Origin: Maricaulis sp.
GTDB taxonomy: Bacteria > Pseudomonadota > Alphaproteobacteria > Caulobacterales > Maricaulaceae
Assembly: GCA_002692855.1 (NCBI GenBank)
Contig: NZMJ01000032.1
Location: 5,001-69,000, forward strand
Length of the DNA: 64,000 bases
Reading direction: 5' to 3'
The position numbers and the translations under genes are program-made. The notes under the pieces are model-generated. The model did not search any database. It was not told where the DNA came from and saw only the letters and a list, made by a program, of their open reading frames with translations. Positions 1 to 64,000 of this stretch are shown here, in pieces (position 1 is the first letter of the stretch; every line of letters begins with the position of its first letter).

Positions 1-29
1 CGCGCGCCCGCGCAGAGAAATGTCGCGTC

Positions 30-659
30 CTATCGGCGAAAGACCGCGAGGAAGACCGGGTACAGGGTCACGCCGGCCAGCAGTCCTCCGATATGCGCCG
101 CCCAGGCGATGGCGATCCACATCTGGGTTCCGATTGCCGCAAATACGAGATTGATGGCGAGCCAGGGCAAGGCCATCGAGGCCATGCCGCGAATCCCTCC
201 CCTCGCCCATCCCGCTGCGACCAGACACCCCGAGATGCCAGTCGAGGCGCCGACCATCGCAATCATGGAGTCGGAATCGATGGCGTATTGCGCTGCCGCG
301 CCCGCGAGCGCGCATATGAAGAAAAAGCCGATGAAGCCGGCGAACCCCTTCGCCCCGGTTCCGAACGGACGCGCAGCAGCCGTGCCGAAGGCGAGCAAGC
401 CCAGGGCATTGATGATCAGGTGCGGCCAGTTGGCATGGACAAAGACATGCAGGAACCAGGGCGCGATGGCCGGGGCCGGTCCGGGCCGGTCGAGAGCGTA
501 TGCCGGCACGAATGCAGCCCATTGCAGGACAGCCTCGGCGGCAGGCCGTGACACTTCAACAAGAACGCTGACGATCACGATCGCGCCCGTCAGCACGATA
601 ACGGCCGCGGGAACATCGTTGAACACCGGGTTGCGGGCGTCTCGTCTTGGGACGGTCAA
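30..659 (-). CDS. Rhomboid-family intramembrane serine protease
   Basis: About 209 aa with roughly six hydrophobic segments. The rhomboid hallmarks are visible: an HxNxxH-like stretch (HANWPHLIINALG), the serine motif GASTGISG, and a late His in AAHIGGLLAG, which together fit the Ser-His dyad of rhomboid proteases that cleave membrane-spanning substrates. An in-frame GTG at 704 would add 15 residues, but an AAAGGAG ribosome site sits a few bases before the TTG at 659, so I chose that start. It is divergent from hfaA, about 145 bp away. The family call is firm; substrate and exact start are not. Confidence 0.82.
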   Translation of the reverse strand: MTVPRRDARNPVFNDVPAAVIVLTGAIVIVSVLVEVSRPAAEAVLQWAAFVPAYALDRPGPAPAIAPWFLHVFVHANWPHLIINALGLLAFGTAAARPFGTGAKGFAGFIGFFFICALAGAAAQYAIDSDSMIAMVGASTGISGCLVAAGWARGGIRGMASMALPWLAINLVFAAIGTQMWIAIAWAAHIGGLLAGVTLYPVFLAVFRR

Positions 660-805
660 TTCCCTCTCCTTTCCAGCCAATTCGCCCCGATTCGGGTCAA
701 ACACGCGATTCCCCTAACGGGAGAAAGGCGATCCGGGACTTCCCCCGGTGGCATGGTGGTTGCACCGCTCAGGGTCGAACGTGTTCACGGAGAGGACAAG
801 CGATC

Positions 806-1243
806 ATGGCACTGCACAAGACCGCCCTCATGGTTTGCGCCGCAATCGGCGCTCTTTCGACTGCTCCGGCCTTCGGTCAGAGCGCATCCGACTTCCAGCG
901 CCCCTGGGGTACGAACCCGGGTCAGGCGACCGAGCCGTACCGCGCCGGGACGCGCGACCAGAACGGCAACCGCGTCGTCGTGAACGGGGTCATGCAGACC
1001 GGGGTCGGTGTGCAGGCTGCGGGCCAGGGCACAGGCGGGGTCGGCGGAAATTCCAACTCCGGGAACCAGTATTCAAGCGCCACGGCGATCGGCAACCAGC
1101 TGAACGTCGTCGTCAACGGCAACTACAACACCGTCGTCGTGAACTCCACGCAGACCAATAACGGCAACGTCAACGCCACGTCGGGTACCGGCGGCAATGG
1201 CGATCGTGAACCCAATTGGGAGTACGCACCCAATGACCGCTAA
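806..1243 (+). CDS. hfaA: Holdfast anchor protein HfaA
   Basis: 145 aa secreted protein with an N-terminal signal peptide (cleavage near AFGQ, residue 25), then a Gly/Asn/Val-rich body with curlin-like alternation (VVVNGNYNTVVVN). In Caulobacter, HfaA is a polymerising surface protein that helps bind the holdfast adhesin to the cell envelope. The ATG at 806 follows a GGAGAGGA ribosome site and starts the signal peptide exactly. It overlaps hfaB by 11 bp, so the two are probably translationally coupled. The identification rests on the three-gene order hfaA-hfaB-hfaD and protein character rather than on an alignment. Confidence 0.8.
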   Translation: MALHKTALMVCAAIGALSTAPAFGQSASDFQRPWGTNPGQATEPYRAGTRDQNGNRVVVNGVMQTGVGVQAAGQGTGGVGGNSNSGNQYSSATAIGNQLNVVVNGNYNTVVVNSTQTNNGNVNATSGTGGNGDREPNWEYAPNDR

Positions 1244-2228
1244 GAAAATCCTGTCCGCGGCCATCGGGGCGCTGGCCCTGGCGGGCTGCGCCGTGACGCC
1301 GAATTCCGGCAGCGACGGGCTCTATGCCCGCCCGATCGGCAATGCGCCGGTGACGCCGAACCCGACGCCGTATTCCGAAGCGCTGGTCTGCCTCGCAAGC
1401 TATGCGCGCGGCCGGGGTCATGCTTCGCCGCGTGTCGCGGTGGGCCGGATTTCCGACTTCACCGGTGCAGTGGGCGCTGAAGGTGGTCCTGCTGTGACAC
1501 AGGGCGCATCGCTGATGGCGATGTCGGCACTGTCCAAGGCCGGCATCAACCTGGTGGAGCGTTTCGACACTTCAGTGTCAGAGCTCGAGATGCGCTACGC
1601 CAACAACCGGTTGATCGGAGACGAGGCCGAAGATCAGGGTTTCCGTCAGATTTATGCCGGATCCATCCCGGGGTCAGATTTTCATCTGGTGGGTGGCATC
1701 ACGGAAGTGAACCAGAATATCCGTAGCCAGGGCGTCGACGTGTTTGGCGGCAATCGGGTCGATTCCAGCCCGTCCGGCCTCTTCAATGCCCGCATGTATG
1801 TGATGAATGTCGGCATCGACCTGCGCCTGGTGAATACGCGCACGATGGAAGTTGTCGACGTCATCTCCTACCAGAAGCAGATTATCGGGCGCGAGATCAG
1901 CGCCGGCGTGTTCTCGTTCTGGGACAGCGCGGTGATCGACGTCTCGGCTGGCGGCCGCTCAATGGAGCCCGTGCAGCTTGCCGTGCGCTCGCTGATCGAG
2001 CGCGCCGTCCTCGAATTTTCTGCAACCCTTTATGGCGTCGAAGCCGGGGCCGTGTGCCGGTTCGATGATCCGCTCGGCCCGACCAATGCGACCGGCGGCG
2101 TCAACACCCACACGGCCTATGCGACCGGAGCGGAGATTTCCAATGTCCAAGCACGCCAAAGCGTTGATCGCGGGCACGAGCGCCGCGACCCTGATGTTCG
2201 CGTCGGCCTTCGCGGACGATACAACTGA
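1233..2228 (+). CDS. hfaB: Holdfast secretion/anchor lipoprotein HfaB (CsgG family)
   Basis: 331 aa CsgG-family outer-membrane lipoprotein. The signal peptide ends in a lipobox (LAGC, Cys19). The mature part has CsgG features: the RVAVGRISDFTG strand near residues 68-80, a central membrane-hairpin region and a C-terminal helix rich in AVRSLIERAVLEF. By analogy with curli secretion and with Caulobacter HfaB, it should form the outer-membrane channel exporting HfaA and HfaD. The start at 1233 lies inside hfaA. The 3' end overlaps hfaD by 86 bp, an unusually long overlap. Confidence 0.88.
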   Translation: MTAKKILSAAIGALALAGCAVTPNSGSDGLYARPIGNAPVTPNPTPYSEALVCLASYARGRGHASPRVAVGRISDFTGAVGAEGGPAVTQGASLMAMSALSKAGINLVERFDTSVSELEMRYANNRLIGDEAEDQGFRQIYAGSIPGSDFHLVGGITEVNQNIRSQGVDVFGGNRVDSSPSGLFNARMYVMNVGIDLRLVNTRTMEVVDVISYQKQIIGREISAGVFSFWDSAVIDVSAGGRSMEPVQLAVRSLIERAVLEFSATLYGVEAGAVCRFDDPLGPTNATGGVNTHTAYATGAEISNVQARQSVDRGHERRDPDVRVGLRGRYN

Positions 2229-3378
2229 GATCGAGAATACCCAGGTCAACGACAACGCTGATGTCCTGTCGCTTCTGAGGCTGGATACCGGCGATGCGGG
2301 GAATGCCACGCTCGCCACGGCCGCCATGGGCAATGCGCTCGAAGTGGACGTGAACGAAGCGCACGACGTCTCGAACGACCAGACTTTCTCGGGCAATGTC
2401 CGTGCTGAGGCCGAAACTTCGCTGCACCACATCGATGGCACGGCGATTACGGCTGCGTCGGCTACGGGCAATGCGGCCTATCTCGATTTCGAGGACGACA
2501 GCGACATCGTGTCGACCCAGACTGCGGCGGACGGCTCGACCGTCTCGGCCGCTGCGACGCTGAATGTCGCTTCCTATGCAATGAGCTCGATCACGGCCTC
2601 GCAGGCTGCGGCCAACGCGGTCGAGATCAACGCTGAAACGGCATCCATCCAGGGCGACTTCGTCCAGGACAGCGGCGCCGACGTGACGGCCACCACCATC
2701 CTGAATGCGCCGACCGGCGGACTGGGCTGGACTGCGGCAGGTGCAGCGGCGGCCGTTGGCAACAACATCCAAACGACCGGTTTCGATGCCGACCAGATCC
2801 TCGATGTCGACCAGACCAATCGCGGGCGTATCCGCGCCGACATGCAGGTTGAAGCCGGGGGCGGGTCGGAATTCATGACGGTCGCCGCGCAGGCCCAGGG
2901 CAATGGCGTCGATCTGAACAACCAGTGGGGCTATGCCCACATTCAGGGTCAGCAGACCAATGACGGCGAGGTCGAAGCGAACACGAATGTCGTGATCAGC
3001 GATTTCGATATCGACAGCATCATTGTCTCGTCAGAAGGCATCGGCAATTCGGCCCTGCTCTCCAACCAGGGCGCCGACACCTATATGGGCGTCACTCAGG
3101 CCAACAATGCCAATGTGCGCGCCACCACCCGCTTTGAAGGCGGCGTGGGCGGCGAAGTCACCGGTTCGGCCGCCGCCTACGGCAACGCGGCGACCAGCTA
3201 TGTCTGCTCGAACTGCCCGGGCGTCGAAGCGCGAGGCAATGTGAACCAGACCAATTCGGGCAATGTGACTTCGACCTTCCAGACGACCTACCAGTCAGGC
3301 TGGGGCGTGATGGGCTCGGCGACGGCGGTCGGCAACTCGGCGACCTTCGTCAGCGAACGTCCGGGCGAAAGCGACTAG
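2143..3378 (+). CDS. hfaD: Holdfast anchor protein HfaD
   Basis: 411 aa secreted protein with a signal peptide (cleavage after ASAFA, about residue 23). The mature region is a long series of degenerate repeats of about 60-70 residues, with recurring motifs such as GNA, TQTN and NSGNV, fitting a beta-solenoid surface adhesin. A single Cys pair (CSNC) lies near residue 355. In Caulobacter, HfaD is an outer-membrane protein needed with HfaA and HfaB to keep the holdfast on the cell. The start was chosen because the ATG at 2143 begins the signal peptide and has GGAG about 9 bases upstream. It is the last gene of the operon, followed by a terminator. Confidence 0.78.
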   Translation: MSKHAKALIAGTSAATLMFASAFADDTTEIENTQVNDNADVLSLLRLDTGDAGNATLATAAMGNALEVDVNEAHDVSNDQTFSGNVRAEAETSLHHIDGTAITAASATGNAAYLDFEDDSDIVSTQTAADGSTVSAAATLNVASYAMSSITASQAAANAVEINAETASIQGDFVQDSGADVTATTILNAPTGGLGWTAAGAAAAVGNNIQTTGFDADQILDVDQTNRGRIRADMQVEAGGGSEFMTVAAQAQGNGVDLNNQWGYAHIQGQQTNDGEVEANTNVVISDFDIDSIIVSSEGIGNSALLSNQGADTYMGVTQANNANVRATTRFEGGVGGEVTGSAAAYGNAATSYVCSNCPGVEARGNVNQTNSGNVTSTFQTTYQSGWGVMGSATAVGNSATFVSERPGESD

Positions 3379-3403
3379 GCCCCTTCCCTTCCCGCAGTCA
3401 CGG

Positions 3404-3433
3404 ATCGCCCGCTCCAGAGATGGAGCGGGCGAT
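3404..3433 (+). terminator. Terminator of the hfa operon
   Basis: Perfect 13-bp inverted repeat (3404-3416 with 3421-3433) around the loop GAGA, 26 bp after the hfaD stop. The T-run after it is weak (TTGCT), so termination may be partial or bidirectional. Confidence 0.75.
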
Positions 3434-3738
3434 TTGCTGTGCGCGTTCGGCAAGCACCCAACCGACCGGAAAACAGCTGAGCGGCTTCAGCGACCCTTTC
3501 CACCCCCTGCGGGAACGATGATGACAGCCTGCCCGCCGGGCTTCGCCGGCGTATCGTTCCGTCGCTGAAGGGTTTAAGCGGCGACTGTCCGCAGCCATCC
3601 GCGAGGTCGTCCTGCCTCTGCAGACGCGCTGCGCTTCGTGGGCCTGAAACTGTGCCCGGAGGCTTCCCGCAGGCACTGAAAGCTGGTCTCTTGGGCGTGC
3701 CGGGCAAGGACGGGGACTGTTCGGCACCCAATACGATA
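3434..3738. other. Non-coding segment with nested hairpins; possible small RNA
   Basis: About 305 bp lying between two strong hairpin terminators and without a convincing gene. It holds a nested structure: stem A 3485-3494 with 3561-3570 (10 bp), stem B 3512-3519 with 3553-3560 (8 bp), stem C 3534-3539 with 3546-3551 (6 bp). The 5' arm of stem A can alternatively pair with the preceding GCTGA to form a competing hairpin. The conserved cores of RNase P RNA, tmRNA and SRP RNA were not found here. It could be an unknown small RNA, an hfa 3' UTR element, or only intergenic DNA. Confidence 0.35.
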
Positions 3739-3768
3739 CGGCCCCGGCCTCTGACGAGGCCGGGGCCG
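3739..3768 (-). terminator. Terminator between convergent genes
   Basis: Perfect 13-bp inverted repeat (3739-3751 with 3756-3768) with loop TGAC, starting 30 bp past the stop of the minus-strand gene at 3798. It has no T-run on either strand, so it may act by stable structure alone. Confidence 0.65.
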
Positions 3769-3797
3769 CTATCCCCGCTTCCCATTCTTGTTGTTTT

Positions 3798-4721
3798 TTA
3801 GCGGTAACCGCCCACGCCGCCATCCAGCATCAGCGTCATGTTGGTCGCGGTTGCGACCTCGCGGCGGTGTTCGACCATTTCGGTATAGGTCTCTTCGCGG
3901 CGCAAATAGACGACGCGCAAGCCCGGACCGTATTGGCGCAACAGTGACCGTTCATTGCAGTTCCTGCGAGGTTCCTGGGTCGCGCAATAGACCCGGCCAC
4001 CGGTGGCATGGCGAAGAGCCTCGCCGCGGGCACACGCCAGCGTAAAGGCATCGTCCCAGATATCCGCCCCGTCCACGCGCCAGCCGATCGTCACCTGCAT
4101 TGCCGTTCCGGCAACGCAGCGGAAAATCTCGCCGTCATATTCCGGAGCAACGCGTTCATCCGGATCCGGACGCGACGCCGGGTGCGGTGTGCCGCGATCG
4201 TCGATGCAGACCGCGCGGATGACCCGCCACTCTTCCAGGATCCGTGTGCGTTCTTCGGCACGCATCTCGGTTTCGATGACACCGGCCAGCGTCAGACCGG
4301 TGATCGCCGTCGCGGGAGGCGGAGCCCCCATCGCGCCACCGCCTCCGCCCGCAATGGCAATCGCGGTTGCGCCGCCCGATGCGCCAGCACCGGCATTGGC
4401 GCCGGCATTTGCGTTCGAGTTCACGTTGACGTTGGTGTTGACCTCGACATTCGTATTGACGTTGATGCCAATATTGATGCGCGGGCCGTGAATGGTGATG
4501 TTGGGCGGGCGAACGCGATGCCCGCCGCCGCCGCCGCAACCGCCGTGACCGCAGCTTCCACCACCGCCACCATGACCGCCGCCGCCGCAGGTCGTGCCGC
4601 AACCGCTACCACCGCTTCCGCCGCCGCCAATGGCCGCAGCTTCGGGCATGCCGACAGGTGATCCGATCAGGGCCACACCAAACAGTGCTGCCACAAAAGC
4701 GTGCCGTGCTGAAACGCGCAT
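3798..4721 (-). CDS. Secreted Gly/Cys/Asn-repeat protein, unknown function
   Basis: 307 aa. Residues 1-30 are a signal peptide. Residues 31-68 are nearly all Gly with four Cys (41, 45, 57, 62) and His. Residues 75-110 alternate Asn with hydrophobic or small residues (NVNTNVEVNTNV and similar), recalling the Asn ladder of HfaA. Residues 111-135 are Gly/Ala. The C-terminal half (about 140-307) is a globular-looking domain with five more Cys and no motif I recognise. The start at 4721 has AAGGAG before it and starts the signal peptide. It is convergent to hfaD and divergent from the PAS gene. A role in the surface layer or holdfast is inference from context and composition only. Confidence 0.6.
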   Translation of the reverse strand: MRVSARHAFVAALFGVALIGSPVGMPEAAAIGGGGSGGSGCGTTCGGGGHGGGGGSCGHGGCGGGGGHRVRPPNITIHGPRINIGINVNTNVEVNTNVNVNSNANAGANAGAGASGGATAIAIAGGGGGAMGAPPPATAITGLTLAGVIETEMRAEERTRILEEWRVIRAVCIDDRGTPHPASRPDPDERVAPEYDGEIFRCVAGTAMQVTIGWRVDGADIWDDAFTLACARGEALRHATGGRVYCATQEPRRNCNERSLLRQYGPGLRVVYLRREETYTEMVEHRREVATATNMTLMLDGGVGGYR

Positions 4722-4881
4722 GGTCGAACTCCTTTGTTCCTGGAGGGTGTCCTGCAAGGGACAGGCCGTTTTCGCCGGTGACGTGTCCGCTGCTCGCGCG
4801 ACAGGGGTATGGCCCCGAATTTGAAGACGATTGACGACGGAAGGCCGGACAGGGGTTCGGTTGCAGTCATCGAGCCACACC

Positions 4882-5439
4882 ATGCATGCGCATACCGAGA
4901 CATTGCTGGCCTATTGGGAGTCGCGGCGAAACGGCCGACTGACCCCTTCGCGCGCCGATATCGTCCCCGCCGACCTCTCGGGACTGTTGTCCTGGCTGTT
5001 CATTCTGGAACGCGCAGACGCGGAGCATCATGTCTTCCGCCTCGCAGGAACCGGCCTGTGCCGGCTTTATTCCCGCGAGATGCGCGCGCAGAACTTCCTC
5101 GACCTCTGGCGCGGGTTCGACCGTCACCACATTCGCGCGCTGATCGAATCGACGCTCGCAGTTCCGGCACCCGCCACCGCGAGCGCACAGGCTTATGCGC
5201 TCGACGGTCAGACGATTGACGCAGAAATAGCGTTGCTGCCGCTGCGGGGGGCTTCAGGCCAGGCAGACCGCGTCCTGGGTCTTTATCAACCCCTCAGCAG
5301 GCTGGACCTGCTGCAAGGCCGCCCGGTGGTCAGCCAGAAGCTGACCGGGATCAATCCGCCTGCCCGCGACATCTACACACCCGTTGCGATGCGGCCCTTG
5401 CCAGAGCCGCCCTTCGAGCTCGTTGCAAACGACCGCTGA
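4882..5439 (+). CDS. PAS-domain protein (PAS_5/DUF1457-like)
   Basis: 185 aa cytosolic protein. Residues 1-120 resemble the alphaproteobacterial PAS_5 family: an opening helix (LLAYWESRRNGRLTPSRADI), then strands FRLAGTGLCRLYSREM with the typical G-T-x-L pattern. No enzymatic output domain follows, and the tail (about 150-185) is Pro-rich and probably disordered. Such stand-alone PAS proteins are poorly understood. In Caulobacterales several act in cell-cycle or c-di-GMP signalling, but nothing in the sequence proves that here. The ATG at 4882 was preferred over an upstream in-frame start because the family begins at the TLLAYW helix. Confidence 0.62.
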   Translation: MHAHTETLLAYWESRRNGRLTPSRADIVPADLSGLLSWLFILERADAEHHVFRLAGTGLCRLYSREMRAQNFLDLWRGFDRHHIRALIESTLAVPAPATASAQAYALDGQTIDAEIALLPLRGASGQADRVLGLYQPLSRLDLLQGRPVVSQKLTGINPPARDIYTPVAMRPLPEPPFELVANDR

Positions 5440-5452
5440 TTGGTCACCGCCT

Positions 5453-5468
5453 CTAAATTCTTCTTAAC
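5453..5468 (+). promoter_or_regulatory. Putative CtrA binding site
   Basis: CTAA-N7-TTAAC, one mismatch from the CtrA consensus TTAA-N7-TTAAC, 41 bp before the start of the tandem PilZ gene. The spacing is exactly seven bases and the trailing C is present. Such a match can occur by chance. Confidence 0.4.
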
Positions 5469-5508
5469 CGCCACCGTCTAGAATTGTCCCGAACAGGAGC
5501 GTTTGGGC

Positions 5509-6165
5509 ATGGCCGACACACCGGCACGACTGGACAAGCGAAAGATCAAGATCGCCGCGCAGGGCGCTGCCGAAAGGCGGCGGCATCAGCGCGTGCCCCT
5601 GGCGCTGCCCGGCCGGTTGTTCGAGCATGGCCGTGGCGAGCAACGCTGCCGGCTGATCGACGTGTCGCCCGGCGGTGCCAAGTTGCTGCTGAAAGAACCG
5701 CCCCCGCCCAATAGCCATGTTGTGCTGCTGATCGACGGCCTCGGCCGTCTCGAAGGCGATGTCATACGAATCGGTGGCAACTGGTTGACGCTGCGTTTCA
5801 CGATGCAAAGCCGCAAACGCGACCGCCTGGCCGATGCGATCACCTGGCGTTTCAATATGGAACGCCTCGGTCTGGAGGAAGACCGGGTGGCCGCGCGCAA
5901 GCCCGGCAAGGGGCAAGCAACCATCCGGCTGCGCGACGGCGTCCTGATCCGGGCCGACGTCGTCGACGTCTCGATCTCGGGCGCGGCCTTCTCCTGTCTG
6001 GAGCGGCCCCGTGTGGGCGAGCGCGTCAGGGTTGGCGAAATGACCGGCCGTGTCGCGCGAATCCTGGAGCGTGGCTTTGCGGTCGCCTTCGATCCGCCAT
6101 CGTCCGGAAGCGAAGAGGCCAAACCCGAGCCGGGCGCAGCGATCGACCTGCGCGCCGCCAGCTGA
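5509..6165 (+). CDS. Tandem PilZ-domain protein, likely c-di-GMP receptor
   Basis: 218 aa with two PilZ domains. The first has R24xxxR28 and D51xSxxG56; the second has R126xxxR130 and D153xSxxG158. The two motif pairs have identical 27-residue spacing, so both domains keep the residues that bind cyclic di-GMP. There is no membrane segment and no other output domain, suggesting a soluble adaptor that changes shape or partners on c-di-GMP binding. The start is ATG 5509 because AGGAG lies 9 bases before it; a TTG six bases upstream is too close to that site. A CtrA-like site precedes it. The acidic, Pro-rich tail (about 193-218) is probably flexible. Confidence 0.85.
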   Translation: MADTPARLDKRKIKIAAQGAAERRRHQRVPLALPGRLFEHGRGEQRCRLIDVSPGGAKLLLKEPPPPNSHVVLLIDGLGRLEGDVIRIGGNWLTLRFTMQSRKRDRLADAITWRFNMERLGLEEDRVAARKPGKGQATIRLRDGVLIRADVVDVSISGAAFSCLERPRVGERVRVGEMTGRVARILERGFAVAFDPPSSGSEEAKPEPGAAIDLRAAS

Positions 6166-6263
6166 ACCAAAGTGCACTCGATGAGTCGGGAATGAACGGG
6201 GCGGCCCGATTCTTGCCCCACGCACACATTATGTTCCGTTTGAGAACGAAATGAGTGTCCGAC

Positions 6264-6782
6264 ATGCCGCGTGATGATGGAAGTACGAAGACCTGGTTCG
6301 TGAAGGTCGATGGCCGTGTCTATGGTCCGTACACGGCTGCGCAAATGCGTGCCTATGTCACCGAAGGGCGCGTCGCCGCACACTCCCTTGTCAGCATCGA
6401 ACGCGATACGGCCTGGAAGCCGGCGGCCGACATCGAGCTGCTTCGCGGCTGGCTGGACGAGGCGCGCGGCGCACGGCGGCCTGAGACGGATGCAAGCCAA
6501 CTCGCCAATTTCATCGTGATTGCCCAGACCAGCGCCGATTCGTCGGCGTCGTTTGAAGCGGCGATGGGACATCTCGGCCAGTGCGTGCGGATTTCAGACG
6601 GGGCGTGGCTTCTGCGTGCCGGCCTGACGGCAACCACGCTGCGCAATGAATTGTCTCACCTGCTCGACCGCGATGACCGCCTGATGGTGGTCGATGCGAC
6701 CCATGACCGGACCGCCTGGTTCAATCTGGGTCAGGATACCGACCAGCAAATTCGTGACCTGTGGGGCCGCAAGCCCAACTGA
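6264..6782 (+). CDS. GYF_2 (DUF4339) domain protein
   Basis: 172 aa. Residues 5-60 match the bacterial GYF_2 pattern: an opening Trp (WFVKVDGRVYGPYT), the turn QMRAYVTEGRV, then a second conserved Trp (TAWKPAADI). GYF_2 domains are small modules, often in membrane proteins, thought to bind peptides. The rest (about 75-172) is an alpha/beta domain ending in DRTAWFNLGQDTDQQIRDLW, with no family I recognise. A GTG at 6255 is an alternative start three codons earlier. It is convergent with the carbonic anhydrase gene, 6 bp away. Confidence 0.62.
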   Translation: MPRDDGSTKTWFVKVDGRVYGPYTAAQMRAYVTEGRVAAHSLVSIERDTAWKPAADIELLRGWLDEARGARRPETDASQLANFIVIAQTSADSSASFEAAMGHLGQCVRISDGAWLLRAGLTATTLRNELSHLLDRDDRLMVVDATHDRTAWFNLGQDTDQQIRDLWGRKPN

Positions 6783-6788
6783 CAATCC

Positions 6789-7319
6789 TTACCCGATCTC
6801 ACGCAGTCCCGACGCGTGCTTCTTCCAGTTTGCGACGTAATGGTCCGCCGACGCCTTCAAGAGCTCGGCGACCTCGTCACCATGCGAGCGGATGACGCGG
6901 CCAGGTGACCCCACGACCAGCGAATTATCGGGGATTTCCTTGCCCTCGGTCAGCAGGGTGTGCGCGCCGATGATGCAATTGCGCCCGATCTTCACACCAT
7001 TGAGCAAGGTCGCGCCGATGCCGATCAGGCTGTAATCGCCAATCGTGCAGCCGTGCAGCATCACGCGATGCCCCACCGTGACGCCCTTGCCGATGGTCAG
7101 GGGAACGCCCTCGTCGGTGTGCAGGATCGACCCGTCCTGGATGTTGGTGTCCTCGCCAATCACGATCGGGTCGTTGTCACCGCGAACTACCGCGCCATAC
7201 CAGACGCTGGCGTTGTCCTTGAGGGTCACGCGGCCCATCACCTGCGCCGAAGGGGCGACCCAGAACTGGCCGCTGGCGGGTGTTTGAGGAACGGCATCAT
7301 CGAGGGCGTAGAGGGGCAT
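6789..7319 (-). CDS. Gamma-class carbonic anhydrase family protein
   Basis: 176 aa left-handed beta-helix protein made of hexapeptide repeats (IGxxxxIxxx turns from about residue 25 to 140). The three zinc-ligand histidines are visible: LHTDEG, then VGHRVMLHG. These are shared by the YrdA/CaiE/PaaY group and by gamma carbonic anhydrases. The enzyme should be a cytosolic trimer; carbonic anhydrase activity in this subgroup is often unproven. The start at 7319 follows GGAGG by 8 bases; an in-frame codon six residues upstream lacks such a site. Confidence 0.85.
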   Translation of the reverse strand: MPLYALDDAVPQTPASGQFWVAPSAQVMGRVTLKDNASVWYGAVVRGDNDPIVIGEDTNIQDGSILHTDEGVPLTIGKGVTVGHRVMLHGCTIGDYSLIGIGATLLNGVKIGRNCIIGAHTLLTEGKEIPDNSLVVGSPGRVIRSHGDEVAELLKASADHYVANWKKHASGLREIG

Positions 7320-7559
7320 CTGTATCCTCCGGGACACGGCTTTGCGAAGTTACTGCAACGGGGCTGATCAGACTTTGTTCACGACTATAGGATGAGACTG
7401 TGTCTGCGATTCGAGCACAAGGTCGAAGCCGCAGATGGGTCCGAAAGGGGGATGTTATCACCCGTGCGAAACGTACTCGCACCACCATCGGAAGTGACAG
7501 CGCACATGTCGTGCGTGTCCCCGACTCCGGGCCCCTCCAAACCTGCCAATCTGTTTCGC

Positions 7560-7586
7560 CCCCCTGCATCCTGCTCGGGGGTTTTT
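7560..7586 (+). terminator. Attenuator-like hairpin in the phoH leader
   Basis: CCCCC (7560-7564) pairs with GGGGG (7577-7581), with an inner GCA/TGC pairing, directly followed by TTTTT. It lies 20 bp before the phoH start, in the sense direction and downstream of any likely promoter, so it is either an attenuator or the end of a short upstream transcript. Nothing else clear was found in the rest of the 286-bp gap (7320-7605). Confidence 0.5.
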
Positions 7587-7605
7587 CGTATCTGGAGAAA
7601 ACCTC

Positions 7606-8367
7606 ATGGGTAAGCGGTCTGTGAAGCGTCGTGCGTCGGGATCATTCAACGCCGGTCACTACCAGGACGAGGAAACCAAAGTGCGTGCGCTCTTTCCCGG
7701 CACCAGCTGGAGCCCGGATGCGAAAGAGCCGATGCGCGACCAGAGCTATACCAAGAACATCAAACCGCGATCCGAGGGCCAGGCCTCGCTGATGCGGTCA
7801 ATCGACGAGCACAATCTGGTGCTCGCGCTCGGACCGGCCGGGACGGGCAAGACCTTCCTCGCGGTCGCCAAGGCGGTCGAGGCGCTGGAAGCGGGTTCTG
7901 TATCGCGGATCGTGCTGTCGCGCCCCGCTGTCGAGGCGGGCGAGAGCATCGGCTTCCTGCCCGGCGCAATGGAAGAGAAGCTCGCGCCCTATCTGCGACC
8001 GCTCTACGACGCGCTCTCCGACCGGCTGTCTCCCAAACGCCTGCAATCCTATATGGCCGAAGGCCTGATCGAGATTGCGCCCATCGGGTACATGCGCGGC
8101 CGGACGCTCAACAACGCCTTCGTCGTGGTGGACGAGGCCCAGAACTGCACCTATGGCCAGTTGAAGATGCTGCTGACGCGGCTGGGCTGGCATTCGACGA
8201 TGGTGGTCACCGGCGACCCGGCCCAGACTGACCTGCTGCCCGAACTGTCGGGCCTGTCGAGTATAGCGGAAAAGCTGGAAATGGTTTCCGACATCGGCGT
8301 GGTGCGGCTTGATCAGGGTGACATTGTCCGCCACCCGCTCGTCGCCAGCATGCTCGACGTTCTTTAG
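7606..8367 (+). CDS. PhoH-family ATPase
   Basis: 253 aa P-loop ATPase of the PhoH/PhoH2 core type. Walker A is GPAGTGKT at residues 76-83, followed by the PhoH signature around LSRPAVEAGESIGFLPG and Walker B in VVVDEAQN (about residue 172). A sensor motif VVTGDPAQTDL follows. PhoH proteins are thought to act in RNA metabolism or stress, but the biochemical role is unsettled. This copy lacks an N-terminal PIN or KH domain and is distinct from the phosphate-linked PhoL beside ybeY. GGAGAA precedes the ATG and a terminator follows the gene. Confidence 0.9.
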   Translation: MGKRSVKRRASGSFNAGHYQDEETKVRALFPGTSWSPDAKEPMRDQSYTKNIKPRSEGQASLMRSIDEHNLVLALGPAGTGKTFLAVAKAVEALEAGSVSRIVLSRPAVEAGESIGFLPGAMEEKLAPYLRPLYDALSDRLSPKRLQSYMAEGLIEIAPIGYMRGRTLNNAFVVVDEAQNCTYGQLKMLLTRLGWHSTMVVTGDPAQTDLLPELSGLSSIAEKLEMVSDIGVVRLDQGDIVRHPLVASMLDVL

Positions 8368-8388
8368 AACCTCTCCGACTCGTACAAA

Positions 8389-8419
8389 CGGCCCCGCAGC
8401 ATGTCTGCGGGGTCGTTTT
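8389..8419 (+). terminator. Terminator of phoH
   Basis: 11-bp stem (8389-8399 with 8405-8415, one G-U pair), loop CATGT, then TTTT; 22 bp after the phoH stop. Confidence 0.85.
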
Positions 8420-8437
8420 CAATCCGGATCGTCGCGA

Positions 8438-8662
8438 TCAGAGACCTTCGAGATCAATATCCAGAATTGTGATCTCGAACGAAAAGGACGTTTCTCCCTC
8501 GTCGACGATCTTGGAGACGACGCCGAGACATTCCTGGCCGAGATAGATTTCGGCACATTCGTCGGGGCGCTGGCGCTGCTGGACGACGATGCCGGGATTC
8601 AGCTTCGTTTGAAGGAAAGCCTGGAGCTTGTCGGATTCCTGGGAGGAGATTGTGGGCGTCAC
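8438..8662 (-). CDS. DUF3126 family protein
   Basis: 74 aa, short and acidic, ending in ITILDIDLEGL, the typical tail of the alphaproteobacterial DUF3126 family; the centre has a YLGQECLGVV strand. The function is unknown. The GTG at 8662 gives the usual family length and is preceded by CAGGGG; a longer frame starting at 8725 would add 21 residues foreign to the family. It lies 84 bp downstream of cysE on the same strand, a pairing common in related genomes by my recollection. Confidence 0.7.
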   Translation of the reverse strand: MTPTISSQESDKLQAFLQTKLNPGIVVQQRQRPDECAEIYLGQECLGVVSKIVDEGETSFSFEITILDIDLEGL

Positions 8663-8746
8663 GGATATACCCCTGTCGCTTTGAATGAGGGAAGTTTCGG
8701 ATTCGCGCGGACCATAGCCGAACAAGGACCGCGTTGGAAAACGTGT

Positions 8747-9559
8747 TCAGTCGTGGTCTGTCAGTGTCTGTTCCATGTTGCGGGCCGGTTCGGCGCAGCG
8801 CCCGCCAACGGGGCGGGCCGGCACACCGGCCACGGTGCAATTCTCCGGTACATCCTTGAGAACGACCGAGCCAGCCGCCACGCGGGCTTCGTCGCCGATC
8901 CGGATATTCCCGAGCACACTGGCCCCTGCCCCGATCAGCACGCCATTACCGATCTTCGGATGCCGGTCGACGCCCTTGGCGCCGGTGCCGCCCAGCGTGA
9001 CACCGTGGAGCAGTGAGACGTTGTCGCCCACGGTCGCCGTTTCACCGATGACCACGGAGGTTGCATGGTCGATCATCAGGCCGCGCCCTATCGAGGCAGC
9101 GGGATGAATGTCGACGGCAAAGCGCTCGGAAATCCGGGCCTGGATGTGAAAGGCGAGCGTTTCGCGTCCCTGTGACCAGAGCCAGTGCGCAATGCGATGT
9201 CCCTGCACGGCGGCCCATCCCTTGAAGTAGAGAAAGGGCTGTAACAACGACAGGCAGGCCGGGTCACGCTCGTCCGTGGCGACCATGTCTGCAGCCGCAC
9301 ACTCGGCAATTCCGGGTTCGGTCTGGATCGCCTCGGCGACCACGTCGCGCGCCACGAGCATATCGAGTTGCGCATCGGCCAACGTGGCAGCAAGGCGATG
9401 GATCAGCGCGTCCTCAAAGGAATTGTGCCGCAATATGCCCGCATTCAGGAAGCTGGCGAGAATTGGCTCTTCAGCGGCCGCGGAGGCCGCCTCGACGCGC
9501 AGGCGCGACCAGACAGCGGACAGGCCGGTTCGGGCCTTCAGGGGTTCTGCGGCGGTCAT
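8747..9559 (-). CDS. cysE: Serine O-acetyltransferase
   Basis: 270 aa. It makes O-acetylserine from serine and acetyl-CoA, the first step of cysteine synthesis. An N-terminal helical SAT domain (about 5-130) is followed by left-handed beta-helix hexapeptide repeats. Active-site motifs are DIHPAASIGRG and MIDHATSVVIGE, then HGVTLGGTG and RHPKIG. The length agrees with the family. Its ATG overlaps the stop of the upstream NUDIX gene by 4 bp, so they are co-translated. Confidence 0.95.
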   Translation of the reverse strand: MTAAEPLKARTGLSAVWSRLRVEAASAAAEEPILASFLNAGILRHNSFEDALIHRLAATLADAQLDMLVARDVVAEAIQTEPGIAECAAADMVATDERDPACLSLLQPFLYFKGWAAVQGHRIAHWLWSQGRETLAFHIQARISERFAVDIHPAASIGRGLMIDHATSVVIGETATVGDNVSLLHGVTLGGTGAKGVDRHPKIGNGVLIGAGASVLGNIRIGDEARVAAGSVVLKDVPENCTVAGVPARPVGGRCAEPARNMEQTLTDHD

Positions 9560-10158
9560 CGGCGCGCGTCTCCATTCAGCATGGCATGGGCCAGCGCAGG
9601 TTCGAGCTGACCGTTCTGGGCCATGTAGTGCGCCTTCAGCAGCATCGCCACCGTCAGCATGTCACGAAACTCGCCCTTCACGGCCCTTTCGACGGCTTCA
9701 GTGAAGGGGAGGCGCCGCGGTGTGATGACTTCCGTGCCTTCGGGTTCGGCATCGCCCTCGGTCATGTCCCAGGCAATGAATCCGATCGCGGGTTCGTTGG
9801 TGATGGAGTTCGACAAGTCGACCTGGAGAATTTCCAGCCAGCGCGCGGCCGTCAGTCCCGTCTCTTCCTTGAGCTCACGGCGGGCATCGTCCAGTGGGTC
9901 GCCGTCACACTGGCCGCCGCCTTCGGGAATCTCCCACTCGTAGCGGTCCGTCGCAAAGCGGTGCTGGCCGACCATCTCGATGCTGCCGTCAGCATGAACG
10001 GGCAGCACGGCGATCGCGACATGTGTGGGACACATGACGGCATAATTGGCCGGCTTTCCATCGGGGCGGGTCGTGTCGTGTTCGACAACGCGCATCCACG
10101 GATTTTCATAGGCGACGCGTTTGCCGTGCACACGCCAGGGACCGCGGGTCTCGTCCAT
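9556..10158 (-). CDS. NUDIX hydrolase, ADP-sugar pyrophosphatase-like
   Basis: 200 aa. The NUDIX box near residues 78-100 has the catalytic part RELKEETG intact, so metal-dependent pyrophosphate cleavage is expected. The first Glu of the classical GX5E is replaced by Gly (GDPLDD where relatives have EDPLE). The N-terminal strands (WRVHGKRVAYENPWMRV) resemble ADP-ribose pyrophosphatases. The substrate cannot be told from sequence. It overlaps cysE by 4 bp. Confidence 0.82.
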   Translation of the reverse strand: MDETRGPWRVHGKRVAYENPWMRVVEHDTTRPDGKPANYAVMCPTHVAIAVLPVHADGSIEMVGQHRFATDRYEWEIPEGGGQCDGDPLDDARRELKEETGLTAARWLEILQVDLSNSITNEPAIGFIAWDMTEGDAEPEGTEVITPRRLPFTEAVERAVKGEFRDMLTVAMLLKAHYMAQNGQLEPALAHAMLNGDARR

Positions 10159-10192
10159 GATCGGCTCCTTGCCATCAGACGCGAGGTTGGCG

Positions 10193-13100
10193 CTATTCGG
10201 CGGGCCCGATCAAGGCCCCGCTGCGCGCACGGGCCTTCAGGCGCGCCTTGAACCCGGCCTTGCGGGCTTCGAGCCGCTGCAACAGGACAAAAGCGGACGG
10301 GGCGAAGATCAGTGCCAGCAGCGCGGATCCGGCCACGCCGCCTGCAACGGCCGACGCGAATGGCATCCAGAATGCGTCTCCGTCGATCAACAACGGCGCA
10401 AAGCCGCCAATCGTCGTCAGCGTTGTCGACACGATGTGACGCGTGGCATCGATCACCGTGTCCTGGACTGCGCCGGTTCGTCCATCCTTGACCTCGGTAC
10501 TGGTCCGCAGGGCCGAGAGAACCACGATCGTGCCGTTGATCGACACCCCCACCAGCCCCATCGAGCCCACGATGGCGTTGAAACCCAGCGGCATGCCGAA
10601 CATCCAGACCCCGAACAGGGCCAGCCCGACCGACAGGAACCCGGTCACGAGCACGACAGCCGCGTAACGGAACGAATTGAACGCCAGAACAACGGAGCCG
10701 ACCATCAGGATCAGGAGCGGAATCGCGGTGCCGAACAGGTCTCCCATCGCGTCACCGCGCGCATCGGCTTCGCCGCCTATGCGCAACTCGTATCCCGGCG
10801 GCAATTCGATCCCCGCCTCGTCCAGCCGCGTCATGAAGGCGTCGAGGACGGGCGCGGGCAGCATGTAGGGCTCGAGATAGCCGTAGACGGTATTCACCCG
10901 CTGGCCGTCGAGCCGGGAGATATTCGAGACTTCAGGCTGGAGCGATACCGAACCGAGCGACCCCAGCGGGGAGCCGAGCGAGGACGGATCGCCGGGAGCC
11001 GCCATCAGGGCGCCAGAAATGTCAGACACGCTCGCCCGGCGGTTTTCCTGCGCAATCACCCGCACAGGCAGTTCCTCCACCCCCTCCAGGACGCTTCCAC
11101 CCGGCGCGCCATCGAACTCGGCACGCAGCCGGTTGGCGAGATCTTCCAGCCTGACGCCTGCCATGCGCGCCGACACTTCATCGACATCGAAGCGCGCGAC
11201 CGGCGTTCCCATGCGAAGGCTTGCCGCAGTCGCGGTCACGCCCGGTGTTTCCGCGAGCACGCCCCTCACCTCGTTTCCAAGGCGATTGAGGACGGCGAGA
11301 TCGGGACCGACGAGGCTGAGCTCGATCGGCGCGGGAATGGGTGGCCCCTGCTCGAAGGGCAGGGTCAGGAAGCGGCTTTGCGGGAAGGCTTCGAGCACGT
11401 CGCGTTGCAGTGCCGGCAGGAGACGGCGCGTCACGTCAGCGGATCGTGTCCGCACAAATCCGGTCGCGAGATAGGGTGACGCCGATTCATTGCCCGCGAC
11501 GTTGTAGTAGGTTCGCGGACCGCTCTCACCCAGCGTCCAGACGACCTCTTCGACGCCGTCATGGGCGCGCAGCACCTCGGTGGCCCGCAACGCCTGGCGT
11601 TCGGTCTCCTCGATAGATGTGTTGGCCGGCAGAACCAGTTCAATCTGTAACATGTCGCGATCCGTGGCGGGGAAGAACTGCATGGGCAGGGTCGTCGCCG
11701 CATAGAAACCCGCGACGGGCAGAATCAGACCTGCGGCCAGGCCGGTCCAGGGCCGGGCCACGATGGTGTCGAGCACGCCGCGATAGATTTCAGTCAGGCT
11801 GCGGCTGGACAGTCCGTTGCGCCAGAATGGTCCGTTCTTCACCGGCAAACCGCTGTCGAACCAGCCCGCGAGCGCCGGGATAACCGTCATCGAAAGCACA
11901 AATGACGCGACCACCGCGAAGATCACTGAAATGCCGATCATCGAAATGAATTCGCCCGCTGCCCCGGGCATCAGCGCGATCGGGGCGAAGGCAAAGACCG
12001 TTGTCAGCGTGGACGCCAGCAGAGGCGCAAAGAGGTGTCTGAGGGATTTGTTGATAGCATCAAGCGGCGGCAGCCCCCTGGCGCGCATCAGCCGGAATTC
12101 ATCGACCACGACGATCGCATTGTCGATCAACAGGCCCAGAGCCACGACAATGCCGGTCACCGACATCTGGTGCAGCGGCTCGTCGTAAATCCGGATCAGG
12201 AAGAGAACGAGCAGGACTGTCAGAGGCAGCGCCGAACCGACAATCAGCGCGGCACGCCAGCCCATCATCACGAACAGGACCGCGAACACGATCAGGGCCG
12301 AATAGCCCAGATTCGTGGCGAGGCCGTTCAGGCGGTTCTCGACATAGTCGGATTGCCGGAACAGCACTTCGATGTCGACGCCATGCGTTTCGGCGGTGAA
12401 CTGGTCGACGATGGCCATCGCGCGATCGGTCCAGGCGTCGACTCGCAATTCGGGCTGCAGATAGGCGGCGACGAGAACAGACCGCCGCTCGTTGTGAAAG
12501 GACAGAGTTGCCGCTGGCAGGCGCACGCCTTTCTCCACCGACGCGATGTCCGCGAGGCGAATGAAATCGCCTTCCGGGGTTTCAGCGACTGGTACCGTCC
12601 GGATGCGGTCGAGCGAACTGAATTCGCCCGCAACTTCGACCGAAAGATTGACCTCGCCATTGCGCAGTTCGCCTGCCGGTGTCTTGGCATCCGCCTGTGC
12701 CACCCGCGCCGCAACTTCGCCCACTGTCAGTCCCAGGGCAGCTGCGGCATCGGGATCAACCAGAACGCGGATCTCTTCCTCGGCGGCGCCGAAGACGCGG
12801 GTTTCATCCGTCCCCGATACATTGCCGAGCCGGTCTTCGAGATCTGCGGCCAGCCGGGTGAGGATGGCCAGGTTCGGCTCGCGGCCCTCCGGCCAGGTCA
12901 AGCCAATGACCAGGGTCGCCGCACCCATGTAATGCCTGCGGACATCCGGAGCGCCGGTGCCTTGCGGCAATTGCGGGCGCACCGAATCCACCTGTTCACG
13001 GATCAGGGTCCAGCCTTCGTCGACCTGGTCGGGCCTCAGGTCATCGCGCATCGCCATCTGGATGATCGAGACACCGTTGCGGGAGTCCGACTCCAGTTCT

Positions 13101-13327
13101 TCGATCTCGGCCAGTTCAAGAATGGCCTGCTCGAGCGGCGCTGTAACGAGCGCTTCGACACGCTCGGCCGAGGCGCCCGGAAAGGGGGTGATGATGGCAC
13201 CGAAGCGTTCCGTCAGGCTGGGGTCTTCCTGGCGGCCCAGCGAGAAGAACGCCGCCACACCCGCCGCCACGAGCAGGAAGATCGCGAGGATTGTGACCCG
13301 CGCATAGCGGTAGAAGAGCGTACTCAC
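10193..13327 (-). CDS. RND efflux transporter, inner-membrane permease
   Basis: 1044 aa, the usual RND length: 12 membrane segments and two large periplasmic loops. The proton-relay aspartate of TM4 is in GLLIDNAIVVVDE, and motif A-type sequences (PLTVLLVLF, EEVVWTLGESG) are recognisable. It pumps out drugs, solvents or other toxic compounds with the adaptor encoded directly upstream (4-bp overlap) and an outer-membrane channel not encoded here. It resembles the proteobacterial HAE/multidrug group more than the metal-efflux CzcA group, but the substrate is unknown. A TetR gene lies upstream on the same strand. Confidence 0.92.
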   Translation of the reverse strand: MSTLFYRYARVTILAIFLLVAAGVAAFFSLGRQEDPSLTERFGAIITPFPGASAERVEALVTAPLEQAILELAEIEELESDSRNGVSIIQMAMRDDLRPDQVDEGWTLIREQVDSVRPQLPQGTGAPDVRRHYMGAATLVIGLTWPEGREPNLAILTRLAADLEDRLGNVSGTDETRVFGAAEEEIRVLVDPDAAAALGLTVGEVAARVAQADAKTPAGELRNGEVNLSVEVAGEFSSLDRIRTVPVAETPEGDFIRLADIASVEKGVRLPAATLSFHNERRSVLVAAYLQPELRVDAWTDRAMAIVDQFTAETHGVDIEVLFRQSDYVENRLNGLATNLGYSALIVFAVLFVMMGWRAALIVGSALPLTVLLVLFLIRIYDEPLHQMSVTGIVVALGLLIDNAIVVVDEFRLMRARGLPPLDAINKSLRHLFAPLLASTLTTVFAFAPIALMPGAAGEFISMIGISVIFAVVASFVLSMTVIPALAGWFDSGLPVKNGPFWRNGLSSRSLTEIYRGVLDTIVARPWTGLAAGLILPVAGFYAATTLPMQFFPATDRDMLQIELVLPANTSIEETERQALRATEVLRAHDGVEEVVWTLGESGPRTYYNVAGNESASPYLATGFVRTRSADVTRRLLPALQRDVLEAFPQSRFLTLPFEQGPPIPAPIELSLVGPDLAVLNRLGNEVRGVLAETPGVTATAASLRMGTPVARFDVDEVSARMAGVRLEDLANRLRAEFDGAPGGSVLEGVEELPVRVIAQENRRASVSDISGALMAAPGDPSSLGSPLGSLGSVSLQPEVSNISRLDGQRVNTVYGYLEPYMLPAPVLDAFMTRLDEAGIELPPGYELRIGGEADARGDAMGDLFGTAIPLLILMVGSVVLAFNSFRYAAVVLVTGFLSVGLALFGVWMFGMPLGFNAIVGSMGLVGVSINGTIVVLSALRTSTEVKDGRTGAVQDTVIDATRHIVSTTLTTIGGFAPLLIDGDAFWMPFASAVAGGVAGSALLALIFAPSAFVLLQRLEARKAGFKARLKARARSGALIGPAE

Positions 13328-14451
13328 CCGTCCACTCCCGGACGGACGCGCTGCCCCGGCGTCACACGGTCGAGACCCGAGCGAAGGATCAACGCGCCAT
13401 CATGAACGGCGCCGCGCACGAATGCCCGTCCGGCATCGATGCGGACGGTTTCAACAACGTGCGGCGCAATCGTGTAGGTGCCGTACTCGTCCGCTTCCAG
13501 CACATAGACCGACCACAGGCCCCGTCGGCCTTCTGCCAGCGCGCTGGTGGGAACCCAAAAACCGTCCGCCGAGATCGTCTGGTCGATGGCAAGCCGGGCC
13601 ACCTGCCCGGCGCTGACGGTATGCCCGTCAACGTCAAACAGGACCGTGACCGAACGGGTGCGGGTATCGACGATCCCGGTGGAAGCGCGCAGGCGCGCAT
13701 CGATCTCGCCGCGATCCGTCGTGAAGCGATACTGCGTTCCGGTTTGCAGGCGCGCCGCGACTTCGGCGGGAAGTCCGACACGGATTTCCAGTGCGCCGTC
13801 TTCAACGATCCGCAACAGTCCCTGGCCGGGCGATGCAATTCCACCTTCGTCCGACAAACGGGCGGTGATGACACCGTCAAACGGGGCTGCGATCACCGAA
13901 AGCGACAATTGCGCACGCAGTGCGTTGGCCGAAGCCGCTGCTGCCAGTCGCCGTGCATCGGCGGCATGTGTCGTGGTGGACGCCTCGTCGAGCCGTTGCT
14001 GAGAGATATGCCCGCGTTCGAGGAGCGCTTGCTGCCGGTCCTGCGTCACCTGCGCGAGATCGACCTGGGCGCGCGCCTCCGCCGTCTGTGCATCGGCGGC
14101 GGCGATCTGGGCTTCGAGCGCGCGGGTGTCGAGGCGGGCCAGGACCTGACCTTGCGTGACCCGGTCTCCGACATCGACGCTGATGGCGTCGATGCGTCCG
14201 CCGCGCTCAAAGCCCAGATCGCTTTCACGCCGGGCTGTCACCAGTCCGGCATAGTTTTCAGCGATGCTGGCGTCGGTCCGGTAGGCGACGCCTAACGTCG
14301 CGACCACAGGCGGGGCGGATTGGGCATCCTGCAATCCGGCGTCAGCGCCGCGTGAAGCGCTGACCAATATGACGAGAAAGGCGATGCCGAGGGCTGCGGC
14401 GAGAACGGCTGCGCCCGCCCCGATGCGTCTGAATCCGTGGTGGATAGACAT
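13324..14451 (-). CDS. RND efflux periplasmic adaptor (MFP)
   Basis: 375 aa. The N-terminal membrane anchor (about 12-34) is followed by a lipoyl-like strand (RGGRIDAISVDVGDRVTQGQ), an alpha-helical hairpin (about 95-175, Gln/Ala-rich coiled coil), a second lipoyl half (VIAAPFDGVITARLSDEGG), then beta-barrel and membrane-proximal domains. This is the standard HlyD/AcrA layout. The ATG at 14451 was chosen because AGGAG precedes it and it starts the anchor; an in-frame ATG at 14496 lies within the likely promoter. It overlaps the permease gene by 4 bp. Confidence 0.9.
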   Translation of the reverse strand: MSIHHGFRRIGAGAAVLAAALGIAFLVILVSASRGADAGLQDAQSAPPVVATLGVAYRTDASIAENYAGLVTARRESDLGFERGGRIDAISVDVGDRVTQGQVLARLDTRALEAQIAAADAQTAEARAQVDLAQVTQDRQQALLERGHISQQRLDEASTTTHAADARRLAAAASANALRAQLSLSVIAAPFDGVITARLSDEGGIASPGQGLLRIVEDGALEIRVGLPAEVAARLQTGTQYRFTTDRGEIDARLRASTGIVDTRTRSVTVLFDVDGHTVSAGQVARLAIDQTISADGFWVPTSALAEGRRGLWSVYVLEADEYGTYTIAPHVVETVRIDAGRAFVRGAVHDGALILRSGLDRVTPGQRVRPGVDG

Positions 14452-14508
14452 ATTCCCCGCTCCTGGTTTTTCAGGACGGGGATCATGTAGGCTCATTTGA
14501 ATCGTTTG

Positions 14509-14531
14509 AAAAGTGAACGGCGTTCACTTTT
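14509..14531. promoter_or_regulatory. Palindromic TetR-type operator
   Basis: Perfect inverted repeat with 10-bp arms around a 3-base spacer, core GTGAAC-GGC-GTTCAC. It lies between the tetR stop and the adaptor start, where binding would block a promoter for the pump genes. The arrangement is typical of TetR/AcrR operators. Confidence 0.75.
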
Positions 14532-14542
14532 TTGCATGACAC

Positions 14543-15193
14543 CTATGCGGGCGCGGTTCCGGCAGACAGGCCGCGGATGATCATGTTGGTCTGAAAGTCG
14601 ATCACCGCATCGCGCGTGACATGCTCGGATCCCGGCATGCCGTGAGGGAATTCCTCCATCGAGGCGAGAAGTATCGCCAGACCATGAACACTGGCCCAGA
14701 CGCATTTCGACGCCACAGCCGGGTCCATCTCGCGGAAGACACCCCGCTCGATCCCGGCGACGACCATTTCCTTCAGATTGGTTTCCGCCGCGAATGCATA
14801 CGTGTTCTCGTCCGGAGCGTTTTCCTTGTCCCAGTTGGAGAAGGCCATCAAATAGTGCTTGGGCTCTTCCAGCGCGGTTTCGATATAGGCGCGCCCGCAC
14901 CGTTCGCACAGCACGTGTACGGGACCGCCTTCCTCGGCGGCCTCGTCCATCCGGCGGATCAGGCGCTCGAAGAACAGCTCGCGCATCTCGGCGAACAGCG
15001 CTTCCTTGGAATCGAAATACTTGTAGATCGCAGCCGGCGAGTAATCGATGGCCTCGGCCAGGCGGCGCATGGAAATCCCGGACTCGCCATCGGCAGCGAA
15101 TATCGTTTCGGCCGCGTCGATGATCGCATCGCGGACGCGGCGCCGGCGGCGTTCTGCCGGCGTGACATCTTCAAGCGTGGTGTCGGTCGACAT
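14543..15193 (-). CDS. TetR-family transcriptional regulator
   Basis: 216 aa. Residues 15-62 hold the TetR helix-turn-helix (AIIDAAETIFAADG, then GISMRRLAEAIDYSPAAIYKYF). The C-terminal ligand domain includes a TetR_C-type stretch around residues 90-200. It most likely represses the efflux genes directly downstream, whose upstream gap holds a perfect operator. The ATG at 15193 follows GAAGGGG; a longer frame would run 16 residues upstream without a good ribosome site. Confidence 0.92.
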   Translation of the reverse strand: MSTDTTLEDVTPAERRRRRVRDAIIDAAETIFAADGESGISMRRLAEAIDYSPAAIYKYFDSKEALFAEMRELFFERLIRRMDEAAEEGGPVHVLCERCGRAYIETALEEPKHYLMAFSNWDKENAPDENTYAFAAETNLKEMVVAGIERGVFREMDPAVASKCVWASVHGLAILLASMEEFPHGMPGSEHVTRDAVIDFQTNMIIRGLSAGTAPA

Positions 15194-15292
15194 AAATAGC
15201 CCCTTCAAGGCAGACGTTATTCCGTCCGCCGCCCCGCTCATATAAGAACGCCGTCAGCAACGCGTCAAAACAGACCCGCACAAGGCCTTAAA

Positions 15293-15928
15293 ATGACAGA
15301 CGATACGACGCCTCCTCCCAACCGCTTTCCCGAACCCGGCGACCGTCTGGACGGGGCCACGCCCAGCGCCGAGACCCTGACCCTGCTGGCGCGCCGCCGG
15401 TCAACCGCTGCTCGCGCCATGCAGGAGCCCGGACCGGACGCGGCGCAGCTGGAAACGCTGCTTCGAATCGCCCAGCGCGTACCCGACCACGGCAAGATGA
15501 CCCCTTGGCGCTTCATCGTGTTCCGGGGCGAAGGCCGGAATCACGCTGGCGCAATCGTCTCGAAAGTGTTCGCCGGAGCGAATCCGGATGCGGCCGAGGA
15601 CACGCTGGCCGAGGAAGCCGCCCGGTTTTCGCGGGCGCCGCTGGTGATCGGCGTGGTGTCGTCGGTTCTAGAGAATCACAAGATCCCCGAATGGGAGCAG
15701 ATCCTGTCCGCGGGTGCGGTGTGCCAGAACCTTCTGATCGCTGCCAATGCGATGGGGTTTGCCGGTCAATGGCTGACCGAATGGTACGCCTACAGCCCGC
15801 ATGTACGCGACGCGCTGGGTCTGCGGTCCGGCGAACGGATTGCGGGATTCGTCCACATCGGCTCGCCGGGAGAACCGCCGGTCGAGCGCCTGCGGCCGAA
15901 CGCCGACGTCACCTATTGGGACAAGTAG
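15293..15928 (+). CDS. Nitroreductase family protein
   Basis: 211 aa FMN-dependent nitroreductase-like protein of the YdjA type. FMN-binding features: ARRRSTAARAM near residue 35, the motif RVPDHGKMTPWRFIVF, and later AGAVCQNLLIAANAMGFAGQW plus a C-terminal GFVHIGSPGEPP strand. It would reduce nitro or quinone compounds using NAD(P)H. It is divergent from tetR (99 bp) and convergent with queF (1 bp), so it forms its own unit; a link to the neighbouring efflux system is possible but unproven. Confidence 0.88.
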   Translation: MTDDTTPPPNRFPEPGDRLDGATPSAETLTLLARRRSTAARAMQEPGPDAAQLETLLRIAQRVPDHGKMTPWRFIVFRGEGRNHAGAIVSKVFAGANPDAAEDTLAEEAARFSRAPLVIGVVSSVLENHKIPEWEQILSAGAVCQNLLIAANAMGFAGQWLTEWYAYSPHVRDALGLRSGERIAGFVHIGSPGEPPVERLRPNADVTYWDK

Positions 15929-15929
15929 G

Positions 15930-16391
15930 TCAGCCGCGACCGCGATAGGGCGGCACACCCTGATCGGGAATCCAGACGCCCTCAGGCGGAGGCCCGGTCT
16001 GATAGAAAACGTCGATCGGAATGCCGCCGCGCGGATACCAGTAACCGCCGATGCGCAGCCACGCCGGATCGAGTTCGCTCACCAGGCGCTGCGCAATCGA
16101 CGTTGTACAAGCCTCATGGAAGGCGCCGTGGTTCCGGAAGCTGGTCAGGAACAACTTCAGCGACTTTGATTCCACGATCCAGTCGCGCGGCACGTAATCG
16201 ATTACCAGGTGCGCGAAATCAGGTTGGCCCGTGACCGGGCAAAGCGATGTGAATTCGGGGCAGGTGAAGCGGATCAGATAAGGCGCGTCACATGGATTGG
16301 CGACGCGCTCCAGAACCGCCTGGTCGGGCGAAGCCGGCATCTGCGTGTCGCCGCCAAGCTGGCTCAGCGTTTCATAACGTGTATCGGTCAT
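15930..16391 (-). CDS. queF: NADPH-dependent 7-cyano-7-deazaguanine reductase
   Basis: 153 aa, the short (unimodular) QueF. It reduces preQ0 to preQ1, a step of queuosine synthesis for tRNA wobble position 34. Visible: the catalytic Cys region [14 protein letters not shown], the family stretch [20 protein letters not shown], and [15 protein letters not shown] near the C-terminus. The ATG at 16391 begins the conserved [10 protein letters not shown]; a 24-residue longer frame looks non-coding. queD lies 29 kb away in this window. Confidence 0.95.
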
Positions 16392-16428
16392 GGGTCGGCT
16401 AGCTAGCCGGGGTAGAACCGGAAGGCAA

Positions 16429-16941
16429 TCAGCCTTGCGTGCTGGCAACCTCGATCGGGACACCCGGGCGATTGAAAATCTCGCGGATCAGGACCTTCGA
16501 AACGATCCGTTCGACCCCGGGCAATTCGCTGAGCTGCTCGCGGTGAAGACGGTCGAATGCCTCGGCGTCGTCCACCTCGACCTTCAACAGATAATCCGTG
16601 GTCCCGCCGACGAAATGGCAAAGCCGGATTTCAGGGATTTCCGCGACCTTGTCCTCGAACGCCGTTTGCGCCTGTGCATTCTGGCTCGACAAATTGACGT
16701 CCAGCCAGACCGGGAATGTCTTTCGCCCCATTGCGCGCGGGTTCAGGACCGCAACGTAGCGGTCAATGACACCGGCTCGCTCCAGGGCTTTCACACGCCG
16801 GTGGCAGGCCGACGGAGACAGGCCGACTCGGTCCGACAAGTCGGCCACGGTCAGCTGTCCATCCTGTTGAAGCGCCTCCAGAATCGCCAAGTCACGGGCG
16901 TCGAGGTCGATATGACCTGTTGGGCCGGTCGATCCGTCCAT
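16429..16941 (-). CDS. Lrp/AsnC-family regulator, probably of ald
   Basis: 170 aa. N-terminal helix-turn-helix (about 15-62: [27 protein letters not shown]) and a C-terminal RAM ligand-binding domain ([14 protein letters not shown]). It is divergent from alanine dehydrogenase across a 188-bp gap, the classic layout for an Lrp-type activator of ald that responds to alanine. The ATG at 16941 is placed correctly behind AAGGAG; a GTG six bases upstream is too near it. Confidence 0.92.
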
Positions 16942-17129
16942 CGTCACGCTCCTTCTCCTGCTCGGCTTAGAGTGGCACGGGTACGAAACGCACCAGATTG
17001 CGATTCAGTTGCACGCCTTTGTGACTCAAGATGGCGCAGCCGGTTTCATCAGTGTATGAGGGCGCCGAACTCAAACCGGGTGTCACGCTAAAATCGCCCG
17101 CTACGCCAGCAAAGACTTGGAGACAGATG

Positions 17130-18248
17130 ATGCGCATTGGTGTCCCGACCGAAATCAAGGTCCGTGAATATCGGGTGGGCCTGACGCCGGATGGCGCGTC
17201 GGAGCTCGTCCGGGCCGGTCACGAAGTCCTCGTCCAGGCCGGGGCCGGCGACGGCGTCGGCTTCTCCGATGAGGCCTATGTCAAAGCCGGTGCCAAGATC
17301 GCGCCCGACGCACAGAGCGTGTATGGCGAAGCCGACCTGATCGTGAAGGTGAAGGAGCCCCAGCCGGTCGAAACGGCCATGCTGCGCCCGGAACAGACGT
17401 TGTTCACTTACCTTCACCTGGCACCGGACCCGGTTCAGTCCGAAGGTCTGCGCAAGTCTGGCTGCACCGCCATCGCCTATGAAACCGTCACGGATTCCGA
17501 TGGCCGCCTGCCGCTGCTGAAGCCGATGTCTGAAGTTGCCGGACGCATGTCGATCCAGGTCGGCGCGCACTGCCTTGAAATGAAGCAGGGCGGACGCGGC
17601 ATGCTGCTGGGCGGCGTGCCGGGCGTTCTGCCGGCCAAGGTCGTGGTTCTGGGTGGCGGCGTTGCCGGAACCCATGCGGCGGAAATGGCCCTGGGCGCGC
17701 GCGCCGATGTGATGGTGTTCGACCGGTCCAACAAGCGACTCGCTGAACTCGACACGCAATTCTCCGGCATGGTCAAAACCGCTTTCTCGACGCCTGCCGC
17801 GGTCGAAAAGGCCGTGCGGGAAGCCGATCTGGTCGTCGGCGCTGTCCTGATCCCGGGCGCGGCGGCGCCGAAGCTGGTCACCCGCGCCATGCTGAAAGAC
17901 ATGAAGGACGGCGCGGTCCTCGTCGACATCGCCATCGACCAGGGCGGCTGTTTTGAAACGTCGAAGGCGACGACGCACGACGACCCGACCTTCATCATCG
18001 ACGGCATCGTTCACTACTGCGTGGCCAACATGCCGGGCGCCGTTGCGCGCACATCGACCGTCGCGCTGACCAACGCCACCCTGCCCTTCACCGTCGCGCT
18101 TGCGAACAAGGGCACGCAGAAAGCGCTGAACGACGATCCGCACCTGGCGCGCGGCCTGAATGTCGCCGAAGGCGAAATCACCTACGAACCGGTCGCCCAG
18201 GACCTGAATCTGCCGTATGTGAAGCCGTCCTGGCTGACGAGCATCTAG
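17130..18248 (+). CDS. ald: Alanine dehydrogenase
   Basis: 372 aa, the family length. It converts L-alanine, NAD+ and water to pyruvate, ammonia and NADH. Seen: the N-terminal MRIGVPTEIKVREYRVGL with the conserved Arg and Lys, the dinucleotide fold VVVLGGGVAGTHAAEMA (about 170), and catalytic regions KVKEPQ and TYLHLAP. A terminator follows. The second of two adjacent ATGs (17130) fits the GGAG spacing and matches the family start. The regulator gene is divergent upstream. Confidence 0.95.
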   Translation: MRIGVPTEIKVREYRVGLTPDGASELVRAGHEVLVQAGAGDGVGFSDEAYVKAGAKIAPDAQSVYGEADLIVKVKEPQPVETAMLRPEQTLFTYLHLAPDPVQSEGLRKSGCTAIAYETVTDSDGRLPLLKPMSEVAGRMSIQVGAHCLEMKQGGRGMLLGGVPGVLPAKVVVLGGGVAGTHAAEMALGARADVMVFDRSNKRLAELDTQFSGMVKTAFSTPAAVEKAVREADLVVGAVLIPGAAAPKLVTRAMLKDMKDGAVLVDIAIDQGGCFETSKATTHDDPTFIIDGIVHYCVANMPGAVARTSTVALTNATLPFTVALANKGTQKALNDDPHLARGLNVAEGEITYEPVAQDLNLPYVKPSWLTSI

Positions 18249-18272
18249 TCAGACACACACGTTCGAACGGAT

Positions 18273-18299
18273 CGGCCCGCCTTAAATCGAGGCGGGCCG
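18273..18299. terminator. Bidirectional terminator between ald and the monooxygenase gene
   Basis: 10-bp stem (18273-18282 with 18290-18299) with a 7-base loop, located between two convergent genes. Confidence 0.8.
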
Positions 18300-18307
18300 T
18301 TCTGATT

Positions 18308-19261
18308 CTAGCCGCAGAGCCGCGATTTCGCAGTGGCGTATTCGCGCGACAGGCGGGCGACGAGGTCGCCTGCCGGCAGGATCGACTTGACCGCGCCGAT
18401 GCCCTGCCCCGAGCCCCAGATGTCCTTCCAGGCCTTTTTGGCGTCGCCGCCAAAATTCATCGCGGAGGGATCGCTTTCCGGCAGGTTGGCCGGGTCGAGG
18501 CCGGCGGCGGCAATGGACGGGGCCAGATAGTTGCCGTGAACGCCGGTAAAGAGGCTCGAATAGACAATGTCGTCCGATGCGCCGTCGACGATGGCCTGCT
18601 TGTAGGCCTCTGCCGCACGCGCTTCCTCGGTCGCGATGAAGGCCGAGCCGACATAGGCATAGTCCGCGCCCATCGCCTGCGCCGCGAGGACGGCCTCGCC
18701 GGTGGCGATGGAGCCGGACAGGGCGAGCGGTCCATCGAAGAATTCGCGGATTTCCTGGACCAGCGCGAAGGGCGACTTGACCCCGGCGTGGCCGCCTGCG
18801 CCCGCGCAAACCGCGATCAGGCCGTCAGCGCCCTTTTCCAGTGCCTTGCGCGCAAAGGTGACATTGATGATGTCGTGCAGCGTGATCCCGCCCCAGGAAT
18901 GAACGGCGTCATTCAATTCCACTCGCGCGCCCAGCGAGGTGATGACGATCGGCACCTTGTATTTCGCGCAGGTCGCCAGATCGGCCTCGAGCCGGTCATT
19001 GGAGCGGTGGACGATCTGATTGACCGCGAACGGCGCGGCGGGCTTGTCGGGATTGGCCTTGTTGTAGCTTTCGAGCTCGGAGGAGATCTGGTCCAGCCAC
19101 TCGTCAAGCTGGCTTTGCGGACGGGCGTTCAGTGCCGGAAAGCTGCCGACGATCCCGGCCTTGCACTGGGCAATGACCAGGTCGGGATTCGAAATGATGA
19201 AGAGCGGCGCGCCGATCACCGGCAGGCGCAATTTTCCCTTCAGAACTTCAGCTTCGGCCAT
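18308..19261 (-). CDS. Nitronate monooxygenase (NPD) family flavoprotein
   Basis: 317 aa TIM-barrel FMN protein. Typical features: LRLPVIGAPLFIISNPDLVIA at the N-terminus (length-split here as LRLPVIGAP then LFIISNPDL), the FMN-phosphate loop GADGLIAVCAGAGGHAG, and GSIATGEAVLAAQAMGADYAYVG. Such enzymes oxidise alkyl nitronates or act as enoyl reductases; the natural substrate is unknown. A TetR-like palindrome lies about 40 bp upstream (19300-19314). Confidence 0.87.
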   Translation of the reverse strand: MAEAEVLKGKLRLPVIGAPLFIISNPDLVIAQCKAGIVGSFPALNARPQSQLDEWLDQISSELESYNKANPDKPAAPFAVNQIVHRSNDRLEADLATCAKYKVPIVITSLGARVELNDAVHSWGGITLHDIINVTFARKALEKGADGLIAVCAGAGGHAGVKSPFALVQEIREFFDGPLALSGSIATGEAVLAAQAMGADYAYVGSAFIATEEARAAEAYKQAIVDGASDDIVYSSLFTGVHGNYLAPSIAAAGLDPANLPESDPSAMNFGGDAKKAWKDIWGSGQGIGAVKSILPAGDLVARLSREYATAKSRLCG

Positions 19262-19299
19262 GAATGCAATTCCCTTCCCGTCGCCGCCCGCGCGGCAGA

Positions 19300-19314
19300 G
19301 TGAACACTGTTTAC
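19300..19314. promoter_or_regulatory. Possible TetR-type half-perfect operator
   Basis: GTGAAC-ACT-GTTTAC, one mismatch from the core of the operator at 14509-14531 (GTGAAC-N3-GTTCAC) with the same spacer length. It lies 39 bp upstream of the nitronate monooxygenase start. Confidence 0.4.
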
Positions 19315-19359
19315 CGGGAAACTAGGGTGGGGTGGCGGCGAAGTCGAGCGGGTGAGGCG

Positions 19360-19839
19360 CTATTCGAGCCAGCCATAGCGGCGGCGTTCGGCTTCGGCGC
19401 GGAAATCCTCCTCGCCATAGTCAGAGCCACAAAAGTATTCAAGCCAAGACAGGAAAATACGCCCTTCGTCATTGACGCTGGCATTGAAGAATGCGGTATC
19501 GCCGACTTCGTATCCCCAAAGACACTCCCCAGTTTCCCAATCGAGACTGGTGTAGAGATCGACGATACGGCCCGGATTCCCGTGAAACAGTTCCACAACT
19601 CTTACGCCATACCGGCACCCCCGGTTCTCCGGAAATCCCGTAATCCCATCCAGATGGCGATTAGCCCATTCGAGAACGCTGCGGCGAACTTCGAAAAATT
19701 CGACGTCGATCACCTGCCCGGTGAAGATCACAGAGCGCGGAGTGAACTCGTACGAAACCGGTTGGCTAATTCTGTCGCATGACAGCGCCTCACACGGCAT
19801 CAGGAACAGTAGCGAAGCCAATAAGATCGAACGCATCAT
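19360..19839 (-). CDS. Secreted orphan protein, possible TIMP/netrin-like fold
   Basis: 159 aa with a signal peptide (about 1-20, cleavage near EALS-C). The mature protein has four Cys and strands such as SVIFTGQVIDVEF, GVRVVELFHG, RIVDLYTSLDWETGECLWGYEVGDTAFFN, whose order resembles the beta-barrel of TIMP/NTR proteins (a Cys near the new N-terminus, then an FxGxV strand). That similarity is my pattern reading. The coding sequence is noticeably more AT-rich than its neighbours, hinting at recent gain. It is flanked by ordinary metabolic genes. Confidence 0.5.
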   Translation of the reverse strand: MMRSILLASLLFLMPCEALSCDRISQPVSYEFTPRSVIFTGQVIDVEFFEVRRSVLEWANRHLDGITGFPENRGCRYGVRVVELFHGNPGRIVDLYTSLDWETGECLWGYEVGDTAFFNASVNDEGRIFLSWLEYFCGSDYGEEDFRAEAERRRYGWLE

Positions 19840-19876
19840 AGTTATTGTATAACACAGGCGTTCGAGCGTGTCTCTA

Positions 19877-20485
19877 CTAATCCGGCGGGGCGTCGCAATG
19901 CGTCCACATGTAAAGCGCGAGGTAGGAGCGGTGCGGCGCGAAGCGCTCGGCGGTACGCACCGATTTGCGTCGCGGCGAGGTCAGGCGCTGCAGCGTCTTG
20001 CGGGCTGCAACATCGCCGTCCGGCCAGACGTCCGGATCGCCGAACCAGAAGATGTTCAGCATATCCGCCGTCCACTGCCCTACGCCCCAGATCGCGGTGA
20101 GGCGCGCGGCGCGCTCCGGCGTCTTCAGACCGCGCAATTCATCGGCGTTGAGCGCGCCATCGCGTGCGGCTGCGGCAATCGCGATCATCGATTTCGTCTT
20201 CGCCCCGGACAGGCCGCAGGTCCGAAGCAGCTCGATATTGCCCTCATGGAAATGGCCCATCAGCGGCCGCCCTTCGGCGCTCGCCTCGACCCGTCCCCAG
20301 ATCGTCCGCGCCGCCTTGACCGAGAGCTGTTGGCCCGCAATCGAGCGGCACAGATAGTCCGCGAGCGGCAGGTCAGCGCGATTGGGAAGTTCCAGTGGCC
20401 CGGCGCGCTCAATCGCCCGCGCCAGGTTGGCGCTCAGCGGCGCAGCGGTCTCGACGAAGCGGGTATGGATGGCGCGGTGGGGCAT
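19877..20485 (-). CDS. DNA-3-methyladenine glycosylase II-type
   Basis: 202 aa HhH-GPD superfamily base-excision enzyme of the AlkA type, short version without the N-terminal AlkA beta domain. Seen: YLCRSIAGQQLSVKAARTIWGR, the helix-hairpin-helix LTAIWGVGQWTADML and the catalytic Asp in DGDVAARK. It removes alkylated bases such as 3-methyladenine. It is next to a membrane protein gene (4 bp), probably one transcript. No SOS-type box was recognised before it. Confidence 0.9.
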   Translation of the reverse strand: MPHRAIHTRFVETAAPLSANLARAIERAGPLELPNRADLPLADYLCRSIAGQQLSVKAARTIWGRVEASAEGRPLMGHFHEGNIELLRTCGLSGAKTKSMIAIAAAARDGALNADELRGLKTPERAARLTAIWGVGQWTADMLNIFWFGDPDVWPDGDVAARKTLQRLTSPRRKSVRTAERFAPHRSYLALYMWTHCDAPPD

Positions 20486-20489
20486 GGGG

Positions 20490-20975
20490 TCAGTCGGCCC
20501 CGGTGACCGTCGGGGATTGCGTTGCTCGTTTGCGGATCAATGACAGCATGATCCGGCCCCGGACCATCTGTATCGCGGCGATGAGGACGATCGCGCCGAC
20601 AATCGTGCCCCCGGCCCCGCCTCCGGAAAACACGACCACAAACTTGAAAGCGGCTTCGGCAACGCCCCACGCGCCCAACGGCACGACGGTCCACCAGCTA
20701 TGCGTCTTCCAGACGAGATATCCGAGCGCGAGACCGAGGAGGGTCTGAAATCCGTATCCGAACAGCGCGTATCCGCGCTCGTCAGCGACCGTATTGAGCA
20801 CGCCGGGGAAGAACCAGACGACGATCATCAGGATGACGCCGGAAACGGCGAGATAGCCGCCAACGAAGCCGCCCAGCTTCACCAGTTCGATCGCAGCGGC
20901 TTCGTCGCGGACTTTCGACACGATATTCCACCATTGCAGCTTCGGCTTGTCGGTCTTGTCCGTACCTTCGGTCAT
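20490..20975 (-). CDS. Hypothetical membrane protein
   Basis: 161 aa with a short charged N-terminus (MTEGTDKTDKPK) and four hydrophobic segments (about 35-58, 68-88, 92-108 and 112-138), the third and fourth separated by Gly-rich FSGGGAGGTIVGAI. No enzyme motif is visible. The ATG at 20975 is preceded by GGGGGAA; a 16-residue longer frame starts inside the upstream region. It lies between the tRNA-Leu gene and the glycosylase. Function unknown. Confidence 0.62.
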   Translation of the reverse strand: MTEGTDKTDKPKLQWWNIVSKVRDEAAAIELVKLGGFVGGYLAVSGVILMIVVWFFPGVLNTVADERGYALFGYGFQTLLGLALGYLVWKTHSWWTVVPLGAWGVAEAAFKFVVVFSGGGAGGTIVGAIVLIAAIQMVRGRIMLSLIRKRATQSPTVTGAD

Positions 20976-21027
20976 GATTCCCCCGTTTGCTCGCCGATCC
21001 CGTTCTCGAGTGGCCAAAACCATTGAC

Positions 21028-21114
21028 TGGTGCGGGCGGCCGGGATCGAACCGGCAAGGCCTTACGGCCGAGGGATTTTAAGTCCCTTGCGTCTACCAAT
21101 TCCGCCACGCCCGC
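21028..21114 (-). tRNA. tRNA-Leu (UAA)
   Basis: Reading the minus strand: 7-bp acceptor stem GCGGGCG/CGCCCGC, D-arm with GGCGGAATTGGTAGACGC, anticodon loop with TAA flanked as in CTTAAAA, a long type-II variable arm (CTCGGCCGTAAGGCCTT), T-loop TTCGATC, and an encoded CCA. The long variable arm and the UAA anticodon identify leucine. Length 87 nt including CCA. Confidence 0.97.
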
Positions 21115-21210
21115 ACGGTGCGGGACTCTTACCGCAAATTCCCGGTCTTCCTAGTCACGCAAAGCGCGCTTTCCACGCCTCATCGCAGACGCGGACGTGC
21201 CGACAGCGCA

Positions 21211-21236
21211 AAGGCTGCGGCATGTGCCGCAGCCTT
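21211..21236 (-). terminator. Terminator of the VWA gene
   Basis: 12-bp inverted repeat (21211-21222 with 21225-21236) about 60 bp downstream of the minus-strand VWA gene, followed on that strand by TTTGC. Confidence 0.7.
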
Positions 21237-21294
21237 CACCACCCCTGTCCATGGGCAGATCCCGCAGAAGCGGTCCACCCTCCCCTGGGGTTTT

Positions 21295-23175
21295 CTATCG
21301 CGCCGGTGTCGTGACGCCCGGCTTGTTTGGTGCGAGCGAGGCCGCTTCCGCCGCCGCATTCACGAGCGTGACGAATTCGGCGCGGTATCCGTACTCATCT
21401 GGACCGAGTGCCATGCCGGCTTCCTCGGCGATGGACGCGAAGGTGAAGTCCTCGTTCGCGATCCACGGATCCTCGCGCAGCATCTGGGCGAAGCCCGCGA
21501 CGAGAACCGAGAAGCGCACGTCTTCAGATGCCGAGCGGAAGCTGTCGACTGCGTTGGCGTCCGTCACCGGCTGCTCGATCAGGATGCTCTCGTCTTCGCC
21601 CGGTTGCTTGTAGCGGATCCGGACGAAGGCGTATTCGCCATCGGTCGAGGTCACCGGCTGGTTGTTGGCATAGCGAAGCGGCTCGTTGCGCAGTCCGTCG
21701 GAACCCGGCGCGGCAATCTCGTAGATCGCCGTGACCGAATGACCCGAGCCGATTTCGCCAGCATCGACCGCGTCATTGTTGAAATCTTCGCGGCGCAGCA
21801 GGCGCGTTTCGTATCCGACGAGGCGGTATTCCGCGACGCGGGCCGGGTTGAACTCGACCTGGATCTTCACGTCATTGGCGATCGGGAACAGCGCCGAGAA
21901 ACTCTCCTCGACAAGGAAACGGCGGGCTTCGCGCTCGCTGTCGATATAGGCGGCGATCCCGTTGCCGTTCTGGGCGATCGTCTGCATCAGGTCGTCGTTG
22001 TAATTGCCCTGACCGAAGCCCATCACTGACAGATAGACGCCGCTTTCGCGCTCGCGAGTGACGAAGTCTTCCAGCCGTTCATCACTGGTGACGCCCACGT
22101 TGAAGTCGCCATCGGTCAGCAGCATGACGCGGTTGATGGCGCTGTCGTCGAAGTTCTCGCGGGCGAAATCATAGGCGAGGCGAAGCCCCTCACCGCCCGC
22201 GGTCGAGCCGCCGGCTTCGAGCATGTCGAGTGCGGCGTGGATGCATTCGCGGTTCGCCGCGCGCGTCGGCTGCAGGATGGCGCCCGCTGCGCCGGCATAG
22301 ACGACGATGGAGACGCGGTCTTCGGGAGCCAGCGTGTCGGTCAGCATGTGCATGGCGCTGATCGCCAGCGGCAGCTTGTCCGGTGCACCCATCGAGCCCG
22401 ATACGTCGATCAGGAAGACGAGATTGGCGCTCGGGCGCTCGCCTTCGGGAATGTCGAATCCCTGCACGCCGACATGCATCAGATCCGTGTCGTCATTCCA
22501 CGGATTGGGCAGCACGGTGACATTGGCGTTGAACGGCGCGTCCACGCTGTCGGGCAGCGGATAATCATAGGTGAAATAATTCACCATCTCCTCGATCCGG
22601 ACCGCGTCGGTCGGCGGCAATTCGCCCCGGTTCAGGAAGCGGCGGACGTTGGAATAACTGGCCGTGTCGACATCAATGGAGAAGGTGGAGACCGGCTCTT
22701 CGGCGGTCAGTGCGACCGGGTTGATCTCGACATCCTCGTACCGTTCCCGGTCGATGTCGCCGGGCATGGGCTGGGGCTGGTTCTGCGGCGATTCACCATT
22801 CGCGTAGGCAGTCGGGGCTGTGCTGGTCAATTGACCAGACGGTATGCGCGTCCCTGTGACCGCGATGGAATCCTGTGCCTCAGCCTGAGGCGAAATGGCG
22901 GGAGACGGAGAGGGAGGCGGTGGCGGAGGCGGTGGTGGCGGAGGCGGCGGCGGGGCCGCAGCGAAAGCTAGCTGACCACGGCCACGGCCAAGATAGCCGT
23001 CCTCGTCCCGCTCACCGGGGCGATGCGCGACCAGTGTCGGGCAGCGCTCGAATATTCCGTCCAGGTCGGCCTGAGGTGACGGGCGGCGCTCCTGCGCGGC
23101 GGCCATTGGTGCGGCGGGCAGCGTGGTCAGCGCAATGGCGCAGGCCGCAGCTCCGCTCATAAATCGGCGTTGCAT
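21295..23175 (-). CDS. YfbK-like von Willebrand factor A protein with TonB-box-like motif
   Basis: 626 aa secreted protein. Signal peptide 1-28; a run of 14 prolines at 75-88; a TonB-box-like stretch IAVTGTRIP at 104-112; conserved DUF3520-family N-module VSTFSIDVDTASYSNVRRFLNRG; VWA domain about 250-430 with MIDAS D257xSxS261 (IDVSGSMG), then a C-terminal YfbK module. VWA proteins of this type are periplasmic or surface scaffolds of unknown role. The TonB-like stretch is normally found in TonB-dependent receptors, not here, where no barrel follows. The start is fixed by the signal peptide. Confidence 0.82.
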   Translation of the reverse strand: MQRRFMSGAAACAIALTTLPAAPMAAAQERRPSPQADLDGIFERCPTLVAHRPGERDEDGYLGRGRGQLAFAAAPPPPPPPPPPPPPPSPSPAISPQAEAQDSIAVTGTRIPSGQLTSTAPTAYANGESPQNQPQPMPGDIDRERYEDVEINPVALTAEEPVSTFSIDVDTASYSNVRRFLNRGELPPTDAVRIEEMVNYFTYDYPLPDSVDAPFNANVTVLPNPWNDDTDLMHVGVQGFDIPEGERPSANLVFLIDVSGSMGAPDKLPLAISAMHMLTDTLAPEDRVSIVVYAGAAGAILQPTRAANRECIHAALDMLEAGGSTAGGEGLRLAYDFARENFDDSAINRVMLLTDGDFNVGVTSDERLEDFVTRERESGVYLSVMGFGQGNYNDDLMQTIAQNGNGIAAYIDSEREARRFLVEESFSALFPIANDVKIQVEFNPARVAEYRLVGYETRLLRREDFNNDAVDAGEIGSGHSVTAIYEIAAPGSDGLRNEPLRYANNQPVTSTDGEYAFVRIRYKQPGEDESILIEQPVTDANAVDSFRSASEDVRFSVLVAGFAQMLREDPWIANEDFTFASIAEEAGMALGPDEYGYRAEFVTLVNAAAEAASLAPNKPGVTTPAR

Positions 23176-23295
23176 GGTGTGGTGTCCCTTCCCTGTGTGT
23201 CCCCGCGAACCGGAACGTTAAACCGGATTCGTGCGACACACAGGCCGAAACAGGGCCATTTGAAGGGAAATGGGGCGGTCTGCCGTATTTCCGTG

Positions 23296-23324
23296 CGTCA
23301 TACCGACGAAAGCCGGGATGACGG
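23296..23324. repeat. Half copy of a REP-like intergenic palindrome
   Basis: Imperfect palindrome (CGTCATACC... GGGATGACGG, 29 bp) abutting the stop of the molybdopterin-binding gene. Its arms match those of the longer element at 29388-29457. Confidence 0.55.
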
Positions 23325-24098
23325 TTACTCCGCGATCCGCGCCGGAATACCGCCCGCATCCCGCACCAGGCCTTCGAGCGCCTGCGCAACCGATTCCAGC
23401 TCCCCCTCGTCGGTCGACCGGGCCACCAGATTCGTGCCGCGCTTGATCGACCCGCCCGGCTGTTCGACGAAGAAGGGATAGGAGCCGATAGAGACGCGCT
23501 CGTGCCGGGCCTGAAGGGCGCGCAAGGCATCCGCGAGATCCCCTTCCCTCAGGCCGCCCGCCGAGACCGTCACGGCATGGGTGACCGCGCCGCGCGTCAG
23601 GCGGGGCGCAATATCCTCCAGCATGCCGCGCGCGATCTTCGGCACGCCTGCCATCACGAAAACGTTTTCGATCTGGAAGCCCGGCGCGCCGGTGACCGGG
23701 TTCGCGACAAGGCGGGCGCCGTCGGGGATGCGCGCCATGCGGCGGCGGGACTCGGTCAGCGGTGTGTCGGTCTTCGCATACCATTCGTCGAGGATGGCGA
23801 GGGCGTCGGCGCGTTCGCTGATGGAAACGCCAAAGGCCTTGGCCACGCTGTCGGCGGTGATGTCGTCATGGGTCGGGCCGATGCCGCCCGTGGTGAAGAC
23901 ATAGGTGCAGCGTGCGCGCAGCGCGTTCACCGCCTCGACGATATGGGCCTCCTCGTCAGAGACGGTGCGGCACTCGATGACCGGAATGCCCAGCGGGGAG
24001 AGGAATTGCGCGATCTGCTGGAGGTTGATGTCGCGGGTCCGCCCCGACAACAATTCATCCCCGATCAGCACCACGCCCGCCGTCACCCGCTCACTCAT
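23325..24098 (-). CDS. Molybdopterin-binding domain protein, CinA N-terminal type
   Basis: 257 aa with a MoaB/MogA-like fold. Seen: LIGDELLSGRTRDIN near residue 12, TTGGIGPTHDDIT (about 69-81) and a late GVPKIARGML. This equals the N-terminal half of CinA without the C-terminal amidase, and such proteins are called competence/damage-inducible or pyrophosphatase-like; the exact role is unclear. Divergent from the thioesterase gene (72 bp). Confidence 0.9.
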   Translation of the reverse strand: MSERVTAGVVLIGDELLSGRTRDINLQQIAQFLSPLGIPVIECRTVSDEEAHIVEAVNALRARCTYVFTTGGIGPTHDDITADSVAKAFGVSISERADALAILDEWYAKTDTPLTESRRRMARIPDGARLVANPVTGAPGFQIENVFVMAGVPKIARGMLEDIAPRLTRGAVTHAVTVSAGGLREGDLADALRALQARHERVSIGSYPFFVEQPGGSIKRGTNLVARSTDEGELESVAQALEGLVRDAGGIPARIAE

Positions 24099-24170
24099 CG
24101 TCCGCTCCGGTTTGTTCCGTCGACCGCGCCGATATAGTCCGGGCCCGTGCGTTTGGCCAACGAGGGAAAG

Positions 24171-24644
24171 ATGACATTATTCGCCGGCTGGGACCTGCCC
24201 GAACCTTACATCCAGCGAATTACCGCTGCGCGGGAAGACCTCGACGAATTCGGGCATGTGAACAATGCCCGCTACCTGGTCTGGGCGCACGAGACCGCTT
24301 GGGCTCAGTGGGAAGACCACTTCCCCCAGCACCCCCGCACGCAATTCGCCGCGTGGGATTACGGCATGGCGATCATCCGATCAGAGTGCGACTACCTGGG
24401 CCATCTGCGCACTGGTGATGCAATCGATTGCGCGGTGTGGATCACGAAATCCGATGGCAAGCTGCGAGCCGAGCGCCGCTACCAGTTCCGCCGCGCGTCA
24501 GACGGTGCAACCGTGTTCCGGGCGCGGATGGACCTGGTCTGCTTCAAGCTGACGAGCGGGCGTCCGACCCGGATGTCGCCGAAGCTGGCCGAACACTACC
24601 GGGTTCACCCCGAAGTCGCTGCCGCGCTGATGACGGAAAGTTAA
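24171..24644 (+). CDS. Acyl-CoA thioesterase, 4HBT hotdog fold
   Basis: 157 aa. 4-hydroxybenzoyl-CoA thioesterase superfamily: the catalytic stretch DEFGHVNNARYLVWAHE near residue 27-43 matches YbgC-type D-x-x-G-H-V-N-N. Probably hydrolyses a short acyl-CoA; substrate unknown. A GTG at 24147 could add eight residues, but the ATG at 24171 has GAGGGA before it. Confidence 0.85.
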   Translation: MTLFAGWDLPEPYIQRITAAREDLDEFGHVNNARYLVWAHETAWAQWEDHFPQHPRTQFAAWDYGMAIIRSECDYLGHLRTGDAIDCAVWITKSDGKLRAERRYQFRRASDGATVFRARMDLVCFKLTSGRPTRMSPKLAEHYRVHPEVAAALMTES

Positions 24645-24715
24645 AGCGCGCCTGCGTTGCCCGACCGGCGTGGGTGCCTATAGTCCCGCCCGATTCAATT
24701 ATCACGGGGTGTGGC

Positions 24716-26440
24716 ATGTCCTTCTATCGTTATGCGGCGCTGGCCGCCTGTCTGGGAGTGGCGGCTTGCGGCAATGCGCAAGACGACATCACCATGGAGT
24801 CGGGTGCTGCTGCGCCGAACACGCAGGCCGATGTGTCAGCGGACGTCGTGCGCGCAGATCAGCCGAGCATCTCTGCCGACGCGATCGAGGCGCATATCCG
24901 CTTCCTCTCCAGCGATCTCATGGGGGGGCGCGATTCCGGCTCGGATGGCTATGCCATCGCCGCGAACTATGTCGCCACGCAATTCCGCCTGATGGGTATC
25001 GAACCGGCCGGCGACGACGATGGCTATTTCGCCATGGTGCCGTTCCAGCGCATGTCATCTGACCCCGAAGCTGCCCGCTTCGTGGTCGGAGAAGGCGCAG
25101 ACGCCGTCACCTACACGCATGGCCAGGAAATCTTCGTCGGCGCCAATCCGGTCACGGACGAGGCCGACATCACCGCCGAAATGGTTTTCGTGGGCTATGG
25201 CCTGTCCCTGCCCCATCATGGCTATGACGACTATGCCGATGTTGATGTGACCGGCCGGATCGTGGTCGTGATCGGCGGCGCGCCCGACGGCATCATGCCG
25301 AGTGACGAAGCCTCCCACCAGCAGCGCGGCTCCACCAAGCGTGAATACGCGGTTCAGCACGGCGCGGTCGGCATGATCACGATCTCCGGCGCGAATTCCG
25401 AACAGTTCGCGGGCTTTGCCAGCCGCGGTGTGGGGCATGCCAATGTCGCCCTCGGTCCGGACGCCTCGGAACGGACCTATGAACAGCTTCAGGTCAATGC
25501 GACGGTGTCGTCGGACGTGGCCACGGCAATGTTTGCGAACGCACCGATGACGCTCGAAGACGCGCGCGAAGCGATGAGTGAAGGCCAGCCGCAAAGCTTT
25601 GCGCTCGGGCAGACGGTCACGATTGCCCAGCGCACGCAGCGCGATCTTTACGAGGACCCGAATGTGGTCGGCGTACTGCGCGGCTCGGATCCCGAACTGG
25701 CTGACGAGTACGTCGTCCTGACCGCCCACCTCGATCATATCGGCACGTTCGAGGAAGACGCCCATGTGACCAGCGGTTGCCGCAGCGCATCTGCCGAAGA
25801 CCGCATCTGCAACGGCGCGGTCGATAACGCGTCCGGCGTGTCGATCATGCTGGAAACGGCTCGCACCTTCATCGAACAGGGCGCGCCGCGCCGGTCGATC
25901 CTGTTCGTGGCGCTGGCTGCGGAAGAAAAGGGCCTGCTGGGCTCGGAATATTTCGCCGAGCACCCGACCGTGCCGCAGGCCGACATGGTCGCCAACGTCA
26001 ATCTCGACATGCCGGTCATCGTCTATGAATTCTCGGACGTGATCGCCTTTGGCGCAGAGCGTTCAGAACTGGGACCGATCGCCTCGCGGGCAACGGAAGC
26101 CCTCAACGTGTCGATCAGCGCGGACCCGATTCCGGAGCAAAACCTGTTCGTGCGCTCGGACCACTACAACTTCGTGCGCCAGGGCATTCCGTCGATCTTC
26201 CTGATGACGGGCTTCTCGTCGCCCGACCCGCGCTGGGACCAGGGCGAGGGTTTCATGGGCTTCCTGAACACGCATTATCACCGCGTGTCGGACCAGATCG
26301 ATCTGGAGCTCCTCTATGACCAGGCCGCGAAATTCGCCGGCATCAACTTCGTGATCGCCCGCGAAATCGCCAATGCGGATGCGCGTCCGCAATGGAATGA
26401 AGGCGACTTCTTCGGCGAGTATTTCGGCGCGGATCGCTGA
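24716..26440 (+). CDS. M28-family zinc aminopeptidase lipoprotein
   Basis: 574 aa lipoprotein (lipobox VAAC, Cys18). A PA-type insert (about 130-260) precedes the M28 catalytic domain with zinc ligands: H338xD340 in LTAHLDHIG, Asp in GAVDNASG, the double Glu in AAEEKG, Asp in NVNLDMP, and a late His in DHYNFVRQG. Likely an exported aminopeptidase that frees amino acids from peptides. The ATG was chosen because it begins the lipoprotein signal. A terminator follows. Confidence 0.9.
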   Translation: MSFYRYAALAACLGVAACGNAQDDITMESGAAAPNTQADVSADVVRADQPSISADAIEAHIRFLSSDLMGGRDSGSDGYAIAANYVATQFRLMGIEPAGDDDGYFAMVPFQRMSSDPEAARFVVGEGADAVTYTHGQEIFVGANPVTDEADITAEMVFVGYGLSLPHHGYDDYADVDVTGRIVVVIGGAPDGIMPSDEASHQQRGSTKREYAVQHGAVGMITISGANSEQFAGFASRGVGHANVALGPDASERTYEQLQVNATVSSDVATAMFANAPMTLEDAREAMSEGQPQSFALGQTVTIAQRTQRDLYEDPNVVGVLRGSDPELADEYVVLTAHLDHIGTFEEDAHVTSGCRSASAEDRICNGAVDNASGVSIMLETARTFIEQGAPRRSILFVALAAEEKGLLGSEYFAEHPTVPQADMVANVNLDMPVIVYEFSDVIAFGAERSELGPIASRATEALNVSISADPIPEQNLFVRSDHYNFVRQGIPSIFLMTGFSSPDPRWDQGEGFMGFLNTHYHRVSDQIDLELLYDQAAKFAGINFVIAREIANADARPQWNEGDFFGEYFGADR

Positions 26441-26467
26441 TCGTCTACGTCGATAAACGGCACACAG

Positions 26468-26505
26468 GAGGGCGTGCGGTGTTTCCTTCACCGCGCGCCC
26501 TCTTT
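26468..26505 (+). terminator. Terminator after the M28 peptidase gene
   Basis: 14-bp stem (26468-26481 with 26489-26502, one G-U pair) and 7-base loop, followed by TTT; 27 bp after the stop. Confidence 0.85.
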
Positions 26506-26534
26506 ATATCGGGATCAAAGCCGACACCGGATGC

Positions 26535-27371
26535 ATGATGAATCTCGCCGAAGACCTGCACGAATTTTCTGACTCGCCCGCCCGCGACGGGCAGATCAAG
26601 ATTCATGACGCCGCCGGTTTCGAAGGCATGCGCAAGGCTGGCCGGGCAGCGGCCGAAACGCTGGATCATATCGCGCCCTACGTTCAGCCCGGCGTGACGA
26701 CCGAACAACTGGATGACCGCATCCGCAGATTCATGCTGACCAAGGGCGGCGTGCCCGCCACGCTCGGGTATCGCGGCTATACCAAGTCCAGCTGCACATC
26801 GATCAACCACGTCGTCTGCCACGGCATTCCAGGGCCGAAGCAGCTACGCAATGGCGACATCGTCAATATCGATGTGACCATCGTGGTCGATGGTTGGCAC
26901 GGTGATACCAGCCGCATGTTCATTGTCGGCGAAGGCAAGCGGAAGGCCGAACGCCTGGTCGAAGTGACCTATGAGGCGATGATGATGGGGATCAACGCGA
27001 TCAAACCCGGCGTCACGCTGGGAACGATCGGCGCGATCATCCAGAAACATGCCGAAGCGAACCGCTATGGCATTGTCACCGATTTCTGCGGCCACGGCCT
27101 GGGACGTCTGTTCCACGACGAGCCGAATGTCTTGCACTATGGCGAGGAAGGCGAAGGCCCCGAGCTGCGCGAAGGCATGTTCTTTACCGTCGAGCCGATG
27201 CTCAATCTGGGCCGACCCGACGTCCTGATCCTGCGCGATGGCTGGACAGCCGTGACCAAGGACAAATCCCTTTCGGCCCAGTTCGAGCACTCAGTGGGTG
27301 TCACCGCAGACGGGGTCGAGATCTTCACCAAGTCACCAGCCGGGCTCGACTGCCCGCCCTACGCCGTCTGA
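26535..27371 (+). CDS. map: Type I methionine aminopeptidase
   Basis: 278 aa. Removes the initiator Met from new proteins. Metal ligands are visible: Asp in IDVTIVVDG and GWHGDTSRMF, His in FCGHGLGRLFHDE, Glu in FFTVEPML and QFEHSV. The leading ~25 residues (MMNLAEDLHEFSDSPARDG) exceed the E. coli enzyme but are common in alphaproteobacteria. It lies 14 bp upstream of radC and probably shares a transcript with it. Confidence 0.95.
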   Translation: MMNLAEDLHEFSDSPARDGQIKIHDAAGFEGMRKAGRAAAETLDHIAPYVQPGVTTEQLDDRIRRFMLTKGGVPATLGYRGYTKSSCTSINHVVCHGIPGPKQLRNGDIVNIDVTIVVDGWHGDTSRMFIVGEGKRKAERLVEVTYEAMMMGINAIKPGVTLGTIGAIIQKHAEANRYGIVTDFCGHGLGRLFHDEPNVLHYGEEGEGPELREGMFFTVEPMLNLGRPDVLILRDGWTAVTKDKSLSAQFEHSVGVTADGVEIFTKSPAGLDCPPYAV

Positions 27372-27385
27372 GTCGCGGCGCGGCC

Positions 27386-28069
27386 ATGACGGAGGACGCG
27401 CCACACTATCACGGTCATCGCCAGCGCCTTCGCGAGCGCTTCGCGAAAGACAATGGCGCGAGCCTGCACGATTACGAGCTGCTCGAACTTTACCTCTTCA
27501 CCCTGATCCCGAAGCGCGATGTGAAACCCCTCGCCAAGGAGCTGATTGCCGCGTTCGGTGACCTTGGCGGCGTGGCCGCGGCACCAATGGAGCAGCTGGT
27601 CGCGATCAAGGGCGTTGGCGACACCGTCGCGACGGGCCTCAAACTGCTTCTGGCGATCTCCGGGCGCATGGCGCGCGAGGGCATTATCGGCAAGCCCGTG
27701 GTGTCGTCCTGGTCGGCGCTGGTGAACTACTGCCGCACTGCAATGCAGCACGCGCGCACCGAGGAATTTCGGGTGCTGTTCCTCGACAAGAAGAACAAGT
27801 TGATTGCTGACGAGGTGCTGGGCAGGGGCACGGTCGATCACGCGCCTGTCTATCCCCGCGAGGTGCTGAAACGGGCATTGGCGCACGAAGCGAGCGCGCT
27901 CATCCTCGTTCACAACCACCCCAGCGGCGATCCCACGCCGTCCGGCGCGGACGTGACTATGACCAAGGCCATCGCCGAGGCGGCCAAGCCCTTCGATATC
28001 GTATTGCACGATCATCTGGTGATCGGGCGCGAGACCACGGCGAGTTTCCGGACGCTCGGGTTGTTGTAG
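27386..28069 (+). CDS. radC: RadC-family JAB/MPN protein
   Basis: 227 aa. Two helix-hairpin-helix stretches (LGGVAAAPMEQLVAIKGVGDT) and a C-terminal JAMM metal motif HNHPSGDPTPSGAD plus an upstream Glu (EEFRVLFLD) are present. The RadC name is historic; a proven repair role is doubtful and the family may be a metalloprotease/nuclease-like enzyme. It follows map by 14 bp. Confidence 0.93.
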   Translation: MTEDAPHYHGHRQRLRERFAKDNGASLHDYELLELYLFTLIPKRDVKPLAKELIAAFGDLGGVAAAPMEQLVAIKGVGDTVATGLKLLLAISGRMAREGIIGKPVVSSWSALVNYCRTAMQHARTEEFRVLFLDKKNKLIADEVLGRGTVDHAPVYPREVLKRALAHEASALILVHNHPSGDPTPSGADVTMTKAIAEAAKPFDIVLHDHLVIGRETTASFRTLGLL

Positions 28070-28084
28070 TCCACAATTTTTCTT

Positions 28085-28160
28085 CCCCGGCCTTGCACCG
28101 GGGCCTGTCCATGTCGCGGGTAAACCGCCATCGTGGACAGGTCCCGGAATGAATCCGGGA
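28085..28160. repeat. REP-like palindromic intergenic element
   Basis: Two ~27-bp arms in inverted orientation (28085-28111 and 28134-28160) around a 22-bp centre, each arm holding its own small palindrome. It lies just before thrC. Confidence 0.55.
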
Positions 28161-28174
28161 CAGAGGGATTGTTG

Positions 28175-29386
28175 ATGACTTTCTTCACCCACCTCGAATG
28201 TTCCGCGACCGGGCAGCGCTATGACCGCAGCCAGCCGCTCAACCTGTCGGAAGCCGGAAAGCCGCTGCTGGCGCGCTACGACCTTGATGCGGCGAAGCCA
28301 AAGCTCGACCGGGACGCGATCTGGGCGCGCGGTGGCGGCTTCTGGAAGTGGCGCGAAATCCTGCCCGTCGACCGCGACGCGGATGTGGTGGCCCTTGGTG
28401 AAGTCGACACACCGCTGATCGACGTGCCGGCCACGATGGCCAAGTCCGGCGGCAGCGGGCGTCTGATCGTGAAGGATGAAGGCCGCCTGCCGACCGGCAG
28501 TTTCAAGGCGCGCGGCCTCGCCCTCGCCGTGGCGATGGCGAAGTCATTTGGCATCACGCGCCTGGCGATGCCGACCAATGGCAATGCCGGGGCGGCGCTG
28601 TCGGCCTATGCGTCGCGTGCAGGCATCGAAAGCTGGTGTTTCGCGCCCGCCGACACGCCGGAAGTGAACCTCCGCGAGATCGCGCTTCATGGCGGACATG
28701 TCTACCGGGTCAACGGATACATCCACGAATGCGGCGCGCTGGTCGGGGCGGGCAAGGCGGAGATGGGCTGGTTCGACGTCTCGACCCTCAAGGAGCCCTA
28801 CCGGATCGAGGGCAAGAAGACGATGGGTCTGGAACTGGCCGCCCAGCTCGGCTGGCGCTTGCCCGACGCGATCTTCTACCCGACGGGCGGCGGCACGGGC
28901 CTGATCGGCATGTGGAAGGCGTTCGACGAGATGGAGCGCCTCGGCTGGATCGGCCCGGAGCGCCCGAAAATGTTCGCGGTCCAGGCCGAGGGGTGCGCGC
29001 CCATCGTGAAAGCCTATGAGGCCGGCGAAGAACACGCTGCGGAATGGAAGAACGCCCGGACCGCTGCGATGGGCATCCGGGTGCCGAAAGCCATCGGCGA
29101 TTTCCTGATCCTTCGGGCCGTACGCGAGAGCGGCGGGGCGGCGTTGGCCGTGCCGGAAGCCGCCATCGAGGCGGCGCGCATCACCTGCGGGCGGGAGGAC
29201 GGCCTGCTTTTGTGCCCCGAAGGCGCGGCAACGCTGGCGGCGTATCAAAAGGCGCTGGCGGATGGCCTGATCGAACCTGACGCCGAAGTCGTGCTCTACA
29301 ATTGCGGCTCGGGCCTCAAATACGCCATGCCGGACACGGCAAAGACGCTGGACAAGGATGCGACCATCGACTGGTCGTCTCTCTAG
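28175..29386 (+). CDS. thrC: Threonine synthase
   Basis: 403 aa PLP enzyme converting O-phosphohomoserine to threonine. PLP lysine in LPTGSFKARG; GNAGAALSAYAS phosphate loop; GGGTGLIGMWKAF. The first ~40 residues carry the short thrC N-terminal region (LECSATGQRYDRSQPLNL). Homoserine genes are not in the window. The ATG at 28175 is preceded by GAGGGA and gives the usual length. Confidence 0.9.
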   Translation: MTFFTHLECSATGQRYDRSQPLNLSEAGKPLLARYDLDAAKPKLDRDAIWARGGGFWKWREILPVDRDADVVALGEVDTPLIDVPATMAKSGGSGRLIVKDEGRLPTGSFKARGLALAVAMAKSFGITRLAMPTNGNAGAALSAYASRAGIESWCFAPADTPEVNLREIALHGGHVYRVNGYIHECGALVGAGKAEMGWFDVSTLKEPYRIEGKKTMGLELAAQLGWRLPDAIFYPTGGGTGLIGMWKAFDEMERLGWIGPERPKMFAVQAEGCAPIVKAYEAGEEHAAEWKNARTAAMGIRVPKAIGDFLILRAVRESGGAALAVPEAAIEAARITCGREDGLLLCPEGAATLAAYQKALADGLIEPDAEVVLYNCGSGLKYAMPDTAKTLDKDATIDWSSL

Positions 29387-29387
29387 A

Positions 29388-29457
29388 CGTCACCCCGGCG
29401 AAAGCCGGGGTCCAGAACAACGGTTAATCTGGATTCCGGCTTTCGCCGGAATGACGG
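29388..29457. repeat. REP-like palindromic intergenic element
   Basis: Arms of about 27 bp (29388-29415 and 29429-29457) read GTCACCCCGGCGAAAGCC and its near-complement, around a ~13-bp centre. It sits two bases after the thrC stop and may also act as its terminator. Same family as the half element at 23296. Confidence 0.65.
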
Positions 29458-29531
29458 GGTGCAGGTCTTGACCAATTCCCCCGCCCGTCCCAAACCGCGC
29501 CCATCCCGAGACGCGTGAGAACGAGGCGCCG

Positions 29532-30836
29532 ATGATCCCCCGCTATACCCGCCCGGAAATGGCCGACATCTGGTCGCCGGAGACGAAATACCGGATCTGG
29601 TTCGAGATCGAAGCGCACGCCACCGACAAGCTGGCCGAGCTAGGCGTCGTGCCCGAGAGCGCCGCGAAAGCGGTGTGGAAGGCCAAGGACGCCGAGTTCG
29701 ACATCGAACGCATCGACGCCATCGAGGCCGAGGTGAAGCACGACGTCATCGCCTTCCTGACGCATCTGGGCGAGATCGTCGGCGAGGATGCGCGCTTCGT
29801 GCACCAGGGTCTGACGAGCAGCGACGTTCTGGACACTTGCCTCGCCGTGCAAATGAAGCGCAGCGCCGACCTGCTCCTGACTGGCATGGACCGGGTTCTG
29901 GCGGCCCTGAAGACGCGCGCGATGGAGCACAAGCACACGATCTGCATCGGGCGCAGCCACGGCATTCATGCCGAGCCGACGACGATGGGGCTGAAATTCG
30001 CGCGCTTTTACGCCGAGTTCGCGCGCGGCCGTGAACGTCTCGTCCGGGCGCGCGACGAGATCGCGACCTGCGCCATTTCAGGCGCGATCGGCACGTTCGC
30101 AAATGTCGATCCGGCCGTGGAAGAACATGTCGCGAAGGAAATGGGACTGAGCGTCGAGCCGATCTCGACGCAGGTTATCCCTCGCGACCGCCACGCCAAT
30201 TATTTCGCGGCGCTCGGCATCATCGCCTCGGCGATCGAGAATATCGCGGTCGAGGTGCGCCATCTTCAGCGCAGCGAAGTGCGCGAGGCGCAAGAGTATT
30301 TCTCGCCCGGCCAGAAAGGCTCGTCGGCGATGCCGCACAAGCGCAATCCCATCCTGACGGAGAATCTGACGGGTCTTGCCCGCCTCGTCCGCTCGGCGGT
30401 CGTTCCGGCGATGGAGAATGTCGCGCTGTGGCACGAACGGGACATTTCCCACTCCTCCGTGGAGCGCGGTATCGGCCCGGACGCCAATATTCATCTCGAT
30501 TTCGCACTGCACCGGACGGCGGGGATGATCGAGAAGCTGATCGTCCATGCCGATCGCTGCCGGGAAAACCTCAACGCCTTTGGCGGCATCCACAACTCCC
30601 AGCGCCTGCTGCTGGCCCTGACCCAAGCCGGTGCCTCACGCGAAGAGAGCTATCGCCTGGTCCAGCGCAACGGCATGAAAACCTGGGATGAAGGCGGGAT
30701 GCTGGTCGAACATCTGAAGGCCGATGAGGGCGTGACCGCGCTCCTCTCCGACGCGCAGATCGATGCCTGCTTCGACGACGCCTATCACTTGAAGCATGTC
30801 GACACGATTTTCGCGCGGGTATTTGGTGAAGCGTAA
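29532..30836 (+). CDS. purB: Adenylosuccinate lyase
   Basis: 434 aa fumarase/aspartase-superfamily enzyme that splits SAICAR and adenylosuccinate in purine synthesis. Typical motifs: TSSDVLDTCLAV, IGRSHGIHAEPTT, and the flexible loop GQKGSSAMPHKRNP (around residue 258). The start ATG is preceded by GAGGCG. The other purine genes are 4 kb downstream. Confidence 0.96.
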   Translation: MIPRYTRPEMADIWSPETKYRIWFEIEAHATDKLAELGVVPESAAKAVWKAKDAEFDIERIDAIEAEVKHDVIAFLTHLGEIVGEDARFVHQGLTSSDVLDTCLAVQMKRSADLLLTGMDRVLAALKTRAMEHKHTICIGRSHGIHAEPTTMGLKFARFYAEFARGRERLVRARDEIATCAISGAIGTFANVDPAVEEHVAKEMGLSVEPISTQVIPRDRHANYFAALGIIASAIENIAVEVRHLQRSEVREAQEYFSPGQKGSSAMPHKRNPILTENLTGLARLVRSAVVPAMENVALWHERDISHSSVERGIGPDANIHLDFALHRTAGMIEKLIVHADRCRENLNAFGGIHNSQRLLLALTQAGASREESYRLVQRNGMKTWDEGGMLVEHLKADEGVTALLSDAQIDACFDDAYHLKHVDTIFARVFGEA

Positions 30837-31122
30837 AGCCCTGGCTGGCAGTGGGCGCATTCGGTGAAGTCGTCGGGGTGCAGAATTTTCCACGCCCCGC
30901 GCGGTAAACGCAATATATTTGAAATGCGGGAAATTTTATACTTTATTTGACTTGAATGAGCACAAGTTAATCGAGCGCTTCATTCAGTGATCGACGTATA
31001 ACGCCCAGAGTCGCTATAGGTTCCATTGCAATTTCACCTGCCTCTTATTCAGTGAAATCAGGAACCTGACAGGCCTGTCATGAATTGCTTACCCGAACGA
31101 TCACTCATTCGGGAGACGCGCC
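30837..31122 (+). promoter_or_regulatory. AT-rich upstream region of the L,D-transpeptidase operon
   Basis: 286 bp with no gene, clearly more AT-rich than its surroundings (for example TTTTATACTTTATTTGAC near 30934). It contains an inverted repeat (31031-31037 with 31052-31058, arms ATTTCAC/GTGAAAT) and a perfect 14-bp palindrome TGACAGGCCTGTCA at 31067-31080, 43 bp before the start. These look like regulator sites, but I cannot name the regulator. Confidence 0.5.
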
Positions 31123-32919
31123 ATGACGATCCATCAACAGCTTCTTGCAGGTTCCTGCGGTGCCATTGCCCTCGTCATCGGCATCTCGGCCTTCGGAAAT
31201 CAGGACGAAGCCCGTGTGCCGTTCTCAGCGTCCTCCTCAATCACTGGCGAACAATCCGGTCCCGCAGGAATGATCCCGGCGGCGAGCGTGTCTGCGCTGA
31301 TCCAGTCCCGGATCTCGCCGGCCGCCGTGTCGGGCGAGGCGCATGAGGTCGAGCATGGCGATCCGATCCGGACCGCGCTGCACGAAGCCTACGCGATCCG
31401 TATTTATGACCCGATCTGGTCGCGCGATGGCGCCGAACAACTGGTCGCCCGCCTGGAGCATTGCCGTGACGCCGGCGTGAATGTCGAAGCTGGCCTGATC
31501 GAGCAGGTTGAGGCTGCGGCGAACGCACTGAACGGTTCGGCCGCTGAACGCGCAGAGGCGGACATCTTCCTGTCGCAGGTGTTTTTGAACCTCGCCAACC
31601 GTGAACGCAACGGCATCGATCCGACGCTCGTTGCGATGGAAGGCCGTGTCGAGGCCGTCAATCCGCAACCCCTCAGCGAACAACTGGCCTACGCCGGTGA
31701 AGGTGAATTCGACTATCGCGGCCTCGATCCGCGCCACGGCGAATTTCAATCGCTTCTGGAGGCCCGCGCCCAATACGTGGCCTATGCAGAAGCTGGCGGC
31801 TTCACCCCCATGCCCGAAGTCGATGAGGCGCTGGAAGTCGGCGATGTCGATCCGGTGATCGCAACGCTGCGCCAGCGGCTCCAGGAAGAAGGCTATGACG
31901 TCGAACAAAACGCGCTCGGCTCGGTTGCCTTCTTCACCCAGCCGACCGCCGAGAATACCGGCGAAGCCGAACTGGAGACGCTCGAGCAGTTCACGACGTC
32001 CGAGTTCGAGTTCACTCCCGAACTGGAACTGGCGCTGATCGAGTTCCAGGAAAACAACGGCCTGGAGCCGGACGGCGTGCTGGGAAACAACACCGTCGCT
32101 GCCCTCAATGTCACCGCAGAAGAAAAGATCACGCGCATCGATGCCAATATCGAACGCTGGCGCTGGGCCCCGCCGACCTGGGGCGAGAACTATGTCCGCG
32201 TGAACATCCCGGCCTACCGCGCAGAAGGCTATGAGAATGGTCGCGAGACCATCGAAATGCGCGCCATCGTCGGCATGACCTCGCGTCAGACGCCGATCTT
32301 CCAGGACTCGATCGAGTACGTCGTGGCGAACCCGAACTGGTATGTGCCGGAAAACATCCTGACGGCCGACAAGCTCGACGATATCCGTTCAGACCCGTCC
32401 TACATCTCGTCGCACAATTTCTATGTTCTGGATCGGGCTACCGGCGAGGCGGTGTCGGAATACGACATCGACTGGCACGAACCCGGTGTCCAGAATCACT
32501 ACCGCCTGGTCCAGCGCCCCGGTGCGGGCAATGCGCTGGGTCCGGTGAAGATCATGTTCCCCAACGAACATGCGGTCTATCTGCACGGCACGCCGGGTGA
32601 GCAGTTGTTCGCCCGCTCGCGCCGCGCCTTCTCGTCGGGCTGCGTCCGCCTGGAACGCCCTGAGGAGATGGCACGCTGGGTGCTGCGTGCCGGTAATTCG
32701 GCCGACAGCATCGACGGCATCGACAATGCCTGGGCGACGCGCCAGAACGCCCGCTTCAACCTCGAAAACCCTGTCCCGGTCTACATGACCTACTTCACGG
32801 TCGAAGTGGATGATGATGGCGACGTGGTGTTCCACGAAGACATCTACAATCGTGATCAACCCGTCATTCAGGCGCTGTCGACCCGTCAATTCGGTCTGTC
32901 GGCAATCCGCGAGGCGTAG
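31123..32919 (+). CDS. L,D-transpeptidase, YcbB-like
   Basis: 598 aa. An N-terminal signal or anchor (about 1-28), a long periplasmic region, a peptidoglycan-binding-like stretch (ELALIEFQENNGLEPDGVLGNNTVAALN, about 301-328), then a YkuD domain with the HGTPG (H488) and SSGCVRL (Cys507) catalytic motifs. L,D-transpeptidases crosslink peptidoglycan 3-3 or attach proteins to it. The next gene begins 3 bp after the stop, so they form an operon. Confidence 0.9.
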   Translation: MTIHQQLLAGSCGAIALVIGISAFGNQDEARVPFSASSSITGEQSGPAGMIPAASVSALIQSRISPAAVSGEAHEVEHGDPIRTALHEAYAIRIYDPIWSRDGAEQLVARLEHCRDAGVNVEAGLIEQVEAAANALNGSAAERAEADIFLSQVFLNLANRERNGIDPTLVAMEGRVEAVNPQPLSEQLAYAGEGEFDYRGLDPRHGEFQSLLEARAQYVAYAEAGGFTPMPEVDEALEVGDVDPVIATLRQRLQEEGYDVEQNALGSVAFFTQPTAENTGEAELETLEQFTTSEFEFTPELELALIEFQENNGLEPDGVLGNNTVAALNVTAEEKITRIDANIERWRWAPPTWGENYVRVNIPAYRAEGYENGRETIEMRAIVGMTSRQTPIFQDSIEYVVANPNWYVPENILTADKLDDIRSDPSYISSHNFYVLDRATGEAVSEYDIDWHEPGVQNHYRLVQRPGAGNALGPVKIMFPNEHAVYLHGTPGEQLFARSRRAFSSGCVRLERPEEMARWVLRAGNSADSIDGIDNAWATRQNARFNLENPVPVYMTYFTVEVDDDGDVVFHEDIYNRDQPVIQALSTRQFGLSAIREA

Positions 32920-32922
32920 ACC

Positions 32923-33999
32923 ATGCGCCCTCTTCTCGCTTCGGCGTCGGTGGCTGCGATCGCAGCCACCGGCCTCGCCCTTTCAGCGTGCGGAGATGCG
33001 CCGGAAGATGCTCCCCAGGCTCAGTCTGCTCCCACGACGGCCAGAGCGGAATTGCGCCCTGCCAATGATGCAAATGTTCGCGCAGCGTCGTTCCGGTCCG
33101 ATCCGGACGACACTGTCGATATCGTTCCCGATGGCGTCGTTTCGTCCGTGCCGGACGTCCCTGCCGAGCCCGTCGATCTCGCGGTTGAAATCGGTGCTCA
33201 GCCTGTCCCGTTCGAGGTCTGGCACGAACTGGTGATGCCGGGCGAAACAATCGAGATCTCGGCCAATGCGCCGATCTCGGTCCGGGTCGATGGCCGGCGG
33301 GTCGGTGACAACGCCAACACCCATGAGTGGACCGCACCGCGAACGCCCGGCGTTCACGACATGCGCGTCGAAGGATCAGACGGTGTCGAACACAGGGTTT
33401 CCGTCTTCGTGCTTCAGCCCTATTCGGGGCAAGAGGTGCTGGACGGTTACCGGATCGGCACCTATCCGGAAAATGCGCCTGAAGGCTTTATCCGGCTTGG
33501 CCAGGACGACATGGACACGCCGGTCTCGCCCGGCTTCACGATCGGCCAGTTCATCTGCAAGCAGCAGCCCGGACACTGGCCGAAATTCCTGCTCGTCTCC
33601 GGCGACATGTTGCGCCGGCTCGAAGCCGTTCTGACCGAACTCAACGAAGACGGGCTGACCGACGCCGACACCTTTTTCGTGATGAGCGGCTACCGCACGC
33701 CCTTCTACAACACGGAGATTCGCTCGGCGCGCCTGTCACGGCACATGTATGGCGATGCCGCCGACATCTATCCCGATGTCGAAGGCAATGACTCGGTGAT
33801 GGACGACCTGAACAATGACGGCCGGATCACGCGGGCTGACGCAGAATTTCTCTATGACTATGCCGAGGATCTATTCCAGCGGCGCGCTGACCTGCCCGAC
33901 GGCGGCATAGGGGCCTATGACGCCAATGCCGTTCATGGACCCTTCGTTCACATCGACGGACGCGGACACCGGGCCCGCTGGGGACGATACGGCAGCTAG
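32923..33999 (+). CDS. M15-type peptidase lipoprotein with EF-hand-like loop
   Basis: 358 aa lipoprotein (lipobox LSAC, Cys23). An Ig-like region spans about 84-166. The C-terminal M15/DUF882-type zinc peptidase carries SGYRTPFYN, then H274xxGxAxD281 (HMYGDAAD) and H343 (HIDG). Between these ligands lies a classic EF-hand loop at 295-306 (D-L-N-N-D-G-R-I-T-R-A-D), an unusual insert that could bind calcium. Likely trims peptidoglycan peptides, working with the L,D-transpeptidase upstream. Confidence 0.85.
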   Translation: MRPLLASASVAAIAATGLALSACGDAPEDAPQAQSAPTTARAELRPANDANVRAASFRSDPDDTVDIVPDGVVSSVPDVPAEPVDLAVEIGAQPVPFEVWHELVMPGETIEISANAPISVRVDGRRVGDNANTHEWTAPRTPGVHDMRVEGSDGVEHRVSVFVLQPYSGQEVLDGYRIGTYPENAPEGFIRLGQDDMDTPVSPGFTIGQFICKQQPGHWPKFLLVSGDMLRRLEAVLTELNEDGLTDADTFFVMSGYRTPFYNTEIRSARLSRHMYGDAADIYPDVEGNDSVMDDLNNDGRITRADAEFLYDYAEDLFQRRADLPDGGIGAYDANAVHGPFVHIDGRGHRARWGRYGS

Positions 34000-34036
34000 C
34001 CAATCGAAGTTTGCGGAATCAGTCGCCGTGCGTCGC

Positions 34037-34098
34037 CAAAAGCGCGCCGGTGGCCGTAAAATTCTTGACCATCCTGGCGCTTTGCGCGATTTTTTTGC
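34037..34098 (+). terminator. Weak terminator candidate
   Basis: AAAGCGC can pair with GCGCTTT across ~40 bases, and a short GCGC-TTT-GCGC hairpin is followed by a run of seven T. It sits after the M15 gene. The pairing is not strong, so the call is tentative. Confidence 0.35.
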
Positions 34099-34130
34099 CT
34101 CATGGTTTTGCTTCAGTTTGAGGTCCGATC

Positions 34131-34346
34131 ATGGCGGGAACCCATACCACGCACACAAATGTCGAATGTGAGGCTTGCGGCACGCGCAATTCCATCACGG
34201 TCAACGCCATGAACCGTGAGTCGGAAATCGATTGTTCGAGATGCGGCGCCAAGCTCGGGGACTGGAAGACAGTTGGCCCCCAGGCGGGCCGCTCCAACAG
34301 TCCCGATACGCGGATCGTCTGGAACCGGGACCGCGAGGACGGCTAG
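34131..34346 (+). CDS. Small zinc-ribbon protein
   Basis: 71 aa. Four Cys as C13xxC16 and C35xxC38 form a rubredoxin-like zinc ribbon (CEACG and CSRCG). The rest is polar. The ribosome site upstream is unclear, but the codon use is normal and the Cys pairs are intact. It is convergent with the ATPase inhibitor gene (4-bp overlap of stops). Function unknown; could bind nucleic acid or act as a protein-protein module. Confidence 0.55.
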   Translation: MAGTHTTHTNVECEACGTRNSITVNAMNRESEIDCSRCGAKLGDWKTVGPQAGRSNSPDTRIVWNRDREDG

Positions 34347-34666
34347 CCTTCGGCCTGAACCTGCTGGCGAGCGGTGATCAACAGATCGTCCATCTGCTTG
34401 CGCAGCAAGTGTTCAGACATCTCGACCCCCTTGGCGTCGAGATCGCCCTTCACCTTGCGATAGACATCCTCGTGGCCGGCTTCCTCGAAGTCCGCCTTCA
34501 CGACCGCCTTGCCGTATTCGGTTGCGGCATCGCCTTCGAGGCCCATCAGTCCGGCGGCCCACAGCCCCAGCAATTTGTTGCGGCGGGCGACGGCCTTGAA
34601 CTCCAGCGCCTGATCGTGCGCGTACTTGTTCTCAAACGCCTTTTCGCGATCGTCCATCGAGGTCAT
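34343..34666 (-). CDS. F1-ATPase inhibitor zeta subunit (DUF1476)
   Basis: 107 aa alpha-helical protein with the alphaproteobacterial zeta signature: MDDREKAFENKYAHDQALEFK at the N-terminus (read as MDDREKAFENKY then AHDQALEFK) and AARRNKLLGLWAAGLMG-like helix. In Paracoccus the zeta subunit blocks ATP hydrolysis by the F1 motor; this role is inferred here. It is divergent from purC, a neighbour seen in related genomes. Confidence 0.87.
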   Translation of the reverse strand: MTSMDDREKAFENKYAHDQALEFKAVARRNKLLGLWAAGLMGLEGDAATEYGKAVVKADFEEAGHEDVYRKVKGDLDAKGVEMSEHLLRKQMDDLLITARQQVQAEG

Positions 34667-34858
34667 TCGGGCATCTCCGGTATGCGCTGTCCTTGAGGGC
34701 TTTCGTTAGCTTGCCGAACCCACTAAATCAATCGTGCAGCGCGCCTTTCATACCACGCGTTGCGGCTCGTCACGCACGGGTCTAGTTTCGACCTCCGACA
34801 CGCGGCCCGCGATCTCGATTCGGGGCCGCGTTCGCGTTCTTCGGACAGGGAGCGCACC

Positions 34859-35617
34859 ATGAGCCGGCGCAAGAAGATTTACGAAGGCAAGGCGAAGATC
34901 CTCTACGAGGGTCCCGAACCGGGCACGCTCGTCCAGTATTTCAAGGACGACGCGACCGCCTTCAACAACAAGAAGAAGGCGACGCTTGAGGGCAAAGGCG
35001 TCCTCAATAACCGCATCAGCGAATTCATCATGATCAATCTCGGACGGAGCGGCGTTCCCACGCACTTCATCCGCCGGCTGAACATGCGCGAGCAGCTGGT
35101 TCGCGAAGTCGAGATCATTCCGCTGGAAGTCATCTGCCGCAATGTCGCTGCGGGGTCGATCAGCCAGCGTCTCGGGATCACCGAGGGCGATGCCCTGCCC
35201 CGCTCCATCGTGGAGTTCTGCTACAAGAATGATGCTCTGAACGACCCTCTGGTCGCGGAAGAGCATATCACGGCATTCAACTGGGCAACCACCCAGGAGA
35301 TCGACGACATGATCTCGATGACGCTGCGGGTGAACGACTTTCTGTCGGGCATGTTCGCGGCGGTCGGCATTCGCCTGATCGATTTCAAGCTGGAGTTCGG
35401 GCGCCTGTATGAAGGCGACATGGTCCGCACGGTCCTGGCCGACGAGATCAGCCCGGATTCCTGCCGTCTCTGGGACATCGAAACCAACGAAAAGATGGAC
35501 AAGGATCGCTTCCGCCGCGATCTCGGCAATGTGACCGAGGCCTACGCAGAAGTCGCCCGCCGTCTGGGAATCATGAAAGAGGCGCCGCGCGCCGCCAACG
35601 ACGAGGCCTGGAAGTGA
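34859..35617 (+). CDS. purC: SAICAR synthetase
   Basis: 252 aa. Joins CAIR and aspartate with ATP to form SAICAR. Motifs: [29 protein letters not shown], and [14 protein letters not shown]. The ATG at 34859 with AGGGAG upstream gives the family start; earlier in-frame codons look non-coding. It overlaps purS by 4 bp (GTGA). Confidence 0.96.
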
Positions 35618-35853
35618 AAGCCCGTATCCACGTATTCCTGAAGCCCGGTGTTCTCGACCCGCAAGGCGCTGCTGTCGCCGGCGCGCTGAAGACGATGGGC
35701 TATGACGAAGTCACCGAAGCCCGCCAGGGCAAGCTGATCGAGCTGGAACTGTCCGGCACCGACGCCGCGCAGGCGGAGACCCGGGTGAAGGAAATGTGCG
35801 ACAAGCTGCTCGCCAATCCGGTGATCGAAAACTTCACGGTCGAGATCGAGTAA
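35614..35853 (+). CDS. purS: FGAM synthase subunit PurS
   Basis: 79 aa. Bridging subunit of the three-part FGAM synthase PurSQL. Family motifs [16 protein letters not shown] and [28 protein letters not shown]. The GTG start overlaps the purC stop. Confidence 0.95.
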
Positions 35854-35857
35854 CGCC

Positions 35858-36520
35858 ATGAAATCCGCCGTCATCGTCTTTCCCGGATCGAATTGCGATC
35901 GCGACGCCCATGACGCCATTGAGCGTGTCACCGGGCAGGCTCCGGCCATGGTCTGGCACCAGGAAAGCGAACTGCCGGACGGCACCGAATTCGTGATGGT
36001 GCCGGGCGGGTTCTCCTATGGAGACTATCTGCGATGCGGCGCGATGGCATCGCGTTCCGCAATCATTCCTGCGCTGAAGGCGCATGGCGAGCGTGGCGCT
36101 CCCATCCTGGGCGTATGCAACGGATTTCAGGTGCTGACCGAAACCGGCCTCTTGCCCGGCGCACTGATGCGCAATGCCGGACTGACCTTTGTTTGTGAGA
36201 AAGCGCCGCTGACCGTCGACAATGGCAATTCGCAATTCACCAGCGCCTATGGCGGTCAACGCGATGTCGTGATCCCGATTGCGCATCACGACGGCAATTA
36301 TTTTGCCGACGCCGAAACGCTCGACCGGATCGAGGGGAATGGCCAGGTCGTGTTCCGCTATGCGCGCAACCCGAACGGCTCGGCTCGCGACATCGCGGGG
36401 ATTACCAATCAGCGCGGCACGATCATGGGAATGATGCCCCACCCGGAACGCGCGGTGGATGCCGATCACGGCGGTGTTGATGGCCTCGGCGTGTTCGAAA
36501 GCCTGCTCGGCAGCGCCTGA
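35858..36520 (+). CDS. purQ: FGAM synthase glutaminase subunit PurQ
   Basis: 220 aa class-I glutamine amidotransferase. Catalytic Cys in GVCNGFQVL and His/Glu near the end (MPHPERAV). It supplies ammonia to PurL. It begins 4 bp after purS. Confidence 0.96.
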
Positions 36521-36605
36521 TTTTTCAACACATACCCCGTTCTGATGATTGCGGCCCCCGCGGCTCTGTGGAACCTTGTGGAGGTCACAGAGACAGGGGA
36601 AGACC

Positions 36606-36974
36606 ATGAAACGCTTTATCGTCATCGCTTCTGCCATGGCCGCTGCAGCGGCCAGTGCCGCACCGGCGAACGCGGCTGGCTGGGAAATTCGCGGCCTGAC
36701 CGGAGTTGCGACAACGGCGGACTGCATCGCCCGCGCGCACAGGATCATGACGCGGTATTCGCAGACCTATTACGTCTCGGAAATCCAGCGCGGCTCGATC
36801 GGCGTCTACATGTATGGCACCGACAACAACGAGCGTGACGCCACCATTCAATGCAGTTCCGTGGACCGGGGCGGCGAAGCCCTCCTGATCGTCCATGACA
36901 CGCGCAACGACACTGACATTGCCGTGACCGCAGAACGCATCGTCCAGTACTGGGATGCGACCGGCGGCAAATAA
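36606..36974 (+). CDS. Small secreted protein of unknown function
   Basis: 122 aa with a signal peptide (cleavage after PANA, about residue 22). The mature part is beta-rich with two Cys (DCIARAHRIM and IQCSSVDR), which may form a disulfide. No family recognised. It interrupts the purQ-purL pair on the same strand, an odd location for an envelope protein. The ATG at 36606 starts the signal peptide and has AGGGGA before it. Confidence 0.6.
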   Translation: MKRFIVIASAMAAAAASAAPANAAGWEIRGLTGVATTADCIARAHRIMTRYSQTYYVSEIQRGSIGVYMYGTDNNERDATIQCSSVDRGGEALLIVHDTRNDTDIAVTAERIVQYWDATGGK

Positions 36975-37070
36975 GCGGCCTCTCCTGCGACAGGTGACGG
37001 AGGCTTTGCGCACAGGTCCCCGGACGGGTAGAAGGCACCAACGCTGAAACCTCCCGCCGGGCCCGATTCC

Positions 37071-39275
<2,205 letters not shown>

Positions 39276-39278
39276 AGA

Positions 39279-40253
39279 TTACTGCCCCATGCCGGGCTTT
39301 GTGACGCGCTCGCTGGCTGCGGCTTCACGTTCGGCCTGAACGGCATCCAGTTCGGTATCGAACAGGCGCGCGGCATTCACAACGGTCTGGGTTGCCGCGA
39401 CGAAGAAATCGTAATGCATCACCTCGTACTCGTCAGTCGGCTGGTGATAATGTTGATGAAAATCAACACCGTAATAGATGAACGGCACGCCTGCACGGTG
39501 GAAGGCCCCGTGATCTGACGAGTAGGTCCAGTCGCCCTGCTCGCCCCATTCAGGCGAGTCATAGCCCTGGATCAGGTGGGCCGGCTCGACGACGCCTGCC
39601 CGGTCAATCCGGTCGCGCAGGAAGGGATAGTGAAACGCGCCAGCCGCGGGCAATTCGTTCTCTTCCTGGTAGCCGAGCATGTCGAGATTGATGTTGAGGG
39701 CGACGGAGTCGATCGGCACCGGAAAATCGGCAACCAATGCCGTGGCACCGCGCAGACCGACTTCCTCGGCGTCGAGCGCCGCGAACCAGATGTCGTGCAG
39801 CGGCGGATTGGCAGCGAAATCCGCGGCAATGGCCAGCATTGCCGCAACGCCCGAGGCATTGTCGTCCGCGCCATTGCAGATTTCGCCCCCGCAATGGCCC
39901 ATGTGGTCGTAATGCGCGGTGATGACCATAACGGTATCGCTGTCGCCGCTGCCTTCAATCAGGCCAACGAGATTGATGCCATCATGGCTGTCGCCGCGAC
40001 GTTCGTAGGTGAAGGGACGGTCGTAACTCGTCCCGACCGGCTGAACGCCGATGGAGGCGAACCGGCCGGCGATGTAGGCGCGGGCGCGGGCGGCGCCGTC
40101 AGTTCCGGTCTGGCGGCCATCCATCTCGTCTGATGACAAGACCCGCATGTCGGTCAGGGCGATCTCGCGGTCAACTTGGCCGGACTGGGCGCCCGCCATC
40201 GTATGAGAACAGGCCGCCAGAAACACAGTGAGTGCCAGTGCCGAAATGCGCAT
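39279..40253 (-). CDS. M28-family peptidase lipoprotein
   Basis: 324 aa lipoprotein (lipobox LAAC, Cys15) with an M28 catalytic domain: ITAHYDHMG, NGADDNASG, LDAEEVGLRG, and a late SSDHGAFHRAG. Compared with the M28 protein at 24716 it lacks the PA insert and is much shorter. Probably an exported aminopeptidase. The ATG at 40253 begins the signal; a longer frame exists upstream but carries no signal sequence. Confidence 0.87.
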   Translation of the reverse strand: MRISALALTVFLAACSHTMAGAQSGQVDREIALTDMRVLSSDEMDGRQTGTDGAARARAYIAGRFASIGVQPVGTSYDRPFTYERRGDSHDGINLVGLIEGSGDSDTVMVITAHYDHMGHCGGEICNGADDNASGVAAMLAIAADFAANPPLHDIWFAALDAEEVGLRGATALVADFPVPIDSVALNINLDMLGYQEENELPAAGAFHYPFLRDRIDRAGVVEPAHLIQGYDSPEWGEQGDWTYSSDHGAFHRAGVPFIYYGVDFHQHYHQPTDEYEVMHYDFFVAATQTVVNAARLFDTELDAVQAEREAAASERVTKPGMGQ

Positions 40254-40345
40254 TTGCCGTCTTCCTTGCCCGGTGTGCCTTGCGCCGAAGCGCCAAAAGC
40301 GTGATCTAGAGGACATACGCTAGCAGAACCACTGACGGATTCCTC

Positions 40346-40576
40346 ATGCCGATGCATGCCGACGACATTGCCAGCCTGATCCGCGACGGCATTCCGGGCG
40401 CCGACGTCCAGATCATCCCGCTGGCCGACGACAATGATCACTTCAAGGCGGTTGTCGTGGCCGAAGCGTTTCGCGGACAGACCCGCGTGAAACAGCACCA
40501 GATGGTCTATGCGGCCCTGCAAGGCCGGATGGGCGGCGAGCTTCATGCGCTCGCGCTTGAAACGCGTGCCCCGTGA
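40346..40576 (+). CDS. bolA: BolA/IbaG-family protein
   Basis: 76 aa. BolA fold with KQHQMVYAAL and an invariant His in NDHFKAVVVAEAFRG, the residues that help hold a [2Fe-2S] cluster with monothiol glutaredoxins. The glutaredoxin gene is two genes downstream, which fits a BolA-Grx4 pair. The stop overlaps the AKR start by 4 bp. Confidence 0.92.
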   Translation: MPMHADDIASLIRDGIPGADVQIIPLADDNDHFKAVVVAEAFRGQTRVKQHQMVYAALQGRMGGELHALALETRAP

Positions 40577-41400
40577 AGACGGTCACGCTCGGCAAAACCG
40601 GCCAGACGGTCTCTCGTCTCGGATTTGGACTGTCCGGTCCGCACGGGTCGGGGCTGGTCCCGCGTGCCGACACGATCCGGCTCGTCCACGAGGCTTTGGA
40701 AACGGGCTATACCGTGTTCGACACCGCGCCGGCCTATGGTGACGGGGAAGCGGAAAGCCGTCTTGGGCTCGCCCTCAAGGGACATAGCGACGATCACCTC
40801 TTCGTCATGACCAAGGCGGGCGTTTATTCCGCGTCGATGGGACGCAAGCGACGCGATTTCACGCCCGATGCCATCGAATTGTCCTTGCAGGACAGCTTGC
40901 GGCGCTTTGCCCTGGGACATGCCGACGCCTTCCTGCTGCACGGTCCGTCGCCGAGCGAACTGACCGACAAGCTGATTCAGCGCCTCGACACGCTGCGCAG
41001 TGTCGGCGCGTTCAAGTATCTCGGGATTTGCGGCCGCGGTGACGAGCTTGATGCCGGGATCGACACCGGCCTGTTCGATCTTGTCATGGCGCCCTGCCCG
41101 CCCGATGCCGGCGAGGCCGCGCTTGGACGGTTTGCAAAGGCCAAGGCCGCCGGCCTGGGAACGATTGCGATCGAGACCATGCATGGCGTGGCGCGTTCCG
41201 GATTGCCCAAGACCGGCGGGGACATCTGGTATGCCGCACGGCGCGTCAAACGGGCCCTCAGCGGGCAGAATGCCGGTGCTGGCATCGAACCCGAAGCGGC
41301 CCTGAAGACAGCACTCGGCCGCGACAATGTTGATGTGGTGATGACCACGACGACGCGCAGCGAAAACCTGTCTGTGAATGCCGCCCTCGCCGGGGCTTGA
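40573..41400 (+). CDS. Aldo/keto reductase family protein
   Basis: 275 aa TIM-barrel AKR. N-terminal KTVTLGKTGQTVSRLGFGLSG, Asp/Tyr at FDTAPAYGDGEAESRLGLAL and the Lys in MTKAG match the catalytic tetrad positions; a His partner is in DAFLLHGPS. GTG start overlaps bolA. Lodged between bolA and grxD, so it may be co-regulated with the Fe-S pair; its substrate is unknown. Confidence 0.86.
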   Translation: MKTVTLGKTGQTVSRLGFGLSGPHGSGLVPRADTIRLVHEALETGYTVFDTAPAYGDGEAESRLGLALKGHSDDHLFVMTKAGVYSASMGRKRRDFTPDAIELSLQDSLRRFALGHADAFLLHGPSPSELTDKLIQRLDTLRSVGAFKYLGICGRGDELDAGIDTGLFDLVMAPCPPDAGEAALGRFAKAKAAGLGTIAIETMHGVARSGLPKTGGDIWYAARRVKRALSGQNAGAGIEPEAALKTALGRDNVDVVMTTTTRSENLSVNAALAGA

Positions 41401-41453
41401 CCGGGAGCGGCGCACTGCCTAGCTCTCCGGCATACCAGCAAGGACATCCGATC

Positions 41454-41786
41454 ATGACCGACACCACCCAGACCGAGATCCGCCAGATCGTCGAAGGCAA
41501 TGACGTGGTGCTGTTCATGAAGGGCACGCCGGTCTTCCCGCAGTGCGGGTTTTCCTCCGTTGTCGCGCGGGTGCTCGACCATCTCCAGGTCGACTATCAC
41601 TCGGTCAACGTGCTGGAAGATCACGACATTCGCGAAGGCATCAAGGCCTATAGCGACTGGCCGACCATCCCCCAGCTTTACGTGAAGGGCGAGTTTGTCG
41701 GCGGCTGCGACATCATCAAGGAAATGTTCGAGGCCGGCGAACTCCAGACCTATCTGAAGGACAAGGGCGTCACCCAGGCGGCCTAA
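41454..41786 (+). CDS. grxD: Monothiol glutaredoxin Grx4
   Basis: 110 aa. The CGFS active site is at 31-34, and the WPTIPQLYVKGEFVGGCDI region binds glutathione. Monothiol glutaredoxins carry [2Fe-2S] clusters and work with BolA. The ATG at 41454 gives the family length. Convergent with the lipoprotein gene, 7 bp away. Confidence 0.95.
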   Translation: MTDTTQTEIRQIVEGNDVVLFMKGTPVFPQCGFSSVVARVLDHLQVDYHSVNVLEDHDIREGIKAYSDWPTIPQLYVKGEFVGGCDIIKEMFEAGELQTYLKDKGVTQAA

Positions 41787-41793
41787 AAAGCCC

Positions 41794-42165
41794 TCACTGC
41801 TGCGGGTTGGCGACGCGCACCGTTGCGCCTTCCGGAACGCCAAGTTCCTCGAAACCGAAGGCGATCTCGACACCATTCGGCATCAGCGCACGGCAGTAAT
41901 CCTCGCGCGTGCGTTCCAGCATGACGTTGTAGGCGCCATCGCGGCGGCGGACCTCGACGGTGAAGTCGCCCTTCTGGGTGCAGCCATTGGACGCGACGCG
42001 GACAACGAGAATGTCGTTCCCGATCATTCGCGAGCCGAGGACGGTCTCGACCGTCGATTCTGCTCCGCGATCACCACCCGGAATCCCGGGAATGCGCTGC
42101 ACAGTCGAACAGGCCGCAAGCGAGACGGCGGCGGCGCCGATCAGCGTCAATCTGAACAACATCAT
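41794..42165 (-). CDS. Small lipoprotein of unknown function
   Basis: 123 aa lipoprotein (lipobox LAAC, Cys19 from the first Met). Two Cys in the mature part (SNGCTQKGDF and EDYCRAL) may pair. Beta-strand-rich (VETVLGSRMIGNDILVVRVAS then FTVEVRRRDGAYNVML). No family recognised. Two adjacent ATGs (42165 and 42162) follow GGGGAG. Confidence 0.6.
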   Translation of the reverse strand: MMLFRLTLIGAAAVSLAACSTVQRIPGIPGGDRGAESTVETVLGSRMIGNDILVVRVASNGCTQKGDFTVEVRRRDGAYNVMLERTREDYCRALMPNGVEIAFGFEELGVPEGATVRVANPQQ

Positions 42166-42384
42166 GTGACTCCCCGGATTTCCTGAATCAAAGTGATAAC
42201 CCCGACCGGCCCCGACGCAAACCGCGCGCCACCGCTGCCGGTGCAATCGTTCCGAATCCACTTGCGCAGGATACCGGACTCTCCGTCTGAGGAGAAATAG
42301 AGATCGGTAATTCGCGTTTCAGGTGAATCTGACTCGACTTGCGATGGAAACCGGAATCAGGCCGTGCAGATATCCGCCCAAGCA

Positions 42385-42417
42385 AAAGGCCGCGCAGGAC
42401 ATTCCCGCGCGGCCTTT
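42385..42417 (-). terminator. Terminator of rpsD
   Basis: Perfect 11-bp stem (42385-42395 with 42407-42417), 11-base loop, followed on the minus strand by TTTTG. It sits about 23 bp past the rpsD stop. The remainder of the gap (42166-42384) shows nothing. Confidence 0.85.
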
Positions 42418-42439
42418 GCAATGTCGGCTATTCCCCGGA

Positions 42440-43057
42440 TTACGAGGAGTAGAATTCGACGACCAGGTTCGGCTCCATCTTCACCGGGTACGGAACTTCA
42501 GAAAATTCCGGAACGCGGGTGTAGGTGGCCTTCATGCCCTTGGGATCGACGTCGATATAGTCCGGAAGGTCGCGCTCCGGGCTCTGCATGGCTTCGAGGA
42601 CCAGCGCCATCGAACGCGAACGCTCGCGCACTTCGATCACGTCGCCCGGCTTGCACATGTAGGACGGGATATTGACCTTGCGGCCGTTCACCTTGACGTG
42701 GCCGTGGTTCACGAACTGGCGTGCCGCGAACACGGTCGGCACGAATTTCGAGCGGTAAACCACCGCATCCAGACGCGATTCCAGCAGGCCGATCAGCAGC
42801 TCGGCGGTGTTACCGCGGCGGCGCTGGGCTTCGCCATAGATCCGGCGGAACTGCTTTTCAGTGATGTTGCCGTAATAGCCCTTCAGCTTCTGCTTCGCCA
42901 TCAGCTGCATGCCGAAGTCGGACAGCTTGCCCTTGCGGCGCTGACCGTGCTGGCCGGGACCGTAGGGACGCGAGTTGATCGGGCTTTTCGGACGACCCCA
43001 GATGTTTTCGCCCATCCGGCGGTCGAGTTTGTACTTCTGCGAATGACGCTTCGTCAT
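42440..43057 (-). CDS. rpsD: 30S ribosomal protein S4
   Basis: 205 aa, exactly the usual size. Alphaproteobacterial S4 N-terminus without the zinc-binding Cys cluster ([21 protein letters not shown] split as [12 protein letters not shown] and RRMGENIWG), an S4 RNA-binding domain ([25 protein letters not shown]) and the C-terminal NLVVEFYSS. Monocistronic here, not in the alpha operon. The ATG at 43057 was chosen from the family start; a frame to 43444 is antisense junk. Confidence 0.97.
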
Positions 43058-43287
43058 AATCTCTCTCATTGGCGCGGACCGGTGAACCCGTTCCTTCAAC
43101 CGGGTCCACGATAAAAACGGCGGTATCCGCGTCTTCCCGTGGGTGCATAAACGGCAGCGGTCGAAACCCTGCCCATGCGAAGGAAGCGCGGTTCTACTCA
43201 CCGGACCCAGAAAGTCAATGCCGCAAGGTGCGCAGGGCTTGTGCTGATGCGCAAAACAGGGAAGCGTCCCGGGTCGGGAGGACGAGC

Positions 43288-44586
43288 ATGCGGGTATTGG
43301 TTCTGGGAGGATATGGCCTGATCGGCTCGGCGGTCGTGCGCGAGTGCCTTGCGCGGGGCTGGACGGTGATCGGAGCGGGACGCAATCCGGTCCGCGGACG
43401 AGCATCACAGCCTGGTGCCAACTGGATCCGGCTCGACCTGTCACGTCATGGCGAATCCGCAGACTGGGAAGCCGCGCTGACCGGGCTCGACGCCGTCATC
43501 AATTGCGCCGGCGCGCTCCAGGATGGCGGAGGCGACGACCTGGACGCTGTTCACCATACCGGCGTCAACGCACTGTTGAGGGCCTGCGAGGCCAACGGTG
43601 TCAAACACTTCGTCCAGATTTCGGCGGTCGGCGCCGAAGCGGACGCCGTCACCGCGTTCATGCGAACCAAAGCCGCCGGTGATGCGTGTGTTCGCGCGAG
43701 CGCGCTGAATTGGTCAATCCTGAAACCGGGCCTGGTCATCGCGCCGCAGGCCTGGGGCGGAACGGCCCTCTTGCGCGGACTTGCCGGTCTGCCGGGCATC
43801 ATCCCGATGATGCATTCCCATGCGCCCGTTAAGACCGTCAGTGTCACCGAGGTCGCGATCGAGGCCGCCGAGTGTGCGGCAGGCCGGCGACCGGCAGGAT
43901 TTGAAGCCGACCTGGTCGAAACCGAAGCGAAAAGCCTCTCGGGTATCGTCAAGGCAATCCGCCATTGGCTGGGCTTTCCACCCGCCAGCATCCTTTCCCT
44001 GCCCGGCTGGTTCGCGGGACTGACCGGCGCAGGCGGCGATATCGCCGCGTGGCTGGGATGGGCCACGCCCCTGAGATCGACGGCGATGCGGACAATGGCC
44101 GCAGGGGTGACAGGCGATGCCGCACGATGGACCGCGGCGCGCGGTGCGTCTCCATCGACCCTCGATCAGACCCTTGCGGCAACAGGCGCCGATACGCAGG
44201 CGCGGCGATTTGCGCGCACCTATTTCATGCACCCGCTCGTCATTGCCGGACTGTCCGTGTTCTGGCTTGTGTCCGGGGTCGTGGCCATCTTCAGCCGTGA
44301 TGCCGCAGCAAGCATTCTGACAGCACGCGACGTCGATGCGACCGTGGCGATGTCGCTGACGATCGGCGGAACCGCACTCGATATCGCGCTCGGCATCGCG
44401 GTACTGATCCGCAGGACGTCCAGCCTCGCCTGTCTTGGGATGATCGGCCTGACGCTTGCGTATGCGCTGGCCGCCAGCGTCGTCACGCCGCACCTCTGGG
44501 CCGACCCGATGGGCGTGCTGGTCAAGATGCTGCCTGTCGCCCTGCTGGCGCTGGTCGGCCTTGCCTTGAACGGGAGCGATCGATGA
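43288..44586 (+). CDS. SDR-like NAD(P)-binding protein fused to a DoxX-like membrane domain
   Basis: 432 aa. Residues 1-290 form a Rossmann SDR domain with GxxGxxG at 7-13 (LGGYGLIG), [10 protein letters not shown] and a possible VQISAVGA catalytic-site region, but no clear YxxxK. Residues about 305-430 hold four membrane segments matching a DoxX_3-type domain ([12 protein letters not shown] and following helices). Such fusions are known in alphaproteobacteria but the function is not. The ATG at 43288 follows GGGAGGA. Overlaps the next gene by 4 bp. Confidence 0.82.
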
Positions 44587-45062
44587 TCCTCGAACTGATC
44601 CTGCGATGGGCCCATGTCATCGGTGCCGCCGTCCTGCTCGGGACTGGCGCGGGCATCGCCTTTTTCATGCTCATGGCACACCGGACGCGCGATGCCCGCC
44701 TGATTGCCCATGTCTCGCGCACCGTGGTGATCGCCGACTGGATTTTCACGGCCAGCGCCGTTGTGATCCAGCCGATCACGGGCCTCTGGCTCGCCCACCT
44801 CGTCGGGTGGCCGATCAGCGAAGGCTGGGTCGTCGCTTCGTTGTCGCTCTACGTGATGGTTGGCGTGTTCTGGCTGCCGGTCGTGTGGATCCAGCACCGC
44901 TTGCACTCTATTGCCCAGGCCGCCGCCGACACCGGTGCCGCATTGCCCGCCGGATATTTCAGGCTGTTCCGGATCTGGTTTGCGTGTGGCTTTCCTGCCT
45001 TTGCAGGTGTCCTGGCGATCCTCTGGCTTATGGTCGCGCGGCCTTCGATAACCCTTTTCTAG
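44583..45062 (+). CDS. DUF2269-type integral membrane protein
   Basis: 159 aa with four membrane helices (about 5-30, 45-72, 82-105, 132-155). RWAHVIGAAVLLGTGAGIAFFML and HRTRDARLIAHVSRTVVIADWIFTA are typical of the DUF2269 family, often linked to DoxX/SDR proteins. Starts inside the stop of the SDR-DoxX gene. Role unknown, perhaps membrane redox. Confidence 0.75.
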   Translation: MILELILRWAHVIGAAVLLGTGAGIAFFMLMAHRTRDARLIAHVSRTVVIADWIFTASAVVIQPITGLWLAHLVGWPISEGWVVASLSLYVMVGVFWLPVVWIQHRLHSIAQAAADTGAALPAGYFRLFRIWFACGFPAFAGVLAILWLMVARPSITLF

Positions 45063-45496
45063 GCAGTCACCTCGGCATGGCAGTTTGGGGTTTCCCAGAC
45101 ACGCACGCGCTGGACCGTGACACCATCCTCGGTCAGCAATCCGGTGGCGATGCGGAAGATTTCCGCAGCGATGTTCTCCGCCGTCGGCGGCACATCCATC
45201 AGGTAGACCGGACGGCCATAGCTCGCATTCGACTCGCACACGGCCTTCACCGCGGGGTCCGGATCTCCGCGCATCAGGATGGCGGTGTGGTCCCAGTTGG
45301 TATCGATCCAACCCCCGACCTTGGTCTTGATGACCGAAAAATCGACGACACGGCCGGCCGTGTCGAGCGCGTCGGCCGCGCAGGTAATTTCTGCCGAATA
45401 GCGATGACCGTGAAAGGCACGGCAGATTCCTTCATGCCCCGGAATACGGTGCAAGGCGTCCCAGGCGATCAGGCGAGTGCATGTTATCTGTGGCAT
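45059..45496 (-). CDS. queD: 6-carboxytetrahydropterin synthase
   Basis: 145 aa PTPS-fold enzyme of queuosine and deazapurine synthesis. Zinc ligands ALHRI, then FHGHRY, the catalytic Cys in GICRAF and the Glu in WETPNCHAEV at the end. The ATG at 45496 gives the family start (QITCTRLIAWDALHR), but its ribosome site is weak; a TTG at 45532 overlaps the trmJ stop. Stop overlaps the DUF2269 stop (convergent). Confidence 0.85.
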   Translation of the reverse strand: MPQITCTRLIAWDALHRIPGHEGICRAFHGHRYSAEITCAADALDTAGRVVDFSVIKTKVGGWIDTNWDHTAILMRGDPDPAVKAVCESNASYGRPVYLMDVPPTAENIAAEIFRIATGLLTEDGVTVQRVRVWETPNCHAEVTA

Positions 45497-45528
45497 GGGC
45501 GGTCTTTGACCGGCTTTGACGTGAAACG

Positions 45529-46266
45529 TCAATCCTCGCGGACAATGCGGGCCTTGCCGCGGCCAAGGGCCAGCGCCTTGATAGCACCGCGAAAGGTGCG
45601 CGCTTCCTGATCGGTGAAACGCGCGCGAACCAGTGCCGAACGCAGATTATTGATCATCAGCGGGGTCTTGTCGGGCGGATGGAAGAATCCGGCCCGGTCC
45701 AGTTCGCTCTCGAAATGCTCGAACAGTCGGTCGATGTCTTCTCGCGGGGCCGGCGGGCTCAGCTCCGTGAAGGCCTCGGGAACACCCTCGCCCGATGCCC
45801 ACTCATAGGCCACGACCGCGACCGCCTGCGCCAGGTTGAGCGACTTGAATTCGGGGCAGACCGGGAGTGTCAGGATGGCATCCGCACCGGCGACGTCATG
45901 ATTCTCAAGCCCCTGCCGTTCGGCGCCGAACAGGATGCCCGTCCCTTCCCCGGCGGCCAGAGCCTGTCGAGCTTCACCGACCGCTTCGCGCCCGGTCACG
46001 ACCCGCTTTTCCATGCCGCGCGGACGCGCCGTCGTCGCATAGATGCGTGACAGGTCGGCAGTCGCTTCGGCAGTGGTGGAAAACAGCCGTGCAGAGGCGA
46101 GAACGGGCGATCCCACGGCCATGGCTTCAGCCTGCGGGCTAGGCCAGCCATCGCGCGGCGCGACCACGCGCAAATCCGGCAATGCGAAATTGCCCATGAC
46201 CCGCGCGGCAGCGCCGATATTCTCGCCCATTTGCGGGTTCACAAGAATGATGGCGGGTGCGCGCAT
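45529..46266 (-). CDS. trmJ: tRNA (cytidine/uridine-32-2'-O)-methyltransferase TrmJ
   Basis: 245 aa SpoU/TrmH-type RNA methyltransferase. Trefoil-knot motifs: VNPQMGENIGAAARVMGNFA, GILFGAERQGLEN and SLNLAQAVAVVAYEW. TrmJ methylates ribose 32 in several tRNAs. The C-terminal helical extension (about 165-245) matches TrmJ rather than TrmL. Confidence 0.9.
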   Translation of the reverse strand: MRAPAIILVNPQMGENIGAAARVMGNFALPDLRVVAPRDGWPSPQAEAMAVGSPVLASARLFSTTAEATADLSRIYATTARPRGMEKRVVTGREAVGEARQALAAGEGTGILFGAERQGLENHDVAGADAILTLPVCPEFKSLNLAQAVAVVAYEWASGEGVPEAFTELSPPAPREDIDRLFEHFESELDRAGFFHPPDKTPLMINNLRSALVRARFTDQEARTFRGAIKALALGRGKARIVRED

Positions 46267-46371
46267 ACCCTCCCCCTTTCGATCCGGCGCGGCGGGTGCT
46301 AGGAACCCGCCACATTTTCAATCCACGCACGAGACCGTGCCGTTTTCCAGTCAGAACGGAAGCAGACCGAC

Positions 46372-47589
46372 ATGGCGAAAATCAAAGTCGACACCCCGCT
46401 CGTTGAACTCGATGGCGACGAGATGACCCGGATCATCTGGCAGATGATCAAGGACTATCTCATTCACCCCTATCTCGACATCGACCTGAAATATTACGAC
46501 CTGTCGGTGCAGAAGCGCGACGAGACCGACGACCAGATCACCGTCGATGCCGCCGAGGCGATCAAGCATTACGGCGTTGGCGTCAAGTGCGCCACGATCA
46601 CGCCGGATGAAGCGCGGGTCGAGGAATTCGGTCTGAAGAAGATGTGGCGCTCGCCGAACGGCACCATCCGGAACATTCTGGGCGGCGTCGTCTTCCGCGA
46701 GCCGATCGTCATCTCGAACGTGCCGCGCCTGGTGCCGGGCTGGACCAAGCCGATCGTCGTCGGCCGTCACGCCTTTGGCGACCAGTATCGGGCGACCGAT
46801 TTCAAGGTGCCGGGCAAGGGCAAGCTGACAATGACCTTCACGCCGGCCGATGGCGGCGACAAGCAGGAATACGAAATCTTCGAATTCCCGTCGTCCGGCG
46901 TCGCCATGGGCATGTACAATCTGGACGAGTCGATCCGGGACTTCGCGCGCGCCAGCCTGAATTACGGCCTGCAGCGCGGCTGGCCGGTCTATCTGTCAAC
47001 CAAGAACACGATCATGAAAGCCTATGACGGGCGCTTCAAGGATCTGTTCCAGGAAATCTACGATGCCGAATTCGCCGAAGCCTTTACCGCCAAGGGCATC
47101 TCCTACGAGCACCGCCTGATCGACGACATGGTTGCCGCCGCGATGAAGTGGTCGGGCGGCTTCGTCTGGGCCTGCAAGAACTATGACGGTGATGTCCAGT
47201 CCGACACGGTCGCCCAGGGCTTCGGGTCGCTCGGTCTGATGACCTCGGTGCTGATGAGCCCGGACGGCAAGACGGTCGAGGCGGAAGCCGCCCACGGCAC
47301 CGTCACCCGTCACTATCGCCAGCACGAGCGTGGCGAACAGACTTCGACCAACTCGATTGCGTCGATCTTTGCCTGGTCGCGCGGCCTGCACCATCGCGGA
47401 CGCATGGACGGCAACGAAGCGGTGATGAACTTCGCTGAAAAGCTCGAAGAGACGGTGATCAAGACCGTTGAAGCCGGCTACATGACCAAGGATCTCGCCC
47501 TGCTCGTCGGCGACCAGCAAGGCTGGCTGTCGACCGAAGGTTTCCTTGAAAAGGTCAAGGAACGCTTCGCCGAGGCCATGAAGGCCTAA
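46372..47589 (+). CDS. icd: NADP-dependent isocitrate dehydrogenase
   Basis: 405 aa, eukaryotic/alphaproteobacterial homodimer type. Substrate-binding [22 protein letters not shown] and the metal site D-x-x-x-D in [11 protein letters not shown] and [14 protein letters not shown] specificity is suggested by the family, not by a single visible residue. A strong terminator follows. Confidence 0.96.
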
Positions 47590-47614
47590 GCCGTTCCTGA
47601 TCCATCGGAACTGG

Positions 47615-47640
47615 AAAGGCCGGGCAATTGCCCGGCCTTT
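47615..47640 (+). terminator. Terminator of icd
   Basis: Perfect 26-bp palindrome (47615-47627 with 47628-47640) followed by TTC and immediately by the DUF4440 gene's stop region, so it may serve both convergent genes. Confidence 0.9.
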
Positions 47641-47641
47641 T

Positions 47642-48076
47642 TCATTGGCGCTTCATCGTCACGAAGGTCTCGGCGTCAATCCGCCATGCACCCTCCTCGT
47701 TGCGCCATTTCGCGAAATAGCGCCCCGAATACCGGATGGTGATGCCTTCCGCAGACCAGTTCCCCTTCCAGCGTCCGCTTTCCGCCGCCAGCTGGCTGTC
47801 TTCGGACACTTCGATCCGCATGGGCGAGCGCACATAGCTGACATCGGGCATTTGCGAGAAAATGGTCTGCCACGCCTCGAGCTGGGCATCCCTGCCCGCG
47901 ATCAACCGCGCGTCGTCACCGGGGACCAGTGTGGCGCCCTCGCTCAGGCACTCGGCGATGGCCCGCAATGACCGGGTTTCGAGCGCCGTGTTGAACGCTG
48001 CCCGTACCGACGCGATTGCGCGGGCTGCGCCCTTGTCGCCGATCAGCTGGATGTCGGGTTGCCGGGCCTTGGCCAT
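47642..48076 (-). CDS. SnoaL/DUF4440-like NTF2-fold protein
   Basis: 144 aa. A cystatin/NTF2-type alpha+beta barrel: IASVRAAFNTALETRSLRAIAECLSEGATLVPGDDARLIAGRDA, then strands RIEVSEDSQLAAESGRWKGNW and RYFAKWRNEEGAWRID. Such proteins are catalysts or chaperones of unknown target. The ATG at 48076 overlaps the alaS stop by one base (TGATG), so translation is coupled. Confidence 0.72.
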   Translation of the reverse strand: MAKARQPDIQLIGDKGAARAIASVRAAFNTALETRSLRAIAECLSEGATLVPGDDARLIAGRDAQLEAWQTIFSQMPDVSYVRSPMRIEVSEDSQLAAESGRWKGNWSAEGITIRYSGRYFAKWRNEEGAWRIDAETFVTMKRQ

Positions 48077-50727
48077 CAACCGGCCAAGGCTGCCTTGATG
48101 GCGTCGATCGCGGCCTGAGCCTTCGACCCGTCGGGACCACCCGCCTGGGCAAAGTCCTCGCGGCCGCCACCGCCCTTGCCGCCGACAGCCTCCGCGCCGG
48201 CACGGACGAGCTCTACAGCGCTGAACCGGCTCTTGAGATCGTCGGTCACTCCGACTGCGAGCGCGGCCTTGCCGTCATTGACGCCAATCATCGCCACGAC
48301 GCCGGACCCCATCTCGCCCTTCGCCTCGTCGACGAGCGCACGCAAGTCCTTGCCTCCCACACCTTCGGCGATCCGGCCGACAAACTTCGTACCCGCAATG
48401 TCTTCGGGGCCGGCCAGCGCAGCAGCACTGCCGCCGCCCATGGCCAATTTCTTCTTGGCGTCGGCCAGTTGACGTTCGAGTGACTTGCGCTCGTCCATCA
48501 GGCTGGCGATGCGGGTCTCAAGTTCACCCACCGGGGACTTCAGGGCGTCAGCTGCCTTGCGGGCAATGCCCGCCTGCGTCTCGAGATACTGGCGCGCTGC
48601 CTCGCCGGTCAGGGCCTCGATCCGGCGGACACCGGACGCGACAGCACCCTCGCCGACGATCTTGAACAGCGCGATGTCACCGGTACGAGCGACGTGGGTT
48701 CCACCGCACAGTTCGACCGAATAGCGGCGATCCGGCTCGACATCCCGGCCCATCGCCAAAACGCGCACCATCTCGCCATACTTCTCGCCGAACAGGGCCA
48801 GCGCACCGGCCTTGGTCGCGTCATCGGGCGACATTTCGCGTGTTTCTGCCTCGTCATTCTGGCGAATGACGGCATTCACATCGGCCTCGATGCGGGCGAG
48901 TTCTTCGGCGGTGACCACCTTGGGATGCGAGAAGTCGAAACGCAGACGGTCCGGTCCGACATAAGAGCCCTTCTGGCTGACATGGGGGCCGAGCACGTCG
49001 CGAAGCGCACGGTGCAAAAGGTGCGTCGCCGAGTGATTGGACCGGGTGCGCGCACGGCGATCCTCGTCGACCGTCAGAGTGGCCTTGTCCCCGACCGATA
49101 CCTTGCCGGATTCCAGCGTGCCGATATGACCGTGGATATCGCCCGCGCGCTTGCGGACATCGTCGACGATAAACCGGGCACCGTTGGCGAATTCAATGAC
49201 GCCGGCATCGCCGATCTGGCCGCCGGATTCTCCGTAGAAGGGCGTCCGGTCAAACACGATCTCGCCGCTCTGGCCCGCTTCCAGGACCGGATGCTCGCTG
49301 CCGCCCGCGATGATTGCGGCGAGTTGCCCTTCGCCCGCCTCGCAGTCATATCCAAGGAAAGCCGTCTCTCCGACGCGGTCGCGAACCCCGAACCAGACCG
49401 CATCGGGAGCCGCCTCGCCCGAACCTTTCCAGTTCGCCCGCGCGGCATCGCGCTGTCCTTCCATCGCGGTCTCGAATCCTGCGGTGTCGACCGACATGCC
49501 GCGTGCGCGCAGCGCGTCCTGCGTCAGGTCGAGCGGGAAGCCATAGGTGTCATAAAGGCGGAAGGCCGTCTCGCCGGACAGGGCGTCGCCTTCGCGCATG
49601 CCCTGCGTCGCTTCGTCGAGCAGCGCCAAACCGCGGCCGAGCGTGCGCTGGAAGCGTTCTTCCTCGGCTTCGAGTGTGGATTCGATCGACGCCTGCGCGC
49701 GTCCGAGCTCGGGATAGGCATCGCCCATCTGCTCCACGAGCGCGGGCACAAGCTTGTGCATGACCGGCTTGGTCGCGCCCAGCAGGTGCGCATGGCGCAT
49801 GGCGCGGCGCATGATGCGGCGCAGCACATAGCCCCGGCCCTCATTGGAGGGAGACACACCGTCGGCCATCAGGAAGGACGTCGAACGCAGATGGTCGGCA
49901 ATCACACGGTGGCTTGCGAGCGCTTCGCCAGCCGCCTTCGACGACAACACGTCTTCGGATGCCGCGATCAGCGCCCGGAACAGGTCGACTTCGTAGTTGT
50001 TGTGTACGTCCTGAAGTACCGCCGCGATGCGCTCCAGTCCCATGCCCGTGTCGATCGACGGCTTGGGCAGGGCGACACGCTTTCCGCCGTCCAGTTGCTC
50101 AAACTGCATGAAGACGAGATTCCAGATCTCGATGAAACGATCGCCATCCTCGTCGGGCGATCCGGGCGGCCCACCGGGAATCCCCGGACCATGGTCGTAG
50201 AAAATCTCCGAACACGGACCGCACGGCCCCGTATCACCCATTGACCAGAAATTGTCGGACGTCCCGATCCGGATTATGCGCTCGTCGGGAAGACCGGCAA
50301 TTTTCTTCCACAGGTCATGCGCCTCGTCGTCACTGGCGTAGACGGTGACCAGGAGCTTGTCCTTCGCCAGGCCGAACTCGCCGGTGATGAGCTGCCAGGC
50401 ATGCGAAATCGCCTGTTCCTTGAAATAATCGCCGAACGAGAAATTCCCGAGCATTTCAAAGAAGGTGTGGTGACGCGCCGTATAGCCGACATTGTCGAGG
50501 TCGTTGTGCTTTCCGCCGGCGCGCACGCATTTCTGGGCTGTCGTTGCGCGGGGATTGGAACGCTTCTCCTGACCGGTGAAGACATTCTTGAACGGAACCA
50601 TCCCGGCATTGGTGAACAAAAGGGTGGGGTCGTCCTTGGGGACGAGGGAACCCGAGGCGACGATCTCGTGACCATGATCCTCGAAATAGCCGAGAAATCC
50701 GCTGCGAATGTCGCGAAGGCTGGTCAT
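48076..50727 (-). CDS. alaS: Alanyl-tRNA synthetase
   Basis: 883 aa full-length AlaRS: class II core ([27 protein letters not shown]), editing domain with the zinc motif HxxxH in [12 protein letters not shown] and [10 protein letters not shown], and a C-terminal C-Ala oligomerisation part. The second ATG (50727) is placed correctly behind AGGGA; the first (50733) is only one base from it. Confidence 0.97.
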
Positions 50728-50878
50728 GGTCATGTCCCTACCGGCGCGAGAGGCAATGCCGGTTCTTGCAGTGATTGCCGGAAACCCGGCCCGACCCCCA
50801 TATACGAACGGGCGCCCGGCCTCGCCAAGCGCCCGTTACTGATATTTTTTGCAACTGCGAAGAAAGTTGCGGCCAGGA

Positions 50879-51964
50879 TCAGCTGGCAGCGGCCTCGTCA
50901 GCATCGTCCTCTTCATCAGGACCGGTCAGCATCTTCTCTTCCAGCACGCCGGAATTGGCACGGACCTTTGCCTCGATCTCGTTGGCAATATCGGGATTGT
51001 CGAGCAGGAAGCGGCGCGCATTCTCGCGGCCCTGTCCGACCCGTTCCGAATTGTAGGAGAACCAGGAGCCCGACTTCTCGACAATGCCGCCCTTGACCCC
51101 GAGATCGAGGATCTCGCCGGTCTTGGAGATGCCTTCGCCGTAGAGAATGTCGAACTCGACCTCGCGGAATGGCGGCGCGACCTTGTTCTTCACGACCTTC
51201 ACACGGGTCTGGTTGCCGATCACCTCGTCGCGATTCTTGATCTGGCCGATGCGCCGGATGTCGAGACGAACGGAGGAATAGAATTTCAGCGCATTGCCGC
51301 CGGTCGTGGTTTCCGGATTGCCGAACATCACGCCGATCTTCATCCGGATCTGGTTGATGAAGATCACCATGGTGTGGGACTTGGAGATCGAGCCGGTCAG
51401 CTTGCGCAGCGCCTGGCTCATCAAGCGGGCCTGAAGACCGGGAAGGCTGTCGCCCATCTCGCCTTCGAGTTCGGCCCGCGGCGTCAGGGCCGCAACCGAG
51501 TCGATGACCAGCACGTCCACTGCACCGGAGCGCACGAGCGTATCGGCGATTTCCAGCGCCTGTTCGCCCGCGTCCGGCTGCGACACCAGCAGCTCGGCCA
51601 CGTCGACACCGAGCTTGCCGGCATAGACGGGATCGAGCGCGTGCTCGGCATCGATGAAGGCCGCAACGCCGCCATTCTTCTGGGCTTCGGCCACACAATG
51701 CAGGGCCAAGGTGGTCTTGCCCGACGATTCAGGGCCGTAGATCTCGATGATCCGCCCCTTGGGCAGACCGCCAATCCCCAGCGCGATATCGAGACCGAGC
51801 GACCCGGTCGGAATCGCTTCGATGTCCATATCCGGGCGCTCGCCCAGCTTCATAACCGAGCCTTTACCGAAGGCACGGTCGATCTGGGAAAGTGCGGCTT
51901 CGAGCGCCTTGCCCTTGTCAGACTTGTCGTTGTTTTTCACGAGACGAATCGCATTGCTGGCCAT
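50879..51964 (-). CDS. recA: Recombinase A
   Basis: 361 aa. Walker [11 protein letters not shown] near residue 71, L1/L2 loops ([22 protein letters not shown]) and the acidic C-terminal tail ([14 protein letters not shown]). Forms filaments on single-stranded DNA for repair and SOS induction. An alphaproteobacterial SOS box lies about 70-85 bp upstream, so it is LexA-regulated. Confidence 0.98.
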
Positions 51965-52034
51965 TGGTTCTGCCCCTTATTTCACGGCCCCGGATGCAGG
52001 GCAATTGAAGGGACTTGTACCGTGTTTGTTCCGG

Positions 52035-52049
52035 GAACGCAACAGGAAC
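52035..52049. promoter_or_regulatory. SOS box (LexA site) upstream of recA
   Basis: GAAC-N7-GAAC, the exact direct-repeat LexA consensus of alphaproteobacteria, 71 bp before the recA start. It is the only perfect match I noticed at a gene start. Confidence 0.88.
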
Positions 52050-52076
52050 ATTTTTGTCCGTTGCGAGAGATTGAGA

Positions 52077-54614
52077 TCAGGCGGCGTCGGCTTCCTCGAC
52101 CCGGGCGCCGATCTCGCTTTTGACCTTCTCGGCCAGTTGCGAGAGCGTGAAAGGCTTGGGCAGGAAGGAGATGTCGTGCTCGCGTGAGAGCGTGTGCGAG
52201 AACTCCTCCTCGGCATAACCCGAGATGAAGACGATTCGCGTCGAAGCCAGCTTGTCGCGTGCCTTCTCGACGAGGCCGGGCCCGTCGAGCCCCGGCATGA
52301 CCACGTCGGAGATCAGAAGGTCAAAGTGGGTGTCGCCGCCTTCCAGGATGGCGAGCGCCTTCTCTCCGTCCTCGGCCTCCACGACCTCATAGCCACGCTT
52401 GGTCAGGGTCCGTGCGGCGATCATGCGCACCTTGTCCTCGTCCTCGACGAAGAGGATTCGGCCACGCCCGGCCAGATCGGCAGGCTTGGGCTCGATCGTC
52501 CTTTCGACCTTCTTGCGCTCGACCTCCTCGCGGACTTCTTCGGTCGCCTCGCAGGCGGGGAGGAAAAGGCGGAATGTCGTTCCCTTGCCGAGTTCGCTAT
52601 CGACGAACAGGAAGCCGCCCGATTGCTTGACGATGCCGTAGACGGTCGCGAGGCCTAGGCCCGTGCCCTGCCCCTGCGGCTTGGTCGTGAAAAAGGGCTC
52701 GAAGATCTTCTCGCGCGTGGCCTCGTCCATGCCGGTGCCTTCGTCCTGCACCTCGATCAGGACCCAGTCGCCCGCGACCGGATCGGGGGCGCCCGCGTCA
52801 CGGACCGCGTCCGCGTCGGACATCGACGTGCGGATGGTGAGTGTGCCGCCCCCCTTCTCGCGCATGGCATCGCGGCCATTTGCGGCGAGGTTCAAAATGG
52901 CGGTTTCGAGCTGGCCCTTGTCGGCGCGGATCGGCGGCAGGTCACGGCCGTGCGTGATTTCCAGGCGCACCGTTTCTTCAAGAATCTGGCGCAGCAGGAT
53001 CGAGAAATCCGACAACACGTCCGGCACTTCCAGCGTTTCGACGCGGAAGGTCTGCTTGCGCGAGAAGGCGAGCAGTTTCTTCACCAGTCCTGCGGCCCGC
53101 GCGATGGTCGAATTGATGTGCTGGAGGTCCGAATAGGACGGGTCGCCGACCGGGTGCCGTCCGAGCAATTCGTCCGAGGTCAGGCGCAATGCCGTCAGCA
53201 GATTGTTGAATTCGTGCGCGACCCCGCCCGCGAGTTGCCCGACCGCCTGCATCTTGTTGCCCTGGGCAAACTTGCGCTCAAGGTCTTTCCAGGCCGAGAC
53301 GTCGATTACGTAGGCGACCCGCTTACCGCCGCGCGCAGGTGCGAACACCAAGTGTGCTTCGCGCTTCGGTTCGCCCTTGATGACGACCTCGGCCGGTTCG
53401 CCCGTGCCGCTGGACGCCTTGGCGACGGCCTCGGCAGGGTTTCTGCCATCCGTCCAGTCGAACAGGTCGACGAAGCGCGTGCCCGGAATGGCGGCACCGC
53501 CGCAGTATTGCAGCATGGCGGGATTGGCGTCCTCGATGATGGCGGCCTCGGGGTCCGCCCCGTCCAGCCGTGCGACACCGAATGGCGCAGCGAAAAACAT
53601 CTCGTCAAAGGTTCGCCCGGCCTTCGCGCCGGTGGGCATGGCCTGCGCAATGCCTGGAGGTGCGCCGGTCGTGGACAGGCCATAAACGATCGCGCGGCCG
53701 ACCGGGTGCTTTCCACCCTCCCAGTTGATGGCGATGGCCACGGGGGTTTCGACCCCCTCGCGCCCTTTCAGACGCGCATCGAGGCGTGTCGTTTCCGATT
53801 GGCCACAGGTCTTCAGCAGGCTGCGCGCGCCATCGCCGGTCAGCGTGTCGCGCAAGGCAGGCAGAGCGTCGTCGCGCTTCAAACCCAGCCACTCGCGCAA
53901 GGTCGCATTGGCGTCGAGGATCTTGCCTTGAGGGTCCACCGCCAGCAGGCCGGCGGGGGATTTGTCAGCCCAGTCGGGGCGCAGGCGGGTGTCCTTGCCG
54001 GAGTCCAGCTCTTCGCTTGACGGCATGACCCGCCAGACAATGTGGTCAGCGCCGGATCCGCGCGCCTCGATATCGAACTGCCTGGCTTCACCGTTGACGT
54101 CGAGCACAGGCATCCGCTCGCGAGCGACGCCGCCGCCCGCCGCGACGAGGATGAGGCGATAGACCGCCCCGTCACTGCCCGCCCAGATCCGGTCGGGACC
54201 GGCCAAGGCCAGGCTTTGACCCAGACCACCCGCGGTTTTCGCAATCTCGCGGTAAGCGGCATTGCCCCAGCGGGGCGCGCCCTTGCGGTTTGTGACCAGG
54301 ACCGGATCGGTCAACTGGTCCATCGCTTCAAGCGCCAATGCGGACGCACCGGGCAAAGCGTGGCGTTCGGCCTTTTCGCGCAGTGCGCGGCCGGCCGCCT
54401 CGCCCGCCGCCAGCGCGTAGAGGAGCAGGAAGGCCGCGACGGCGAAACCGGCGAGCAGGATGAAGCCGTGCCACCCGGCCGAGGACGCTGCGAACAGCGC
54501 CACGCCCGCACAGGCAAGTGATCCCAGCGCTGCGGACCAGAACAGACCGCGCGCCACAGGCTGGGTCCAGAGGGGAGCCCGCATCGCCTTCACCGGTTCA
54601 ATGAATTCGGCCAT
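52077..54614 (-). CDS. cckA: Hybrid histidine kinase CckA
   Basis: 845 aa. Two N-terminal membrane segments (about 22-45 and 50-72), two or three PAS-like domains (about 95-210, 212-315, 335-440), HisKA with H467 (GGVAHEFNN), HATPase with N-box [10 protein letters not shown] and G-box [20 protein letters not shown] split across two stretches, then a receiver with D770 (ISDVVMPG). This layout is that of CckA, which controls the phosphorylation of CtrA and CpdR through ChpT in Caulobacter. It lies just downstream of flhB, 61 bp away, so it may be part of the fliQ-fliR-flhB transcript. Confidence 0.88.
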
Positions 54615-54675
54615 GACATCCTCCGTGCGCGGTCGAATCGCGCGTCCTTGTGAAACTCTACAACGGGTATGCGGC

Positions 54676-55746
54676 TCATGCCCGTTTTTGCGCCAGCGTG
54701 AGAACGTAGCCGATCACCTTGGCGACAGCCTTGAAGTGTTCGGCGGGAATGGTTTCATCGATCTCAACGCTGGCATGAAGCGCGCGGGCGAGCGGCGGAT
54801 CCTCGACGATCGGCACATCATTCGCCTTGGCCAGTTCGCGGATGCGCAGGGCGACCGCATCTGCCCCCTTGGCGACACAGATCGGGGCGGCGGTGACACC
54901 CTGCTCGTATTTCAGGGCCACGGCGTAGTGGGTCGGGTTGGTGATGATCACCGTCGCGTCCGGAACCGATGCCATCATCCGGCGGCGCGCCCTGTCCTGG
55001 CGGATCTGGCGCAGGCGCGCCCGGATGATCGGGTCACCTTCGGTCTGCTTCAGCTCGTCGCGAACATCACGGCGCGACATGCGGTTGCGCTTCATGAAGC
55101 TCTGGCGCTGGTACATGTAGTCGAGCGCCGCCACGAAGGCGTAGGCCACCAACGCTGCAGCAAACAGCGCGATGGCGTTCTCCATGACAACTTGCAGGAT
55201 CGCGCTGACATCCAGGGCCGGCAGCGCGGCAAGCTCGGTCCGCTTCGGCCAGATCACGACGAAGACCGCCAGCGCGACCAGCGACATCTTGCCGAGACCC
55301 TTCAGGAAATTGGCCCAGCCCTGCGGTCCGAGCATGCGCTTGACGCCCTCGGCCGGGTTCAGCTTGGACAATTTGGGTTTCATCTTCTCGGCCGAGAACA
55401 TCAACCCGGTCTGGACCAGGTGCCCCGCGAGGCCGGCGCCCATCAGGATCAGGAAGGCAAACCCGACCGAAAGACCCACGGACCACGCCGTGCCGCTGAT
55501 CATGTCCAGGGCCGCAGCCGGATCGACGCTGAGTTCATGCGGACGGGCGAGAAACACGGTCAGGGTTCCGGTCAGGTGGCGCGCCATCGCCGGTCCCAAT
55601 AGCGCGATCACGACCAATCCGGAGGCGAGGACAAACCAGCCGGGTATCTCCTGAGACTTGGGAACATCGCCCTTCTCGCGCGCCTGTTGCAGGCGCTTCG
55701 GGGTTGGTTCCTCGGTTTTCTCGCTTTCGTCCTGGTCTTCTGCCAT
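54676..55746 (-). CDS. flhB: Flagellar export protein FlhB
   Basis: 356 aa. Four membrane helices and a cytosolic C-terminal domain with the self-cleaving NPTHYAVAL site (about 263-271). FlhB switches export from rod-hook to filament substrates. Acidic/Lys-rich N-terminus (EDQDESEKTEEPTPKRLQ) is typical. Confidence 0.95.
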   Translation of the reverse strand: MAEDQDESEKTEEPTPKRLQQAREKGDVPKSQEIPGWFVLASGLVVIALLGPAMARHLTGTLTVFLARPHELSVDPAAALDMISGTAWSVGLSVGFAFLILMGAGLAGHLVQTGLMFSAEKMKPKLSKLNPAEGVKRMLGPQGWANFLKGLGKMSLVALAVFVVIWPKRTELAALPALDVSAILQVVMENAIALFAAALVAYAFVAALDYMYQRQSFMKRNRMSRRDVRDELKQTEGDPIIRARLRQIRQDRARRRMMASVPDATVIITNPTHYAVALKYEQGVTAAPICVAKGADAVALRIRELAKANDVPIVEDPPLARALHASVEIDETIPAEHFKAVAKVIGYVLTLAQKRA

Positions 55747-55755
55747 CTCGCCCGC

Positions 55756-56508
55756 CTACTGGAACTCGACCGCGAAGGTCTCGATCCGCTGAAGCCAGAC
55801 CATGGCCATGGCCCCGACAGCGATCGCGAAAATGAAGAAGCCGGCCATGATGTTGATCGGCATGGCGATGAAGAAGATCTGGGCCTGCGGCATCAGGCGG
55901 GAGAGCACGCCCAGCGCAAGATAGAAAACCAGGCCGAACACGATCAGGGGCGCCGCGATCTGGATGCCGATCCGGAAGGTGTCGGTGAAAACCCGAAGCG
56001 CCCACTCGGCGGAATCGGCGACGGGCGGAAGGCCGCCGACCGGCAAGACCTGATACGAGCCCTGTGCGGCGGTCAGCAGGAGGTGATGCACGTTGGTGGC
56101 GAACAGCAGGACGATGAAAAGCAGGTTCAGGAAGGTGGACATCAAGGCACCCGACTGACCCTGCGACGGATCGAATGCCTGGGCCATCGCCAGTCCGGTC
56201 TGCTGGCCGATGATCTGCCCTGCGACTGAGGCCACGGCGAGGAACATGCGCATCACTGCGCCGATCATCAGCCCGATGACGACCTCGCTCATCAGGATCG
56301 CACCCATTTGCAGGGGCTGCACCGGCTCGGCCGGTAGCGAGGGGGCGATGAAGGGCGCCAGAGACAGCGCGAACATTAACGCAAAGGCCAGCCTGGCACG
56401 CGGCGGGATGCCCGGCTCGCCGATGCCCGGCATCAACATGAGAATCGCCCCGAGCCGCGCGAAGATCAGCGCGCCGGCGTAAATGAGCGCTGTCAGTTCA
56501 AGCGTCAC
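55756..56508 (-). CDS. fliR: Flagellar export protein FliR
   Basis: 250 aa with about six membrane helices; family patterns ALMFALSLAPFIAPSLP and VVIGLMIGAVMRMFLAVASVAGQIIGQQTGL (two parts). Part of the FliP-FliQ-FliR gate. It overlaps fliQ by 4 bp. Confidence 0.94.
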   Translation of the reverse strand: MTLELTALIYAGALIFARLGAILMLMPGIGEPGIPPRARLAFALMFALSLAPFIAPSLPAEPVQPLQMGAILMSEVVIGLMIGAVMRMFLAVASVAGQIIGQQTGLAMAQAFDPSQGQSGALMSTFLNLLFIVLLFATNVHHLLLTAAQGSYQVLPVGGLPPVADSAEWALRVFTDTFRIGIQIAAPLIVFGLVFYLALGVLSRLMPQAQIFFIAMPINIMAGFFIFAIAVGAMAMVWLQRIETFAVEFQ

Positions 56509-56768
56509 GTCGCCACGATCCGGTCGGCCAGGCCGTTCATAAAGGCCGACATCAGCGCCCCCATGACGGGCATGAAAATCAGAAGGGCAACAAAGATGGC
56601 AATGATTTTCGGGACGAAAACCAGTGTCATTTCCTGCACTTGCGTCAGCGCCTGGAAGAGCGCGATCACGACACCGACCGCCAGGCCGACGAGCATGATC
56701 GGCGCGGACATGGCCAACATCAGCCAGATCGCGTCACGCGCCAGATCGAGGACCTCGTTGCCATTCAT
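56505..56768 (-). CDS. fliQ: Flagellar export protein FliQ
   Basis: 87 aa with two membrane helices; MSAPIMLVGLAVGVVIALFQALTQVQEMTLVFVPK (in two parts) is the family signature. First gene of the fliQ-fliR-flhB group. A CtrA-like site lies about 62 bp upstream, matching Caulobacter class II flagellar control. Confidence 0.95.
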   Translation of the reverse strand: MNGNEVLDLARDAIWLMLAMSAPIMLVGLAVGVVIALFQALTQVQEMTLVFVPKIIAIFVALLIFMPVMGALMSAFMNGLADRIVAT

Positions 56769-56823
56769 CGCGTCAGCCGCCGGACGGAATTAACCACATT
56801 ACCCGGCTGCGACGCTCGCCGCG

Positions 56824-56838
56824 TTCGCGTTAAGAAAG
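56824..56838. repeat. 15-bp direct repeat, copy 1
   Basis: TTCGCGTTAAGAAAG here and again at 59004-59018, flanking the secreted protein and TPR regulator genes. It overlaps the CtrA-like site of fliQ. Confidence 0.5.
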
Positions 56839-56844
56839 AGTCAA
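56830..56844 (-). promoter_or_regulatory. Putative CtrA site upstream of fliQ
   Basis: On the minus strand TTGA-N7-TTAAC, one mismatch from TTAA-N7-TTAAC including the trailing C. It lies 62 bp before the fliQ start, the right distance for a class II flagellar promoter. Inferred from consensus only. Confidence 0.5.
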
Positions 56845-56869
56845 TAAGTGTAAACGCGGCGCAGCGGAA

Positions 56870-57454
56870 TTACTCTTCCGGGACGAGGGTCCAGATGCGG
56901 AAATTTCGCGGGCGCCAGCTGCCGTCCTCGGCACGGTCATAGGTCTGGGTTGAGTGGGTTTGCGCATCGACCGGAATGATTTCGTGCCGGTTGATGCTCA
57001 TCGTACCGTCGGGATTGTGATGGATCTGATCGAAGACCTGGACGTCGCCGATATCGAATCCGTCGAGCTGGACCGCCTCGTGACCCGACAGGTAGGCGCC
57101 ATTCCACCCGATTTGCGCGGACACGATCTCCTGCGTCACCGGATTGTAGAAGAGATAGATGGTCCAGAAGACGGCGCGCCGCCCGTCTTCCGTCACACCG
57201 GTCACTTCGGCGATGACGTGGCTGCGGTCGGGCGAAAGACGATAGTCGGCCCCGTATTGTGTCATCGCGTTCGGGTCGGCGGGATCGGCATCCTCGTTGG
57301 GCGTGCGCCACCGACCGCTGCCATGAAGCATGTGGGCGAAGTGCGCTTCGAGCGGAGACCGGGGCGCGGCTGCGTCCTGTCCCATGGCATGCGCGTCGAC
57401 CAGCAGGGCCGTTAGGGCGGCCACCGCGAATGCGCGGAATGTTCGATATGTCAT
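56870..57454 (-). CDS. Secreted protein of unknown function
   Basis: 194 aa with a signal peptide (cleavage near AHAMGQD, about residue 25). The mature part is beta-rich with many Trp/Tyr (SGRWRTPNEDADPADPN, FWTIYLFYNPVTQEIVS) and resembles lipocalin- or DUF1579-like scaffolds, but I could not place it in a family. The ATG at 57454 follows GGGAGA. It lies upstream of fliQ on the same strand but is probably a separate unit, given the CtrA-like site between them. Confidence 0.55.
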   Translation of the reverse strand: MTYRTFRAFAVAALTALLVDAHAMGQDAAAPRSPLEAHFAHMLHGSGRWRTPNEDADPADPNAMTQYGADYRLSPDRSHVIAEVTGVTEDGRRAVFWTIYLFYNPVTQEIVSAQIGWNGAYLSGHEAVQLDGFDIGDVQVFDQIHHNPDGTMSINRHEIIPVDAQTHSTQTYDRAEDGSWRPRNFRIWTLVPEE

Positions 57455-57597
57455 CTCGGATCTCCCATTGAACAGGGAGTCCATTGAGTGATGCAGCCCG
57501 CGTAGGGGCAATCTCGATCCGGCTTAAATGGTCTTATCCAGCCCTGATTGACGCTGATTTGAGGCGACCGGCGCGCCGAGGTCTGTAGAATGGAGCA

Positions 57598-59013
57598 ATG
57601 TTAAGCCTGTTTTCCCGATCCCGTGGCCGTTGCCTTCGCTTTGGCGGTTTCGAGTTGTGCGAGCGGCCCCTCGCGCTCCGGCGACAGCACGCGTCGGTCG
57701 AACTGACCGCACAGCCGCTGAGGTTGTTGAATCTGCTGGCCTCCAATGCCGGACGAACAGTCACGCATGACGAAATTCGTGCCGCGCTTTGGGAGGGACG
57801 TACCGTTTCCTATTCGGGAAGTACGCACGTCATCATCCGGCAGATTCGTGCCGCCTTGGGCGACGACGCCGATGCGCCGCGCTTTATCGAGACCACACCG
57901 CGCGAGGGCTATCGCTTCGTCGCACCGGTTACGGTCCGGTCAGGCGATTGGCTTTTGCCTGCGTGTGTGGCGGCCAGCGCTGTCATTGCCGCCCTGGCTG
58001 TCGCCGGGCTGACATGGCAATCACACTCGCCGCTTGTCGCCGAGACGAGCGAGGCGGTCCGGCTCGGCGAATACCTGCTCGCGCAGGAGGACCCTGATGC
58101 CACCCGCCGCGCGCTGCAGCGCTTCGAAGCCGGTATCGAAGACCAGCCGGACGACCGACGCGCCCTGAACGGCGCCGGACGCGCCGCACTGCTGCTACAG
58201 GATTACGACCGAGCAGCTGTATACGCTTCGCGCGCGCTCGCCCTTGCAAACAGCGATGCGTCAGCGCTCGAAATCCGTGGCCATGTCGCGATGATGCGAG
58301 ACCGGGACTGGGAGGGTGCGCGGCAGGACTTCGAGCGGGCGCTGTCGCTTGATCCTGACTTCGCGCCGGCGCACCACTCGATGGCGGCGCTTCTGATCCT
58401 TGCCGGTGAGCATGAAGCCGCGCTCGACCACATGAATGCGGCGCGCCGGATCGACCCGGCTTCCACCCTGATCCGGGCGGATCTGGGCTGGATGCAGTAT
58501 TATGCGGGCCAGTACGCGGATGCGACCGCCACCTGCGAGGCGGCGAGCCAGATCCATCCCGACATGACGACGTTTCGCTATTGCGTCATCCGCGCGCAAG
58601 ACGAAGACGGCAATACCGCCCCGGCGCTGCCGCACATCGACTGGCTGATGCAATTGTCTCAGGCGGACGCGCGTGAAATCGAGAGCGTCCGGATGGCGGC
58701 AGATCCCATCGGGTCGTTCGATCAATGGCGATACGACCGCTACCGCGCGCCGGATCGTGCCGGTCCGGTCCCGCTCGCCGTCCTGGCCATGACCGGGATG
58801 CTGGCAGGCGATACGGACGCAGCCCTGGACTGGCTTCAGATGGCCGCAAACCAGGGCGATCCCGGTGCAGCCTTCATCGTCATTGACCCGGCCTTCGCGA
58901 ACTTGGCCGGTCACCCGCAGTTCGAAATCCTGCGCGCGCAGCTGACGCCGCGCGGGAGCCAAGCCACACAGATTACCGATTGGTCAGGTTTACGCGCCGC
59001 GCCTTCGCGTTAA
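57598..59013 (+). CDS. Membrane-tethered winged-helix regulator with TPR domain (CadC-like)
   Basis: 471 aa. An OmpR-type winged-helix DNA-binding domain (about 12-108: ALWEGRTVSYSGSTHVIIRQIRAALGDD, FIETTPREGYRFVAP, in two parts), one membrane helix (118-140), then a periplasmic region of TPR-like helical repeats (RALQRFEAGIEDQPDDRRALNGAGRAALLLQDYDRAAVYASRAL and following, in shorter blocks). This is the CadC/ToxR architecture: DNA binding inside, sensing outside. It sits directly upstream of two DUF885 peptidase genes, its likely targets. Confidence 0.85.
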   Translation: MLSLFSRSRGRCLRFGGFELCERPLALRRQHASVELTAQPLRLLNLLASNAGRTVTHDEIRAALWEGRTVSYSGSTHVIIRQIRAALGDDADAPRFIETTPREGYRFVAPVTVRSGDWLLPACVAASAVIAALAVAGLTWQSHSPLVAETSEAVRLGEYLLAQEDPDATRRALQRFEAGIEDQPDDRRALNGAGRAALLLQDYDRAAVYASRALALANSDASALEIRGHVAMMRDRDWEGARQDFERALSLDPDFAPAHHSMAALLILAGEHEAALDHMNAARRIDPASTLIRADLGWMQYYAGQYADATATCEAASQIHPDMTTFRYCVIRAQDEDGNTAPALPHIDWLMQLSQADAREIESVRMAADPIGSFDQWRYDRYRAPDRAGPVPLAVLAMTGMLAGDTDAALDWLQMAANQGDPGAAFIVIDPAFANLAGHPQFEILRAQLTPRGSQATQITDWSGLRAAPSR

Positions 59014-59018
59014 GAAAG
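59004..59018. repeat. 15-bp direct repeat, copy 2
   Basis: Identical to 56824-56838; spans the stop of the TPR regulator gene. Confidence 0.5.
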
Positions 59019-59058
59019 GCGATCCAGTTTTTTGTGAAGACGGGGAGCTTTCACACAC

Positions 59059-60948
59059 ATGCGTACTTTTCTGATCAGCGTGAGCGCCGCGGCCCTGCTG
59101 GCCGCCTGCGGACAATCCGACCCGGGCGACAGCGCACCGGCGCGTGACAATGCCGCGCCGACGCAGGAGACTCAGGCCCCTGAAACCATCACCGATGAAG
59201 CCCGCGCTGAAGAGACGGCGCGCCTGAATGCCTTCTTCGAGGAGGTGTTCCAGCGCGAACTCGCATTGTCGCCGCAAGGCCAGACCTATTTGGGCATGGT
59301 CGATGACAACGAGGCGTATGGCCGCTGGGACGATGTCAGCGATGCTGCTTTCGACGATGGCCAGGCGCGAACCCGCGAATATCTCGACCGCCTCCACAGC
59401 GAATTCGATTTCGACCGCCTGACCGACGAAGCGCAAGTCAGCTATCGCTTTTTTGAATTCGTCCAGGAGAACAATCTCGACCAGGGTGCATTCCGCGACC
59501 AGACCTACATTTTCACGCAGTTCTTCGGTCCGCATTCGGACATGCCGTCCCTGCTGATCGGCTATCACCGCGTGAATTCCGCCGATCAGGCCGGCGCCTA
59601 TGTGAACCGACTTGAGGCGCTGGGCCCCACGATCGAAACGCTGACGCAGCAGGCCGCTGCGCGGGCCGATGCCGGAGTCCAGCCTCCCGCCTTCGCCTAT
59701 CCCGTCGTGATCAATACGGCCCGCGGCATCATCACTGGCGCGCCGTTCGACGAGAGTGGCACCGACAGCCCGCTCTGGGCCGACTTGCAGGAGAAAACGA
59801 ACGCGCTCGATATCCCGCAGGAAGACAAGGACGACATCCTGGATCGTGGCCGTACCGCCCTGATCGAGTCGGTCGGCCCGGCCTATGAGGCGCTGATCGC
59901 GGAGATGGAACGCCAGGCGGAAACGGTTGGCGAGGATGACGGCGTCTGGCACCTGCCGCGCGGCGAGGCCTATTACGAAGCCCAGCTTCGCAACTACACG
60001 ACGCGCGACGATCTGAGCGCCGAGGACGTCCACCAGCTGGGCCTGTCCGAGGTCGACCGGATCCACGAGGAAATGCGCGCCATCATGCAAACCGTCGGGT
60101 TTGAAGGCACGCTGCAGGAATTTTTCGCTCATCTGCGCGAAAGCCCTGAATTCTACTACGAAAACACCGATGAGGGCCGTCAGCGCTATCTCGACGAAGC
60201 GACCGCAATGGTCGACACGATGCGCGAGGAACTGCCAGCCTATTTCGGCCGCCTGCCGCAGGCGGAAATGGAAGTCCGCGCTGTGGAAGCCTACCGCATC
60301 GAAACCGCGACCGGCGCCTTCTATGAGCCCGGCCCGCTCGATCGTTCGGCGCCCGCTGCCTACTACGTGAACCTCGCCCACATGGACGAACTGCCCGTTT
60401 ACCAGATGGAAACGCTCGCCTATCACGAGGGGCTTCCGGGTCACCACCTGCAGTCAGCCATCGCGCAGGAACTGGACAATGTCCCGATGTTCCAGCGTAT
60501 CACATGGTATTCGGCCTATGGCGAAGGCTGGGCGCTCTATTCGGAACGCCTGGGCAAGGACATGGGGATGTTCACCGATCCCTATCAGGACTTCGGCCGG
60601 CTCTCCTACGAGGTGTTCCGCGCCGCACGCCTGGTCGTCGACACCGGCATCCACTTCCACCAGTGGAGCGAGGAACAGGCGATCGACTACATGCTCGAAG
60701 CGACGCCGATGACGCGCGGGGACATCACCAATGAAGTCCGCCGCTATATCGTGTGGCCCGGTCAGGCCGTGTCCTACAAGGTCGGCATGCTGACCATCCT
60801 TGATCTGCGCGAGCGTGCAATGACCGCGCTCGGCGACGATTTCGACTACCGCGAATTCCACGACGTGGTGCTTGGCAATGGCTCGGTGCCGCTGACCCTG
60901 CTTAGCGACCTCGTCGATGAATACATCGCGGACCACCAGAACGGCTGA
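59059..60948 (+). CDS. DUF885 lipoprotein, putative metallopeptidase (copy 1)
   Basis: 629 aa lipoprotein (lipobox LAAC, Cys17). DUF885 family with the metal-type motif HEGLPGHHLQ at 456-465 and a late FDYREFHDVVLGNG. Related proteins are predicted zinc peptidases with few biochemical data. It is followed after 20 bp by a paralogue of the same length, with the motif at the same residue number. Confidence 0.85.
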   Translation: MRTFLISVSAAALLAACGQSDPGDSAPARDNAAPTQETQAPETITDEARAEETARLNAFFEEVFQRELALSPQGQTYLGMVDDNEAYGRWDDVSDAAFDDGQARTREYLDRLHSEFDFDRLTDEAQVSYRFFEFVQENNLDQGAFRDQTYIFTQFFGPHSDMPSLLIGYHRVNSADQAGAYVNRLEALGPTIETLTQQAAARADAGVQPPAFAYPVVINTARGIITGAPFDESGTDSPLWADLQEKTNALDIPQEDKDDILDRGRTALIESVGPAYEALIAEMERQAETVGEDDGVWHLPRGEAYYEAQLRNYTTRDDLSAEDVHQLGLSEVDRIHEEMRAIMQTVGFEGTLQEFFAHLRESPEFYYENTDEGRQRYLDEATAMVDTMREELPAYFGRLPQAEMEVRAVEAYRIETATGAFYEPGPLDRSAPAAYYVNLAHMDELPVYQMETLAYHEGLPGHHLQSAIAQELDNVPMFQRITWYSAYGEGWALYSERLGKDMGMFTDPYQDFGRLSYEVFRAARLVVDTGIHFHQWSEEQAIDYMLEATPMTRGDITNEVRRYIVWPGQAVSYKVGMLTILDLRERAMTALGDDFDYREFHDVVLGNGSVPLTLLSDLVDEYIADHQNG

Positions 60949-60968
60949 CGCCGCCAAGGGAGACACCC

Positions 60969-62873
60969 ATGACAACGACCAAATTCCGCCTTGCGCTGAT
61001 GAGCGCGGCGACAACCTTCATTCTCGCCGCGTGCTCTGGCGAGTCCGACCGCGATGACGTGGCCGAACCGGCCAACAACAACGCGGCCATTGAAGCAGCG
61101 AACGACACGGAAGCGGACGTAACCGCTGAACAGGCCAATGGCGAGCAGATCAACGCCTGGTTCGAGGACTCCTTCGAAGCCGGCGTCGCGCGCTCGCCGA
61201 TTGCCCAGACCTTCCTGGGCCGCAAAACCAGCTACGGTGAATGGGACAATGTCACGCCGGAGTTTGCCGAAGAAAGCTACCGCTTGTCGCAGGCCGACTA
61301 CGACTACATGACCACGACCTTCGACCCGGCGGCGCTGCCCGAATCCGCGCAGCTTTCCTACGACTTGTTCGAGTATGACAACGCCCGGTCGACCGAAGGC
61401 TGGCAGTGGCGCGACCACGGCTACACCTTCACACCGCGCTCCGGCCCGCACATGAGCGTGCCGTCTTTCCTGATCAACAATCACCGCGTTGATTCCGTCG
61501 AGGATGCCGAAGCCTACATCTCGCGCATCCGGAATGCCGGCGCCTATCTTGACCAGCACGCGGACAATGCGCGCCGGTCCTACAGCATGGGCATCCAGAC
61601 GCCGCGCTGGACCTATCAGCCGATGATCGTGACAGCGCAGAACGTCATTTCCGGCGCCCCCTTCGATGACAGCGAGACCGACAGTCCGATCCTGGCCGAT
61701 TTCCGGTCAAAGGTGGACGCGCTCGACATCGAACAGGGTGAAAAGGACCGGCTGATCTCCGAGGCCGAAACCGCCCTCACCGACGACATGGCCCCGGCCT
61801 ATGAGCGTCTGATCGCGATGTTCGGCGAGCAGGAAGCCACGGCGCGGGAGACCGACGGCGTCTGGGACGTGCCCGGCGGCGCGGACTTCTACGCCTACAT
61901 GCTGCAGGGCTACACGACGACCGACATGACGGCGGAGGAAATCCACGATCTCGGCCTGGCCGAGGTCGATCGCATCCACGCCGAGATGGAAGCCATCATG
62001 GATGAGGTCGGCTTCGAGGGCGATCTGCAGGACTTCTTCGACTTCATGCGGACCGATCCGCAATTCTACTACACCGATGAAGGCGGCCGGGACCGTTATC
62101 TGGCCGAGGCCACTGCGCTGATCGACACGATGGGCGAAGCGCTGCCGCAGATGTTCAACACCTTCCCGCAAGCCGAGCTTGAAGTGCGGCGGGTCGAGGA
62201 ATTCCGTGAAGCGTCGGCGGGCAAGGCCTTCTACCAGCGCCCCGCACCGAATGGCACGCGCCCCGGGGTTTACTACGCCAATCTGCGCGACATGAACGAC
62301 ATGCCGACCTACCAGATGGAAGCACTCGCCTATCACGAGGGTATTCCGGGTCACCATATGCAGCTGGCGATCATGCAGGAGCTGGAAGGCGTTCCGTCCT
62401 TCCGCCGGTTTGGCGGCTATACCGCCTACACCGAAGGCTGGGGGCTCTATTCAGAGTATTTCCCGGTCGAGTTCGGCTTCTATGACGACCCCTATTCCGA
62501 CTTCGGGCGGCTGGCGATGGAGCTTTGGCGGGCCTGCCGTCTGGTGGTCGATACCGGCCTCCACCATCACCGCTGGACGCGCCAGGAAGCCGTCGACTAC
62601 CTCGCAGAAAACACGCCGAACCCGCAGGGCGATATCGTCAATGCGATCGACCGCTACATCGTCTATCCCGGTCAGGCGACCGCCTACATGATCGGCCGCA
62701 ACGAGATCCTGCGCCTGCGCGAAATGGCGCGGGACCGGCTCGGTGATGCGTTCGACATCCGGGACTATCACGATGTTGTCCTTCGTCAGGGCGCACTGCC
62801 CCTGTCGGTTCTGGAAACGCGTGTGAATGCGTGGGTCGAACGGGAACTGGCAAACCAGACCGCGGACGAATAG
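60969..62873 (+). CDS. DUF885 lipoprotein, putative metallopeptidase (copy 2)
   Basis: 634 aa lipoprotein (lipobox LAAC, Cys22), tandem paralogue of the previous gene. Motif HEGIPGHHMQ at 456-465. The two differ mostly in the N-terminal ~100 residues and surface loops, so they may have different substrates. A strong bidirectional terminator follows. Confidence 0.85.
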   Translation: MTTTKFRLALMSAATTFILAACSGESDRDDVAEPANNNAAIEAANDTEADVTAEQANGEQINAWFEDSFEAGVARSPIAQTFLGRKTSYGEWDNVTPEFAEESYRLSQADYDYMTTTFDPAALPESAQLSYDLFEYDNARSTEGWQWRDHGYTFTPRSGPHMSVPSFLINNHRVDSVEDAEAYISRIRNAGAYLDQHADNARRSYSMGIQTPRWTYQPMIVTAQNVISGAPFDDSETDSPILADFRSKVDALDIEQGEKDRLISEAETALTDDMAPAYERLIAMFGEQEATARETDGVWDVPGGADFYAYMLQGYTTTDMTAEEIHDLGLAEVDRIHAEMEAIMDEVGFEGDLQDFFDFMRTDPQFYYTDEGGRDRYLAEATALIDTMGEALPQMFNTFPQAELEVRRVEEFREASAGKAFYQRPAPNGTRPGVYYANLRDMNDMPTYQMEALAYHEGIPGHHMQLAIMQELEGVPSFRRFGGYTAYTEGWGLYSEYFPVEFGFYDDPYSDFGRLAMELWRACRLVVDTGLHHHRWTRQEAVDYLAENTPNPQGDIVNAIDRYIVYPGQATAYMIGRNEILRLREMARDRLGDAFDIRDYHDVVLRQGALPLSVLETRVNAWVERELANQTADE

Positions 62874-62891
62874 GCGCACTACAGCGCAAGG

Positions 62892-62925
62892 AAAAGCCCC
62901 GCCGGATCGCTCCGGCGGGGCTTTT
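62892..62925. terminator. Bidirectional terminator after the DUF885 operon
   Basis: Perfect 15-bp stem (62892-62906 with 62911-62925), loop TCGC, with A-run before and T-run after, so it can end both the DUF885 transcript and the convergent fliE transcript. Confidence 0.92.
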
Positions 62926-62947
62926 TCGTTACGTGCTATCCCCGGTC

Positions 62948-63262
62948 CTAGATCGGCATTTTCAGGATGTCGTTATAAGCACGGATGACTTCGTCGCGGA
63001 TCGCCATCACGGTCTGCAGCTGGACCTCGGCCGCGGACACGGCGGTGACCACGTCGATCAGCTCGGTCTGTCCGATGGCCGCACCGGCGGTCAGATTCTC
63101 GGCCTGCGCCAGCGAGTTGCCGGTTTCGGACACGGCGTTCGTGAGCATCGCCGAAAACTCGGCGGCACCGGCCTCGTCGCCCGATTGCGGCCCCTCGGAG
63201 GCGCGCGCTGCATTCTGGGCAGCGGCCGCATAGGCGCGGAGCGCGGACAGGTCAGCGGCCAT
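62948..63262 (-). CDS. fliE: Flagellar hook-basal body protein FliE
   Basis: 104 aa. Family pattern FSAMLTNAVSETGNSLAQAENL and the C-terminal VMAIRDEVIRAYNDILKMPI. Joins the MS ring to the rod. Last gene of the flgB-flgC-fliE group, 10 bp after flgC. Confidence 0.94.
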   Translation of the reverse strand: MAADLSALRAYAAAAQNAARASEGPQSGDEAGAAEFSAMLTNAVSETGNSLAQAENLTAGAAIGQTELIDVVTAVSAAEVQLQTVMAIRDEVIRAYNDILKMPI

Positions 63263-63272
63263 CTATCCCTCC

Positions 63273-63686
63273 CTAGCGGCGCAGCAGATCCAGCGCGCGC
63301 TGCATCATCGCGCGGCTCGATTCCACCATGTTGAGATTGGCTTCATAGCTGCGCTGGGCTTCGCGCATGTCCATCAGCTCGATCAGTGTGTTGACGTTGG
63401 GATATCGCACATATCCTTCAGCGTCGGCGGCCGGATGGCCAGGTTCATGGACGAGTTCGAATTCGGACTGGTCCGCGGATACGCGGTCCATCCGGACAAG
63501 CTCCAGGCCTGTCTGGCGGTCCAGTTCGGCCTCGAAGACCGGGATTTGCCGGCGATAGGGATCCCCGCCCGGCTCACGCGCGGTCGAAGATGCGTTCGCA
63601 AGGTTTTCGGCGATGATCCTCATTCGCGCCGACTGGGCGCGAAGCCCGGCGGCGGCGATGGTCAGGGAGTCTGATGGCTGGCTCAT
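63273..63686 (-). CDS. flgC: Flagellar proximal rod protein FlgC
   Basis: 137 aa. N-terminal rod motif ARMRIIAENLANASSTAREPGGDPYRRQ (in parts) and C-terminal LIELMDMREAQRSYEANLNMVESSRAMMQRALDLL in parts. Part of the proximal rod. Lies 13 bp after flgB. Confidence 0.95.
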   Translation of the reverse strand: MSQPSDSLTIAAAGLRAQSARMRIIAENLANASSTAREPGGDPYRRQIPVFEAELDRQTGLELVRMDRVSADQSEFELVHEPGHPAADAEGYVRYPNVNTLIELMDMREAQRSYEANLNMVESSRAMMQRALDLLRR

Positions 63687-63699
63687 CTACTCGTCTCCG

Positions 63700-64000
63700 T
63701 CAGCGCGCCACAGGCCGCGAGGCCATGCGGATAAGTCCGAGGCTCTTCTCGTACAGGCCGAGCGCGGTCTCGTAGCGGATTCGGTTGTCCTGGGCGCGGA
63801 CCATCTGTTCCTCGAGGCTGACCGCATTGCCATTGACCGTTGTCTCGCCGTCCGGCGACGACACGGCGCGATATTCGCGCGTCGATCCGCCTCCGCCTGC
63901 CGGTGACATGTGACCCGGATGGTTTGCCGACATCGCGACCGAGGACGCAGACGACGAGGCCGACCCGCGCAGCTCTCTTTGCAAGGCGCGGTGGAAATCC
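63700..64000 (-). CDS. flgB: Flagellar rod protein FlgB, 5' end beyond the window
   Basis: Only the C-terminal ~100 codons are present; the frame runs open to the window edge (DFHRALQREL at the start). The C-terminal MVRAQDNRIRYETALGLYEKSLGLIRMA is the FlgB/FlgC-type coiled end. Partial by window boundary, not broken. Confidence 0.9.
   Translation of the reverse strand, partial: DFHRALQRELRGSASSSASSVAMSANHPGHMSPAGGGGSTREYRAVSSPDGETTVNGNAVSLEEQMVRAQDNRIRYETALGLYEKSLGLIRMASRPVAR

Follow-up and report, generated by a model that had tools for sequence, protein, structure and literature searches.

In Caulobacter, the closest described system, the holdfast is anchored with the help of HfaA, HfaB and HfaD. 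Cryo-tomography has located the CsgG-like HfaB on the periplasmic side of the outer membrane and HfaA and HfaD at the cell surface; in the same report HfaA forms SDS-resistant multimers and is stated to resemble the curlin CsgA (PMC6707917). The hfaB gene carries the locus tag CCNA_02712 (PMC12340889). A further gene, CCNA_02722, was named hfaE in 2019 in a genome-wide screen of Caulobacter crescentus, where its product is described as having a predicted signal peptide, as belonging to no known family and as being present in many stalked bacteria. Upon deletion of hfaE, holdfasts stayed on the glass with few cells attached, which corresponds to holdfast shedding, and the fitness profile of the mutant was taken to indicate modest defects in adhesion (PMC6372794). 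One published table gives hfaA as CC2628 and also contains the hypothetical protein CC2639; both were listed in 2007 among the proteins common to Caulobacter, Oceanicaulis and Maricaulis (PMC2241609).

We analysed a stretch of 64,000 nucleotides from Maricaulis sp. (assembly GCA_002692855.1, contig NZMJ01000032.1, positions 5,001 to 69,000 of the forward strand), referred to as the window and numbered from its first letter. Near its start lies an hfa locus with the following features:

806..1243, plus strand: hfaA (NF037934, E 1e-27, over the cut-off)
1233..2228, plus strand: hfaB, CsgG-like (NF037935, 413.7 bits at a cut-off of 300; PF03783)
2143..3378, plus strand: hfaD, convergent to the candidate (NF037936, 167.1 bits at a cut-off of 100)
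3798..4721, minus strand: the candidate, very probably the hfaE orthologue as judged from translation, homologues and synteny; 307 aa, stop codon included at 3798-3800
4632..4721, minus strand: signal-peptide-like N-terminus of the candidate, residues about 1-30, by inspection of the translation
4317..4631, minus strand: low-complexity segment, Gly/Cys/His and then an Asn ladder, residues 31-135; differs among genera, pLDDT <50
3801..4316, minus strand: conserved C-terminal domain, residues 136-307 (~172 residues), with five invariant Cys, the RNCNERSLLR stretch and a GGVG tail; predicted all-beta with one helix
4722..4881, no strand: intergenic region common to the divergent hfaE and PAS_5 genes; holds the element GGGGCCATAC, with close forms in relatives
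4882..5439, plus strand: single-domain PAS_5 gene (PF07310, E 8e-33), divergent from hfaE; no other PAS_5 was found in the window genome
5509-6165, plus strand: gene with a PilZ domain, possibly a c-di-GMP receptor, following the PAS_5 gene
6255-6782, plus strand: GYF_2 gene, likewise downstream of PAS_5

HfaA, HfaB and HfaD were assigned with the NCBIfam equivalog models. The candidate faces hfaD tail-on-tail across a gap of 419 bp, in agreement with the preliminary description of this DNA, which had placed it beside hfaABD and convergent to hfaD. The hfaB and hfaD frames overlap by 86 bases (2143-2228) in different frames; similar overlaps occur in relatives, e.g. G027 and G126. Several genomes (G062-G064, G070-G072, G074, G077, G091-G094) encode a second, more distant HfaB-like protein elsewhere (41-46% identical), and some genomes of the order have up to four HfaB matches.

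The identity of the candidate was approached through Caulobacter. A search of the order with the family profile led to Caulobacter homologues and from these to contig NZ_PJRR01000025.1 of C. vibrioides DSM 9893, a species which we take to be the same as C. crescentus. On this contig hfaA, hfaB and hfaD matched the NCBIfam models over the cut-off, and the homologue of the candidate (L079/L087) is the ninth gene after hfaD, i.e. hfaB+10 and hfaA+11. The order of genes is hfaA, hfaB, hfaD, ABC-F ATPase, MASE1 kinase, SBP, ABC ATPase, permease, a hypothetical gene, DUF2336, M16 peptidase and the homologue of the candidate. The spacing of the locus tags agrees with this order, both from CC2628 to CC2639 and from CCNA_02712 to CCNA_02722. 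With its homologue at this position in the C. vibrioides genome, the window ORF very probably represents HfaE (CCNA_02722; by offset CC2639) in Maricaulis. Like C. crescentus HfaE, the candidate has a predicted signal peptide and no known domain family and occurs in many stalked bacteria, and its homologue in C. vibrioides stands where the tags place hfaE. In contrast to Caulobacter, the window gene is directly convergent to hfaD, whereas the C. vibrioides gene is nine genes off, and the N-terminal segment is Gly/His/Cys-rich in the window and Pro/Cys-rich in Caulobacter. Neither the candidate, for which the HfaA equivalog model was included, nor the C. vibrioides homologue matched any NCBIfam family. 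Since NCBIfam models recognise HfaA, HfaB and HfaD but neither of these two proteins, routine annotation probably leaves the candidate hypothetical.

Homologues were found in 69 of the 137 genomes of the family (Maricaulaceae sample); together with the conservation seen in a 28-sequence alignment this confirms the candidate as a real gene. The protein begins with a hydrophobic, signal-peptide-like stretch (MRVSARHAFVAALFGVALIG...EAAA/IGG) that by inspection has no lipobox. A Gly/His/Cys block with Cys at 41, 45, 57 and 62 follows, and residues 31-135 contain 38 Gly, 12 Asn and 12 Ala among 105 residues. In the most Asn-rich stretch of 40 aa, seven N-x-N steps were counted vs 2.3 in shuffles (p 0.002-0.003), so that the Asn ladder exceeds what composition gives. 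Signal peptide, Gly-His-Cys block, alternating Asn ladder and a C-terminal domain with five Cys had all been named in the preliminary description, and all four were recovered here, the signal peptide by inspection. The block is a mark of the window's genus: other genera are mostly Pro-/Cys-rich in this place or have no block. The ladder stands above shuffles in some relatives and is missing in others. Neither is kept across genera and neither can serve as a conserved signature. The block and the ladder, the features first noted, are lineage-specific and hence the least conserved parts of the protein, while the C-terminal domain is conserved. In the 28-sequence alignment 31 of the 33 invariant columns fall inside this domain; they include the five Cys (172, 202, 230, 246 and 255 in the candidate), most of the RNCNERSLLR stretch and the GGVG tail. 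The five Cys were likewise invariant in a second alignment of 14 sequences.

An AlphaFold model of the C-terminal domain, calculated with the 14 sequences, is all-beta with one helix (pLDDT 76.7, pTM 0.63). In a full-length model nearly all of residues 1-147 had pLDDT <50, leaving the N-terminal half without confident structure. The charged residues conserved in the C-terminal domain, along with its invariant Cys, would suit a secreted catalytic domain, and the candidate might then be an enzyme that modifies the holdfast polysaccharide. The profile and fold searches make this very unlikely. Pfam returned no family for the candidate at E up to 1, NCBIfam none as stated above, and the profile had no match among PDB sequences; across the 14 alignment members the sole Pfam match was GTP1_OBG in two, with a best E of 0.006. 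Foldseek searches of the C-terminal domain model gave no match at E<=0.001 against PDB or BFVD, and the top BFVD row, an uncharacterised Caulobacter phage protein, was not significant (E 0.03, TM 0.19, rmsd 11.5). The best VIA match reached Z 2.9 with an rmsd of 4.7 over 79 aligned residues, and the VIA matches as a group (YEATS, transthyretin, DOCK8 and other chains; Z 2.0-2.9) were regarded as noise. A known enzyme domain is made unlikely by the absence of a significant match in Pfam, NCBIfam, the PDB profile search and Foldseek, together with the weak VIA matches. The preliminary description had called the C-terminal domain new and had named a known enzyme domain as the result that would speak against its reading; neither an enzyme domain nor a known fold was found in these searches, and a weak or missing fold match is no proof of a new fold.

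The likeness to HfaA noted in the preliminary description held for composition but not for sequence. Both proteins are secreted, have an Asn-rich stretch and share a gene cluster; however, HfaA has 145 aa, lacks the five-Cys C-terminal domain, and aligned with the candidate by BLASTP at E 3.6 only, no significant similarity, so that a relation by sequence was rejected. The ladder of HfaA itself did not exceed shuffles (p 0.19). The locus also resembles the curli system of CsgA and CsgG in that a CsgG-like HfaB (PF03783) is accompanied by a Gly/Asn-rich secreted partner; it differs in that Pfam, with matches accepted up to E 1, showed no curlin repeat in the candidate.

We then compared the distribution of the candidate with that of the hfa genes. 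Among the 137 family genomes, 69 contained the candidate, 67 HfaB and 67 HfaD, and 66 had both the candidate and HfaD, with weak matches omitted from the counts (the CsgG-like HfaB of G049 and G053, and HfaD of G103). Two of the three candidate-only genomes are incomplete (65% and 77%) and in the third 665 bp separate the match from the end of its contig; the single HfaD-only genome is 81% complete. In the order, with the candidate and HfaB searches taken as one sample of 398 genomes, the candidate and HfaB occurred together in 197 genomes, the candidate without HfaB in 13, HfaB without the candidate in 3 (G146, G258 and G311) and neither in 185; here HfaB was counted only over the family cut-off, as inferred from E-values (200 genomes), and 34 genomes with weaker matches were scored as negative. 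Six of the 13 candidate-only genomes have a weak HfaB match and HfaD over the cut-off. Five of these belong to one genus, in which other members hold several HfaB copies, and we suspect contig breaks. In the remaining seven neither HfaB nor HfaD was detectable: G217 (99% complete), G411 (95%), G069 (99%, match 665 bp from a contig end), and G307, G315, G346 and G431 (80-87%). Completeness does not explain G217 and G411. G146 and G258 are of one genus; G146 also has no HfaD, and in G258 HfaD is found only under the cut-off.

In the class, 17 of 385 genomes carried the candidate, three inside the window's order and 14 outside. All 17 had HfaB over the cut-off, including 14 of 14 outside the order. 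In the reverse direction, 19 of 347 genomes had HfaB over the cut-off and 17 of these had the candidate, the other two (G522, G636) belonging to one genus. The two class samples differ (385 vs 347 genomes): G146 is without the candidate in the first and, despite its HfaB, missing among the matches of the second. As HfaB was found there in the order search, G146 counts as a further HfaB-only case for the class. The co-occurrence that the preliminary description had proposed for checking was observed at every level, homologues tracking HfaB in family, order and class. Nor are homologues widespread where hfa genes are lacking, the other result that the preliminary description had named as speaking against it (candidate without HfaB in 13 of 398 genomes in the order and in 0 of 14 carriers outside it). 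These counts ignore kinship; genomes of one clade are not independent, and the Fisher value of the order table should therefore not be read as a fair probability.

Co-inheritance could merely reflect linkage. In the 66 family genomes with candidate and HfaD, the two genes lie within 3 kb in 35, all convergent, and 3-20 kb apart in nine, seven of them convergent. They share a contig at a distance of more than 20 kb in eight and are on different contigs in 14, the latter being weak evidence for unlinked genes in draft genomes. Four of the eight exceed 1 Mb; the largest gap is 1.85 Mb in G093, or ~1.18 Mb the other way round if the contig is circular. Since both genes are kept in these 22 of 66 genomes, linkage does not account for their co-inheritance. 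The same variable gene order could be taken to mean that the candidate is an unrelated secreted protein which came to lie beside hfaD by chance. We consider this extremely unlikely: both genes are still present in those 22 genomes and outside the order, which speaks against a chance neighbour, and the Caulobacter orthologue defined by synteny has a shedding phenotype (PMC6372794).

Taken together, co-occurrence with HfaB even where unlinked and the shedding phenotype of the Caulobacter orthologue make it well supported that the candidate is a component of the holdfast anchor. The preliminary description had thought of an unrecognised component of the surface anchor; the anchor part of this proposal stands, but the protein was not unrecognised, as it very probably corresponds to HfaE, named in 2019. 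An HfaE relative was present in 197 of 200 genomes of the order sample and 17 of 19 of the class sample in which the HfaB equivalog was found. Being nearly always present with HfaB, linked or not, HfaE appears to be an ancestral part of the anchor rather than an accessory.

How HfaE might act can be outlined as follows. After Sec export and cleavage of its signal peptide, the protein would cross by way of the CsgG-like HfaB channel, or together with it, and assemble with HfaA and HfaD at the polar surface. The flexible, low-complexity N-terminal half may be a linker or may form fibres, and the conserved all-beta domain with its Cys at the C-terminus would do the actual work of tying the holdfast polysaccharide to the anchor. 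For the window organism we infer HfaB-dependent export of HfaE, disulphides and such a tethering mechanism. The candidate could also belong to the anchor system without being exported by HfaB, as a periplasmic or outer-membrane-associated assembly factor for HfaA and HfaD; CsgE and CsgF are the curli counterparts of such an accessory factor. A C-terminal domain that is predicted to be structured and contains Cys would fit this role, as would the lack of a curlin-like match, and co-occurrence with HfaB suits substrate and accessory alike. However, in a 2022 study in J Bacteriol HfaE reportedly co-localises with the holdfast, requires HfaB and gives rise to SDS-resistant species, and we regard an assembly factor as rather unlikely. 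Export of HfaE by HfaB is the reading that we prefer.

The second conserved trait of the locus is the PAS_5 gene divergent from hfaE. A PAS_5 gene is likewise divergent from the C. vibrioides homologue (E 5e-46); by count it would be CCNA_02723 in C. crescentus. With a PAS model built from the neighbours themselves, 82 of 90 unique loci, including 9 of 11 outside the order, had a divergent PAS_5 match no more than 2 kb from the hfaE homologue, though not in every case as the adjacent gene. Loci agreeing in the final 100 residues of the matched frame were counted once; L085 was too short and was left out. The loci without a divergent PAS_5 are L033, L034, L035, L044, L066, L076, L109 and L112; in L035 and L044 a PilZ gene lies ~500 bp from hfaE. 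Other PAS_5 matches in the same loci numbered two in 1,079 kb. In G000, G063 and G093 the hfaE-adjacent PAS_5 is the only one found in the genome, and in G093 it stays beside hfaE with hfaABD far off. G563, a genome from outside the order, speaks against the pairing being universal: of its 16 PAS_5 genes the nearest lies ~9 kb from the hfaE homologue. Two PAS_5 genes were found in the Caulobacter genome G266. One lies beside hfaE; the second is probably MopJ (CCNA_00999), a single-domain PAS_5 cell-cycle regulator (PMC4432633). MopJ and the hfaE-linked protein are thus both single-domain PF07310 proteins, encoded at different loci. In the literature searched (PAS_5 or MopJ in Caulobacter) no association of hfaE with PAS_5 was found, and the locus tags expected for the PAS_5 neighbour gave unrelated papers among the matches listed.

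The intergenic region shared by hfaE and PAS_5 contains the element GGGCCATA in 24 of 82 loci vs 0.65 in letter shuffles; examples, shown from the window's family, are the window (4722-4881), L003, L009 and L014. The element could be part of a promoter. CtrA-like sites (4 of 82 loci vs 2.9 expected) and GANTC (28 vs 48.6 expected, 82 loci) were not enriched in this region, all site counts being set against simple letter shuffles and the intergenic ends being ends of profile matches, so that some pieces reach into coding sequence. Of 45 loci with sufficient sequence, 14 have a PilZ gene at most 3.5 kb from hfaE and oriented like PAS_5, an arrangement like that of the window; GYF was found within this distance of hfaE in 7 of the 45. 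We tentatively suggest, as a possibility short of an even chance, that hfaE and the divergent PAS_5 gene form an old functional pair in which PAS_5 senses a signal and controls anchoring, in some lineages together with the PilZ neighbour.

New here are the co-inheritance with HfaB across the class, independent of linkage, and the conserved pairing of hfaE with PAS_5. A previously unannotated gene gains a name and a function, and the Caulobacter result is extended to the class. The part of HfaE to study is the conserved five-Cys C-terminal domain rather than the repeat-like N-terminus. The divergent PAS_5 gene is a concrete candidate regulator of holdfast anchoring; if the suggested pairing is true, irreversible attachment would have an unstudied regulator, one that stays with hfaE even outside the hfaABD cluster.
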